DNA of 64,000 nt, taken from contig NAVB01000028.1 of assembly GCA_002179805.1 (NCBI GenBank), positions 1 through 64,000 on the forward strand, given 5' to 3'. The notes beneath the pieces are model-generated. The model ran no database searches and was not told the DNA's origin. It saw only the letters and a program-made list of their open reading frames with translations. The position numbers and the translations under genes were made by a program. The DNA is from Acanthamoeba lenticulata (lineage: Eukaryota; Discosea; Longamoebia; Acanthamoebidae). Shown here in pieces: positions 1 through 64,000 of the stretch. Within the stretch, counting starts at the first letter, position 1, and the number at the start of each line of letters is the position of its first letter.

Positions 1-3000
1 AAACCCACCGTGACTCACATGGTGGCCGCTGCCCTTTCTTGTGGTGGTGAAGTCGCTGCTGGGCATTCTCGAGCGGCTGTACATCACGATCGTGCATCCG
101 GGAGTGCGCGAGCGATGCCTGACCACCATCACCAAGATTCTCTACTTCTCCACGCCCGATATGCTCACCGAGTCCATGAAGGTACCTTCCCTCGACTGCT
201 GCTCACGCCGCTCGATCTGGTCCGATCGGTCGTCTGCAGCTCACCTGATGATGATGATACTGACCCATTTCCTTTCTCCGGCCAGTCGATCGCCTTTTCG
301 CGCTTCCTTGCGCACCTGTTGTCCACGAGCGGCAGCGACCAATCGCCCGTGGTGCGCGGGCTCGTACTGGCGGAGATCCTCATGCAGAAGCTGCCGGACA
401 TCTTCATCAAGTACTTCCGCCGCGAGGGCGTCATCAACGAGATCGAGAAGCTCGCCTCGGCTTCCTCCTCGGCCCCGTCCACGTACGCCGATGCGCACTT
501 TGAGCGGGAGCGGGAGCGGGAGAGGGCGCTTGTGCTGACGCCACGGCATCGCGCACAGACCCGTCAAGTCGGAAGCATCCAAGGACGAGCAGACGGAGCG
601 GCCCTTGAGCTTGAGCCGGCACCATCACCAACAAGACGACATGAAGGAGGAGATGACCAAGTGGATCGTGGAGCACGCCCGACAGCTCATGGACACGCAC
701 TTCCACAAGGTGGCCCCGCTCCTTGTCCTCGCCTGCTGCCATTGTGTGAGCTCACTGCACTGCTGCTGTGCCCCCTCCCCCCTCCCCCCACCGATGCTGC
801 TGTTGCTGGCGCGTGCACAGACTTCGGGCGCGGCCACCGACGAGTTGAAGCGGATGACAGACCTCGCCCGCAAGCTCAAGTCGCAGGAGAGCATCGATGA
901 GCTGACGCCGACCCTCAAGGAAATTGCCGCGCTTCTCGGTACTTTTTCTTATTCTTATTTTTTCACCATCGCCGATGGGTGAGATTGCGGAACTCATCGC
1001 GAAGATCCTTCCCTTCCCGCACAGTCGAGCTGTCCACGTACGAGATGCTGGGGAGCGGGCTCATCGAGAGGCTGGTCGAGTACCTGACCAGGCTCGACGC
1101 CTCGCCGGCTCCGCAGTGCTACGACAACCGACTCGAGCGCGTCAAGTCCTTTGCTACCATCTTCCTCGACCTGCATCACTCCTCCTCCTCCTCCTCCTCC
1201 TCGTCTTCGCCGTCGCCTTCGACCACGGGCGTGATTGCGGCAGACCCCCCGCTTCCGCCGATCGTTACGCTCGTGCGGCAGCTGCACGAAGCCCTCGACA
1301 AGGAGGAGTCCTTCAAGGTGGCAGTCTACGACGCCATGGGCAACGCTTCCTCCCTCAAGCTCCTCTCCCAGCCCCTCCGATTCAAGCTCCAGCGCCATGG
1401 TACTCTCCACCCAATGCAATTTATTTCTTCCGGAAACGAATTCGTTTATTATTTGTTAATTCTAATTTGCAGGGCCGTTCGAGAACAAGGAGGAGGAGAA
1501 GCAGTACGAGCAGCCCGAGTCGCTTATGATCGAGCCGCTCGCGTCGGTGGAGGACATCGCCCAGTTCGTTTGGCAGTCGCTCGTTCCGCAAAAGTTCCTC
1601 GCTGCCACGGCGTCCGTCCAGGCCGCCCAGCGTCGGGAGCAGCACCAGCAGCAGCGGCAGCAGCTCAAACTGCAGCTTCAGGCCAAGCGCCGCGAGGAGG
1701 CCGCGAAGGAACCGCCTGCGGCCAAGGACGGCGAGGAGCCCACGCAGCTCAACCGCAAGTCACGCCGACAGCTTAAGCGCGAGAAGAAGAAGGAGGAGAA
1801 GAAGAGGATGAAGGAGGAAAAGAAGCAGAAGCTGAAGGAGCAGCGGAAGCCACTTGCGGCGGCCGAGTCCTCTGGCGGCGAAGAGCAGACCAAGAAGATC
1901 GACGCCGACGCCAACGCAGCAGCAGCCGCCGGCAAGTCTGTCGAGCCGGACTGTTCGCCGATGGGCGACGCCGCCTTCTTCGAGCGCATGAAGGCAATCG
2001 CGGCCGACGTGCACGCCCAAGTCGAGCAGGAGGAGAAGGAGCAAGCCGAGAAGGAGACACGCGGCGAGCAGCAAGCAGAGGAGGGCGAGGAGGAGGAGGA
2101 GGTCATCATGAAAATCCTCCCGCAGGGCAGCATCCTCGATGAGGTGAGCCCCCCCCCCTCTCACCGCCGCCGCCGTTCTCAGGTCTCAATGATGTCGTTG
2201 TGGACTAACTAACGTGCCGTTCATGCACCAGGAGGAGGAGGAGGACTTTAGCGAGGAAGAAGAGGACGAGGAGGCCGGAGCCGAGGAGGGCGAGGGCCGC
2301 CCTCCGTCAAGCTTCGCGGAGCTGCTGAGTCGCATGGAGAAGCAGTACGGCCTGCAGCTGGGCGTCATGGACGGAGACGAGCCACAGCATGATGACGAGG
2401 ACGACGACGAGGAGGACGAAGACCTGGATGATGAGGAAGCGCTCGCCGCCGAGGAAGAGAGTGAGTCTCCGAGCGCACTGGAAAGCGACCGCATGGAGGA
2501 GGACGAAGAGGCCCACGACGGCAACGAAGAGGGCGAGAAGGAGGGAGGCCTCACGGCAAAGGGCACGGAGGCAGAGGTGGCGGCCGCCTTGGACAGCGGC
2601 GAGAGCTCCACCAGGCCAGCCCCCACCCCGGATGAGGACAAGGGGTCCGACGTGAGCGCGCCAGCACCATCGACGACCAAGCCAGTGGCGCCCAAGAAGG
2701 CGACCGCGCCGAGCAAGGCGACGCACAAGCTGGAGATCTTCCTGGACGGGAACAAGGTGGAGCTGGCGCAGTCCATCTTCGAGATCCTCCCCAAGCCCCA
2801 GCCCGGTGGTACGTCGTCCTCTCTCATGCTCCCCTTCCGCGACGTGAAGTGGAGGACTCATCAGCCCCATTCCATTCCTTTCAATTTTCATTTCATTTCA
2901 TTTCAATTCAATTTCCAAATATCCTTTGAAATGAAACATTTGCTCAAATGCTGCTCTTCCACCCGCTTGTGCAGGCGAGGCCGACCAGCTGCCGGTGCAC

Positions 3001-6000
3001 CACCTGTGGCAACAGGAGCACAACCTGACCTTCACCCTGACGCCGCTCAACGTCAACAGCGGCAACACGACTGAAGAGGTGGCCAGCTCGACGGAGATGA
3101 GCGACGCGGTGGCTTCGACTTCGACCTCTACCAGCACTACTACTACTACCACCACGACGACCAGCACCACACCGTCTGAGAGCAACCCACCGGCGGCCGA
3201 CCCGTTCGCACTGACAGGTCGGCTTCCCCGCGGCTGCTCTTTATTTTGAACCGAACCTCGCCTCACCTTTGTCGGATCGGCGTGATTGGTGAGCAGAGCT
3301 GGGCCGACCTGCGCTGGAACGGTTCCTGGGGCTCGTGGCGCCCGCCTGGCTGCGGGACGAGGGGGCTTCCGAGACGACCCTGTCCATCCTCAACCTCCTC
3401 CGGGTGCTCGACGCCATCAACCGGCTCTGGAGCTCCCTCTTCACCAACGTCACCGTACTGCCTCCTCTTCTCTCTCTTCATTCTCTTTGGCGTGCTTGAC
3501 AAGCGACAAGCAAGATCCCAAGTTTGCTGACCTCCCCCCCCCGGCGGGAATGACGTGCCCCCGGTCGCGTCCTGACTTGACAGAGCCGAGCCGAAGCGGA
3601 GGATGCGCCCAACTGCCGAATCAACCCGAGCGAGTTCATCAGCCCCAAGCTCACCGGGAAGCTCTCGCGCCAGCTGCAAGACCCCATCACCGTCTGCAGC
3701 CACGCCTTCCCGCGTTGGTGCCACGAACTCGCCGCCGGTAGAGTCATCCTCCCCCTCCCTCTCCTCCTCCCCCTCTTTCGTTCTATTGATCATCGGGCGC
3801 TCATCCTCGGGCTCGCTGTGCAGAGTTTGCGTTCCTGTTCCCGTTCGACACGCGGAGGCAGTTCCTCAACTCGACGTCGTTTGGGGTCTCCCGGGCGCTC
3901 AAGAACCTGAAGATCACCATCCACGGCCAGCCCCTGCAAGTTCCCCGCCTCACCCACAACAAGGCATCTTCATCATCCTCCCTCCTTGATCCCCCAAAGA
4001 GACGCACAAAATGCTAACCACACGTGACCCACTTACATTACAGGTGGCGATCTCGAGGCAGCACATCCTGCAAGCCGCCCAGAAGGTGATGGCGCTCTAC
4101 GCGGGCCACAAGGCTGTCCTTGAGGTGGGCTACTTCAACGAAGTTGGCGTCGGAGCGGTATTGCCCCTCTTCCCCCACCACCACCCCAAGTCTCAGGCGT
4201 TGCCCGCACGGGCGCTCACTTCCTCCCCCCCCCTAATTCTTTATCTCGGGGGCGCGCGCACACACCAGGGCCCCACGCTAGAGTTCTACACGATGGTCTC
4301 TCACGAGTTGCAGAAGCGGAAGCTGGGCCTGTGGCTCGACCAAGACGCAGCCGCCTCGTCAGCCCACGTGGCGCCCATGCATGTGGAGGGCGCCACGGCT
4401 GCCGCGGGCGAGCAGGCCGCGGGCGAGCAGGGCAGCAACGATGCGCAGCAGTACACGTTCCACCCGGCGGGCCTCTTCCCGGCCCTCCTCAGCCCGAACG
4501 CGCCAGCGGCACGCAAGAGCGAGGTGGAGAAGCTCTTCCAGTTCGTGGGCAGGTTCGTGGGCAAGGCCATCCTCGACGGCTGGCAACTCGACTTCCCGCT
4601 CTCCGACCCCTTCTTCAAGGTTTGTCCTCCCCTCCCCTTCCCCCCCCCCTCCTCAAATTCAGCCAATCGTCGTCGTCGCCACCGTCATCATCATCATTAT
4701 TATTATCATTACTGTGGGGGGGTTTCTGACCACCATCGTCGCGCTGCTGGCGTTGGGGGGGGGGATAAACACGTCGTGGATGGAATGGAATGGAATGGAT
4801 TCGGGCAGGTAATGACGGGCGAGCAGCTGGGCTGGGAGGACCTCCGGCTGCTGTTCCCCTCCTACGAGAAGTCGCTGCGGCCGCTGCTCCAGCTCAGCCG
4901 CGAGAAGCTCCGCATCCAGCGTGACGCAAGCCTCGTACGCGCCTCCTCTCGCCTCTCCCTCAAATCTATCAATCATCTATCACCCCAATGGGGGAGCCCT
5001 GCTGGTGGCGGTGCAATTTTGGGGGGTGTTTCTGAACAACGAACCTGCACGCCCTTGGCTTTGGTTTGGTTCTCTTGGGCGGGGCGGCTGGGGGGTGCAG
5101 AGCGCGGCGGAGCGGGCGGAAAAGGTCGCGGGCTTGCGCCTGGAGGGCCGACGAGTGGAGGACCTCTACCTCGACTTCTCGCTGCCGGGATTCGCGGACT
5201 GGGAGCTCAAGCCTCACGGCGCCGACGTCGACCTCACCATCGACAACGTGGACGAGTACGTCACGCTCACCGTCAAGGCCCTCCTCCACGACGGTGTGCG
5301 CCTCCAGCTCGACGCCTTCCGTCAGGGCTTCGCAGAGGCACGTCTCTCTCCTCCCCATAATCCCTTGCCTCTTTCTTTAGTTTCTGCAACTTTTTTCTTA
5401 ATTCGAGAAATACACGTATGCGGGAAGCTGACAACTGGTCCGGGGGGGGCGAGCAGGTGTTTGCGATGGGGAACCTGCGCATCTTCACGCACCACGAGCT
5501 CAAGGCCCTCATCTGCGGCCTCCAGGACGACTCGGAGAACTGGCTCCCGCACGGTACGCGCTTCCACCACTCACCATCGTCGTCGTCACCGAAGAGAGCC
5601 CCCCCCCACCCCAAGCCAAGCGACGACTGATCTTGTGGGGCGGACGCGTTGTGCAGTGCTGATGGAGCACACGAAGACGGACCACGGCTACCACGAGAAC
5701 AGCCGCGCGGTCAAGTACCTGCTCGAGGTTCTGGTCGAGCTGACGCCCGAGCAGCGCCGCAAGTTCCTCCTGTGGGTCACTGGCAGCCCGCGTCTCCCCA
5801 TCGGCGGTACGCACCTCACCACCTACCCACCCAACCACCCAACCACCCACCTCCAACGGAGTAATCATAATAAACAAGAAAAAAAAACTGACAACTTGTT
5901 CCTCTCCCTCCCCTTACGTGTATGTGCGCACCGCCACCACCAGGGTGGAAGGACCTGGTGCCCAAGCTCACCATCGTGCGCAAGGAGGCCACCGACCGCT

Positions 6001-6290
6001 CCCAATCCGCCGACGAGTACGAGGCTTCCCACCTTCCCGCTCCCCCCCACTCCCCAACAAAACAAAAGGGATCCATCCATCCATCTGCTCCTCCTCCTCC
6101 TCCTTTGTTGGGTTTGGGTTTGGGGGCCCCCTTGTTGACTGGCGGTGGTGGCGGGGGGACGTACAGATTCCTCCCATCGGTGATGACGTGCTTCAACTAC
6201 CTGAAGCTGCCGGACTACTCGAGCAAGGAGGTGCTCAAAGGCAAGCTCCTCTTGGCCATCAACGAGGGCGCCGAGTTCCATCTCTCTTGA
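1..6290 (+). CDS. TRIP12: TRIP12/UFD4/UPL3-type HECT E3 ubiquitin ligase, 5' partial
   Basis: This is the C-terminal part of a large HECT ubiquitin ligase; its start lies before the window. The first exons carry armadillo-like repeats with the family motif [10 protein letters not shown] followed by YFRREGV (about 375-430). A middle region around 1030-1600 contains the conserved [13 protein letters not shown] block. There follows a long Lys/Glu-rich, acidic insert (1650-2700) that is probably disordered. The HECT domain is split over about ten exons from roughly 4045 to 6290 and includes [12 protein letters not shown] in the N-lobe. The catalytic cysteine lies in [15 protein letters not shown], with its TGC codon at 6188-6190. 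The protein ends FHLS, as is typical for TRIP12. Relatives polyubiquitinate N-end-rule, ubiquitin-fusion and DNA-damage substrates. Introns are 60-150 bases. The G/C homopolymers near 4637, 4731-4764 and 5590 are intronic. The stop is TGA 6288-6290. Confidence 0.9.
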
Positions 6291-6434
6291 TCGCGTTGCT
6301 TCCCTGTCCTGGAGGTTGTTTTTCTTTGTTTGTCCCGGAATTGAATGAAAATAAAAAATACACAAATAAACAAAACAACAGTATGAGAAAAAGGAGAGAA
6401 ACTCTTTCGTAGAAACCAGATAACGCGCTTTCTC

Positions 6435-9109
6435 ATGGACGCCCTCGCTGACCAGCCAGGGGTCCTGCGCATGGTGTTTGAGCACCTGCCTCTCCCATCC
6501 CTTGCCGCCGCGTCGCTCGGTAGCTTCTCTTCCATCCCCTGCACTGGCTGCACTGGAGAAGCACAGCAAAGACAACCCATTTGGGGGTGGGGGGGGGCAG
6601 TGTGCCGGCGATGGTACCGCGTGGTGGAGGGCACCGAGGACGATGCCGACGATTTCAAGGAGGCAGGCGCGTTGTGGCGTGCCGTGGCTCTCCGACACCT
6701 GCCGGCGTGGAGGGAACCCGATGGCGACAAGATCGCGGCGGATGACGTCGCTACTGTGAGCGATCAACGCAGCATCGAGGAGCGGAAGCGCGAGCTCTGG
6801 GGCCGTCCGGCGGTCGTCGCTCCGGAGGTTCCTCTGGCTCGATGGAAGTACACCGTCCGCTGTACATCGCCCCATCCCATTGTGTGTGATGCACACCAGC
6901 CAAAGGCAGAGCCGCCTCTGTGACACCCTCACCCATTCGTCCATCATCACGACCATCTTGCGCAGGCGTGATGGACGTGTTTCGGAGCGTGGGTGCGCTG
7001 CTGGAGAGCAACTTCAGCCTCGACGCCTGGCACGACATGCGCGGCGTCGACAGGTTCCTCTCGTCCCCTCCCTTGTCCCCCAACCTGGTCCCTGCGTAGA
7101 GGCACACACGTGCGCGCGCGCGCATGCTCATGCACATATGTACACATACGCGCACACACCCGCCACTCGCCGCGGGCTGGCAGGGGGTGGGACTACGACT
7201 TGTGGCACTACGCCCTCCACTTGCTGCAGCTGCACGACGTCATCGTCATGAAGGTGCGGCTCCCCCTCGCCCCGCCCTCCGCTCTGCCCAGACCGTCCCG
7301 CGCAAGTCCAACGCACGCGCGAGGTGTTCCCGTCCTGGCGGTGCCACAGGGGCGCGAGGTGCACGCCTACAGCGTCACGGAGGCCGGGCGCGTGTGTCTG
7401 GCCGAGGGCAGCCCCGAGATGGTGACGTACACGCGCGTGCCTCCCGGCGACGAAGGCATGCGCATGCTCGACCTCAAGGTGCGCCCCCTCCGCTCTCAGA
7501 GACCTTATAACTATTGGGGGGGGGAGCCTGAATATTCTGGACGGGGGCAGGAATGGGCCAAAGGCCGCGACGTGAAGGGCATCAACCAGGCGCTTGCCCT
7601 CGGCTGGATCGCTATCCACGACGACACCGTGCGCGTCTCTCTTTCTCTCTCTCTCTCTCTCTCACGCATCATAACCACCGACCTACCGCGGGGGGGGGGG
7701 CAACTTGGCGCAGGAGGAGACCGACAAGCTCGCACGCGCGGCGGCAGATCCCGCGACGCTGAACCAGCGCAAGAGCCTCGCCCGCGTCGTTCGGAGTGTA
7801 CGCTTAGTCCCTCGCGCGAACCGTTTGGTGCGTTTTTGTGGAGGTGTGCGATCGCGCTGATTGGAGCTGCGCCTGGACCAGGCGGATGCGCCGAGGGACG
7901 AAGTGCGGGAGCAGCTGGCCCAGATCGAGCGCCACGCGCATGAGGACAATCGCGGCCTTTTCCCCAAGGCACGCCCGTCTCTTCATGCAGGCCCACGGGA
8001 GTCTAATATATACACACACACACGCATGCACATGACAACGCACCACCGCCCCTAAAGGAAGTGTACGCCAACCTGAAGCGGCGCAAGTTCATCAGCAACC
8101 AGATCTCGCGCTCCTACCGCGTGTCCCGCGGCATCAACTTTGTGTCGCATCCGGGCGAGGTGCTGCGCGTCTTTGCGCTCAAGCGGCCGCCCCCGTCGGC
8201 TTCTCGAGAAGCCATCGCGAACAACAACACCGACGACGATGGCGGTGGCGACGACAATGTAGAAGTCGAAACTGGGCCATCAGGTGAGCGCGAGAGCGTG
8301 TTCTCGCACAAGACCAAGTACTTCCAGCTCCACAAGGTGCGTTTGCGCCCCTCCTCCTTGTGGTCCATCGCCTCCTTTTTGCTTTCCGTTTCGTTCGTTT
8401 GCGTTGAGGTCTGAGGGCCGTCGTGCATCGATTGGGGGATAACAACAACAACAACGACGACCACGACGACGCCAGGGGTTCTACCGGGAGGAGCGCGAGG
8501 TGAGCACGAGCGTGCGGGACATGCTGCTGGCGCTCGACCGGATGGCCGCCTACACGGCCCCCATCCGGGACCTCGAGCAGTGGCTCCACACCGGTACCGC
8601 TGCACGCTCCCCCCACGCATGGGCCCGCCTCCCACGAGGGAGGTGACAGAGAAGAGGGGGGGAGGCTCATCATCTCCCGAATCACATACATGTCGCGTGT
8701 GCCTCAAAAGACGCGGCGATGGTCGTGGACGCTGTGCTCCACAACCTGGTGCTGGTGGGCGAGGCCGGTGGCATCGTCATGAACGAGCTCCTCCGCCGAG
8801 AGAAGACCAATGACAACCCGGTGGTGCCCCGGTTCGTTTCCCCCTCTCTTCCCCTCGCCCTTCATCTAGAATGAGGCTCGCGCTCAAACTAAGGCGCACG
8901 TCGCCGCGGCTCAGGCCGGTGGGCATCAACTGGGAGGAGCTGGTGGTCATGCGTAACAACATAATTCACAAGTACTTTATCTTCCACGACGACCTCACCC
9001 GCCGCACACGGATGAAGCAGGCCTGGGAACTGGTCGGCAGGCTTCTCGAACACGGCCGCCCCGCCCTCCAGGGCCTGCTTGCCGCGCTCCAGCAGGCTCC
9101 GTCTGTCTG
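6435..9109 (+). CDS. F-box / PheRS-alpha N-domain-like / HepT-type HEPN fusion protein
   Basis: Proposed exons are 6435-6519, 6601-6885, 6966-7053, 7184-7253, 7350-7479, 7551-7628, 7714-7797, 7867-7968, 8058-8336, 8476-8593, 8711-8831 and 8915-9109, giving about 544 residues. Residues 1-45 form an F-box (LRMVFEHLPLPSLAAASL, then VCRRWYRVVEG). Residues 125-335 match the order of elements in the N-terminal winged-helix region of cytosolic phenylalanyl-tRNA synthetase alpha: a YSVTEAGRVCLAEGSPE strand-helix, a VPPGDEG loop, ALALGWIAI, then LKRRKFI with YRVSRGINF. No aminoacylation core follows. Instead, residues 400-540 resemble the HepT/DUF86 HEPN ribonuclease fold: VDAVLHNLVLVGEAG, then VVMRNNIIHKYF, which supplies the R-x4-H-x-Y signature (about R493, H498, Y500; codons at 8952-8975). 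The junction at 6885/6966 is the weakest point; the F-box part could be a separate gene, with the second starting at ATG 6970. The intron at 7969 appears to begin GC. The gene ends 30 bases from a convergent neighbour. I infer an F-box-tethered RNA-acting protein, possibly aimed at tRNA. Confidence 0.7.
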
Positions 9110-9139
9110 ATCCTATGATACGAAGAGGGGAGTGGCTCC

Positions 9140-10743
9140 TCAAGCAACAACAATTCCTCCCAGCTCGCCCACCAGGCCGGAGAGCGGGGACACCAGGCTG
9201 GCTGCTGCGCTTCCGCGCTCGTAGGTGCCTGCCGAGCGCAACAGCGGCGGGTGAGTGTGCGAAAAAAAGGCCCACAAGGATGATCATCAGAAGGGCGGCA
9301 TTCGCGCGTACAGGCGGACTGAGACTGCGCCGGCGTGACCGTGTCGGGCAGATAGCCCGAAGTGGGCCCGTTGCTCGAGATGAGGCCGCTGCCCACCGAT
9401 GCCTTGAGGTAGCACGTGCCGCTCGACAGCGTCCACGCAGAGCAGCGCTTGGTTTGCTTGCACTTGGTGCAGCATTCCTCGGGGCTGCTGACCTGCACGC
9501 TGGAGAGGTCGTTGCCCTTGATGTCCGAGTTGGCGACGATGGTGCAGTTGGGCGCGATGTCGCAGGTGCAGCCCGTAAAACCCGCACTGCACTCGCAGTA
9601 GCCGCCCTTGCAGATGCCGTGCGGCCCGCAGTCGATGCCGCGGCAGGGCGATTCCGCAGGAGGCTCCGTGCACAGCGTCCCCGTGTAGCCGTCGAGGCAC
9701 TTGCACTTGGGCCCGCCGGCCTCGGCCGAGGCCGTGTCGCAAATCCCGTAGTACCCACAGTCGACTTGGAAGCATGGCGTGTAGTCCAGCTTTTTGCTGC
9801 AGTTGGCCTCGCCAAAACCGGGCTGGCACAGGCACTGGCCGCCCATGCCGCCCATGCACACGCCGTCATTCAGGCACACGACGTTGTCGCACGCGTGGAG
9901 CTCGGCCTGGGACAGGCACGAGAACTGGAGCACGAGCTGCTGCAGCCCTGCGGAAGGCCACCCAGCAGTGCCGTAGCCCTCGACCTCGGACGGAAACCAG
10001 TAGTTGCCAGAGCCGTGGCAGTTGGGAGATTCAGTGGTGTTGGGGCAGTTGGTACAACAGTGGATGTTCCTCACCGTGCCGTCCGAGTAGTAGCCTGGGA
10101 GTCCCAAAACGAGGTGTCGGCGTCAGTCCCCCGAGCCATGGATCAAACAATTCAGAGGACCACCCGTGAGAGAGAGAAAGAGGAGGCCACCAGAGACGTT
10201 GAGGCCAGCTGTGAAGCCGTCGATGTTGCTGATGTCGATGAAGAGGGTGTCGCCAGAAAGGCCGCCCTCAAACAGCGTCACGGAGCGGCACTCACCGGAC
10301 TGGCCAAGAAAAAGCACATCCGACGCATGTAAAGTTGAGCTTCATCACCACCACTCAGCCGACAGATGGTCATCCATCGGTCGACCGAGGGGAGAACAGA
10401 AAACAAAGGCGCCTCGCGTACCGTGGTCAGCGCAGCAGCACGGTCACCCGTCCCGTCGGTGGGAATCGTGTAGCTGACGCCCTCCGCGGGGAAAGGCACG
10501 TCACAGTTGGACTTGACGATGGTCTGCTCCAGGTACTTGAACTGCTCCGGGCAGTCCTGTACGACGCCAAGGGCAAAGGGAGGCGAGGATGAGAGGGAGA
10601 ACAGAGAAATCTAAAACAAAAAAAAAAGAGGGGGAGACGCGGCGCACATTCTGGATGATGTACTGGTAGGCGCCCTGAGTGAGGCTGGCCTGGAGCATCA
10701 CCGCCACCAAGAAGAAGAAGACGGCGCTTGCGCGTGTGAGCAT
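9140..10743 (-). CDS. Secreted cysteine-rich protein with EGF-like and PAN/apple-like modules
   Basis: The start at 10743 is chosen because it opens a clear signal peptide (MLTRASAVFFFLVAVMLQAS...TQG). The next exons (about 10555-10440 and 10330-10170) give a Cys-containing domain with DISNIDGFTAGLNV, which vaguely recalls the DVSLVDGFN strand of thaumatin-like proteins; that is only a suggestion. The long exon from about 10095 to 9310 contains three EGF-like units (CxxxxCLNDGVC..., CGYYGIC..., CGPHGIC...) and then a PAN/apple-like block with SSPEECCTKCKQTKRC and CSAWTLSSGTC. A last short exon, joined across an intron at about 9315-9225, ends LVGELGGIVVA with stop TGA 9140-9142. This hydrophobic end could be a GPI signal or chance. 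N-glycosylation sites are present. It is expected to be secreted or on the cell surface, binding sugar or protein. It lies tail-to-tail with the F-box/HEPN gene. Confidence 0.7.
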
Positions 10744-11027
10744 GTTGGTTACGATTGTGGGTGTTTGTTGGTGGAGGATCTGCACTTTTAAAGCGTGCCG
10801 TAATATTATTTTGTGGACACTGGTTGGTGCGCGGCAATTGCCGGGTTGCCTCAAGACACCGAACAAAATGGTGCCATTGGCGCGTCCGAAACAAAAGATC
10901 ATTAATTTAATGGAAAGAGGCCTCCGCCACCGTACATGTCCGCGTCGGTATCACCCCATCATCGCGCTGCTCGCTCTCAGCCTTGCGACCGCTGCTCCCT
11001 TGTGGCCACATGGTCGGCCGGTGTCCT

Positions 11028-14000
11028 TCATTTGTCGCCGCTCCGGGGCTCTTTCTTGGAGGCGTAGGCCGTGACACGCGCTTTGAGTTCCTCCACGCGT
11101 TCCTGGAGCCGCCACGAATCGTCACACGACCACACGATCGTCGTGTCAAAAGGAGTTACCGCCACGAAATTGCTGATACTTCTCTATATTATTGTGAATA
11201 ATATTATGGTCTGGATCACCGGAGGGAGAGGAGGAGAAAGTGGGGGAGGGGGTACGGGTTCGATGGGGTCGCCCTTCTTGAGGAGGTCCGAAAACTGGTT
11301 GAGATCATCGAGCAGGTCGGCCGGGAGGTGCTCCGCCATCTGCGCCACCAGGGTCGCGACGATGCGCCCTGCATTGTGTGTGCGTGTGCGTGTGCGTGTG
11401 CGTGTGCGTGTGCGTGTGCGTGTGCGAGATTAGACAACAAGGCCAAGTGAGTGGGTCAACAGCGGGCAAGGCAATCTTTGATCAATGATTGCCAAGGGGA
11501 CGGGGACGACGACGACGACGACGAGGAGCGTACCGGGGATGTGAAGGGCGAGATTGAAGACCTGCGCGTAGAGGACGACGACGGAGAGGTGGAACACGAG
11601 GGGCGGCTCGGCGGCCTCCTTGAGCTGCTCCAAGAAGTCGAGCTTGTGGGTGTGGGTGAGCACCCGCTGCTTCTTCTTGTCGAGCGGTTTTAGGTGGAGC
11701 TGCGCCTCCTCCGACAGGCTCTCGAGCTGCTTCAGGAACTCGTCCACGCCCTAAGCGAGTGTTTACGCGTAGCTTGGGGATCAGTCGCCTGCTATGCTCG
11801 CGCGCGTGTGCCGTGCGCGTGTACGGTTGCATCACAGGGCGAGCGTACGGAGCCGCGGAGAGAGTCGGCAAGAGCAGTGAGAGGCGTGGCAGCGGTCAGA
11901 GGCAGCTGCGCGATGACCTCCTTGCGCTCGTTGGTGGTGCTGATCTTGTCCGTCTCCAGCGGCACGCCGTGGTGCAGCGCCAGCATGTACACCAGCAGGT
12001 TCGTGGCCTCTCTCATCAAACACGGATACAAGCCCCCCCCCAACACAAAAGCCCCGTGGCGCGTGAGACGATCGCATAGGCCCCTGCCCGGGGCACGCGG
12101 AGCGGGCGGGGGTGTACCTCCGTGCAGAGCGTGGCGAGCAGGTGTCGCCGAAGGGCCTCCCCCACGCTGTCGTCTGCCCGCAACCCCGACCACCACCACC
12201 ACCACCGTCAGGTGTCATCATCTCGACCAGCTCAAGCCCAAACAAGAGGAGAAGGAGAAGGATAATACAAACCGGTCACTTCCTCGGCCGAGCGGAAGAA
12301 GAGCTGGATGTTCTGGTACAGCACGTTAAACTGCTGCTCGAGGGCCTTGTGGTCCTTCTTCTTGCCCGACGACGCGTTTTGCTGGATGTTCTCCACCGCC
12401 GCCTGGTCCCCCCCCACCACAAACCGCCGCAGCCGCCACAAACCCGCCCCGAGACGTGTCGCCCCCCCCCCCGCGCAACGGTGTGAGGGGGGAGATACAA
12501 AAAAGCGAAAAGCGACGGACAAGCGAAGAGCGGCGGACCTTGTTGAACTCGCGCACGATGGGGCGGACCTGCTGGAAGAGTGCATCGAGGAACTCGCTTT
12601 CGGCGTCTTCGTACCACTGCTTGAGGCACGCCCGCACTTCAGCCTCTGTGAGAACCTCTGGCGCGGGGCCGCTGGCCTTGGCGCCCGCGGACGCGTTCCT
12701 TCCGCCGCGAGACGGCTGCTGCTCGACGACTTCGTCCTCATCATCGTCGTCGTCATCCCCACGGCCCTTACCGCGGCGCTTGCCCTTTTGGTTGGCCTTT
12801 CCACCCTTCCCGCCTTTGGCACCCTTTCCGCCCTTTCCACCGCGACCGCCCTTGCCCCTGCCCTCCTCTGCTTTGATTTTGATGAATGTTTCCATATTAG
12901 GGTTCGAATTTTCAGTTTCGTTTTCTTTTCGTTTTGGGGGGGGGGCACGCACCTTCTTCGGCTGCGACGGGCTGCTTGGCGGCGGGCCGGCTGAGGGCCT
13001 GGATGATGACCGGTGCCTTCTTTGGCGTCTCCGAGGCGACCTTGTCCTTGAGAGAAGCCACGCAGCGCTCGAGCAGGCCGCGGCTCACGAGGTAATGATC
13101 GTCGAAGATGAGCGGGCTCTCCTTCTTTTCCTGCGATGCCGCGATGAACGACGGGCAGGCCTTGAGCAGGGCCAGCGCGTCCTTGGCCGACAGCTGAAAA
13201 TCGACCAATGTCTGCACGCCACGTGGATGAAACTAAAGTTAGACAGGAAGAAAGCAGGAGGAGAGGGAGATGAGCTCAAAGAAAAGGACGTGCCATGACG
13301 TCGAGCCAGGCATTGTTGGCGAGGGCGTGGTCGACAGAGGCGTCGACCTGGTGGATGATGGAGTCGGCCACGAAGCAGGTGTCCAGGGGCAGGCCATCCG
13401 GGAACGCGGCCACGAGGTACTTGCGCGCCTCCTGGATCCCGAGCTTGGCCAGCTTGTTGTACTCTGCACCCGCCACCTCCCCCCCCCCAGTCGGCCCGTC
13501 AGGCACACCCCGTGGTCGAATAGAAGAGGCCGCCCTATGGATACGCTGGAGAGGGGACGTTACCGATGAAGCCGTTTTGGGCGAGGAAGGACTCGATCCA
13601 CTTCCTGCGGGTGTGGGAGTAGATGTGGGGCACGTAGGTGCCCCTGTCGATCACGCCCGCAAACCGCGCCTCTTTCTTGAGCTCGCCGAGCGACGCTGCG
13701 CCACAAAAGCAGGAATAATGATTATGAAATTACTAAAAAAACAATGAACCAGGTGGGCAGGTGGGAAGGACACGGAGAGCCCTACCATTGAACAGGTTCT
13801 CATTGAAGCCGTAGATCGACACGATGCTCGAGAGCAGCATGGGTCTGCACCAAGCCATGTCCAAAAGACCAGCAGAGACAGGGGGCATAAAGTAAAACAA
13901 ACAATTAAGTTATAATAAACAAAGACAAAAACAAAAGACACAGCAAGAGGAGTACCGAGTGATGGCGGAGAAGACGGCGCGCATCTGGGCCTTGCAGCGC

Positions 14001-14670
14001 TCGACGAAAAGGTGGGTGTAGAGGATGCCCTGGTCGAGCTGGCCCTTGATCGTCCGGCCCAGCCGCTGTTGCACGATCTGCACCACGAAGTCGGTGGTGA
14101 GGCTGAAGCGCTGGGCCATGTCGGCCAGCACGATCTGGCCCGCCTCGGCCAGGGCCTCGTTGATCTCCTGTGCCACGCCGTCCAAGTAGTACCTGTAGTC
14201 CTCCGCCATTAGGTCGCGAATGGCGTGAGCAGCACCCACAGAGGACGAAGAAGGACTACAGGCGAGGCGTACTTGGTCATGAGCTCGCCGTTGACGATCT
14301 GGAGGCGCTGGTCACGCTTGAGCATCTCCGTAAGACGGGCCTCAATGTGGTTGAGATCGATGTTGAGGAGCGTAGGCAGTTCGAGCACGCCCACCTTCCC
14401 GCCGCGTTGGAGCAGCTCGTCGCGGATCTCGTTTTCCAGCTGCTGGGGCGTCACGTACTCTTTGCCGTCTTGTGTGAAGTACACCTGCACACAAGACGTT
14501 AGGAACGACACTAGCCGACCAAGTTGTCTGGCGAGACAACGTACTGTGAGTTTGCCCAGCTTCACCAGACGCATGATGAGCTCCACGCAGTTCCGCTCGG
14601 AAAGGCGGTGCATAGAGCTCTGCTCTTGCAACTTCCTGAGTTCTTCTTGTAGGGCCAGCTGTGATGACAT
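11028..14670 (-). CDS. UFL1: UFL1, E3 UFM1-protein ligase 1
   Basis: UFL1 is the E3 that attaches the ubiquitin-like protein UFM1 to targets such as ribosomal protein uL24 at the ER. The N-terminus reads RLSERNCVELIMRLVKLGKL, then DGKEYVTPQQLENEIRDEL, LPTLLNIDLNHIEARLTEML, and LADMAQRFSLTTDFV with QRLGRTIKG, ending in VFSAITR. These elements follow animal and plant UFL1 in order. Later exons carry the WIESFLAQNGF region, DTCFVADSIIHQVDAS, a Lys/Gly-rich low-complexity linker (about 12720-12870), the helical middle around 12540-12650 and the last exon, which ends ELKARVTAYASKK before stop TGA 11028-11030. About ten introns are present; one holds a TGTGCG microsatellite. In-frame ATGs also occur at 14679 and further upstream. 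I prefer 14670 because the helix and RLSERN follow shortly, as in relatives. The gene implies a working UFMylation pathway. Confidence 0.92.
11375..11426 (+). repeat. TGTGCG microsatellite in a UFL1 intron
   Basis: About eight copies of the 6-base unit TGTGCG lie within an intron of UFL1. The run is a simple-sequence tract and probably polymorphic. Confidence 0.9.
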
Positions 14671-14867
14671 TGGCAGCATCAGATGTTTAGCGTATTTGAG
14701 AAAAACTGCATGTGAAAGCTGCTGACAAATGCACAATATAGAAAACGAACGATTTCATCCATGTCGAGCTAATCCTGGCGGCAGATGGCGTTGTTATCTG
14801 TTTGCTGATTTTCTTGAGTGTTTTATTTTATTTTTTTTGTGACTTTACACACATGTGTCTACAAAAA

Positions 14868-15734
14868 TCAGCCATCTTGCTCGGGCCTGATGGGTACAAG
14901 CGTCGTGGTGCCATCACGCCAGCCAAACTCAAATCGGTCCACCGTGCACATTTCGTTCAGCAAGAAGTCTGTTCCAGTCTTCACCAAGTTTGATGCCTCC
15001 CCTGCTTCCTCGCCGTTCAGCGTCAGCATGGCCTTGGAGCTGCTTCGTAGGGAGAGGAGAAGGGCATCGATCTTGTCCTTGCGAAGGTAGGCGATGGTGG
15101 CGTGAGGTTTGAGGTTGTTCCTGCCCTTATCCGATGTCGATTGTGTTGGGTGTCGGCCTAGGCGTCGGAAGAGGTCGTTCATGGGCTTAGTGGCGGCTAC
15201 ATTCACGACTACAATGCCGTAGTACCCGCTGGAGAAGCCAAACGCAAGGTATGGTTACCCATTAGTGGTCACTACCGGTGATCAACGAGGGACGACGCAC
15301 CTGTTCCAGATGGCAACGCGTCCAAACTGCAAGATGTAGTGGTCCGGCTGATCGGGTGACTGGAGGTCACGCCTGATTGCCTCAAAGTCCACCTCGCGCA
15401 AGCCGCCACGCATGGTCACGTGCGGCTCGAACACACGTCCGCACGGCGGCAGATAGACTGTGGGTCCAGGAGACGCCGAGTGTACGAGCGTGGGCTTTGC
15501 TTTCTTGGGGTCACTGAAACCGGCTCCCGATTTGGTTTTCTTCTTCTTCTTGCTTTCTGACGTGGCAGAGGAAGGGGGGACTGAAGCAGGATCAAAAAGC
15601 CAGTCGTCGGGGATGTGGTGCCGACTCCAGACCAAAATGCGCTGGCTGACCTCAGCTGGCAGCTTTAAGTGGACCGTGGCCGAGCTGTAAATAGGTGGGC
15701 CACGAGCAGTACTGTGCTGGTCCTGCCGCTCCAT
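14868..15734 (-). CDS. 2H phosphoesterase-like protein (LigT/cyclic phosphodiesterase fold)
   Basis: There are two exons, 15734-15301 and 15228-14868, joined in frame by a GT-AG intron (IWN-S-GYYGIV), giving about 264 residues. The two signature histidine motifs of the 2H phosphoesterase superfamily are present and well spaced: EPHVTMRG in exon 1 and KPHATIAYL in exon 2. The N-terminal strand-helix (TVHLKLPAEVSQRIL) fits the fold. A Lys/Ser-rich insert (about residues 55-75, SESKKKKKTKSG) splits the first half. Family members cut or open 2',3'-cyclic or 2',5'-linked phosphates in RNA and nucleotides; the substrate here cannot be told from sequence. The ATG at 15734 is the first in frame after a possible 3' splice site at about 15755, so an upstream exon cannot be excluded. 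Confidence 0.72.
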
Positions 15735-15819
15735 GTGCCCCTTCTGCAGTGGCCCTGCCAACCAAAACAAGTGAGGAAATTATATGAAGAAAAATGCCGG
15801 GGCACGCTACATCAGCATC

Positions 15820-16180
15820 AATGCAGGAACAGCCAGGGCGCCCACGCCGGCCTCCTCTTGCCAACAGTTTCCCGTGGGACCGCGACACCATCCTTGCCGC
15901 TCCCAGGCTATGCAGCCCCCCGTAGACAGGCACCTGCTCGAGGTCATGTACTCGCGCGGGGCCGGCGCGAACGGCGGCCTGCCCGCGGACGGCGACCTAC
16001 TCGACGTCATGTACTCCGCCGCGCTCGGCGGGCAGCTCGAGGTAGTCCAGTGGTTGCGCGCCCACGGCTGCCCGTGGGACTCACGCGGCCACGCGGCAGG
16101 GCCACCTGCCTATTTTACGGTGGCTCCTGGCAGAAGGCTGCCCGTGAAACTCGTCAGCGGTCTGTGTGTGGCCTTTCACG
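15820..16180 (+). pseudogene. Decayed ankyrin-repeat (CPWD-type) pseudogene
   Basis: Fragments of the CPWD-type ankyrin repeat occur in different frames: SFPWDRDTILAA near 15870, then after a frame change LLDVMYSAALGGQLEVVQWLRAHGCPWDSR (written here only as motif ends LLDVMYSAALGG and LRAHGCPWDS, about 15990-16090). Near 16135 a further unit has lost its tryptophan to a stop (GCP then TGA, then NS). The intact relative in this window is at 60297-60911. There is no continuous frame, no F-box and no plausible start, so I call a degenerate copy. It sits between the convergent-side ends of the RdRP and 2H genes. Confidence 0.6.
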
Positions 16181-16246
16181 TTGCTGTCCTGCAGCGTGTG
16201 CACGACCCGAGCAGAGCCCAACTGCTTCTTTGTTTGTGTGCAATAT

Positions 16247-19200
16247 TCAATGTTGAGTGTTATATTCAAGAATATTGCTCATAACATCGTGCATGACCCA
16301 AGCAAAGCTTAAAAGCTGATTTCCAACTTTGTGGCCTTGCTGGTAGGTGACGAAGTACCAAGCAGCTGCTTTTTGCATCCTCCGCCTAGCCAAGTCTTGG
16401 GGTGCTATATCATCCAGTAGGATTCCTTCCTCAAATCTCTCTCGGTAGGCATATAGGGTCTGCTTGACCAGTTCGCGGAGCACATTTGGGAGATCACGGT
16501 GACGGTTGCGCAAATCAGGGCGGCTTCTGGTAACATTACCTGTGATCAACTGAATGTACCAAAACATGTTACATGTCACTTGTACTCAATAACACAATCA
16601 AGATCACTGTCACATACCTCAGCTTCAGTTTTGATACCATACTGGCGCATAATTCCACGGACCTCTTCATCATATTCTCTCTTGATCTTCTTGGCCTCCA
16701 CCTCAAACTGCTAAATACAAAAGGTGAACAGGTGAAACATTGTACTGAAGTGTTTTTACCTACCTTATAATCTGGAACCAGAAGATCTTTGTCACACTGG
16801 ATGACCTTGCCATTGTTAAGCTTTAGCTCCTTCAAGTGCACTTTTCGGTAGAGTCTACCCAATATCTGGTGGATCAAACTTGTTAGTTGCATGTTGTGTA
16901 TGCTACATGTTGTGAGCTGTAGTGAACCTTCTGTGATTTGTAGGATGGGCTGGGTTTGTTCATAAAATCAGGGAAATGTGTGGGGAAGAAGGGACAGTCA
17001 ACTTCTTCACCAGTTTTTGGGTAGTCCACAGCTTGGCTGTGAAGTTCAGCCAATTGTAGGCAATATGGGTTGCGCACCCCATAGAGATCAGCAAAAGCTT
17101 TCTGTACCATTCACTTGCAATGAGCAATTCACATGCAACACAACACATGAAAACTTAATTTTTGAGGGACATACATGAGTGTTGGCAATCTGCCCAAGCT
17201 TGTAGTCGTTTTGCATGAACTTCATGAAGAAGGTAATAATCTTCTCTCGTGAGATTTCCTCTTGCTTGGGCTGTGGTGATGACTCGTAGTTGCAAGGCAT
17301 TTCATTTTTGCCAGACCAGATGAGACTCTTCTCCCAACACACAAAATAGAGGTCACCATCAAGATCGGAGCCTGGTGGACAACTTTTGCATTAATATTCC
17401 AAAAAAAAAAAACAAAAAAACACACACACACACAAACACAAACACAAACACATATGGCGCACAGGTGGGCATGTACCTGACAGTTCGTTGGGGTGTGGTC
17501 TGTCACCAGGCTTGTGGTCTTGGGGGAAAACTAGGCAATCCTTGATTTCACCAAGTGTTGGGCAGTTGACTGCTTGAAACTTGCGAACATCACCCGGATG
17601 CAGTGCAGGAAACTTGACCACCACAACATCGCCTTCAATCTGGACCCCAACCACTGAACTTAGATCCAGTAGTGTAATGTCAAGCAAAGCAAATCAAAGC
17701 AAATTCTGTCAGGGTTGAGTACAGCGCGACCACCAGAGCAACGCAAGTAGACCTGGCCCCTCTTGAGCAGACCACTTTCATCCAAGACGCCCAGCACAGT
17801 CGTGGCCTGCACAGAAATTCGTAACTTGAGAAAAATGATTAACCAGAATTTGTAGCTGAGTGCCGCACGTTTGGGACATAGATGCGGGCTCTGTGCTTGA
17901 GGTCTTGCAGCTCCTTTTGCTGGATGGTTGCCAGGCAGTGGGCCAGGAAGGGTTCTCCCCGTTTCATAAATCCTGATGGAGATAATGATGAGGGTAGTGT
18001 GTAGTGTTAAAAGGTGTGTGTGTGTGTGTACAAACCAGCATCCAACATGCTACGAAGCAGCTCATGTTGGTTCACAAAGGACATCGTGACCTGTTTGTCT
18101 TTTGTGATGCGCTCCAATCGGTTCAACTAAAAAAAAGTAACTGTCAAACCATTGTGGCGTGGTGGGTACATTATAGATGGTTCATACCGTCTTCTGATGT
18201 AGTTTCTCAAACACCTCGTCAGCTACACCCAAAGCGCTCAGGATGATGATAGCTTGGTGGTTGAGATAACCAGAGATGCGTTTGCTTGTGCTCAGGATCT
18301 CAAGGCGTCTGTCATCTGATTTAAACTTCTCCATGGAGGGCCTCAAAGACACCACTGGGGCTGATTTCCTCTTCCTGTAGTCTACACACAAGACCCCCTT
18401 GTACCCTGCCAGGCGTATCTACATAAGAATTACACATAAACGTTAATGACAAGTTGCACGCACACGCGGTACAAACATGTGCAACAAACCTGGTAGGCTG
18501 ATGGGATTGAGTTGAGCCCAAGCCTCTTGGAGATCATTCGGGCCATGGTGTAGGAAAGCGTGCCTGCACCATCTGAAAAGATGTGCTTGCCACTTTGGAT
18601 CTCAGCAAGCGGATGCATCTGATCGTCTTTCACCTTGGCTCCCGTCTTGCCCGAGGAGAAGCACTGGCCAATCCGAGCAGAGTACTTGGCCACTGTCTTG
18701 TTATTGGTGAAGTCTCCTATACCACACCCCGTATCAGCCACCCAGCGTAAAGAGATAGTGCATGTGTGTGGTGTTTGTGAAGTGCGGTGCCAAATACTGA
18801 CCTAAACCGGAGATGATCTGCTGGGCTGTTATTGTGTCAGTCGGACGGAAGAACCAGCAGCTGTGTGCCCGCAATTGACTTGAGCTGAACGCCAGGAATT
18901 CATAGTGCAACCCAACGGGTGTCTGTATTCCTGTGAAATGGAAATCAGTTAAGCGGCACACATCAAGCACGTGGGCACACACACACACAAACCACAGATG
19001 AATAAAGTAAATAGTACCTTCATGTAAAAGGGCTCTGATCTTGCGTTCGATGTTGGTCTTGACAAAGCTTGAATCAGCAAACTAGAACAGTCTGGCAATT
19101 GACAAACCAAAGGAGGGGGAAAGGCACCCCATCCATATTGAGCTGACTGAAGTCATCGTCAACGAAGGAAACGCGAATGAAGTGCTTGCTGTGCAGCTTG

Positions 19201-20724
19201 TGCTTCTTCACGACCCGATATGATTGCTCCAGCAGCGGCGGAAAAAGGAGCACACGTGAAGGGGTCACACATACGCTGCGGGCCATGAAATAGTCCTTTG
19301 GCAGTTCCCTGCCTGTGTCTGTACGTCATACAAGTAGTGGCGTTGTGTGGATAATGAGACACGGCACAACACAAGGCACGCATGACAATGTTCCACGCAC
19401 AACTTCTTATGGCTCTAAGTGCCTGGTTGAACTTGTCCAAGGGGCGGTAGATGGGCTTCCGCTGATGCCACATGCGGTAGAGGGCCGCCTCAGCTTGGCC
19501 GACTGATGGAGCGGCGGAGCGCTGGCGCAGTTCGTTGAGAAATTTGCTGTCGACGTTGGCGGCATGGAGGAGATTGGCCGAGAGTAGACAACCCAAACCG
19601 TAGCGCAGATCATCGTGTATGCCATTGACGTCCAGCTTCGCGGCTAGGTCCAACTCTTCGGGGATGCGCTGGACAATCTTGCTCGGAAAGCTGGGCTGCC
19701 CTCTGCCGTGTGCTCGGTGAATACGCAGGGTGCTCAGTTGATGCCGCAGTGAATCTACTTCGGACTGGTGGCGCATGGTGAGGCAGCTCACGGTACAGGC
19801 CCCCAGGCGATCTGCGGCCGGGGAGGGGAACTCGATGGCGCGCTTGAGGCAATTTGCTGATGGGCGCTGGAAGAGCTGTGGTGGACTCCTCGTGGTGATG
19901 TAGATGTCCACACATCCACGCAAGAGTTTGACCTCCTTGATGGCATCAAAAGAGAGCAAGAGTATCCATTCACTGTGCTGAACCTCAATTTCGCGCTTCT
20001 CCGCATCGACCACAGCCTGCAAGTGTTCTCCGCCTGCACCTTCCATCATCAATAGGAGAGCAAGTGAAAGAGTTGCACCCGGGATAAGGAGGCGTACCCT
20101 GAAGCCAGCAAGGGACATACTCACTTGGTTTAAGCCAGAACCCGGCGCTGTAAGATTTGAGCTTGAGAGCACCTTGATCTGGCACCAGACATTGGCTGGG
20201 TGCTGGCTTCACGACCAGCTGTTGTACGACACGCCTGAGCCCTCCCGCAACACAACTGCAGTCCAATGCGTGTGTGGGAGGCAAACCTTGATCCCCAGAG
20301 GAATATCGATGGCTGAGTGAGCTTGATAGAAGCGTGCTGCATCAAGAGCATGGCGGAACGTCACTATCGCAGAGCTTCAAGCAAGGAGTTAACGAATAAA
20401 GTAACTACTGCCAATTTATTGCGGCCCAAGCGAAAAGGAGGGAAAAGTACTTTTTAGAGCTGCGCTCGAAGGAGTGGACGGGTCCAAAAAGCTGGCACTG
20501 GCACTTCACAACATCATCGGTGCTTTCCTACGGGATGTGTTGTTAAAACACGAATGCCGACTTTAACTTGGCGGATATGAGCCGTGGAGAGTGAGGTTAC
20601 CTCGGGGATGCCCGAGACAAGAACGGTGGTGAAATGGGTCAGACCCGGGTCTGTAAAACGGAGCGTGAGACGAAGTATTGTGCTGAAGCTGCTTTGGGGA
20701 GGGGGAACCTGTGTCGTCTTCCAT
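16247..20724 (-). CDS. RNA-dependent RNA polymerase of RNA silencing (RDR family) with N-terminal RRM
   Basis: This is a eukaryotic cellular RdRP that makes double-stranded RNA for small-RNA pathways. It has about 15 introns. Exon 1 begins at ATG 20724 (MEDDT); the next exons build a complete RRM: TTVLVSGIPE (RNP2-like), then VVKCQCQLFGPVHSF, then SAIVTFRHALDAARFY (RNP1-like). The middle gives IHDDLRYGLGCLLSA and a SDGAGTLSYTMARMI block (about 18590-18530) typical of RDRs. The catalytic loop DLDGD is at 17366-17352, preceded by HPNELSG, which is the RDR active-site signature. The C-terminus ends LLSFAWVMHDVMSNIL with stop TGA 16247-16249. The start fits the divergent promoter shared with the gene at 20926. 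N-terminal RRM plus DLDGD is the arrangement of plant RDR1/2/6-type enzymes. It implies an active small-RNA system, probably against transposons or viruses. Confidence 0.9.
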
Positions 20725-20925
20725 GCGGGTGTTTGTGCTGTGCGCCGGGGCACTCGCGTTTTGTACGCTCTGGCCAGTTCGACTTTGTTACGCTTCCTGG
20801 CATTGGCCAGAATCTTATTATTCGAGAGCCGAATTTTCTACCGCCGGGTTGAGGGGCACGCAACTTCGCTGGTCGCCGATAGTGTTTCTCCTCTCTCTGT
20901 ACTGCACCACCCACAGCACTGGCAG
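20725..20925. promoter_or_regulatory. Divergent promoter between the RdRP and ependymin-like genes
   Basis: Two hundred bases separate the start codons of the minus-strand RdRP gene and the plus-strand secreted-protein gene. Both promoters must lie here or overlap the first exons. No clear TATA box is seen on either strand. Confidence 0.5.
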
Positions 20926-21816
20926 ATGCGTCGACCTCTCATCTTCTGCCTGTTTCTTTCTTTGGCCTTAGCGGCTTCTGCGGCGTCTCCACGCAAGCCC
21001 GTGTGGCCTCGCCAGTTCGACGTGCAGTTCGGGCTCAGCGTGCTAGAGTCCCCGATAAGCGAACCCATAGTCAACGCCACCGCCCACTTCTACTACGACT
21101 TTAACGTACAAGCGTCACTCGTGACCTACCCTGAAGTGTGCTTGCCCGGGCTCATCCCCGTACCAACTCCCTTTCGCCGGAGTTTTGCGTTTTATTTATT
21201 TTTATTCTCACTCCAATGCGCAGGGCGATGGCTGGAAAAAGGGCTGCAACCTGCTGTTCAACCCCAAGGGCACATATCTGTTCGCCCCGAACGCCGGCGT
21301 AGACTGTTGTCTCCTCTTCCCCGGCATTGGCACGGTACGCGTCTCACCTTTCCTTCAAGGACTGTACCCCAATTGTTTGTGTCACACGCCAGGGACGGCG
21401 CGCAGGTGCCGCCTGACTTCCTGCGAGGCTTCAATGCATCGGGCTTCGTACTGCCGAGTCCCGATCTCTATGGCGTTCTCCACAACTCTGACTTCTGGGT
21501 CACCAATGACGGTATCGCGCCGTCCCACCGCACATGCAGTATCGAACGGGCGTGGGACTAATGATGAACGACAGGTTTCTTCTACTGGACCGACGTAAAG
21601 ACGGGTGGAGACGTGGCGCTGGTTGACGGCGGCCAGGTCGTGTGGAACTTCTACCCGCACCTGCGCGTGGCCCCGCAGCCCTCGGCCCTGTTCGCTGTGC
21701 CTTCCAACTGCTCCCTGTCCTGCCCCGGCTCGTTCGTTGCGCACACCCACAAGCACGGGCGCGATCCCATGGTCAGCCTCGCCCTGCACCACCACCGCCT
21801 CCGCCACGCCTCGTAA
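20926..21816 (+). CDS. Ependymin-related secreted protein
   Basis: The start at 20926 opens a signal peptide (MRRPLIFCLFLSLALAASA). Exons are about 20926-21163 (donor uncertain), 21224-21334, 21405-21511 and 21575-21816. The mature part begins with FDVQFGLSVLES. The order of features fits ependymin-related proteins: YYDFNVQASL, CNLLFNPKGTYLF, a Cys-Cys pair (GVDCCLLFPG), VPPDFLRGF, a DFWVT strand, a FYWTDVKTG hairpin, then VVWNFYPHLRVAPQPSALF closing with VPSNC. In known members the last block is a hydrophobic strand ending P-x-x-C. These proteins are secreted lipid- or calcium-binding carriers with a lolA-like fold. The end is HAS with stop TAA 21814-21816. The assignment is by pattern; the family is divergent. 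Confidence 0.55.
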
Positions 21817-22136
21817 GGCTCTGCTCCAGAGCCAAAGAATGTCGTTTCGACTGACTTGGACTGTCCCTGACCCCATTTTTTCTTGACCTTTTTTTGTTTT
21901 GTTTTTATTTACACCAGAAAAAGCCGCACGAGAGGAGAGAGCAGGGAGAGAGAGCGCTTGTTCTGGCTCCCCTCCCCTCCTCCCCCGCACGTCTGGTCTC
22001 TCGCGGATTGAGCGCCTTTAGGAAGGCCGCCCCCAACACAACAACGCAGCTTCCTCAGCCGCTGTCGGTGGGGGCGGCACGTAGCAAGCGGATACATGAA
22101 CGCGCGCTCATCTTCCAGATCTGGCCAGTAATACTA
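21817..22136. other. Intergenic, convergent 3' ends
   Basis: This stretch lies between two converging genes. It has a T-rich tract (about 21876-21912) suited to 3' end formation. I see no reading frame that looks coding. Confidence 0.5.
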
Positions 22137-24704
22137 TTAAATCAAAAAGGCGGCGTGGATCGAGGCCTCGGCCTCCTTCTTCCGCTTGTTGGAGAGCACG
22201 AGTGGCACGAGCTCCTCCTGTCGGCACGCCTTCCGCAAAAACGGGTGCTGCAAACAACAACAAAAGGAGGTTATTTTCTCTACGCAGCTCTGGGGCACAA
22301 GCGCAGGGAGAGGCCATGGAGAACAACAACAACAAGAAGAAGAAGAAGAAGAAAGAGGAGGAGAAGGAAGAAGGAGGCACCTGGAGCATCTGGGCGGCCG
22401 TGGGGCGTTCGAGGGGGTCCATAATGGTACACTGTTCGATGAAGTCCTTGAGCTCGGGGGACATGCCTCGCGGGTTCTTGAATGGTGGCCTGCCCTCCTT
22501 GGCGATCATGTAGAGGGCCTTGAGCATGGGCTCCCCCATGTAGGGCGGCTCGCCCTCGACCATTTCCAGCGCCATGATGCCCAACGACCACACGTCCACG
22601 TTCGTCTGCGTTGTTGTGTTGTTGTTGTTGTTCAAGAAGATGAGCCACAAGAGCAAGAAGAAAACTACAAAGAAGAAGAAGATCGCAGTACCTTGTACTT
22701 CTTGCCGGTGACGACCTCGGGGGCCATCCAGTAGGTGGTGCCCACGACGGAGACTCGCTCGTCGGCAAACCCGCCGCCCAGCTGCGCGCCGTAGCCAAAG
22801 TCGGTGATCTTGACGGCGCCGTCGAGCCCGACGAGGATGTTGTCGGACTTGATGTCGCGGTGGATGATCGGGTGTGGTCGTGTGTGCAGGTAGTGCAGGC
22901 CCTCGAGCGTGGACTTGCAGATGGCGGCCATGTGGTCCTCGCGCACCTCGTGGCGGATGTTCTCGATGATCTCCGTCAGGGACCCGCCCTCGATGAGCTC
23001 CATCACCACCCACAGCGAGCCGCCCACGATGTAGCTGTCGTCCCCCGCCATCGAGCCGAGTGAGCTTCGTCTCCACACCGTCGTCCACAAGAAGAAAAAA
23101 AAAGAACGAAAAGAAAAGAAAAGAAAAGGAAAAAAGTACCTGTCGATGTACTGCACGATGGCGGGGTGGCGGCTCTCGCTCATGATCCGGATCTCGTTCA
23201 CAAGGATCTCCCGCTTGATCTGCTTGGCCATCACCATCTGCTTGATCGCCACCAGCTTGCCGGATCGCGAGTCCGTCGCGCTGTAGACGGCGCCCGACGC
23301 TCTGCACGTTCATCAACACACCACCACCGACATGAGCCCCTTGGTGGACTCGCGTTGCAACTGCACACGACACACGCGCACGACAAAGACACACGACATA
23401 GAGCTGAGAAGGAGGAGAGACCCTTGGCCAAGAAGCTGCATGCCCGAGTAGAGGGTGAGCGGGTCCTCGTGCGAGACGAGATCCTCGACCTCGAGGTCCG
23501 GCCCGAGGGTGGGGAGAGCGTCCATCGAGCGGCTGCCGACGTAGTCGGCGGGCCCGTCCTCCTCGCGCAGCGCGCCGACAGTCTGGGGGATCGGCGGCGC
23601 CTGGAAGCCGGGCTTGGGCAGCTGCTGCAGTTGTGGCTGCTGCTGCTGCTGCTGCGGGGCGGGCGACGCGCCTCTGCCCCGGCCGGTCGGGGGCGGCGGA
23701 CGCGGCGGTGCCGCGCCGCTGGGCGCCGAGGGCAACGGCGCCCGATAGGACAGGCGCTGCCCACTTCCGCTCCCGCCGGCGCTTGTGTTGAGCCCACGGC
23801 CGGCCGCGATGTATGTTGGCTGTCGAGCCGTGAGCGCGTGGGCGTGAGCTGGGGCCGTGATTTGGGGAAGAAAAGAGGGAAGGAAGGGAGCACCTTCTGG
23901 AGGCCGCTGGCCGGGAGGGGCGACGCCGTGTGAACGGCGCTGCCGTTGGGGGACGAGGAGCCCGGGATCCGCGGCGAGGCGGCGGGCGAGTACTGTGGCG
24001 AGACCGGCGCGGACGAAGCGCTGCCGATGATGGTCGAGCCCCCGGCGCCGGGTGGGGGAGGCAGGGGCTTGGCGGGGATCGGCGTGCGGTAGGGCGAGCG
24101 CGCCACCTTGGAGCCGCTCGTAGCCGAGCCCGAGAGCGTGCGCGCGTGGCCACGCACGGCTGGGGGCGGGCCGTAACGCGGCGTCCCCGTGGAGCTGTTC
24201 AGTGGAGGATTATCTGATCCAAGTAACCAGTACGTGGATGCGCGAGTCAATTGATCGACTGCCAGAAAGAGGAGGGGGAGGGGCGTACTGGAGGGAGGTG
24301 CGGGCTCGTCTTGACGACCGAGGAGGTTATCGTGAAATTGGATCACCGCCGCCAAGGTGGTGGTATCCTCTTGCATCTGCTCCGGCGTAATGCCCGATGC
24401 GGCGAGTCGCGTCACCCATTCTTTGGGCAAATTACCCTGCGTGGCAACAGCACCACGAAATTAGACATCTTGTTCATCGCGCCTCTGGATGGGTGGCAAA
24501 AGATCGAAAAAACAAGAACGAACGTGTATACAGGAAAGGGAAAAGACGAGAACGCGGTACCTCGAACTTGCCTGTCTCTTTGTTAAAGCCCACATGATAT
24601 TCTTGGCGGAAAGAGATGGGAGCCGAGATGGGTGTGTCGTTTCGTTCTGAGGTGAATCGAGCTGAAACAGCCCCCACCTTTTTCTTGAACCATCCTCCGT
24701 CCAT
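22137..24704 (-). CDS. p21-activated kinase (PAK/STE20) with CRIB domain
   Basis: This is a Rac/Cdc42-activated serine/threonine kinase. The N-terminus (MDGGWFKKKVGAV) is followed by a CRIB motif, ISAPISFRQEYHVGFN, ending TGKFE (about 24640-24570), which binds the GTPase. Next is the PAK-typical autoinhibitory stretch LPKEWVTRLAASGITPEQM. A Pro/Ser/Gln-rich linker spans about 24200-23500. The kinase domain has a glycine loop rebuilt across an intron (LLGQG plus ASGAVY), VAIKQM, HRDIKSDN, ITDFGYGAQ, TTYWMAPEV and WSLGIMALEMVEGEPPY. The final exon ends EEAEASIHAAFLI-like, with stop TAA 22137-22139. All key catalytic residues are visible, so the kinase should be active. It is likely to act in actin and cortex signalling, which fits the formin and RhoGAP elsewhere in this window. 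Seven or eight short introns interrupt it. Confidence 0.92.
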
Positions 24705-25196
24705 AGTGATTATCTGAGAAGAATCGCCTCTGGCCCAGACGCAGGTCGATACCGCTCGAGTGGTCAAGCCCACAGATGAAAGGAAGAAAGGAGGAACTCT
24801 AGGTTACACGACCAAAAGTTTGAAAGACGGTCCGCAAGAAGCGTGCCCTACGCGAAGCGAACAATCGTCTTGTGCCCGCCCCTTCTTCTTCTTCGTGGTG
24901 AAGCTCTCCCCTTCTCTTCCTCGGTGCTCAGACAACTGGCAAGACTAATTAATTGCCTAATAGAATGCAAAGCACATTTTGAACCACAAAAAATCTAGGG
25001 AATGTATGGGGAGGAAGAGGTCTCCCGCTCCGCATTCCTGAGTGCGGTCTGCTGCGGCTTTCGCCGGCACATGAACATGTGGGCCGTGTAAGGTCACGCG
25101 GCCCAGCGGTTCTGTCTTTGAATGGTGTCGTAGAGTCCTCGCTGTGCCGTGGACAAGTTATTGTCAGATGAAGTCTCGCCTAAGCCCAACCACTCA
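24705..25196. other. Intergenic region upstream of PAK
   Basis: About 490 bases between the PAK start and the DoxX-like stop, both minus strand. It is mixed-composition sequence that must hold the PAK promoter and the 3' end of the upstream gene. No coding frame or strong motif is seen. Confidence 0.45.
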
Positions 25197-25839
25197 TTAA
25201 AGACGCACCTCTTTTCGGTGCGGGCGAGTCCAGGGCGCTGAGGCAAAGTAGACCCACAGTATGAGCGGCAGCTGGCCAGAAAGCCATAGCGTAGTGACCA
25301 CAAACTGCCAGAGCTCTACTTCATTGTGTAGCGCCTACACAGAAGAGGAGAGGGGGACAGATCAGCGAACGCAGACCAGCAAGGCCTTGGGCGCATACGT
25401 CAAAGAACAGGTGTGCGTTGGCCGGAAAGGTGACAAGAAGCACGAGGGCGAGCAGCCACCCAGCTGGTCGTCTGAGGTGAGGGACAAGCAAGCCCAGGCC
25501 TGCGAGGCACTGGAAAAAGCCTACCAAGCCGATGAGAAGAATGCTGAAGGGCATGTAGGATGGCAAAGCTCTGTGCAACAGTTCAGGATAAAAAAGGTGC
25601 ACAATCGAGGTGCCCATGCTCACCAGCCCTATCACCCACGCCGAAGCCCCCCTTGGCAGCGACGGCGGTCGGGTGAGTCGTTTTGTGCTGGCTTGGAGGG
25701 GGGGGGGAGTCAGGTGAGCTGGGTGTGGGAGGCGGCACCGCAAGGTGAGCTTGGGGGTGCCCTGACAGCAGCGGAAGGATTGAAGAAGGGACTGCTTTTG
25801 CAGGAAAGCCTGTCGGCTGGTTCCAAGTTCAGGCTGCAT
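25197..25839 (-). CDS. DoxX-like integral membrane protein
   Basis: The gene codes for a small four-helix membrane protein. The first long exon contains WVIGLVSMGTSIVHLFYPEL, a helix rich in Gly and Leu (ILLIGLVGFFQCLAGLGLLV), and LLALVLLVTFPANAHLFFDV; the VTFPAN motif is characteristic of the DoxX/DoxX-like family. A second exon adds a fourth helix (QFVVTTLWLSGQLPLILWVY) and the typical basic end TRPHRKE before stop TAA 25197-25199. Bacterial members take part in thiosulfate oxidation and redox homeostasis; eukaryotic members are largely uncharacterised. The start is uncertain. ATG 25839 (MQPELG) needs one small intron before the first helix, and the internal ATG in SMGTSIVH is less likely. 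It lies only about 40 bases downstream of the RRM gene on the same strand. Confidence 0.68.
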
Positions 25840-25882
25840 GCCACTTGCACAATGCACTTGCACGAGGAAAAAAAATTCTTTC

Positions 25883-26360
25883 TTATTTTTTCGAAAACGG
25901 CTCAAGGAGAGGAAAGAAGCTCGCGTGCGCGACGCGACCGTCGGCGAGCGAGATGTCACCTTTGAGGCCACGTGCTCTAGCGGCCGCGTCCGGCGAGACA
26001 AAGGTGGCGATCACTTCCAGATGCTGTCGGATCGTCCCTTTTTCCGCCTGTCGCGAGGGCTTCCCGAGGGACATACGCTGTTGTCGGCCCACCCGTCAGC
26101 GCCAAAACAAAGCGGCAAGAGACAACACCGAAAAGGGAAGAACACACATGAACACTTGTGGCGCTGAGCGACCGCTGGAGCTCATCCAGGGGATAACCAA
26201 GAGGGACGTTGAACAGGACCAGCGTGTCCTGTGTCGCTCCCATCTGGTCAACATCGGTTTAGAACGGAAATAAGGGAGGGGGATTGGGTACAGTTGGCCC
26301 GCCCTTGCGCAGGGCATCAATGTGCGCCATGAAGTTCGGTTGAAGCGTCCGTCTCGCCAT
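25883..26360 (-). CDS. Small RRM-type RNA-binding protein
   Basis: There are three exons, about 115 residues. Exon 1 from ATG 26360 gives MARRTLQPNFMAHIDALRKG. Exon 2 holds the first RRM strand, TLVLFNVPLGYPLDELQRSL (RNP2-like). Exon 3 holds VIATFVSPDAAARA (RNP1-like), then KGDISLADGRVAHASF, which is the last helix-strand part of an RRM. The intron joining exons 2 and 3 (donor near 26150, acceptor near 26070) restores one continuous domain. Stop TAA 25883-25885. The partner RNA is unknown. Confidence 0.6.
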
Positions 26361-26446
26361 CGGTTGGCCTGGTCATCATTGTCATCATCATCATCGGTGT
26401 GAGGTGAGACTCACGGCGAACCGGGAGTTTAAATGCGCATAGCGTT

Positions 26447-27568
26447 TTAGACACCTTGCAACCGGGCCTTCAGGCCTTTTGCGTCGGTCTCATGCTTACA
26501 GCACAGGAGCGCCCATTCGCCATTCCACTTGTCGCCCCTGCATCTGTCGGGGGGGAGGTGGGTGAGCTCCCGAAAAGAAAAAAAAAGATTTAAAAAACAA
26601 TAACATAAAAAACAAAGAGGAGAAGCGCACGCGAAAAACTCGTTCCAGATGAGGTCTGGCACCAAGGCGCTCTTGCAGCTGCTCTTCAGATTGTCCCTGT
26701 CCTCTTTGCATCGGCCGTCCACTGTGTCGGGCGAGAGAGTATGTTGGCCACATCACGGCCGCCACACATACGGCCGTGCAGCGTACCGCCGCTGAGGAGG
26801 ACGTGGCAACACGGGTGGTCCTGGATGACCGTGACGGACTGGGAGAGGTTCAACAAACCGGGACCTGCCTCGATCATCGTGGGCGGGAGGTCGGTCACGC
26901 CAGACGAGCGCAGGCGCGGGTCGCGGGACAAGTTGATCACACCCGCGGTTGAAGACGGAGCGGGCGCGAGCCACATCGGTGGTGCACGACCTGCAGGCGG
27001 GAGGGTGGCTGGCGTGGTCGCTCGAGGTGGTGGCGCACCGGCGGCCAAGGGAAGCGCAGCTGCATAGAGGGGTGAGGGCCTCGCGCCAGTCGCAGGGGCC
27101 GCGGTGGGCATTAACCCTTCGATGCGCTGCCGTTTTATGGGCGGCGGGCCGGAGGAGGCAGTCCCCGGCCGCTGGTGGCCAGCAGCACTCGGAAGCGCTG
27201 CATGCGGTTGAGGAGCGTGAGGAGTGGTCGAGGGTAGCGGGCGCGACTGCGGTGGCCTTTGCAAGCGCACAGAAGGGGTTGGCGTTTTGATGTTAGTGTG
27301 AACGGCAGGTGGGGCGCGCTCGTGGCTTGCTGGCACTGGCTGCTCGGTGGGATAGTCTTCTTCATCCTCCTCTGCGCTCACATCCTCTTCCTCTTCCTCT
27401 TCTTCCTCCTCCTCCTCTTCTTCATTGTAGAGATGAAGGGATATTGTGTTGCGCAGTCGTTTCTGAAACTGCATTCTCCCCCCCCCCTCCCCAACGAGCC
27501 CACACAAACCATGAGCCAAGGACCCTCTGACGGACTCACTCTATGTAACGCACCTTGGTCGTCTTCAT
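26447..27568 (-). CDS. Unknown protein with acidic run, Pro/Ala-rich middle and Cys-containing C-terminus
   Basis: The start is placed at ATG 27568 (MKTTK), which splices across a short intron to FQKRLRNTISLHLYN, giving a sensible N-terminal helix. A run of 13 or more glutamates follows, then a long Pro/Ala/Ser-rich disordered part (27300-26950) with one NLS-like patch (IKRQRIEG). The C-terminus returns to folded-looking sequence in three exons: HPCCHVLLSG, then DGRCKEDRDNLKSSCKSA with PDLIWNEF, then CRGDKWNGEWALLCCKHETD. The conserved-looking Cys and Trp pattern suggests a small zinc or disulfide domain. I do not recognise the family. Stop TAA 26447-26449. A nuclear location is a guess from the basic patch. 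Confidence 0.55.
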
Positions 27569-28042
27569 GGTCCTTCGTCACGAGCAAATGCCAGTGTGCC
27601 TGGCGGAGTGCTGTGTGTGTGTGGCCTCCTCTTCCTGCGTGTGTGACTAGTGTGCGACAAATCCCGACAGCAGCCCAGAAAACACAAGTGCGTGCCTTGA
27701 AAAGAGGGAAAAAAAGAGATTCACGGTTCAAAACTTTGGGGTGTGTGTTTATGTGTGAAGCTATGTACAGGGCCAGCCCCCCCGGGTCAAGTGCGGGTGA
27801 TCGGGTGGTCGGACTAGACGGTGCAAGCTCGGCGCCGACCCGGGAAGCGAACAATAATACGCGAAGATAGAGAAAGGTAGAAGGAGGAGGTAGACGGAGG
27901 ATGAAGGAGAGGTCCTCGCGTGGTGGTGTTGCGGTTACGGGAACGAGGCTCAGACGCGGGCAGACGAGAGGGATAAAATGAGGAAGAGAAGAGAAGATGA
28001 GAGAGAAAGAGAATGGAAAGAAGGAAGAAAGGGAAAGAGAGC
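27569..28042. other. Intergenic region
   Basis: About 470 bases of purine-skewed sequence (AG-rich on the plus strand from about 27880 to 28040), holding the 3' end of the bZIP gene and the promoter of the next. No coding signal is seen. Confidence 0.45.
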
Positions 28043-29984
28043 TTAGGAGACGAGAAGAGAGTCGAGAGAGGCCATTCGCGCGTCGAGGACCTTGCAGGTG
28101 AGCTGCACCATGCTCCCGCCATTCGTCCTGCGGGCCGAAGCGACAAAGGACGAAGAGGGCTGGTGGAGGGCGGGCAGATAGGCTGCCGACGAGGCCGGCA
28201 GGATGAAGGTAATCTCGTCGGTCGCGGAGCTCGCCTCCGGGCCGGGCCACTGAAGGGCGTGGAAGGACGGGCACATGAGAACGGTTTTGTTGGCCGCCTC
28301 GCCCGTCGTCATCGTCGTAGCCTGGCGGTCGACGCCCAGAGGGAACATGGTCTCCTTCTTCCACGGGTTGGACAAGCCCTGGCTGGCGTCCTCGACCGTC
28401 GAGGATTGGACCACGTCCATCTTGTCGTCCAGAGAGCGGGCGCTCAGGGGAAGCTCGTCGTCGGCCTGGAGGATGTCGCGGCGGCGCCAGTCTCTGGCCC
28501 CGCGATGACTATTCGTACTGACACTATGGCTACTCGAGCCGACTGGTTTGTCATTGAGCGACTCAATGTACACCGGCTGCGACGAGGCGGCGCCAGACTC
28601 GATGACCGGACGCGCCGCATCGTAGAAGTGGGGCAGGCCGCGGTACGGACCGACCTCCATCGGGCCCAGGCCGGGGCCATAGTGCATGTAGCGCGCGTTG
28701 AAGAAGATGCCGATCGACAGGAGGATGACCTGCAAATAAGAAGAAAAAGAGGTCAGGGATTGATGTTCTGACAATGCGAGAATAATCGGCCACGGCACGT
28801 ACAAAGAGGTAGGTGGCCTTGACGGCCGTGGCTGTGGCGTCCTTGCCCAGGCTGGTCCAGCTGTGGAGGAGCTTGGACAGGGAGGGCGAGGCCGGCGGGT
28901 CGGCGGACATACGGCCGGCTTCCATGGCCGACGCGCTCAGCTCGGCCGAGGGGACGGGGCTGGCCTGGGGAGTCGACGAGTACGAGGACGACGGCGATGA
29001 CGACGATGACGAAGCGGCGATGTGCTGCTTGAGCTGCAGGTTCTCGGCGGTCAGGGACTCAACCTGGCGCTGAAGGCGCACGTTCTCGTTCTGCATCTCT
29101 TGAAGCTGCTGCTGCAGCTCCTCGACGTGCTCCCGGCGCCGTACGCGGGAGAGCTGGGCCGACTCGCGGTTCTTGATCAACCGACGCTGGCGCCGCAGGT
29201 CCTTCTCCTCTTCGGGCGTGAGCTTGCGCACCTTGCGCAGGTTCTCCGCATAGTCCTCCAACTCTGTTGCGTGTTAACCCCGTAAGTACAGAACAGGATC
29301 ATGTGGTGGTCGAAAAGTAGTAGTACCTTGTGAAGAGAGCTTGAGGAGTTCGTCACGAGGCAGAGTAACAGCAGTCTGAGGAGGGGGCTCGTCACTGCTC
29401 TTGCGCGTGCGCTTGCGCTTGCGCGTGTCCTTCTTGGACGGTTTGGTCTCTTCTTGGCTTTCCTCCTTGGGCGAGGGGGTGGCAAGGCTGGTTACAGTTT
29501 CGTCCGTTGGCGAAAGGATGGCAAGGGGTGGCATTATGTGGTGGTCTACGACAACAGACTCCTGCAACTGAGTGGGCGCAATAGTCGACGTAGGATCGAC
29601 GGCCGCTTCAATCCAGCTGCCGAACACGAAGTGGTCGCTGTCGAGGCTTGCCGGGGACGATTGGCCACTCGACGTGTAGGACGAGGGCGAAGAAACCGGC
29701 GAAGCACCAGAATCCGAAGGCGACGATGTGAAGGAGAAGGGAGGCGACGAAGCCGGAGAGGAGGAGGAGATGGGTGACGAAGAGAAAGAAGCTGGGTCCG
29801 AGAACGTTGGCACAAGAGGGGGTGAAGCAAGCTCGCCCAAGGTCATGTGAGGATCGAAGGTCGCGTCTTGATCGCCAGTGGTGAGGTAGAAGAGGATGTC
29901 GTCATGCGACGTCAACTCGGTCTCGAGGTCCATATTCAGCCCGAAAGTTGGCATATCGCCAATAACGAAGCTGCCTTCATCCAT
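28043..29984 (-). CDS. Membrane-tethered bZIP transcription factor, ATF6-like
   Basis: There are three exons. Exon 1 from ATG 29984 is an acidic, Ser/Pro-rich activation region, then a basic patch (KKDTRKRKRTRK). Exon 2 has the bZIP: basic region RRLIKNRESAQLSRVRRRE, then a leucine zipper (VEELQQQLQEMQNENVRL, with further heptads to LQLKQHI). It then runs into a single hydrophobic segment spliced across the intron at about 28800-28730 (ATYLF plus VILLSIGIFFNARYM). The C-terminal part would be lumenal; it contains HYGPG directly after the membrane and, near the end, SMVQLTCKVLDARMASL. The latter resembles the conserved lumenal motif of ATF6 (M-x-I-x-C-x-V-x-D-x-R). The stop is TTA-complement TAA at 28043-28045. 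ATF6-type factors sit in the ER and are released by Golgi proteases during unfolded-protein stress. No clear S1P site (RxxL) was assigned. Confidence 0.82.
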
Positions 29985-30321
29985 GGCGATTTGACTGATT
30001 CAAGATGTTGTCGCGATCTGGCGAAGATTGAAATGGTTGTCTACTGATTCGAGCCCTCACAACCAGGGCAGGCACAATGATCCTGCGCGTACAGTCGTTG
30101 CGTTGCAATTGGGAAGGCAAGCCTTTGCTGACGGCGCAACGCGGCTTTGGCGGCAGGGTGTGGACGTGGCGTCCCCAAGCATTCATGGAACGCGGGGTAA
30201 TGAGCAGTTCCTCTCCCCCGAATTTCGCACCTAGCCACTTGTCGGGCTGCTTTGGCAGCTTCTGTGAACCATCAAATTCTTCAATTCTTCCGGTCTCGTT
30301 TGGTCCAACGTACCGGTACAT
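29977..30321 (-). promoter_or_regulatory. 114-codon upstream reading frame ending on the bZIP start codon
   Basis: An ATG at 30321 opens a 114-codon frame (MYRYVGPNETGRIEEF... ending NQSNRHG) whose TGA (29979-29977) overlaps the bZIP ATG region (ATGGATGA). If this leader is present and unspliced in the mRNA, the bZIP would be translated only by reinitiation or leaky scanning. It could instead be a small separate gene or chance. Confidence 0.35.
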
Positions 30322-30400
30322 TCCGTAAATAAATAGAAAATAAATACTCGTCGAGCGTGTCCCAGGCGGTCCTCCTCGTCGAGCCGCGTGCGCCGCTCGG

Positions 30401-33400
30401 TCACTTGGCGCGGCAGAGAACCTTGCGGACGCGGCGCCAGAAACGGCGCAAGAAGCTCACTTTGCGGACCACCACGCGAGGTGTGGGCGGCACGGGCACC
30501 GCAGCCTCAGCAGCTCGAGCGTCGGCGTCCCTGCGGTCGGTGTCACTGGGAGATAGGTCGGCCATCTCATGGGCGGCTTCCTCATCTGATGTGGGCTGGT
30601 CGGGCTCGGCTTCTGGTTCCACCCAGCCTTCGGGCGGCCTGGGCGAGGTGGGATTGCCGTCCTTGACCACCACGCGGCGTGCGCCGACCATGAGGTAGTC
30701 CCTGTCGACCACCCACCTCGAGCCGCTCTTCTGGGTCGTTGGTGCAGGGGCCGGCCGCGCGGCACCGGTGAAGTGCGTCGATAGCTCGCGCCAGAGGCGA
30801 GTCAGCGCTGGTTTCGTCGTCTCGCCTTCGTTCTCTGCCACTCCCGACCCCGACTCCTTGGGGAGCGGCGGTCTGACTGGAGGCACGCGGGGCGACCTGG
30901 GCGTCGAGTCACCCGCGGCGGATGTGAGGCGCGACATCGAGTTGGTGATCGATGAGCCAGCTTGCGCGTCATAGACCACGACCTCCTCGTGATCGTCGTC
31001 GCCTGCAGACACTCATGCACGAGTCAGCGGCTGCTCAAGCGTATCGATCATGAGCCTTGATGGGGGAAGTGCGCGTACGGGCGGCACGCAGCGCGAGGAT
31101 GGCCGCCGCAATCAAATCACCGGCACCATGGTGGAGGAGCCCTGGGGGGCGTCATCCTCGTTGTCAGTGCGCCAGCCAGACTTGACAGGGACACACAAGA
31201 GGGACGAGGGAGTGCACGAACATCAGCGCGCTTGCTCAGGGCGGAGAGCTCTCCGCCAAAGATGAAGGCTGCGGTGAAGCTGAAGAAGTTGCCCGGCGAG
31301 AGAAGCTCCCCCGTGTCGATGGTCAACAGCGATCCGCCATCCGCTTCTAAGCGAGAGATAAAGCGGGCCACGACATTACTGTTCATGAGCAACAGACATA
31401 CATCTTGCAGGCAAGCAGGAGGTCGCACCGCGGGTGACGGTGGTCTGGTAGCCGGCGATGCTCGCGTTGACAAACGACACGTTGGCCGCCATGCGCAGCG
31501 CGATGACCACATTGTAGGCAATGGCGCTGCCCGAGTTGGTTGCCGTGACATTGACCTGCACCGTCCATCAGAATTTCACCGTTGAGCTCATGCCCCGCCC
31601 CAGTCAAGGCAAGCCCGGCCCAATGCAGTACCCGCGCGATGCCGCCGTTGGACTGGTAGAGGGTGTTGTTGTAGGCCACCAGCCCCTCGGGCGTGAGGAC
31701 GCTGCCCCAGAAGCTGATGTCGACCCACGGGCCGGCCGAGCGGGCGCTCAGCCGCGACGTCCACCTTGCCAGCTTCTGCAGAGCCGATGTGAGCGCGTGG
31801 GGCGCGCGAGGGAGGGAAACGAGGAGTGGACAGGACCTGTGCGCCAGAGTCGTCCTGGTAGCTCCACGTGATGTTGTAGGTGGCCACCGGGAAGCCGTAG
31901 GGCAGCTGCGGCGCGTCCGTGCGAACGAGGAGGTACGTGTCGGCCAGGTCGGGTCCCACGGACCGGGCCACAGGGAACGTGGTGCCCAGCGGGCTCAGGT
32001 CAAACGTGACCTGTTGTATGGAATAAAATAAGATTAAAAAAGACTAAGAATCAGACCAAAAATCAAAGGTGCACGTACAAAGCTGACGTTGCTCGCGGGG
32101 CGGACGGTGAAGGGGATGGCCAGGTTGCCGCTGAGGCCCGACCAAAAGGCCTGCAGGTTTCTGGTACGGTTGGCTTTGACCGACGCGATGGAGGAGAGCC
32201 GGTTGACGTCACTCAGGTTGCCCACGTACACTCCAAAGACCTGCCCGAGGGAGGTGCCGGCCATGTCAGTCGGACCTGACCCCCGCCCAACCTCAGTGGG
32301 CCGTACCTGGAAGTCCGAGGCGATGGCGTGGGTGAGGGTCATGTTGGCGGCGCGACCGCTGGTCCAGAACACCTGCCCGGCCCACGGCGAAGCACTGGAG
32401 TAGGGAACGCCCATCCGGATGGGCGGGATGGACAGCGTGTAGGTGGATGTTCTGCTCTCCCCAAATCATCATCAACACCGCCATGGGGACGAGGACCCCA
32501 ACTCGCCACGCCAAAGGGGAAGGGGAGCAGGTACGGTGGGGTCGTTGTAGCGTGGGAGGCGGTCAAAGTAGGTCGAGTTGAGCGTCACTTGCAGGGAGAT
32601 GAGCTTGCCGCGCAGACTGTCGGGGATGTCGCTCGCCACGGTGACCTGGTAGTAGTAGTAGCCCACGAACCCGTCCCGGATGGTCGCCACGTTGGTGCTC
32701 GCGAAGTCAAACTGCGGACAGCATATGCGTGCGCTGGTCAGCAATGCATGCGTCAAGTTGGGCTCAGACACAGAGGATGGCGCACCTGCAGTGGCGGCGT
32801 GTCGGCGGTGTGGTTGGAAGGCTGCACGGTCAAATAGGGCTTGTAGGCATCTGGGATCTGCGCGTGCGGCAGCAAAATGGGTCAAGCGATTGACCAAGGC
32901 AAGGGCAGATAAAAAGGACCGCATACGAGCACGTTCATGAAGTTGTAGGCCAGCGGGCTCTGGATGGTCTGCCGGATCTTGTAGAGGAGATCGTTGGCGC
33001 TCAGCGGCGCCGAGCGCTCGTAGACAAAGTCGATCGCGTCGGCCCGCAGGTTCCAGTCGAACCCGGCGTTGTTGAGGAACTGGATCTGCACGTAGGTGGT
33101 CTGGCCCGGGCTGACGAGGCAGCTGCTCCCGCGCGTGCCGCCTACATAGACGGACACCTGCGCGTCGCCGAACCCGAAGCTGTTGGTGTAGATAGGCGAC
33201 GTCCACGTGCGGTCGACCTCGTCGGCGTCGAGCAGGCGGATGGAGTGGATGAGGGTCGAGTTGAAGGTGGGCAACACCATCGGGAAGATGATGTTGCTCA
33301 CCGACAAGTCGGTCCGCACGCCCATGACCGTCGCCACAGGGTTGTCGACCACGGCGAACGCATTGGGCCCGAGCGCCGGGTTCCAGTACGTGAAGCGGCC

Positions 33401-35753
33401 GCCGTCGGACACGGCGGTGAAGCCCTCGTAGCGCACGCCCGAGATGGGCCGGAGGGTGGTCAGCACGTTGAAGGCCTCCTTGGCCCCGCCGCGCAGGTTG
33501 GCCGCGAAGTAGAGCCAGTCGCGGGCCGTGGCCGTGGTCAAGTAGTTGTTGTAGGCTGAAATGTTGGTCGGGGAGTAGGGGAACGACGTGCAGTTGTAGT
33601 CGGTCAGGCGCGGATCGTTCTTGTCGAGGGTGGGGTTGATGGGCACCACGTTGTTCATCACCACGTTGCTCAAATGGGAAAAGACCTTGTTTTGCGGGTT
33701 CACCTGCAACCACGAGGTCAGGCGACATCAAAAGCGGCCATCTTCACATGACGCCACGAACCTGCGCGCGGTAGCGGTTGAACTCGCAGGAGTAGATGTT
33801 GGACAGACGTCCGGCGGTGGAGTTGGGTTGGTGATGTCCCGAAGCGGGAGCCATCGGCTGACCAGCTCGGCTGTGCCCACAGAGACGGCATTGGACCGGT
33901 TGTTGCCCGCCACCAGCGTGTCGTCCCTGTTCTGCAGGTTGTCGCTCCACCAGCCCTGCGGCGCCAACGACGAAGGGCGTGAGTTCCTGTTTCTTCAAGG
34001 AGCGGTCATATATTCTTGGGATCGCGTACCGGCGGCCGGGGAACTTGGGGTGCGTGAGCGACGACGTGTAGGCCACATCGTAGCCAAGCCCCTGATTTTT
34101 GTTTCATGTTTGTTTCAAAACGCAGTTCGATGATAAAGGTGGAGTGCTGGGGCAGGAACCGACCTTGTAGATGGGGAAGGCGATGACGTTGTGCGGCCGC
34201 AGGATCGAGACGTCGGCATTGGGCAAGAGGTTGTCCCAGTGCCACGGGTGGCCCTTGCCAAAGGGACTGTCCCAGTAGTCGGGCATGGTCATGTCCCACA
34301 TCTTGGGCGAGATGTAGCCTGCAGGGTAGTGCTCGGCCACCTGCGGGATGTAGTTCCAGTCACTGCCCGTGGGCCGTGCATCGCCGGGCCGCATCCGGAG
34401 CAGCGGAACATCCCTCGTGGCGTTGCACATGCTCAGCCTGCACACACGATCGACATCACCACGATGGCCACTCACCACCATCATCAGCCAAACAGGCCAT
34501 ACGGTTTGCTCGAGGCGCAGAGCTGGGGCTCCAGGATGGCGCTCTTGTTGGCGGCGCTGATGGTGACGCCACTGAGGACGACCGTTCCGTTCTGGAGGCA
34601 CACGCCATAGCCGTCCCGGTGGCCGCCTGCGACCCACTGCGTGAGGGAAGTCATGTTCGTCACCGGGTTGGCCACGGTCTCGTCCGAGTAGATGGTCTGG
34701 CTCGAGCTTCGCAGTTGCAGCACCTGTTTGATGGACATGGAAGGGCACGTTAAGGTGGCGCGGTCCAAGGATTGGACAGGTGGCGCACGTGCAGGCGACG
34801 GACCTCGTTGGCCTTGCAGCTGGTGAGCTCAAACCACTTCTGGTAGTTGTTCAGCAGCTTGACGTGGACGCGGACAAGCATGTTCTGGTCGGATTGCCAT
34901 TGCAGGACCCGGGCGCCCGTAGACGGGTTCACCACCTCGAACGTGCTCGTCATTTGGAAGTTGCGCAGCGGGGCTGGCACGGGCGCGGCGTCCGCGAACA
35001 GCGAGCGCACCGGCTGCGCCCACCGCCGGCCCCAAAGGTCGGCCCACTCCATGCGCGAGGTCTCTGCCGTCAACGGAATCATCTGCTTCGATCCGGTGGT
35101 CTGCACGAAAGACAAGTTGGTTGCACGTCAACCAGATGAACCAATCAAGACTTGGAGGAAAAGGCAGTACCAGGAATTCACGGAATGGAATGGACGAGAT
35201 GCCGAGACTGCTGATGACAGAGAAGCCGCCGCTGATGGTGACCAGCCCCGGGTCGCTGTGGTCCGGGTGGATCTCGTCGCTGCCCCACACCTCCTGGAAG
35301 TAGACCCCCGTACGCACTGCGCAATGGGGCGCTGGTCAGCTCCCCTCTGTTCTCTCTGCTCTCTCTCTCTCTGCACCAAGTCGTGCGCATATGTTGTGAG
35401 GGGGCGCACTGAAGGGAGACAAGGACTCGAGGGGCAGGATCGTGCTGTCGTTGTTGCCGGGCCCTCGCCTCAGGCGGTACTCCATGCGGAGGGCGGGCAG
35501 CGAAAAGCCCAGGATCTTGTTCAAGGTGACGCTGCTGTAATTCTGTTTGTCACTCCGTTGTCGCCTTCCCGCCACCTTCTTTAGGGGCTCCAACGGCAGC
35601 CACGCGTCCTCAAACCGTTGGGTGTTTTATTCTTTCAGAATAAAAGCCTTCTTCCTTCGACTCCTCGTCCCGCCCGACCTCCTTCACGCTCTTGTCACAC
35701 GCGCGCGGCTGCTCCGTCGGCTCCAGGCAGCGTCCATCGCGCGAGAGAACCAT
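30401..35753 (-). CDS. Very large putative cell-surface protein with cytoplasmic tail
   Basis: About 17 exons on the minus strand give a long extracellular-type protein rich in Tyr, Trp, Asn and Pro with many N-x-S/T sites. Recognisable stretches include GVYFQEVWGSDEIHP, RMEWADLWGRRW, DYWDSPFGKGHPWHWDNLL, RDWLYFAANLRGG, GFTAVSDGGRFTYWNPAL, GFVGYYYYQVTVASDIP and a DUF11-like strand region (VNVTATNSGSAIAYNV). No known domain is assigned. The last exon (about 31005-30401) is a Pro/Asp/Glu-rich, then strongly basic tail (SFLRRFWRRVRKVLCRAK, stop 30401-30403), probably cytoplasmic. The exon before it could encode a short membrane helix (DLIAAAILALRAAR), though its frame is not settled. The start is tentative: ATG 35753 gives 46 codons that splice to NYSSVTLNKILGF, but no signal peptide is visible, so an upstream exon is possible. 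Confidence 0.6.
35625..35645. repeat. Perfect 9-bp palindrome with AATAAA on both strands
   Basis: TTTTATTCT and AGAATAAAA flank a 3-base loop (TTC). Each arm gives an AATAAA motif on one strand. It lies within the proposed first coding exon of the large surface-protein gene. Confidence 0.8.
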
Positions 35754-35934
35754 CCTCGAGAGCGCGGCCCGCAGCGGGACAAAACACCCCCTTGCGTAAG
35801 GAGGTCGGGCACGCTAGCACCGTCGCTACCCACCCGCGCCCCCGGCGCGCCGGGCGGGCGGGCGGGTCGTCCCCTGTCTCGCGCGTCGAGAGGGAGAGAG
35901 AACAAGAAAAAAACTTACCTCTCCCTCTCGTCGC

Positions 35935-35950
35935 TCCCCTATATAAGGGA
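35935..35950. promoter_or_regulatory. Near-palindromic TATA box
   Basis: TCCCCTATATAAGGGA is palindromic except for one base pair. Read on the minus strand it stands about 190 bases before ATG 35753 and is followed by a consensus 5' splice site (GGTAAGT at 35918), suggesting a leader intron. Read on the plus strand it could serve the F-box gene beginning near 36.3 kb. Confidence 0.5.
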
Positions 35951-36317
35951 AGCCACCTTCCCACCTGCGTCACCGCCCTGCCAGCGTACCGCTGGCAGTC
36001 AGCGGCACTGCCACAACGAAGCGGACCGCCACCGTCGCTTCGCTCCCAACCGCGTCACAAACCCACCGCCGCCAAGTCGCCCCTAAAAAAAGGTGCCGGG
36101 CGACAACCGTCGTGACAAACATCGTTTCGAGTCCGGCTAACGCCTCCTCGAAACTGCCGTAATTGTTGCAGCTTTTCTCCCTCTAAAAACTTGCTCTTGA
36201 GTACGTTTGAGTAACAACCTCACGCGCAACTCACACAGGCGCAAGCAACTCCGTACCGGTACGTTGCCTCCATTTTGTTAGATTCTTCGTTCTTTCAAGA
36301 GCTAACCAGCGCCTTGT
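35951..36317. other. Intergenic/leader region before the F-box gene
   Basis: About 370 bases with no clear reading frame. It probably holds the plus-strand leader and a possible first exon or intron of the F-box gene; a T-rich stretch ending CAAGAG/AACCAG (36275-36309) resembles a 3' splice site. Confidence 0.4.
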
Positions 36318-37564
36318 TTGGCATGGCCCCATGGTTCAGAAAGAGAAAAGGACGAGCGGCAAAGCGGTGGTGCCCAGTGGCACTGGCCATCGGAGCTGGT
36401 GTGGGCGGTGCTGAAGCGGTTGGACGTGCGCAGCCTGGGTCGTGCGCAGCTCGTCTGTCGTAGCTGGCGAGACAGCCTCGACCCACCGCATGGAACAAGT
36501 GGGTGGACGCAGTTGTGGAAGCAGGCGTACTTCAACCAGTGGCCACTCCCCTCGCACGGTCGTTTGGCTCCAGTGTTATACCCTGGCTAAATTGCAAGCC
36601 CCGACTGGCGGCAGCTCGCAATCGAGCGCCTTCAGCAAGAGAAAGATGGTACAGGAGCACTGTTGTTGGTTTGCATGTTGTTATGACTTGTGTTGCTTAT
36701 CGAGAAAGTCCACAGCAGATCCAATCGCAGCTGGAAGGGCGATTGTGGCCGACATGCACGCTCAAACAGCTATGTTGGCAGCCGGAGACCTGGGGGCACT
36801 GTCCGACTTGATCAATGCCATGAAACGTAAAGTGGAGAACAGCCAACACCAGCAGACTTTCAAGGCCAACATGAAGACCTTCCTGTGCGTTCTGCCCTCT
36901 CCCCGAACAACACTTTGCGGGTGCTGATTAGACGTTTGCTTCATCGTGACGAAGCACCCAGCAAAGCTACGACGACGACGCGGAACTCGAGCGGAAACAG
37001 GCGGCCTTTTTGCCGTCCTCCAGCAAGCCATTCAATACCGTAGCATATATGTGGACATCACGTACCATTTCCTTTCCATTGTTGATGCTTGTGTGTGGGC
37101 ATTTTAACCAAACTTTTTTACCCCTGTAGGGATGTTAACTGCTATGCCTATGATATCAACTACGACGTGGAGGCTGTGGTGTACAGCGCCATCACAGGAC
37201 TACCGCTGTACTTTCACCTCCACCAGGAATTTACAGGCGACCTTCAGATGACCGCCCAGAACAGTCCTTGAGTTGGTCATGTACGTGTCGCCACAAATAC
37301 ATATAAATATAAATATCTAAATATCTAAATATCTAAATATCTAAATATCTAAATATCTAAATATCTAAATATCTAAATATCTAAATCTAAAGATATAAAC
37401 TAATTGGGTCTGTGCTGTGGGCGAAAGCAGACAAGGCCCATCGCAAGGAAGAACAGAGGAAGGAGAAGATGAGTTGGGAGTATGGGGACGAGCCCGAGGA
37501 CGACAACGAGGACGACGAGCCTGAGGACAAGCACGAGGAGGAGGAGTCTGGCCCAGTGGTCTAA
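36318..37564 (+). CDS. F-box protein with acidic C-terminal tail
   Basis: The first recognisable exon has a good F-box: WPSELVWAVLKRLDVRSL, then AQLVCRSWRDSL, followed by WTQLWKQAYFNQWPLP. F-box proteins recruit substrates to SCF ubiquitin ligases through Skp1. The frame has no ATG between 36318 and the F-box, so the start probably lies in an upstream exon. Further exons read DWRQLAIERLQQEKD, ADPIAAGRAIVADMHAQTAM, SYDDDAELERKQAAF and DVNCYAYDINYDVEAVVYSA. The open frame stops at TGA 37269-37271, but a donor just before it (GTCCTTGAG at 37262) can join across a 160-base intron to an acidic exon (KAHRKEEQRKEKMSWEYGDE... ending ESGPVV, stop TAA 37562-37564). I prefer this longer form because it leaves a normal 120-base gap to the convergent STRIP1 gene. 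The substrate domain is not recognised; several internal joins are unsettled. Confidence 0.55.
37311..37382 (+). repeat. AAATATCT tandem repeat, nine copies
   Basis: Nine perfect head-to-tail copies of the 8-base unit AAATATCT, flanked by degenerate ATAAATAT. It lies in the probable last intron (or 3' flank) of the F-box gene. It is very AT-rich in a GC-rich genome. Confidence 0.95.
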
Positions 37565-37683
37565 CACAGGAAGGCGAGGAGATGTATCGATGACGATGAA
37601 TAAATTAACATAATGAAGCAATCGCGGCTCACATGGTTGGTCTGGCTCCTGCTGGAGCATGGCCGACGTCGAACATGAGCTGC

Positions 37684-40489
37684 TCATGGCTCACCCGCGT
37701 TGGTGCGCTGCTCAACGTTGTCGTCTTCGTCGCCTTCGACCAGGAGCGCATGGTGAAGAAAGTAGTGGTCAAGCCACCCGGCAGCATAGGCCGCCGCCAG
37801 GCTGGCCTCGTCCGTTCCACTCTCCTCACCCCCAGACGCGCCGCCATCTGCTTCAGACTGCAGCCCCGAGTCGCCGCCGCCGCTGCTGCCGTCCTCGAGC
37901 GGCCGTCGGTAGTGGAAATCGTTCCACGCACGCACTCGGCGCTCCAGGTGGCGCTCCTCGGCCTCGAACTCGCTCGTGTTTTCGTTCTCCACAAAGTTGG
38001 TCGACAGCCAGTCGTCCATATAGACCGGCCGCACGCGCATGTACACCTCCGTGATGATCTTCATGTTACCTGAGCGAAAGAGTTTAGTTTGGATGGTCGT
38101 GAATGGAAGACGCATCGAAGGAAAGTGAAGTTGGTACTCGTGCGCCACTTGCGGCCGAGGAACTTGGTGATGTTTTTGATGAGCTTGAGGCCGTAGAGCC
38201 GAATCCACGGGTTCTCGAACCCCAGTAGCCGCTTGATGATCGTCTGCATAATTGACCACAACGAGTGAGCAACCTACCGCGTCTTCACGTCACGCCAGAG
38301 CACAAGAAGGCCAACGCAGAAAGACGTACAGGAGTCGAATACTTGTTGAGGAGCGCGCAGCGGTGATGGTTGTACTTGGCCAGCTTCTGTAGGATGCGCA
38401 GGAAGTTGACCAGCGCAAAGAATTTGCGCTTCGAGTAACGCCCGGTGTGGCCGGCGTTGCCGTCGCCGTCACCGTTCGGCGCGGCGTCCTCGCCCGACGA
38501 CATCATCTCGGCGTCAATCACGAACGTCTCCATCCCAGCCACGACTGTCGGCGACGTCAAGAGCGGCGCCTCCGGCTGGTTGACCAGCTTCAGGATGAGG
38601 AGCATCATCTTGGCCTCCACCAGCAACTGCGAAATTTTATCCATTTTATGTTATTTACAAAATCATGTTTTTAAAAAAAGGAGAAGAAGCGACGTACTGA
38701 TTGGAGGTAGGCAGCCTGGATAGGGTGGTTGGCTCGCGTGTGCTTGAGGAGGAGTAGAAGGAAGCCCGAGATGGCCTTGACCATGATCTCCTCGTGTCGC
38801 GTGCGCTCCAAGCTCCCGGCGGACGACGCCGAGGCGTCGACCTCAAAGTACAGATTAAAGGGCGGAGGCGGGGAGGGGCTGCCGCCGCGTCCGCGGTCGG
38901 CCGAAGGGGCCATGGCCAGCAGGAAATTGAGGAGGTGGATGAACACCCGCCGGAAGCGCGGCAGCATCGCCCGGTAGAAGGCCTCCACGCTGTTGACCGG
39001 CGGCTGCTGTCCGCGCGGTTGGCTCGCGTCTTCACCGTCGTCACTTTCGTCGTTGACGCTGGGCGGTATCGGCACTTCAGCCGTTGAACTTTGTGGGTCA
39101 AAGGGCAAATGGGCCAGGTGCGAGTACGGGCTCAGTCCGCGCTCCATCAGCCACTGAGCCTCCCGTAGCGCCTGTGCGTAGGGGATCAGTCCAAGTCCAA
39201 AGCTCAGCTGTCAAGACTCTCATGAGAGGGCGCCGTACGACGGGCATGGCGACGCCAGACACGGCCTGGGCCTGCATGGCCAGACGTGGGTGGCTCTTGC
39301 GGAAAACCGAGGCATGGAGGCGGACGGCCTGGAGATGGGCCGGGCTGGACTTGACGTCGAGCGGGCCCAGCGGCGGGAGGCCCCGACGCTGGCGATCGGC
39401 TTCCTTGCGTCGGGCGAGCGCGACAGTGCTGCCCCAGCCGTAGAGGAGGCACTTCCACAGAAGAAGCAGCACCTTCTTGATGGGGTAGCGCGGGTAGCGC
39501 TGATCCCCAAAGTCAACGAGGCAGTCGACGACTGTGTAGAGCAGCCCGTGGTGGTACGCGCCACTTCGCCCCACTACATCGTGCCACGTCAGCATCGCCA
39601 GATAAAACGTCAGCACAAGCTCGTGTCAGCGGGTCGATGAAGAAGAAGAAGAAGAAGAAGACAAGGAAGAAGGTATAAGACGAAGACGAACCAAGAAGGG
39701 GCGGCAGGTCGGGATGTTGTGAATTAGAGATTATAAGGAACAGCAGCAGGTTCGAGTAGATTCGCAGGTCACCCTCTGCGTCGCCTTGCTGCAGCTCCAC
39801 AGCTCGCTTGGCCGCAAAAAAGAAGTCCAAGTAGACCTCATAAGCGCCACCGTCTTTGTTTCGAAGTGAGTGAGTTGTGCATTTTCATGATGAAGAATAC
39901 GCTATTCTTACCCATGAGCAGGCGGTTGGTGGCGAGGGCACGCTGTAGCAGCCGCAAAGGGTCTTCTTCGTAATCGTCGTCATGGTTGTGGCGGCGGCCC
40001 GCGTGCTCGACATCGCTGCCAACAACAAAGTGGAGAAGGGCGAGGGCCGTGTCCCGCAGTTCGCCAAGAGGAGGCGATGTCGCAACGTCGTTTGTAGCAC
40101 GAGACTGGGCACGAAGACGCTCGAGCAAGGCGCGCACCACCTCGCCTCGCTGCTGACCCAGCAAGCCCAGGTCGAGACGGGGCACAACTCGTCGGGCAGC
40201 CTCCCGTGCCTGCTGGGCCTCCCCGGCGGAGAGGACTTCAGACAGCTCCTCCCCTACCGTGCCCTCATCTTCGTAATTCCTTTCAATGGCAACGCGTGAC
40301 TGGTTGCCCCCCCCCAAATGTAAGCAGCAAGAAAGATTAAAATGGCAAACTAACGGCAAGTACTTTTTTCTTTGGATACGACGATGCGGCCTGAAGCTCT
40401 TTGAGCTTTTCTAGGGTGAGTGGCAACGTTGCCCGGCCTTGTGCTGAGCTCCTCTTCTTGTGACGAGCGGCCAACTCGCCTTCTGACAT
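37684..40489 (-). CDS. STRIP1: STRIP1/FAM40/Far11 homologue, STRIPAK complex subunit
   Basis: STRIP1 is the scaffold that links striatin, PP2A and Hippo-type kinases. Exon 1 from ATG 40489 (MSEGELAARHKKRSS) joins across a G-rich intron to AIERNYEDEG. The N1221 domain shows FFAAKRAVELQQGDAEGDLRIYSNLLLFL (given here as key parts FFAAKRAVEL and IYSNLLLFLI), then HHGLLYTVVDCLVDFGD, PIKKVLLLLWKCLL and LPPLGPLDV. The C-terminal DUF3402 part shows FYRAMLPRFRRVFIHLLNFLLA, IMVKAISGFLLLLLKHTRANH, KFFALVNFLRILQKLAKYNHHR, NPWIRLYGLKLIKNITKFLG and NMKIITEVYMRVRPVYMDDW. This order is exactly that of animal STRIP1/2 and yeast Far11. Stop TGA 37684-37686. PTPA, another PP2A regulator, is the next gene upstream (88 bases). 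Confidence 0.92.
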
Positions 40490-40577
40490 TTCGTTGCTGA
40501 TGTTGTTGTGCTTTTCCTCTTAAGTTTCTTTGTTGATAGGCCAAAAGAAAAATGCTTTTCTTAAAGTCGTTTTAACA

Positions 40578-41925
40578 TCAAGCAAAGGGGAAAAGCGAGC
40601 CAAAGAGCATGTGCTGAAGCACTGGCAGCTTGCAAAGCACATCCTGGTTGTACTTCATGAACATGCCTTTGTTGATCTTCTCCCACGACGCCGCTCCGCT
40701 GATGTTGTAGAGGTCTGGCGAATGCTCAAAGAAGGGCCCCTTCTTGACCTGCATCCACTTGAAGTGAGAACCTCTGACGAGACGAGCTCATTTTGGGGCA
40801 GAGGACGAACCGTGTGGATGTAGTGGATGCAGCCGAGGTAAAGGTACTCGTCGGCCTTGCTGGCCACCAGTTCCTTGTCCATGATCGAGCCCGGCAGGAT
40901 CGTTGGGTGGTCTTTTTCGAGATGAAAATCGATTGTGGTGAGTAGCGCAGATGACACCAAGGAGAAAAAAAAAAAGTACCAATGAGCTGAGCGGCGCCCC
41001 AGATGAAGGGGACGAACTGATGGTCGTCGAGGCACCACACGCCCCGCGAGCCTGCGGGCTCCTGTCCGTAGGTCTGCTGAATCTTCCTCACTATGGTTGT
41101 CGCTCAAGATGAGAAGAATAAAGGCGAATAAGAAGGTTGGAGGAGAGCAATACCAAGTTTCAGGTAGCGCGCAAAGACGCGCGTGACAAGGGCAGTGAAG
41201 TCGGGCTGCTGAACGAGACCCAGGGCGTGGAGGCAGTACATCCAGATGACAAAGTGGAGCTCGTGGCCAGTCCCGTAGTCGATGCGCACCGGGTTGCCAA
41301 AGCTGTCCAGCAGGTAGGCCACCAGTTCTGACACGGCGCCTGCGTGCTGCTCTGGCACCACGAGCTTGTGCAGCTCTGGTGCGGCCTGTTGTTATCGTTA
41401 GTAGCGTGATCGAGCAACGAAATTGAAAAGATGAAAGAGAGGGGTTAAGGGGCGAGAGGACACGTACGGCGGTGAGCTTGGCGTGCCACGTGCGAAAGGC
41501 CTTGTTGCCGAACCGCATGGCTCCCGTTTCAGGAGGCGTATCGTCGACCAGCTTGTCCACCTCTTCCAGCAGCTTCAACGCGCCATCTACTGCCTGGCGG
41601 GATTGATGTTTAGGTGGGTTGATGTGAAGAGCAAGGACGAGAGGGGTGGCATAGCACGTACCTCGCATATGGGAGTCTCAGTAAGGTTGGATTTGGACAT
41701 TGTAGCCTGATTGAGTGCTCGCAACCAGGTCTGAAGCAGTTTATACGAGGCGCTTGATTGGAATCGCTGAACATCCGATGGCGTGCCGATGCGCTTGCGC
41801 GGCACCACACCCTGGTGGCCGGACTGGGCAGCAGCAACGGGCGTTCCCTCATTGGTTTGTGGCCCAGCCTGTGATTCCTCCATCTTGGTTGTATTTATTC
41901 GTTTAGGCTTGACTAGGACCTCCAT
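40578..41925 (-). CDS. PTPA: PTPA, serine/threonine phosphatase 2A activator (PPIase)
   Basis: PTPA loads metal into the PP2A catalytic subunit and activates it. The order of motifs matches PTPA/Rrd: [15 protein letters not shown], then [19 protein letters not shown] (the ATP-binding GTGHE), [63 protein letters not shown] (split by an intron) and [18 protein letters not shown], ending [11 protein letters not shown] before stop TGA 40578-40580. An extra N-terminal piece ([15 protein letters not shown]...) precedes the domain; ATG 41883 is a shorter alternative start. Six or so short introns are present. Confidence 0.93.
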
Positions 41926-42001
41926 TTTTAATTATTTATTTATTATTTACCAAAAGAAAAAAGCTTCAAAATGCTTTGTTTTTTTGTACATTTTTTTGTC
42001 T

Positions 42002-45000
42002 TCAACAATCGGCCTTGCTGTCGCTGACCACCTCTCCGTGCACGAGTCGCACTTCCCTGGTAGCGCCATCGGCAGTCTGGAAACAGTAAATGACCTCCTC
42101 CTCTTCCTCCTCAAACTCCAACTCCTCGTCCGCCTCCTCCTGCACTCCTTCCTCCGCCTCTACCCAGTTGTCCTGCTCCTCGCTCACGTCCTCGTGCTTG
42201 TCGGTCTCCGGTTGCTCTGCCACCACTTCGTCCTCCTGTTTGTCCTCGTCCTCGTCGTGCAAGCTGGCATCTTGTTGTTGCGTGTTGTACTGGTTGGACT
42301 CGCCTTCGCCCTCCGATTCTTCGAAGAAGGGCGTGAGCTCAACTTCCGTCTCTTGCGCGGCTTTGTCCTGCTCGTCGGCATTCTCATCAGTCGCCTCGTC
42401 AACGCTGACGGTCGAGGTCTCCACGCTCACGCGTGACTCCACCTCGTCTTCTTCCGGCTCAACACGCTCGTCCTGCTGCCTCTCTTCCTCCTCTTCCTCT
42501 TCCTCCACTGCTGGTTCGTCAAGCGCGCACTCGCCTTCATTCGAGCGCTCATACTCCTCTTCGGCGGGTTGAATGTCGTCCGCGCTGGTGTTCTCGGCAT
42601 CGTCGCCGGCCTCTTCCTTCAGTTGCTGCTCTTGCTGCTCTTCTGCTTCTTGTTGTTGCTGCTGCTCCATCTGGCGCACAAGCTCCCGGGCTTTCTCTTC
42701 TTCCTCTTGCTGCTTCTGGAGCTGCTTGAGGCGGGCACGCTCCTCTTTGACCTGGCGAGCGCGCTCCTCCTTCTCCCGTCGCGCGCGCTCCATCTCTGCT
42801 CGCGCCCGGCGCTTGATGCCCTCAGCCCGCGCCTTGTTGAACTGCTGCACAAACGTGTGGAGGATCCCGAAGAACTGCTGAGACGACATCTTCTCCCCGT
42901 CCTCGCCGTAGAACGTGGCGAGCTCCTTCCACTTGGCAGTGGCATCATCCATGGCATCGCTCAGCTCCTTCACCGTGAGCGAGGCTTGGTCATGCAAAGC
43001 CTGTCCGCCAAACACGGATGCCGCCAAGGTCAGAGACATCGTCGTCATCGCCCATTGTTGCTGCCAAAAACTGCGTACCGAGACGACTTGGCCATAGGCC
43101 TCGAACATGCGTTTCTTCTCCTCCGCCGCCTGGGAGGCGGGCAACTGCTGCTGGAGCGCCACAATCTTCAATTCGTGTTGCATCTGCAGCTCATGTGCGT
43201 GAGTCTGTGTTCACAACTTTCTTGGACTTGTTGGGAGGCCGAGTACCTGCGTGAGGTAAGACCGCATCTTGTTGAGCTCGGCGGCGAGGTGCTCCAGCTG
43301 GATCTTGGCCGCCGCTTCCACGTGGGGAATATCTTCGGGGAAAGCGATCAGGTCCTCCATCTTCTCCTCGATCTCCTTTACCAGGTAGTCCAGCATCGTC
43401 CCGTTGTCCTTGCCCTTGGTGTCGGTCAGCTGTCACCACGCGTCGTCAGCACACCCGTCAGCATGTTTTGTGACATTGTCGTTAACGCACCTTCATGAGG
43501 GATTCGATGCGGAAGCCGTCAGAGTTAAAGAGGTACGAGTCGCGGTTGAGCACTTGCCCGATGACCAGGACGGCCTTGAGGATGATCGGTAGGCGGCGGC
43601 TGGTCTTGACCTCCTCGCACGACGCCGCGAGCGCGGCCAGCGACTCGCGCAGGCTGGCGGCCGAGGGCTCCAGCTGCAGCTTCCACTGGAACAGCTCGAG
43701 CCGCTTCTCCAGGCGCGGAACCTCAATCATCGACAGGATGAAGCGCTCGACTTTGCCGAGCGAAGCTGCGGCACCTGCGGCAGCGGTCGAGTCCATCTTC
43801 TCCTTGAAGGTCCGGAGGGCGCGCACTTCCTCGTCCTTGGGGGTGATGTAGAGCAGCGCATTGACATTCTCCAGCGAGAGGACAGATTCGTCCATGCTCA
43901 CGATCGCCTGCTTGATCTCGTCCTCGCTCAGCTTGAAGCGGGACAAAAGGATCGCTGCAGGAAACAAAGTGAGATGAGCAACATAAACATAAACATCGTG
44001 GATGGTGGGAGGGACGAACCAATGTTGTTGAGTCGCGGGAGAGTGAGGATGTCGACAAGAGGCGACTGCTGGGCACCACTCTCTCGACCGCCAGCCCGGT
44101 GGGGCGTGAACTTGCTCGTGCGCTTGTCGGGCGACACCGAGAAGAGCGACTCGAGGCGCGACACGTCGACGTTGATTGACGGGCTGCTCAGCACCTCCTG
44201 CGAGCACCACAAGGTCTTCTCCAGCTTATCCTGTAGCGCGCATATGGAACGGGAAGGTCAGAAAACCAAACACACGGCCACACGAGGAGAGGACGTCGAC
44301 GTGCCTTGGGGATAACGCTCCAATAGAGAGATCGCATCTTCTTGCGCTGTGTGGGCGTAGTCATGTCCCCGTCGGCGGCGCCGGCCTGCATGTTCAGGCC
44401 ACGCTTGGCCCCGACACGGAAGCCGCTGCCCGGAGGAGGCGGGGCCATGGGCGTGGCGAACGGACCGCCAGGCGGCGGAGGCGGGGCCGGGGCCGGTGGG
44501 GGCGGCGGAGGCGGAGCACCGGCTCCGGCGGCGGCCATCTCCTTCTCGCGCTCCTTGGCCGAGAAGAGGCCCGCACCCATGCTCTTGCGCCGGTTGGCCT
44601 TGGACGGCGAGCGGCGGGACTGGCGGAGGGGTGACGGCTGCTGCGGCGACGTGGCCGCCGGGCGCGCCGAGAAGAAATAGCTGAAAATGCTGAAGCCGCC
44701 AGAGGATGAGCCCTTCTTCTGGCTGCTGGCTTTGGTGCTCTTGCTCGGCGACTTAGACGACGACTTCGCGAGGCCATGGCCAAGAGACACGCGCCGCTTG
44801 GCGGGCGAGCCGCGGCAGGCCTTGGCAGGGAACTGGGCGGGCAGCACATTCTGCTGGTTCTCCTTGTCGGACGCGGCGTCCACCAGTGGAGTGCGCTTCT
44901 TGCATCTGATGGCCTCGATCTTGCCCGTCTTGATCTCGCGACTGCGCACAACGAGCATCTCCCGGCGGCGCTTGTAGTGGATGTAGACCTCGCCTTCAGA

Positions 45001-46012
45001 AACGCGCTTGAACTTGAGCAGGCCATCAGTGTAGGCCACCATGTAGGCCACACCGATCTTGATTTTGTCGAAGCTGTACACACGCAAGCACTTATCGGAA
45101 GGACCATCTGTGGCCCGCACGAAGGTCAGGTGATGCTATCAGAGAGCAGGGTGATGACCCCGGACCTCTGTTGTAAGGAGCGAGAGGAATGCCGTTCTCA
45201 AACTTCATCTGGCTGAGGGCCTCCAAGGCCAGAACGCCCGTGCTTCGGTCAAAGTAGCCCCTCTGGCACGTTCACGTGAAATGTAAGCTGGACGACAACA
45301 GCAAAGGGGGATCGGTTGAGACACGCACCAGAGTGGCAAGGTACTTGCCGCGAGCGGGCGAGGCACAGCCGGGCGGGAGGACTTCGAGCAGCATGCGGAT
45401 TTTGCCTGAGCAACGGGAGAGGAGACATCAGACAAGAACAACACCACTTACTTTTACGACAAGGAGCTCAGTCGAACCGCCAATGAGGAGCATGTCGCGT
45501 GTAAGGCGTTTAATGGGGATGCTGTTCTCTGTCCGGTAGCCGCAGCCCACCTCAAGCTGCTCGAGGCCGTTGATCTCTTCCCATTGCTGCATCACGTCGT
45601 CAGCCTCAACTCGCGAGAAAGGTGAAGTGAAAGGTGCGTACCTCGCTCGAGTCCTTCTTTACGAGACCCTTAAACCGTGCGTACGAAGTGAGCACCACTG
45701 CCAAGCATGATTAATGAATTAATTTGGAGCCGAACGCAAGAGCCTAATGCAAGAGCTAAAGAGATTGCGAGGCGCACGAGCTTCCGAGACAAGATCGAGG
45801 TCACTGAAGCGGAAGTTGTCAGGCATAGGCAGTGAAGGAAGCGCAGTTGCCGTGGATGCAGCAGCAAGCGACTTGAGTTTTTCATCTTTCGCAGTGAGGC
45901 TTTGCAGTTCACCAATGTCAGTGAATTCTGAAAGATCTAAGGCTTCCATAGGAGGCAAGGGCGATGCTGCGACGATTGTATTGTCGGCCACACGAACTAA
46001 AGGCGTCTCCAT
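42002..46012 (-). CDS. Formin with FH1, FH2 and long acidic coiled C-terminal tail
   Basis: Formins nucleate and elongate unbranched actin filaments. The N-terminal part (46012-44900) has several short exons of uncertain domain: DLSEFTDIGELQSL, RDMLLIGGSTELLVVK, then KIKIGVAYMVAYTDGLL. A basic, Ser-rich linker follows, then a proline-rich FH1 (about 44535-44430) that would bind profilin. FH2 begins MRSLYWSVIPKA, then LSRFKLSEDEIKQAI, NVNALLYITPKDEEV, RLPIILKAVLVIGQVLN (the GNYLN position reads GQVLN), LDYLVKEIEEKM and AAAKIQLEHLAAELNKM. The end is coiled-coil (ERARREKEERARQVKEE) and then a highly Glu/Gln-rich acidic tail (42600-42050), ending VVSDSKADC at stop TGA 42002-42004. No clear DAD is visible in the tail and no GTPase-binding domain was recognised at the N-terminus. 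Confidence 0.88.
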
Positions 46013-46463
46013 CTTTGGACGCCAGAAGAAAGTGAGTGATCAACTGCCGCAAGAAAGGAACACCAAGATCACATGTTGGGCCGCATACCGTTACAACAAA
46101 TAAGACACTAACACCACGCCACACACACAAATACACGCACGAAGGGGTCACTGTCCTCCAAGAACAGGACTTTGGCCCGTGTGTCTTTAAATTAAGAGAA
46201 AAGGGAACAGAATGGAGGGCCCAAGATCAGCAGCTGTATGGGGCTTGAAAGGCGCGCAACCCAAAAAACCAACGCCCACATTTGGCGCCAAAATAAACGG
46301 GCCAGGAAAAAGCAATTATTTTAAACATGCGGGATCCCGTGGATACGGAAATTGTTTAGTTTTATATTATTAATAATTAATTAATTTTAGCGGATTGAAC
46401 TGACGGCAACGGTTGGTCAGAACGTACAACCGTTATTTCTAACTTGTTGTACGGGGCTGGAAG
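46013..46463. promoter_or_regulatory. Bidirectional promoter between formin and RhoGAP genes
   Basis: This 450-base region separates two divergent cytoskeleton genes. It contains the 12-base palindrome TTTGGCGCCAAA, one arm of a 23-base inverted repeat, and an AT-rich core around 46355-46390 (TTAATAATTAATTAATT) that could serve as the TATA-like region for either side. Confidence 0.55.
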
Positions 46464-46510
46464 ATGACAACGCCGGCGACCCCACTTGGGTCGCGCGCCT
46501 TTCAAGCCCC
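46240..46510. repeat. 23-bp inverted repeat, arms 46240-46262 and 46488-46510
   Basis: GGGGCTTGAAAGGCGCGCAACCC (46240-46262) pairs with its reverse complement at 46488-46510 with a single mismatch. The second arm lies inside coding exon 1 of the RhoGAP gene; the spacer is 225 bases. Confidence 0.85.
46281..46292. promoter_or_regulatory. E2F/DP-type palindrome TTTGGCGCCAAA
   Basis: A perfect 12-base palindrome equal to the E2F consensus TTTSGCGC read from both strands. It lies between divergent start codons, where cell-cycle control of both genes would be expected. Confidence 0.6.
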
Positions 46511-49500
46511 GCTAAACTCTTCTCCCAGCACGCTCGTTGTTGGCGGTGCGACGCAATCACCACCACCAAATTGTGATTATTTTCTCATCCATTTTGAATT
46601 ACAGGAACAGATGAAGAGCCTACCGTCACCATAAAACTTGATGAGAAGAAACTAAAGGCTGTATGTGTCTTCTCCTTAGGCCCGATTGATTTATTTGGTG
46701 GCATTTGATTAATTTCTGATGTCAAGGTGCCTCCGGAATGGACGTCCCGCTGGGTGGAGGAGAGCGCCTTTGCCGCCAGCGTGCGCGTACTGTCGTTGCG
46801 CAACAACCAACTCAGACTTCTTCCTCCTGGTGCGTGTCCACCAAAGTTTTTTTTCTTTAATTGTAATTTTATTTTCATTTTGGGTTTTCATCGTCTAGAT
46901 CATCCTTCTGGTTGTTGCTTGCTGTACCCTTACGACCTGCTATGTGCGCAGAGATTGGCTGCCTCAAGAACTTGGAGGCTCTGCACCTGGACAACAACCA
47001 GTTGACGTACGTTAATGCCTCTCTGTGCGCGTTGCGGGTGGTCGCGGATCGCTTACATGTCGCCCAACCATGTTCCCAGCGTGTGGCCTGAGGAGATAAG
47101 GCACCTGCGCAAGCTGAAGATCCTCACCTTTGAGGGCAACGACCTCCTCAAGGAGCTGCCCCCATTCGACTACTTCCCCGAGCTCAAGACCCTCAAGGTT
47201 CGCCTCAGCCCAGCCCACATGATGAGAAACGATGAGGCCCGATGTTGACGTGTCGCGACGTTGCAGGTGACGAGGCGCGTCAACTACCGCATCCCCGCCC
47301 AGGTGGCGGCCGACGGCGGCGAGGCCATCCTGAGCTACCTCCACACAATTCGCGTGCTGACCGACCGCGTGACGCCGCACAAGCTGGTGATCTCGTTCGA
47401 CCCCAAGGCCCACTGGATCCCGGACAAAGACGCGCCGGTCTGTGCGGAATGCCAGGTCCGGTTCTCGGTCTTCACCTGGCGGGTACGCATGCACCATCAC
47501 TCTCCTGGCCGTGAGCGGGCCAGTGCTGACGCCGATGCGTGTCTCGTAGTACCACTGTGACTTGTGCGGCAAGAGCCTGTGCTTCAAGGAGCTCAGCCCG
47601 CAGAAGGCCTCGATCCCCTACTTGTCTCCTTCACCCGCTGATGGTACGTTGAATGCTTTATATCAAAAATGAAGAGTATGATTTTGGATATTCAAATTTT
47701 TTGATGTAATGTTGTTGTGGCCAGTGTGCACGGATTGTCATCGATGCCTTGCACGCGTTGCCCCGGCCTTTGCGTCATCGAGTTCGCACAAGGTTCGAGC
47801 GCAACAGCAGAACAGCGACGAGTGGGTCGCCGCGGCGAGGCCGACAACGCCGCGAGGACAAACCACACTGGGCGCTGCGCCCGCTCCTGCGCTTGTCCCA
47901 AGCACGCCGCAAAAGAACGAAGATGGCGAAGCAGCGGATAAAAAAGGCCAAGCCTCAAAGAACGAAAACGAAGCCGAAAACGAAGACGATGGAGCCTTGT
48001 CCGACGGCTCGGATGATGGCGAAATTGACCCGCGAAAGCTGCTCGAGAAGTGGAAGATCGAGTCGTTGACGAAGCTCAGAGAGGAAACGCGGCGCGGCAT
48101 TGAGCTGATGAAAAAGGAGATGGCCGAGTCCAAGGAGCGCGAGCACAGCGAGCTACGCAAGGAGATTGACATCCTGCGCGCCGAGCTCGTGGCCGAGAAG
48201 CGCCGGAAGGACCGCAGCAAGCAGCGCGAGAAGATCGACCGCGAAGTGCAGCTCCAGACGGAGCTGGCCAAGAAGAAGGACGAGATCGCCGCCCTCAACG
48301 AGCGTCTCATTCGGTCCAACAAGGTAACCTTGCGCGCCCGGGCAAAGCCACTTAGCTCATTACTTACATTCTTTTCATTTTTGGCATCTCTATCGCGCAG
48401 GCCAGCGACCAGCTGCGCAACAAGCTCAAGAACATGAGAGAGAGCACCAGGACCATGTCCGACCTGCGCCGCAACTCGGAGCGAATCAGCGTACAGAACC
48501 CAGCGGTCGGCGCCGAGCCGGGCGTCGAGGCCGAGGTGGTGGCTCGACACGAGCGCGAGGCCCGAGAGCTGACCGAACGGCTTGCCGGCCTCCAGGCCGA
48601 GCTGGACCGGCGCGACCGCGAAAAGACTGAACTCAGTGACCGCCTGGCCGAGCTGGCGCACCAGCTCGAAGACGAGCGAGCCAAGAGCGCGCGTATCGAG
48701 GCTGAGGGAGCGCTGGTTCGCGAGTCTGAGCGCACGCGGCGCGAGCAGGAGGCCAAGCTCAACGCCGAGCTGCAGGAACAAGCGGCCCGCGAGCGCCAAG
48801 AGCGCGACGAGCTGGCGCAGAAGCTCGAGTCAGCTCGCAAGCAAACGAGCGACCTGGAGGCTGCGCTCGCTAAGAGCGAAAACGAGCGGAAGCGCGTGAA
48901 CGACGAAAAGAACGAAGCGCTTCGTCGAGCCGACGATGAAACGGCGCGCAAGAATGAAGTCCTGGCGAAGCTTGATGCCGCGCACGTTGCGCTTGATGAA
49001 GCTCAAAAGCATCAAGTCGAGAAGGAGAGCGCGGTGACCACTGCCCTGCGCGAGCAGATCGCAAAGCTCAAGCATGAGCTTGATGCAGAGCGGACCAAGG
49101 GGCAGGACCAGGCCGCGGTCCTCAACGCCCGAGTTGACGAAGTGACCCGCGAGCTCGCTGAGGCCATGAGGCTGAGCCAAGAACGTGATCAGCGACAGGC
49201 CGCGCAGCTCGCCGCTGCCGAGCGTGAGCGCGACGCCGCCAAGAGCCAGGCCGACGCCAAGCTCAGGCAGGCCGAGGAGGCCCTGGCGCAGGCCCGTCGG
49301 GAAGCTGAGGAGCGGCTCCAGCGGGACTTGGCAAGCAAGGCCGAGGCCTGGGCCGCCGAGCTGGCACAGGAGCGCGAGCGGTCGCACGACGCGCTTGCTC
49401 GCGCCGAGTCGCTGGCGGCCGACCTCGAGCGCGCCCGCAACGAGGGTCAGCTCGACGCACAGCGCCTGGCGGCCGAGAAGCAGGCCCTCCTCGATGCCGA

Positions 49501-52410
49501 GACACAGAAGGCGCGCGAGCTGCAAGCCGCCGTCGACCGAGCGCAGGCTGAGCTCGAAAGCGCCAAAGCCGGGCTTGCGCGTGCCACGGCCCAAGCCAAG
49601 ATTCTCGAGCAGGCCGCGCAGACCGCGCAGGCCGAGAGCGCAGACCGCGCCCGACAGCTGGCGGCGCTTGAAGCCCAGCTCGTGCAACTGCGAGAAAAGA
49701 ACGAAAACGATGGAAATGCGACAGAGACGCTCAAGACCGAGCTGCAGACTCAGCTGGCCGAAGTGCGAGCCGAGCTCGGCGCGAGCCACAAGCGCGCGGA
49801 GGGCCTGCAGGCCGAGCTCCAGACCGAGCGCAAGAAGACCGAGGCGGCCGCCGAGCGACTGGCGGCGCTGCAACACGACGTCGACACGGCTCAAAACGAG
49901 GAGGCCCAGCGGCTCGTCGAGCAACTGACGACGTCGCAGCGACAGTTTGCCGACCTGACGCGCGAAGTGGCCGAGTTGCAGCAGCAGCGCGCCCTCGACG
50001 CCAAAGGCAACACCGAGGCGCAGGAAATGCAGCGCCAGCTCAACGAAGCCCTCCACAAGCTGCGCGACACCGAGGAAGAGCTCGCGCGCCAGCGCGAGGC
50101 CGCCATGTCGGCGTCGGTGCTGGGCGAGACGGAGGAGATGGCCGAGCTGCAGCACAAGATCGAAAACCTCGAGACGCTGCTCGAGGCCATGCGCGACGAG
50201 GTCAAACGCGCGCATGAGGCCGAGGAGGAGTCCGAGAAGGTCAAGGAGAGGTACGTTCTCGTGGGCAACTGAATTGAACGACCATGTCGATGACGACGAC
50301 GATGTCCTCGTTGACTTACATCTCCCTCAAATGTAGTGTGGAGCAGGAGCTGCAGGAGCTCCGCGACATGCTCAAGGAGAAGGACAACCAGTTGCGCCGC
50401 ACGCGCCAGCGGATGAACAACCGCGTCTCGCAGCTGATCCTCGGGTTCGCTTCCTTTTCTATTTTCCTTTTTCTTTTTCCTTTTATTGATTTATAAATTA
50501 ATTCATTGTTGAAATTTATTTATGGTTATCGAATGTATGCAGGATGGAGGAGGGCGAGGGGCTTGAGGCTCTGCGGCAGCAGCTCGATGAGAAGGAGAAG
50601 GAGCTGGAGGAGGCCAAGACCAAGGCTGTCGAGGAGGGCCGCGCCCAGCTTGCCAAGGCTATGAAGCTGGTCGAGGACAAGGGTGCGCTGACGACCTTTG
50701 TCGTTCTTTTCTGATTCATGTATTTTACTTCGCTTTCGTTCTTTGTCTGATGGTTTATTCTCGGGCGATGCAGCCAAGGAGATGAAGAAGATGAAGAAGC
50801 AGCTGAAGGAGCTCAAGAAGAAGAGCAAGACGGCCGAGATTGAGCTGGAGAAGGCCCAGGCCAAGATCCTCCTCTACGAGGAGCAGCTCGAGCACGACAA
50901 GAACGGGTGCGCCACCGTCGTCTTTCTCACCCCCCCCCCAATTCTCATTCATTTTTTACGCTCTGGAGATTGCTGACGTCATCGATTCGCCACCAAAAGG
51001 CTTCTGTCCAAGGAGAAGATGAGTCTCATCTCCAAGATCGAGCAGCTCAAGACCCACGAGCTTCAGCTCATGGAGGAGCTCTCCACCCTCCAGTCCAGGG
51101 TTCGCCGCCCGCTTTTTTCCTCGATTTGTTGCCCCACCAGGGTGCTGACTCGGTTTGCAGAAACGGGCGCCGTCGTTCTCGGCCCTGCCGCTGCTCAAGG
51201 GCACGACCAAGGCCAAGCTGCTGGGCTCGCTCGGGGCGCCGTCGGGCTCGTCTGAGGAGTCGACGACCTCGACGGCCGAGCAGCTGAAGAAGGAGAAGAA
51301 GGAGCTGAAGGAGAAGGAGCGCAAGGAGAAGGAGGAGAAGAAGGAGCGCAAGCGCAAGGAGAAGGAGAAGGAGCGGCTCATGTCGGGCAAGGATCCCAAA
51401 GCCACGCTCCTCTTGTCCCCGCGCGGCCTCACGGGCAAGAAGCAGAAGCTGCCGCTCAACCCCGTGTTCGGCGTGTCGCTGGAGGAGCTCCAGCAAAAGG
51501 ACCCGTCGCGCGCGGTGCCGCGCCTCGTCGAGCGGCTCGTGCAGTTCCTCGAGGAGCACGAGGTCTATGAGACCGAGGGCATCTTCCGCAAGTCCGGGCG
51601 CAACCTGACCATTGACGCCCTGCGCAAGGAGTTTGACTTTGCCGGCCAGGGCCACGAGGACGAGGTCAGCCTTGTCGACGACGACAACATCGGCATCCAC
51701 GAGGTGGCCTGCACGCTCAAGCTCTTCCTCCAAATGCTCCCCGAGCCGCCGCTGTCCCACGAGCTCTACCCGTCCTACATCGCCCTTCAAGGTGCGGCGT
51801 CTGTCAGCTTGTGCTGACGTCAGCATGCCGCGCTGTGTCCACGTCATCCCCTTGCATGTGCACGCGGCCTGATGACTGACTCCGCGGTACGCCCGCTCGC
51901 AGACACGTTCGAGAACTTGAAGCGCGAGAAGATGGAGGAGGGCGAGTGCCGCGAGGAGTACCTGGCCTCCCTCGTGGCGCTGCTTAAGCAGCTGCCCAAG
52001 GCTAACCTCGACTTGCTCTTCTACCTCCTGCGGTTCTGCAACAAGCTCAGGTGCGCTACACAACCCTGAATGTCGCTCTGACGGGGCCTGACTCGTTGTT
52101 CGTGCAACAGCAAATCGGCGGAGCAGACCAAGATGACGTCACACAACTTGTCCCTCATCTTCTCGCCGTCCCTCTGCAGCCCGGAGGTGCCGGACATCTC
52201 GTATCAGACGCAGATGCCCAAGCTGGGGTGCGTGATGGCTACTCCCCTGCGTGTGGGAACCTCTCTTTGGGCGGCAGTTCTTCTGACTATTTATTCGTTT
52301 ATTTTGCTTTATGCAGGAGCATGGTGAAGACGATGATCGATGAAGTCGAGGCCATCCAGGCGTCCGTCTCAGGCGCCAGCCAGCAACCAGAGGCCAACAG
52401 CGGCCAGTAA
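46464..52410 (+). CDS. LRR - FYVE-like zinc finger - long coiled coil - RhoGAP protein
   Basis: A giant multidomain protein in about 17 exons. Exon 1 (46464-46543, MTTPATPLGSRAFQAP...) joins to TDEEPTVTIKLDEKKL. Leucine-rich repeats follow (VRVLSLRNNQLRLLPP, LKNLEALHLDNNQLT, LKILTFEGNDLLKELPP). Next is a FYVE-like finger: WIPDKDAPVCAECQVRF, then WRYHCDLCGKSLCFKE, then VCTDCHRCL; one of the eight zinc-binding cysteines is missing (C-F-K-E instead of C-x-x-C) and the basic RRHHCR patch is altered. About 900 residues of Glu/Arg/Ala coiled coil span 47990-51090. A Lys/Glu-rich stretch leads to a RhoGAP domain from about 51450: FGVSLEELQQKD, YETEGIFRKSGR with the arginine-finger codon at 51587-51589, KLFLQMLPEPPLSHEL, KMTSHNLSLIFSPSL. 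Stop TAA 52408-52410. It probably switches off Rho-family GTPases at a membrane or cytoskeletal site. The fusion as a single gene is supported by continuous open frames with in-phase introns. Confidence 0.85.
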
Positions 52411-52617
52411 GCGCAGAAATAATTTTCATATATTAGCATTTTATTTATTCTATTTAAATATAATTGAAACCTTCTTTAGTGGTAAAGAATGATTTCCATT
52501 TCAAGGGAAACTTCACCCTCGCGTGGCTGGTCTTCCTGTGGTGGCCATGGCTGGTGTGGGACAAGCGCTAGGTAGTTGCCTTGGCGGGCCACGGTCGTGG
52601 CCGTGTAACTATTTCAA

Positions 52618-52661
52618 CTATTTTACAAACTATTTATTGAACAAAATAGTTTGTAAAATAG
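52618..52661. repeat. Perfect 18-bp hairpin in intergenic DNA
   Basis: The 18-base arms 52618-52635 (CTATTTTACAAACTATTT) and 52644-52661 are exact reverse complements separated by 8 bases. It lies just before the PPR start codon. It may be a fold-back element or a 3'-end or leader structure. Confidence 0.92.
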
Positions 52662-52680
52662 AGCTTTCATCGCAGGCCAG

Positions 52681-54609
52681 ATGAGACGTCTTGCAGACAA
52701 AAAAATAGGAACTACCGCCTGGCGCAGTGCTCATCCAAGCGGATTAGTGCTATTTCTCCGGGCAGCGCCTGTCCAGTCTGCTCGATTTTCTTATCGTGCT
52801 TTTTCCATTGTGCAAGAAGGGGCTCGCCGCTCTCCCCCACCCTCCGCCAGCAAGCCACAGGCGCTCACGACGCGCCGCATACGGCAAGACCGGCAAGGCC
52901 CAGCATACGCTTCCCCGGCAAACATTGGGGAGGGATATCTTTCCTCTCATTCGCCCTCCAGCGCTGCCAAGCCACAAACACCAGAAACTGTCCGCAGATG
53001 GCAAGGCAGTGGTATGGCACGCTCTCTGAGACCCCCCCCAATCTGCGTGAGAGAACGTCCTTTGCCACAGTTGCTGATCAGTGCGCACAATGGTGGCGGC
53101 TCAACAGACACAAAGAGGCAAGGCAACAACCCTCAGCCCGTGGGCGTGACTTTTTCATCACCAGCCGAAGTGGTGACACACATCGAGCACCTGCGTGCTT
53201 CTGGTGCGGAGCCGACAATGAAGCAGGTGCACCAACTCGCCCGGAGCCTCAAGCAACTGCGCCACACGCGGCATGCAGGTATGATTTATTTTCTTGAATG
53301 AAAACAAATAATACAAATAAATGATTATTATTGTTATTATTGGTTTAGGGGCAGGACAATGGCGGCTAGCCGTGCAGGCGCTCGTGGAGCTGCTCGAACA
53401 CGCAGCTCAATTCGCTCCGCCTGCCGTGAGTTCCGTGTTGCCACTGGTGGAGGATGGTGACATGGCCATCGATCTGTTCCGTCGCGTTGCGGTGCTTCGC
53501 CCCAGCAACCCTTCCCTCTGCTGCTATTTCTAAACGTGGGGTGCACTGTGCAGAAGCCCGACCTCTTCTGCTTCGCTAGTCTGCTGTCTGTGCTAGCCAA
53601 AGCTGGGTGAGTTGACGATGTGTTGCATTACTTTGGCCAGATCAGCGAGGCCGGCCTGGCACCCAACGTGTACTGCTTCACCACGGTGCTCGATGCGCTG
53701 GCCAAGGCTGGACGGGCCGACGATGCGCTGCGCCAGTTTGAACAGATCAGCGAGGCCGGCCTGGCGCCCAACTTGGTCAGCTTCAATGCGGTGCTCAATG
53801 CACTGGCCAAGGCTGGACGAGCCGACGACGCGCTGCGCCTGTTCGAGCAGCTCAGTGAGGCTGGCCTGGCGCCAGACTTGGTCAGCTTCAACACGGTGCT
53901 CGATGCACTGGCCAAGGCTGGGCGAGCCGACGACGCGCTGCGCCAGTTCAAGCAGATCCGCAAGGCCGGCCTGGCACCCAACTTGATCAGCTTCACCACG
54001 TTGCTCAATGCACTGGCCAAGGCCGAGCGAGTCGACGACGCGCTGCGCCAGTTCGAGCAGATCAGCAAGGCCGGCCTGGCACCCAACTTGCACAGCTTCA
54101 ACACGGTGCTCGATGCGCTGGCCAAGGCTGGACGAGCCGACGACGCGCTGCGCCAGTTCGAGCAGATCAGCAAGGCCGGCCTGGCGCCAGACTTGATCAG
54201 CTTCACCACAGTGCTGAATGCACTGGCCAAGGCCGGACGAGCCGACGATGCGCTGCGCCAGTTCGAGCAGATCAGCGAGGCCGGCCTGACACCCAACTTG
54301 ATCAGCTTCAACACGGTGCTGAATGCGCTGGCCAAGGCTGGACGAGCCAACGACGCGCTGCGCCTGTTCGAACAGATCAGCAAGGCTGGCCTGGCGCCCG
54401 ATGACTACAGCTTCTACGCGCTGGCCACAGCCAGGCGTGAAGCACCAGAAGGGGCAGGCTTGGCTGTCGTACGCAAAAGCCTTCCTTTCTCTCTTACCAT
54501 GCTCTTCTCCACACGTTGTTGATTGTTTGGTTGTTGTTGTGGTGTGTAGGCAAGCGAGGCGAACAAGATTATTGGCCACAAAGCCGCGGATGTGGTGCCC
54601 GATTCCTGA
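52681..54609 (+). CDS. Pentatricopeptide-repeat protein, interrupted by an in-frame TGA
   Basis: PPR proteins bind organellar RNA one base per repeat. The N-terminus (MRRLADKKIGTTAWRSAHP, then VQSARFSYRAF) is Arg/Ser-rich and acid-free, like a mitochondrial presequence. Exon 1 (52681-53279) ends RHTRHA; exon 2 begins GAGQWRLAVQALVEL; an intron at about 53488-53555 joins DLFRRVA to KPDLFCFASLLSVLAKAG. The repeats then run to about 54420 as near-identical 35-residue units of the form DDALRQFEQISEAGLAPNL. In the first unit a TGA (53608-53610) stands where later repeats have CGA (Arg). A splice there would break the frame, so it is a nonsense change, a sequencing error, readthrough, or a sign of a pseudogene. 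The last exon (about 54551-54609) gives ASEANKIIGHKAADV before stop TGA 54607-54609. Confidence 0.75.
53611..54420 (+). repeat. Array of about eight homogenised 105-bp PPR units
   Basis: The units are nearly identical at the DNA level (for example GCGCTGCGCCAGTTCGAGCA and CTGGCCAAGGCTGGACGAGC recur every 105 bases). This implies recent expansion or gene conversion. Confidence 0.9.
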
Positions 54610-54802
54610 CCTCCCTGCGGGGCGCGTCCGTGGTAAATGGGGCGGCACACAACACTCGTTTTGGAGCAGAGCGGCTTGGGAAGAGCACTGTAATAAGAAG
54701 AAGAAGATCCAACATGTGTTGCCTGAGGAAAGAAAACGGGGCCCTTCCACTATCACTCCCAGGAGGGCGACCAGGACTAGCCAGTCCTGAAAATAAACAT
54801 AC

Positions 54803-56251
54803 TCACATCCCGATCGTACGCCTTGCATCAGCCCTGTCGAACGTAACATGAACAAGAGCAAGTTTAGTTCGCGCAACACCAGTGCGCGCGTGTAGCAACA
54901 GGGGATTGTTGTTACTCACCTTACGTCCGGGAGGTGGTCGTGGTTGTTCAGCTGGTGGCTGATGCTGATGCTGATGCTGATGCTGCGGCTGCGGCTGCGG
55001 CTGCAGCGCCTCCAAGAGGTCGTGGATCGAGGGCAACACTTGTGGCGGGTGCTGTGGTTGCGTAAATTGTTGAAGCTGGTGGTGCGTGGCGGAGCCGGGA
55101 GGGAGTCGAGGAGGCGCAAGTTCGTGTTGGCGATGGGCTGAAGTAGTCGCCCAGTCGGCTTGGGAAGGTGGGAGCTGCTGCTGCTGCTGCTGCTGGAGCA
55201 GCGCTGCCGGAGGGATGTAGCCACTGGGCTGTGCTCGCAACGCCAGAAAAGCCAGGCCGGCCATGCTCTGCTGGAGCCAACCGGCCTGCTCGGGCGAGAC
55301 GACCTGTCCCTGCTGGCCTGCTTGCGCCGCTGCTTGCACCACGCCCGTCCCCAAGGCGCGCATCTGCAGATGGCCAACAACAAGCTCACGTCAGTTAAGT
55401 TCCAATTTGGGATCCGGAGGTCACCATGTCGACCACTCGGATCTAGCCGACGCGTAATTTCTGATTGGGCCATTCGCCGGAGCACCCAAGCTCAACAACG
55501 AATTGCCGTGCAGCAACAAGCGTACCGTCGTCCACTCACTCGGGTTGCTGAAGGTGTACTGGGTCTCGCGCAGCAGCCGTACCGTGTCCTCGGGCGATGG
55601 TAGGGGAGGAGCGCTGCCTCCAGGCCCCGGCGGGCTCCCGGGCACGGTCATTATCGGCCGCAAAGGCAAAGAAGAATGGGGCAATCCTTCGTGTTGAGCA
55701 AGGCTCTGCGCAGAAAGACCGCTTAAAGTGTTGTTGGCCGGGCGTGCGCGCTCTTGTCGTGTTGAAGAAGATCGTGCGGACCGAACTGGTGTGCTTGGTG
55801 CAGAAGATGAAGTTGAAGATCCAGTGCCTCGTGGTGGGGCTCCCCCTCGAGGACGCGAAGTTGGTCGAGAGGGAGAAGTTGCTGGTGAAGCTTGCGTTCT
55901 GCTGCTTGCGCTTCCTGAGGCAGTGCGGGGAGGGCTGTTGCGAAGGCTTCTCGACACCCCGGAATGATCCGCATCGACATCGGCCTCTGCCGCAGCCAAA
56001 AGCGAGGCAAAGACAAGGGGGCTCGAGCGTTCAATCTTTTCGCTCGGGCTGGTTGTTCCTGAGGATTCAGATGCGGTGGCTGCGCCGCCCCGCAGAGTTG
56101 AAGCCTCATCAACCAGCATCCTTGACAGCCGACCATCCTGCGCTGGTTCAGGTGGCTCATCGACCTCTGCTTCTCTTCTCGAAGTAGCAACCCGACGTTC
56201 GGCACTTCCTCGTCTGCGTCGCCGAGATGGACGACTCTCCTGCCTGCTCAT
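54803..56251 (-). CDS. Unknown Gln/Pro/Ser-rich protein
   Basis: Exon A from ATG 56251 (MSRQESRPSRRRRRG) runs to about 55540 and is Ser/Arg/Pro-rich, ending with a folded-looking stretch (SPEDTVRLLRETQYTFSNPSEW). An intron (about 55537-55367) joins in phase to MRALGTGVVQAAAQAGQQ, SPEQAGWLQQSMAGLAFLAL, a poly-Gln run and a Gln/His/Pro-rich region (GGTTGC-type repeats), ending near PPPGRK and a short last exon with stop at 54803-54805. A good 3' splice site (CTCTTGGCAG, about 56294) just before ATG 56251 suggests an upstream exon, perhaps from ATG 56603 (MRFSDTARAEELKL). No known domain is recognised; composition suggests a disordered regulatory or RNA-granule protein. It converges on the PPR gene. 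Confidence 0.5.
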
Positions 56252-56977
56252 CGAGAAGACGGTCTCGGCCGAAGTGGTCCCCGAAGTGCTAGCTGCCAAG
56301 AGAAGAAGCAAGTCTTGTTTAAGCCGAGGGAGAGGACCTGGAGTGACGCTGGATGGCAGGTATGATCTGCCCTTTGCAGTTTTCCTTCTTTTGCGTCAAC
56401 GTGGTCGCAAGAGAGCTTAAGCGAGTCCCTTGCTGCGCTTCCCAAGCGGCACTTCCGCCGACAAGGTTTGTGTTTGCAGAAAGGCAGAGCGAGAAAAGAG
56501 AAGTGTCGTCCGCTCCAGGGCAGTGTGGTGTACACTCGTGCAGGTGTCTGTGCTGCGTTGGCAGTTTCAGCTCCTCGGCGCGGGCAGTATCGGAGAAGCG
56601 CACTGGTCCTTTTTACGGCAGTTGTAGGGGGGCGTAGACAATGGGTTGACGTGCAGTTCACTGGCAGTCTCTGATCGTCTCGATATCAGACTATCGAGAC
56701 GTCAGAATGGCTGACAGCATACCCAGGCAACGACGGCCATTAAACGGCGTGATCATCTGGGCACAAAAATATGCTGCTGGTGTCACCGGTTGCAGCGGCG
56801 GAAAGCATTGGAGAAGAAAAGTTGTGTGCCGCTTGTGGATGTGTGCGAAGGCCACCCGTCAGAGGTAGTAGTGCTCGAACGCCCCCACCAACCCTTGCCC
56901 ACAACTGGCACTGCTTCCCGCCATTACCGGGGCGCGGAGGGTTGCTCTGCGGGCCGAAGCTTCGCATAACTCTCGAC
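56252..56977. other. Divergent intergenic region
   Basis: About 725 bases between the unknown minus-strand gene and the flavin-reductase-like gene. It may contain a first exon of the minus gene (near 56603) and holds the hairpin at 56671-56704. No other coding signal is convincing. Confidence 0.4.
56671..56704. repeat. Hairpin with 10-bp perfect stem, extended to 14 bp with one bulge
   Basis: CGTCTCGATA (56676-56685) and TATCGAGACG (56692-56701) are reverse complements around the loop TCAGAC. Outside them CTGA and TCAG also pair if one T is bulged. It lies in the divergent promoter region. Confidence 0.85.
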
Positions 56978-58305
56978 ATGTCCGCCCGCCGAGCAGCGCT
57001 ACGCGCCGCTTCGTATCTGCGACACACTCAAAGCGACTCCCTTCTTGACTGCTCGCTTCACCTTTCGCCAACCCGCGCAGCAAGCACCACTAAGATGTCT
57101 CGTCACCCTCCCTTCAAGCGTGCGTCCCTGCCTCCCCTCTGCTTCTCTGAGCATCGAGATTAATCGAAATTTGGCTGCGATTACAGAGGTCGAAGCTACA
57201 CGCCCCGACTTTGTGCAAGAGCCCTACGAGTGGACCAAGACACCCGACCCAGAGTGGGTGCCAGGGCAAGGTCCAAACCGCCTGCCCTGGTCCGTAGATG
57301 CGCCTGTCAAGCAATTTGATCCAACGCAGGAGTCGCCCTCGTTGATCTACAAGCTCATAATCGGAGGCATCGTACGTCTTGCTTTGCTCTCCGCTTGCAC
57401 GCGGCCAGCACGTGAAGCCTTCACCAGCGAGCTGATGCGTCTTGTGCCTAACAGACGCCGCGGCCCGTCGCCTTCGTGTCGTCGCAAGACGAGGACGGGA
57501 AGGACAACCTGGCGCCCTTCTCCTACTTCGCCCCATGCGGCCACAACCCGCCCATGGTGCGCAGTTGTTGTGGCACGCCGTGCTCGTTGAGAGGAGCTTA
57601 TTCGTGGGCACCCACTGAACGCACAGGTCGTCTTCTCCTGCTCCGCCCCCGGACCTGGGCAGCAAAAGGACACCTGCAGCAACGTCAAGCGAACCAAAGA
57701 GTTTGTGGTGAACATCATCTCTGAGGCCTTCATCGAGGCAGCCAACTACACGAGCATCGACACGCCGCCGGACGTGAGCGAATGGACGCTCTCGGGCCTC
57801 ACCCGGGAGCCCAGCCAAGTGGTCCGCCCGGCGCGGGTCAAGGAGAGCGCCTTCAGCATGGAGTGCGTGCTTGAGCACTTCTACGACATGAGGGTATGTG
57901 ACTGCCGGCCCACACACTCGAGCGCCGAGCATACACTCACCACCACCCGTGTCCTGCGTCTTGTACCAAACAGGATGACGAGGGCAATGTGACCGGTACC
58001 TCTATTTTTGGGCGCGTGAAGCTCTTCCACGTGCGAGAAGACATCATCGACGCGAGCGGCGTCATCGATCAGGCCAAGCTGCAGAGCGTGAGCCGCCTGG
58101 GCGGCATCTCCTATGGACGGTTCGCGCCATTTCCGCCTCTCAGTCTCTCTCCTCTCTCTTTCTGGGCGTGTTGTGTGCTTACCTGGCCCACTGATACAGC
58201 ACGACCAAGGGTCTCGAGCTGCCGCGGCCTGTGTGGGCGCACGAGAGCCAGAAGCCCGAGGTCACGCAGTTGGTGCCGGAGGCCGGGGCCAAAACCTTGC
58301 ACTGA
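56978..58305 (+). CDS. Flavin-reductase-like (FMN-binding split barrel) protein
   Basis: Members bind FMN and pass electrons from NAD(P)H to other acceptors. Five introns were inferred. The N-terminus from ATG 56978 (MSARRAALRAASYLRHTQ) is Arg/Ala/Ser-rich and could be a mitochondrial presequence; ATG 57095 (MSRHPPFK) is the cytosolic alternative, and an ATG at 56771 also reads through. The core shows IYKLIIGGI, PRPVAFVSSQDEDGKDNLAPFSYFAP (key parts PVAFVSS and NLAPFSYF), then CGHNPPM, VVFSCSAPGPG, KRTKEFVVNI, FIEAANYTSIDTP, REPSQVVRPARVKES and CVLEHF, then FGRVKLFHVREDII and SRLGGISYGR. This is the order of the flavin reductase-like domain. Stop TGA 58303-58305. Confidence 0.8.
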
Positions 58306-58496
58306 ACGTCCACCAAGCCGAAGCTTCTGGAAGAACAACAATTTTGACATTAAAAATTCGAAACGTGTCTCCACTTCCGCTAACCACCAGTTTTACATTC
58401 CAATTCTGAAAAAGAAAAGAATACCGCAACAGGCCAAAAAGCAAAAACCAACGCAAAGCAAGTTGCCGACCCAGAGACCTGCACCACCCGTTTGCC

Positions 58497-59705
58497 ATGT
58501 TTGCATTTCCGACCACTACACAGCCGTTCGCTTTTAACACAACACCAACAGGTTTCAACTTTTCCCCTTTTCTCTCTCCCCTCCTCGAGCACCCCTCACG
58601 GTAGGTGCAGCTGCCATCACTGCCCCTCCGACGTACATTGAACGGGGCGACCAGTCCGTTGGCGGCGACCTGCATTGCATCGTGGCCACACCCGCATTCA
58701 AGCACTTGTCCCCGGAAGAGCTTCGGTGGAGCGAGTATAAGGTGCAGCATTCAATGGCCATGTCCTTTTGCCCTCCATCCTGCCGGGCTTCGCTCGAATC
58801 TATCCCAGTAGCTCACCCTTTTTATTCTCCAGAGCCTCCCAGCGCGAACACCCAACAAGGAAACGATACACGAGGAGCCCATCAGAGACTTCAAGGAGGT
58901 GAGCTGTTCTGAGTGCTGCCATGGAAGGAACAACGACTGACGCCTACTTTGCCGTCTCACCACCCATTCGTGGTCCCGGAGCAGGATCTCGGTGGCCTGC
59001 TGGACGAGGCCTTGTTTGCAGACGTCACCTTCGTGGTCGGCGGCGTGGATGAGAAGAAAGAGGAGATCCGCGCGCATCGCAGCATCCTCTGCGCGCGCTG
59101 CCCCACCTTCAAGGCCATGTTCACCAGGTTCGTTGTCCTTCTTTATTGTCACCTTCAACTTCAAGGCTGATGTGTTGACGTCATCAATCAGCGGCCTCGC
59201 GGAGAGCGAGGAGGGCGCCAAGGTCAGACTGCCCATGAAGGCCGCCATTTTTCGGGACCTCCTGCGCTTCATCTACACCGACAATCTTCCACCGTCAGAC
59301 GTCGACACAACGATTGAGCGACTGGCCTTGGCCGACGAGTACTTCCTGCCGGGCATGAAGAAAGCCTGTGAGTCTGTCCTCATGAGCGAGTTCTTGAGCA
59401 ACGACACGGCCTGTACCCTCCTCCTGATCGCCTCCCTCTACTCTACACCTTTGCTCAAGGTACATCACCAACGATAGCCGAGGCCGTGGCCAGTACTCAT
59501 CAGAATGTTGTTGTTGTTGTTGTTCGAATCCATCCAGAACGCGTGCATGCGCCACATTCTGAAGAACACGGCCAGCATCGACCTTAGCGAGTTGGACAAG
59601 AGCCTCCTAGCCGAGTTGCTGTCGTATGCCCTCTCTCGACTCCCGGCCGGCCCCGCGTCCGGCCCCTTTGCCGCATCCTGTCCCGCGCCCAATCCCTTCG
59701 ATTAG
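58497..59705 (+). CDS. BTB/POZ protein with Nup98-like N-terminus
   Basis: Exon 1 from ATG 58497 gives MFAFPTTTQPFAFNTTPT, with F-x-F dipeptides like an FG nucleoporin. Exon 2 (about 58609-58741) gives AITAPPTYIERGD, then TPAFKHLSPEELRWSEYK; the S-x-EELR-x-x-D/EY segment matches the short helix found after the FG region of Nup98-type proteins. A short exon reads NKETIHEEPIRDFKE. The rest is a BTB domain: LFADVTFVVGG, IRAHRSILCARCPTFKAMFT, RLPMKAAIFRDLLRFIYTD, LALADEYFLPGMKKACESVL and a BACK-like tail (NACMRHILKNTASIDL), ending FD, stop TAG 59703-59705. BTB domains serve as cullin-3 adaptors or dimer modules. Intron phases agree throughout. Confidence 0.75.
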
Positions 59706-60296
59706 GATTCCCTTCCCTTCGATTAGCCTTGGCTATCCCAAGCCCAGCATCCCACCCTTCTTGTTGCAATAAACCGATGGCCGGTAAAAGCCGACCACTG
59801 TACTCGCCCAAGGACCGGCGCTCGGCTCAACGACCAATCGCCACCTCACGCCTCTGTGGCCAACAGCACGCTTGTCTTTGACCTCGTAGGAGAGTACCGC
59901 ATCAGTGGGTCTGTTTGCAGTTCAAAACGCCCATGAGCCCTCAAACAGTTGTTGCTAAGACTTGTGGGACCTATGACACGCTGCCCATCCACGACGAGGA
60001 CGACGGCCATCATCAGCATCCGCAGCAGCTTCACTGGCTGCGCCGGTGACGACGACAACGCAACGGACGGCCCCAAGGTCGCCGGCCGAGGCGAGAACGA
60101 GGGCCCAAGAGCGTCAGCCTGCGTACAAGATATTTAAAAATAAATAAAGAAATAAAATGCTATAGCAAAAATAATAAAATAAAAACAAAACAAACAAAAA
60201 AATTCTACAGGAGGATTGGCACCTGAAGTGCTCTAATGTAGAATTTTCGAAAAAAAAAAAAGAAAAAAGTATTGCTCCTTTCTTGTGATTTAGACG
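59706..60296. other. Convergent intergenic region
   Basis: About 590 bases between two converging genes. The part up to 60130 is GC-rich and has short open stretches on both strands (for example a plus-strand frame ending HHQHPQQLHWLRR at 60049) that I could not tie to a gene. The part from 60131 to 60260 is A-rich with AATAAA-type signals. A short direct repeat (TTCCCTTCGATTAG) occurs near 59692 and 59714. Confidence 0.45.
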
Positions 60297-60911
60297 CTAC
60301 TGGCGGTGAAATCCTTTGGCCACCCACTGGTCTACCTCCGGCTGGGTCAACAACCCGCCGTCCCACAGGCAGCCATGGGTTCCGGCCCAGAAGAGCACCG
60401 CCAGGTGCGCATTCGCCGCCGCATAGTCGCAAGTGGTCTGGTCCCATGGGCAGCCGTTTTTGCGTGCCCACTTGATCACCTCAAGGTGGCCCGAATAAGC
60501 GGCTCTGGTACAGGTGTCCTCGTCCCACGGGCAGCCGTTGGCGCGCGCCCACTTGAGCACGTTCAGGTGGCCCTCAGACGCCGCGTAGGAGCAAGTGGTC
60601 TGATCCCACGGGCAGCCGTTGTTTTGTGCCCACTCTAGCACCGCCAGGTGGCCAGAACCAGCAGCCATGGCGCAGGTGCGGGTGTCCCACGGGCAGCCGT
60701 TGGCACGCGCCCACTGCAGCACGGGGAGCCAGCCCTTGGTGGCTATACGCAGCGCAAAGTTGCTCCCATCAGGGTGCCCCTGCATGTCGGCTGCGTGCTT
60801 CCACTTGCGGCACACAAAACGGCAGGGCACGAGCGAAAGGGGTTCCACATGGCCGAAAATGATAGCTACCAGAAGCGGAAGAGCAAGCGCTCGTCCTAAT
60901 CCTGCGCACAT
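60297..60911 (-). CDS. F-box/ankyrin-repeat protein of the CPWD type
   Basis: A single uninterrupted exon of 204 codons. An F-box-like N-terminus (LPLLVAIIFGHVEPLSLVP, then RFVCRKWKHAA) is followed by five or six ankyrin-type units with the consensus GHLxVLxWARxNGCPWDxxTCxxAA; the last is degenerate (GTHGCLWDGG). Stop at 60297-60299. Such repeats in F-box/ankyrin proteins are found in Acanthamoeba and in its giant viruses (pandoraviruses, mimivirus relatives). The absence of introns, unlike nearly all neighbours, agrees with transfer or retroposition, although short family members may simply lack introns. It is expected to work as an SCF substrate receptor. Confidence 0.82.
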   Translation of the reverse strand: MCAGLGRALALPLLVAIIFGHVEPLSLVPCRFVCRKWKHAADMQGHPDGSNFALRIATKGWLPVLQWARANGCPWDTRTCAMAAGSGHLAVLEWAQNNGCPWDQTTCSYAASEGHLNVLKWARANGCPWDEDTCTRAAYSGHLEVIKWARKNGCPWDQTTCDYAAANAHLAVLFWAGTHGCLWDGGLLTQPEVDQWVAKGFHRQ

Positions 60912-61126
60912 GAGGCCTCCTCCTTTTATTCATCATTATTAGTATTATTTATTTATTTATTTTTCTTTTGTTTGGGTGGCTTTGGCACAGCCAGAGGCAC
61001 GTGCAAAGCGCACCACCAAGATAGATCCATGACGATGTACATATTATAAGAGACACTTATTCGTCAAGAAATGATGAAAGATGAAAAAATGGACTTGTTC
61101 AGAATAATGTTATTTTGCAAAAGGAT
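60912..61126. other. Short AT-rich intergenic region
   Basis: Separates two minus-strand genes and contains (ATTT)n sequence near 60935-60965. No coding signal is seen. Confidence 0.5.
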
Positions 61127-62723
61127 TCAAGAGGAGGAAGCAGGCTGTTGCTTGCGGCTGAGCCGGAGGACGGCCTCGTAGATGACCGACGCCACTGGCG
61201 AAACCACTGATGCCAGCAAGAGACGCGGCGTCATACCCTTCGTGAAGGCGGACATGCCCTCGTGCTTGGCCATGTGTCGCAGCGCCTCCCACGAATGCGC
61301 GTAGCGCTTGTTGGTGAGGCCTCCACTCGCCGGCGTCGAGCTGTCTGACGTTGGCTGGTGTTGCACTTGGAGTCTCTACTCGAATGAATCACGTTCATGA
61401 GGAAATCATCACATGACAAAAGAGGCAAGAAGTAGTAGTAGGTACCGTCTTCACGATGTCGAGCGGGTTGGTGACCACGACGGTCGCTGCGCCCGCCACG
61501 AGGCCTCCCAAAATCTGCACAAGTGGTCTGACGTCAGCAAAGCCTCGTCTCTCTGTTGGCAGAGGGGCAAGAACGCACTTGCGCCAGTTGATGCTGGCCG
61601 ACCACGAGCTCGTCGTCGCTGCTGGACGACGCCTGCCCGCGCTCGCGCTGGCGCTCCGTGATGTACCGCGAAAACATTGCCTTGCAGTGCTCGTAGGAGA
61701 CCCACCAGACCACGGAGCCCGGGATGTAGGTCAGGAGCATCGCCCCGAAGCCTCGGTAGAAGCCTCGCGGGCCCTCCTCCTTCCATATCCGCAGTGTAGC
61801 GTCTGCGCATTTATTATTTATTTTTTTATTTGCAAAATAAATAATATGTTTGATTAGAATAATTAAACAATAAATTGAAGAGTTAAGAAACTTGATGAAG
61901 CAGAAAGCACGAACCAAGGCCTGACGAGTAGGTGGTGTGGCCGAGGCCCGCGGTCTGTAGCCGTTGCACGACCACCTCGACAGGACACAGCAGCCCGGCA
62001 GATGCTGGTGTGGCGCCGATGAAGATGCATAGATCAAGGTGGATGTTGGTGGTGAGGTCCAAGACTAGACAAAGAGGCAAAGAAAGAGGAGAAGAAGAAG
62101 GCCAAACCAAAGTCGGCTACGCAGGCAGCAACGGCGGCCACCCAGGTCGCCGTGCGGTGCTCAGTGTTGGGCGCGTAGCGGTCGTGGATGGCCTGCAGCC
62201 GGTCCTTGGCCCAGTTGTAGGACAAGAAGTAGATCCCAAAGGACGGCAGCGCCGTAGCAGACGCCACGAACCCGCGATACATGCCTCTGTGCGCCAGAGT
62301 GGTGTTCATGCCTGGTGAGTGTGGTGCACAAGTGGCAACCAAGTGAGAGTTGGGAGCTGTTACCGCACGCCCAGCTGCTTGACTTGCTGGATGAACACCG
62401 AGATGGAGAAGGGCTGCACAATGTTCAGAATCCAGCAATTTAATCACCGGAAATTGAGATGAAGGACGGAAAATCGATCTGGTGAACAAGAAGTGCAAGG
62501 ACAGTGAGGCACGTACCGCTCGAGCTACCTGCAGACGAGCCCGAATGACATCGAGTGGGTAGTAGATGAGCGATTCTCCAAAGAAGGCGACCGACGAGTA
62601 GAAGGCGAACTTGGTGAGGTCAAGTTCCTCGAACGGGACGCCCAAGTCGTAGCGCAGATGCACGGGTTTCTCTTCCCCCACTTTCGCCTTCTCTTGCAAG
62701 GTAGGCTGTGTTGTGGACATCAT
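61127..62723 (-). CDS. Mitochondrial carrier, SLC25A44-like
   Basis: A six-helix inner-membrane carrier made of three repeats, each with the P-x-D/E signature: YYPLDVIRARLQVAR (repeat 1), LCPVEVVVQRLQTAG (repeat 2) and TNPLDIVKTRLQVQ (repeat 3, split by an intron). Other matches to SLC25A44 are FEELDLTKFAFYSS at the N-terminus, GMYRGFVASATALPSFGIYF, GPRGFYRGFGAMLLTYIPGSVVWW, and AFTKGMTPRLLLASVVSP. Human SLC25A44 moves branched-chain amino acids; whether this one does is inference. A Ser/Asp-rich insert (SSSSDDEL) separates repeats 2 and 3. The start at 62723 has an ATGATG pair. Stop TGA 61127-61129. Six short introns are present. Confidence 0.82.
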
Positions 62724-62957
62724 TTTGCAGAGAGTCTAGTGTATAAATTCAAGTGTTGGCAGTTGTGATTAGCTGCAGAATCAGCCGCCTCACTTTCTCT
62801 TCCACGTGTAGATGTACAAGCCACAACCTGTTGTGCCTCTCCGCACTAATCTAAGTGCGATTTGCGTTTCATCTTAATCCTCCCGATTTCTTCGAACTTG
62901 CCAACTCCGAAACTCGCCGAACGCAGCGCCTTTTTGTGCTCGCTCGGAGGTCACCTC
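62724..62957. other. Intergenic region between the carrier and capping-enzyme genes
   Basis: Holds the carrier promoter and the 3' end of the capping-enzyme gene. No other signal is seen. Confidence 0.5.
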
Positions 62958-64000
62958 ACGAATGGCCGCAGCGGACAGCCGCGATGATGTCGTCGAGGGT
63001 GACCCCGTCCACGATGCTCTCCCACACCCGCTTGGCTACCCAGTCCACGTTGGGCGTCACCTTGTCCGTTCGCACGCGGTGCACCGCCCAGCCGCCTCGT
63101 CCTGCCCGGACGTGTGTCGTGCATCAGAGTGTGTGTGCGTGTGTGCGTGCGTGCCGTTTGCGCACACGCGCGCGCGAAAGATAACAAAGAGGCGCAAGGT
63201 TACCGTGGCCTTGTCGGGCATAGTCGGCGCCATACCAGTGCTCGTAGTACCACGAGTCCAGCTGCCGCGCGGGATCCCAGCGGCACTCGACGATGACGCC
63301 TTCGCCCAAGTCCTCAGGCGCCTCTCCTCTTTCCTGTTTGTCCTCGCGGTCGCGCCTCCTGGGCTGCTTGCCCGGGCGTCGCCCGTCATCCTCGCCGCCC
63401 TCTTTGGGCAACCTCTTGGCGTCAAGCTTGATCCAGTCAAAGGGCACGTCCTGCCCCTGCTTGTTCACCACACAGCCCTGCCACCATGATCCCTCTTCAT
63501 CACCGCCACCATCACCATCACCACCCTCGTGGAAGCCCTCTGCGCGAGCGAGGCGCAGGTCGATGGTGTTGTGCTCGGGGTCTTTCCACTTAAGCAGGTC
63601 GTCGCTGTGGCCCACGCGGTAGGCCGACCGCCCGTTCTGCAGGATGAGCCCATCCGACGGAAACACGTCGCTGGCGCCGCCAACGTTGGGCCGCAGCAAA
63701 TGCAGCGGCAGCCGCGCCTCGCCGGCCTCGGCGACCCGCGCCGACAGCTCGTGAACGGGCACATAGCGCTGGAGGTGGAGACGGAGCTTGGACGAGGCGC
63801 GGAGGACGACGTCGCGCAGACGCGCGTTGGCCTCGCCCAGGCGCTCCTCAAAGGGTCGCGCGGCGAGGTGAACGCCGCCGATGCTCACCACATCAAACAC
63901 CACAAAATGGTACGAGACGAGCCGCGGCGCGTCGCGCTCACGCTTGCGCTTTGCCCCGACGTCGGTGGCGACGCTCGCCTCGAGGTCCGTCGTCGTCGGG
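62958..64000 (-). CDS. mRNA-capping enzyme, guanylyltransferase part, 5' partial
   Basis: This enzyme adds the GMP cap to nascent pre-mRNA. The upstream part, including the K-x-D-G nucleotide-accepting lysine and any triphosphatase domain, lies beyond the window. Visible motifs, in order: HFVVFDVVSIGGV with RPFEERL (motif III region), FPSDGLILQNGRSAY (motif IV, DGLI), DDLLKWKDPEHNTIDL (motif V, LLKWK), and, in the last exon after a CA-rich intron (about 63202-63106), GWAVHRVRTDKVTPN (motif VI of the OB fold). Asp/Gly-rich and basic inserts interrupt the OB part (63520-63350). Stop TGA 62958-62960. The C-terminal helix ends LDDIIAAVRC. Confidence 0.9.

Follow-up and report, generated by a model that had tools for sequence, protein, structure and literature searches.

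We describe a gene of Acanthamoeba lenticulata in which an F-box, a module resembling the N-terminal winged-helix region of the alpha subunit of phenylalanyl-tRNA synthetase (PheRS) and a HepT/DUF86-type HEPN domain are very probably encoded together as one protein. The gene lies in a stretch of 64,000 nucleotides (the window) on contig C28 of a 48.5-Mb assembly of 1,825 contigs. As far as can be judged from the sequence the fusion is real. We propose, with a probability of about 0.45 for the mechanism as a whole, that the protein would be a domesticated HepT ribonuclease which is steered to tRNA by the PheRS-derived module and controlled through SCF.

Gene model and collinear relative

The predicted gene and its features are collected in Table 1. 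The reading frame is restored by all 11 introns, ten of which are of the GT-AG type. Intron 8 (7969-8057) is GC-AG, beginning with GC and not GT, and its junction is backed by the relative P0001 described below. At two splice sites the choice is ambiguous: the donor of intron 6 may be at 7629 or 7635, and the acceptor of intron 7 may let exon 8 begin at 7867 or 7882. The four resulting combinations encode proteins of 538, 533, 536 and 531 amino acids, all of them without a stop or frame break. Their alignment scores to P0001 were 1652, 1654, 1664 and 1666, respectively, and appear to favour the near-tied 531- and 536-residue versions, which use the other intron 6 donor than the 538-residue model. 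Residue numbers given here follow the 536-residue version (R485, H490, Y492); the Pfam, NCBIfam, PDB-sequence and protein-database searches, the alignment to P0001, the Smith-Waterman comparisons and the segment identities were done with the 538-residue version, which has two extra residues in the PheRS region.

Table 1. Positions in the window of the fusion gene, its exons and its features
Feature	Residues	Positions	Strand	Remarks
Two AATAAA motifs (6350, 6365)		6350..6370	+	between HECT stop 6290 and ATG 6435
Fusion gene		6435..9110	+	12 exons, 11 introns, all in phase; ATG 6435, stop 9108-9110
Exons 1-6		6435-6519, 6601-6861, 6966-7053, 7184-7253, 7350-7478, 7551-7628 (or -7634)	+	
Exons 7-12		7714-7797, 7867- (or 7882-) 7968, 8058-8336, 8476-8593, 8711-8831, 8915-9110	+	
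F-box domain	10-38	6462..6629	+	Pfam PF12937, PF00646; split by intron 1
PheRS-alpha N-terminal winged-helix module	~116-330	6861..8150	+	PF18553, NCBIfam, Smith-Waterman, hhalign
HepT/DUF86-type HEPN domain	~409-500	8524..8999	+	PF01934; conserved C-terminal region continues to 9107
RNNIIHKY (R-x4-H-x-Y motif)	R485/H490/Y492	8952..8975	+	exact coordinates; identical in 7/7 sequences

When about 5.8 billion predicted proteins were searched and the 7,993 candidates with the most shared words were scored, the sole match was P0001 (E = 2.6e-207). This protein of 531 amino acids, encoded on a 1,682-base contig, aligns with 98% of the query at 62% identity and has the three modules of the window protein in unchanged order. 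The frame of P0001 is continuous across the intron positions of the window gene, with residues alike on either side of the junctions, and the alignment shows small gaps near the junctions of introns 6 and 7 only, plus a one-residue gap near intron 11. Since the 531 codons and the stop occupy 1,596 of the 1,682 bases, the contig is most simply read as a spliced transcript; an intronless gene copy would look identical. No further relative was found among 7,992 scored candidates with a profile of the two proteins. Likewise, no second copy was seen in the window's genome at the sensitivity of a search with the part after the F-box, as all ten matches fell on the gene's own exons. Between the window protein and P0001, the F-box is 45% identical, the PheRS module 68%, the linker that follows it 33% and the HepT region 71%, with 85% around the motif; the borders of these segments were chosen by hand in 538-residue numbering.

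These data bear directly on whether the splicing model has falsely joined neighbouring genes. Such an artefact could be suspected of a gene model derived from sequence alone in which two splice sites are ambiguous, but P0001 runs uninterrupted through the same modules on its short contig and none of the four splice variants breaks the frame, and we grade this explanation as close to refuted already. An earlier note on this DNA had suggested that one gene joins the three modules, and both the frame kept open over 11 introns and the collinear relative uphold this.

The three modules

The F-box, which the earlier note had also named, was matched above the cut-off by two Pfam models, PF12937 (F-box-like; E = 1.8e-7, 31.2 bits against a cut-off of 24.3) and PF00646 (F-box; E = 3e-7, 30.5 bits against 20.5). 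In P0001, PF12937 again exceeded its cut-off of 24.3 (E = 7.8e-6, 26.0 bits) and PF00646 stayed below its own. Matches to Skp1 genes were found in the window's genome. The window protein thus resembles SCF F-box proteins in having an N-terminal F-box above the Pfam cut-off, but differs from them in that the PheRS and HepT modules stand where the usual substrate domains, LRR and WD40, would be found.

The middle region resembles the PheRS-alpha N-terminus by several measures. With PF18553 (PheRS_DBD3), the whole window protein gave E = 1.6e-5 and 25.5 bits, 1.1 under the cut-off of 26.6, and the isolated region gave E = 8e-6 and 26.5 bits, 0.1 bit under it; the match of P0001 was weaker (E = 1.7e-4, 22.2 bits, 4.4 under the cut-off). 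The NCBIfam PheRS-alpha model aligned residues 155-320 to its positions 40-176 with E = 7e-4, far below its full-length cut-off. A profile built from the N-termini of 45 archaeal-type PheRS-alpha sequences (80 loci, of which 49 were chosen and 45 passed a length and open-end filter) scored 12.1 bits on the window protein and 0.1 on its reversed sequence, and 9.2 and 1.3 bits, respectively, on P0001; a 20-row subset was also used, and two alignments to which 16 of these archaeal-type rows had been added were visibly misaligned and were left out. With hhalign, E was 1.6e-4 (probability 50%) for the middle region compared to 0.23 for the reversed control, and 1.7e-5 (probability 79%) when one PDB alpha chain (8s8b) was added, the whole protein against the 20-row profile being weaker (E = 0.013, probability 3%). 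The Smith-Waterman score against the N-terminus of 8s8b was 82, a value reached by none of 1000 shuffles (mean 34.2, sd 5.0, maximum 62), and that of P0001 was 69 (shuffle maximum 61). Landmarks common with PheRS-alpha are AEGSPEMV/NEGSPEFL, GINQALALGW/GMSKAMQFKW and NLKRRKFISN..SRG/ELKKRKLISE..SKG.

By contrast with the alpha subunit of cytosolic and archaeal PheRS, to which the match is collinear, starting with the first winged helix and ending with the LKRRKF..SRG stretch, the module sits mid-chain in a longer protein, and the class II catalytic core PF01409 had no match in the window protein in a Pfam list extending to E = 10. The identification of the fusion protein as a synthetase was rejected on this ground. 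Both proposals of the earlier note on this region, a PheRS-alpha N-terminal part and no catalytic core, are therefore sustained, the former by a DBD3 match just under the cut-off and by the shuffling control. A six-frame search for PheRS_DBD3 gave no match in the window's genome nor in 14 control genomes, and is uninformative because the controls gave none either. A PheRS-alpha N-terminal module devoid of the core is also found in Drosophila alpha-S, which derives from the normal synthetase and is not encoded by a gene of its own in fusion with a nuclease; this N-terminal fragment is described as acting alone in Notch signalling (PMC9094542).

The C-terminal domain matched PF01934 (HepT/DUF86) with E = 7e-7 and 29.4 bits in the window protein, against a cut-off of 23.5, and with E = 9e-8 and 32.3 bits when isolated; P0001, at 25.5 bits, also exceeded the cut-off. 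Profile searches, the check that the earlier note had suggested, thus matched both PF01934 and the PheRS-alpha N-terminal domain. A protein search with the HepT domain only found six shorter proteins (P0002-P0007), five of which span the motif; among these five, P0002-P0006, PF01934 was above the cut-off in three and below it in the fragments P0003 and P0004. The stretch RNNIIHKYF is identical in all seven covering sequences (the window protein, P0001 and the five shorter ones), the eighth row, P0007, stopping short of it. P0005 and P0006 are more distant HepT relatives on contigs of 5-7 kb. Because these two are only 38-44% identical to P0001 in the HepT domain and have the same RNNIIHKYF, the motif must have been conserved through a long divergence. 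The earlier note had placed RNNIIHKY at codons 8952-8975, where it lies exactly; the residues it had numbered R493, H498 and Y500, by a slightly longer model, are here R485, H490 and Y492.

In a blind tblastn search of the HepT domain against 72,556 plasmid records, seven weak matches (E from 0.02 to 2) were obtained. Five fell on genes annotated as DUF86/HepT-like or as a toxin component and adjoining a nucleotidyltransferase or antidote gene, and two on unrelated genes; three of the five are not independent, as they come from one genus. Three of these five proteins, two cyanobacterial and one from Parabacteroides, were aligned with the window domain. All share with it GEA, a tryptophan before the motif and R-x4-H-x-Y-F; DAV..NL is common to the window domain and the two cyanobacterial proteins, and the Parabacteroides protein has DSV..KL.

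An AlphaFold model of P0001, made with an alignment including P0002-P0006, was of low confidence overall (pLDDT 64 and 52 in the motif blocks), and eight of its nine best PDB matches were HEPN/HepT toxin entries. The fold predicted for the HepT domain of P0001 resembles a HEPN helical bundle. The comparison bears on residues 383-531, the rest being barely tested; the PheRS part gave no usable model, and although the matches listed include no PheRS chain, this says nothing on the PheRS fold.

Several further searches for HepT relatives were negative. Searching all six frames of the window's genome with PF01934 gave no match, because introns split the HepT domain, and a two-row HepT alignment run against genome contigs gave 290 stretches and no relative. 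No match was obtained when viral contigs were scanned with P0006, P0001, P0008 and P0010, nor in a PADLOC scan of P0001. When the sequences of the PDB were searched with the whole protein and with the two-row profile, six matches each were returned at E<=1, which were weak F-box chains and entries unrelated by title. The searches run thus revealed no close relative among viruses or named prokaryotes to which the HepT domain could be traced.

The window protein shares with HepT/MntA HEPN toxins the PF01934 match, the R-x4-H-x-Y motif, the GEA core and the fold predicted for P0001. It differs from them in that the gene is eukaryotic, has introns and carries the F-box and PheRS modules, with no MNT in the four neighbouring frames, and in that insertions follow both the GEA helix and the motif. 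A 2013 census of HEPN domains gives the DUF86/HEPN-M family as 'Bacteria, Archaea' only and describes repeated capture of HEPN domains by eukaryotes, through other families, for new use (PMC3710099). The eukaryotic examples Las1, Swt1, C6orf70, the KEN domain of Ire1/RNase L and sacsin are thus alike in being acquired HEPN domains put to new use, but belong to other HEPN families, as compared by description and Pfam scan only (PMC3710099). The main text of the census does not contain F-box, PheRS, phenylalan- or Acanthamoeba (PMC3710099), and among the papers that searches of open-licence PubMed Central listed, none had a title or opening on an F-box, PheRS and HepT architecture. The one paper in which F-box, HEPN and Acanthamoeba come together deals with a bacterial parasite of amoebae, whose F-box protein is distinct from its MNT-HEPN pair (PMC4378268). 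An amoeba-dwelling bacterium with an MNT-HEPN pair is a possible kind of HepT donor; nothing links it to the fusion gene.

Surroundings of the locus and related genes in the genome

Positions 3990-6290 of the forward strand contain a gene for a HECT ubiquitin ligase (E = 3.6e-17 for HECT), with its stop ending at 6290. It ends 144 bases before the F-box gene, two ubiquitin-system genes thus lying head to tail. The pair of AATAAA motifs between them is in line with separate transcripts for the two genes; a third AATAAA lies at 5869, inside the HECT gene. A single transcript was rejected, given the stop, the two AATAAA motifs and the new ATG that follows. Matches to PAN and EGF domains at about 9390-9885 on the reverse strand indicate a gene that converges with the fusion gene.

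In a Pfam scan of four neighbouring open frames, two upstream frames matched HECT, one downstream matched PAN/EGF and the fourth matched nothing. No NTP_transf_2/MNT antitoxin (GS-x10-DxD) was found in these four frames, and the locus was therefore rejected as a toxin-antitoxin pair. Within the window, no Rfam family reached its gathering score. NTP_transf_2 proteins, which are common in eukaryotes, are present in the window's genome and include an MNT-like GSRAHGLATAESDYDV at C254:32356-32520, a possible but unlinked partner for the HepT domain.

An archaeal-type PheRS-beta is clear on contig C30, and six-frame searches of the window's genome found no intact cytosolic-type PheRS-alpha, which may be due to short exons or an assembly gap. 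The matches obtained for PheRS-alpha were an organelle-looking pair on C74 and C1193 (the best), a weak pair on C516 and C1060, and C300 at E = 2; a stretch on C27 was lysyl-tRNA synthetase-like by eye. The genes on C516 (about 8000-10500) and C1060 are very similar and PheRS-alpha-like, with a partial DBD3 and PF01409 at E = 5.5e-5. They are perhaps a PheRS-alpha pseudoenzyme pair, as residues seem by eye to be absent at the positions that we take to be motifs 2 and 3 of the catalytic region.

Proposed mechanism and alternatives

In the mechanism that we propose, the C-terminal HepT-type HEPN would be a domesticated prokaryotic ribonuclease in a eukaryotic gene, and the PheRS-alpha N-terminal module without its core would bring this nuclease to tRNA, in the first place tRNA-Phe, or to a complex that carries tRNA. 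The F-box would tie the protein to Skp1-Cul1, its own ubiquitination keeping the nuclease scarce until needed and filling the role played by antitoxins in bacteria. RNase catalysis, tRNA as the target and SCF control are what we infer here, tRNA being the natural first guess since such a nuclease is joined to a PheRS-derived module. Songailiene et al. 2020 are said to have found that the Aphanizomenon HEPN, which we take to be of the 7ae6 family, trims tRNA 3' ends. Digestion of tRNA, and of ompA mRNA too, is ascribed to an earlier HEPN toxin (PMC11586414).

Studies of bacterial toxins and of Drosophila PheRS call for caution on these points. The N-terminal PheRS-alpha fragment of Drosophila acts in signalling (PMC9094542). 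The Legionella toxin cuts 16S and 23S rRNA (PMC11586414) and the Shewanella toxin cuts ompA mRNA (PMC7641770), so that tRNA is not the sole target of the family. Moreover, the substitutions R98A and H103A had a negligible effect on the RNase activity of the Legionella HEPN (PMC11586414); an intact R-x4-H-x-Y is therefore no proof of catalysis. It is doubtful that the HepT toxin serves as a full tRNA-cutting effector of the amoeba, steered by a PheRS piece that lacks the catalytic part, with SCF in place of an antitoxin, a possibly switchable tyrosine and a shutdown of translation upon infection or stress.

The same modules could instead make up an SCF substrate receptor, in which PheRS and HepT bind an RNA or RNA-protein partner uncut (PheRS itself, tRNA or the ribosome) and the partner is ubiquitinated. 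The N-terminal position of the F-box, as in ordinary SCF receptors, the independent action of the Drosophila fragment (PMC9094542) and the dispensable arginine and histidine of the Legionella motif (PMC11586414) all fit this explanation, which we nevertheless regard as unlikely: a pure binding domain need not keep the full motif, identical here in seven of seven sequences, and the F-box is less well conserved than most other segments. It is also conceivable that a HepT nuclease is silenced by nucleotidylation of its tyrosine through an unlinked MntA-like enzyme, the F-box and PheRS being secondary localisation modules. HepT is known to be silenced by AMP on the motif tyrosine, and Y104 of the Shewanella toxin is modified by MntA and not needed for toxicity (PMC7641770); as the tyrosine is invariant in the seven covering sequences, something besides catalysis may therefore keep it. 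The genome does contain candidate enzymes, among them the MNT-like sequence on C254, but no nucleotidyltransferase was found among the four neighbouring frames scanned and nothing ties any NTP_transf_2 protein to the fusion gene, which makes this explanation quite improbable.

The domesticated, tRNA-directed ribonuclease under SCF control is thus the reading that we prefer. On this reading a eukaryote would be using the HepT/DUF86 branch of HEPN domains, listed in 2013 only in Bacteria and Archaea (PMC3710099), and would have joined the ubiquitin system, a tRNA-synthetase module and this nuclease branch in one chain. If tRNA is cut, the protein would show how proteolysis can tame a toxin in place of a dedicated antitoxin, and would allow the binding partners of the PheRS-alpha N-terminal module to be tested directly once it is freed from the enzyme.
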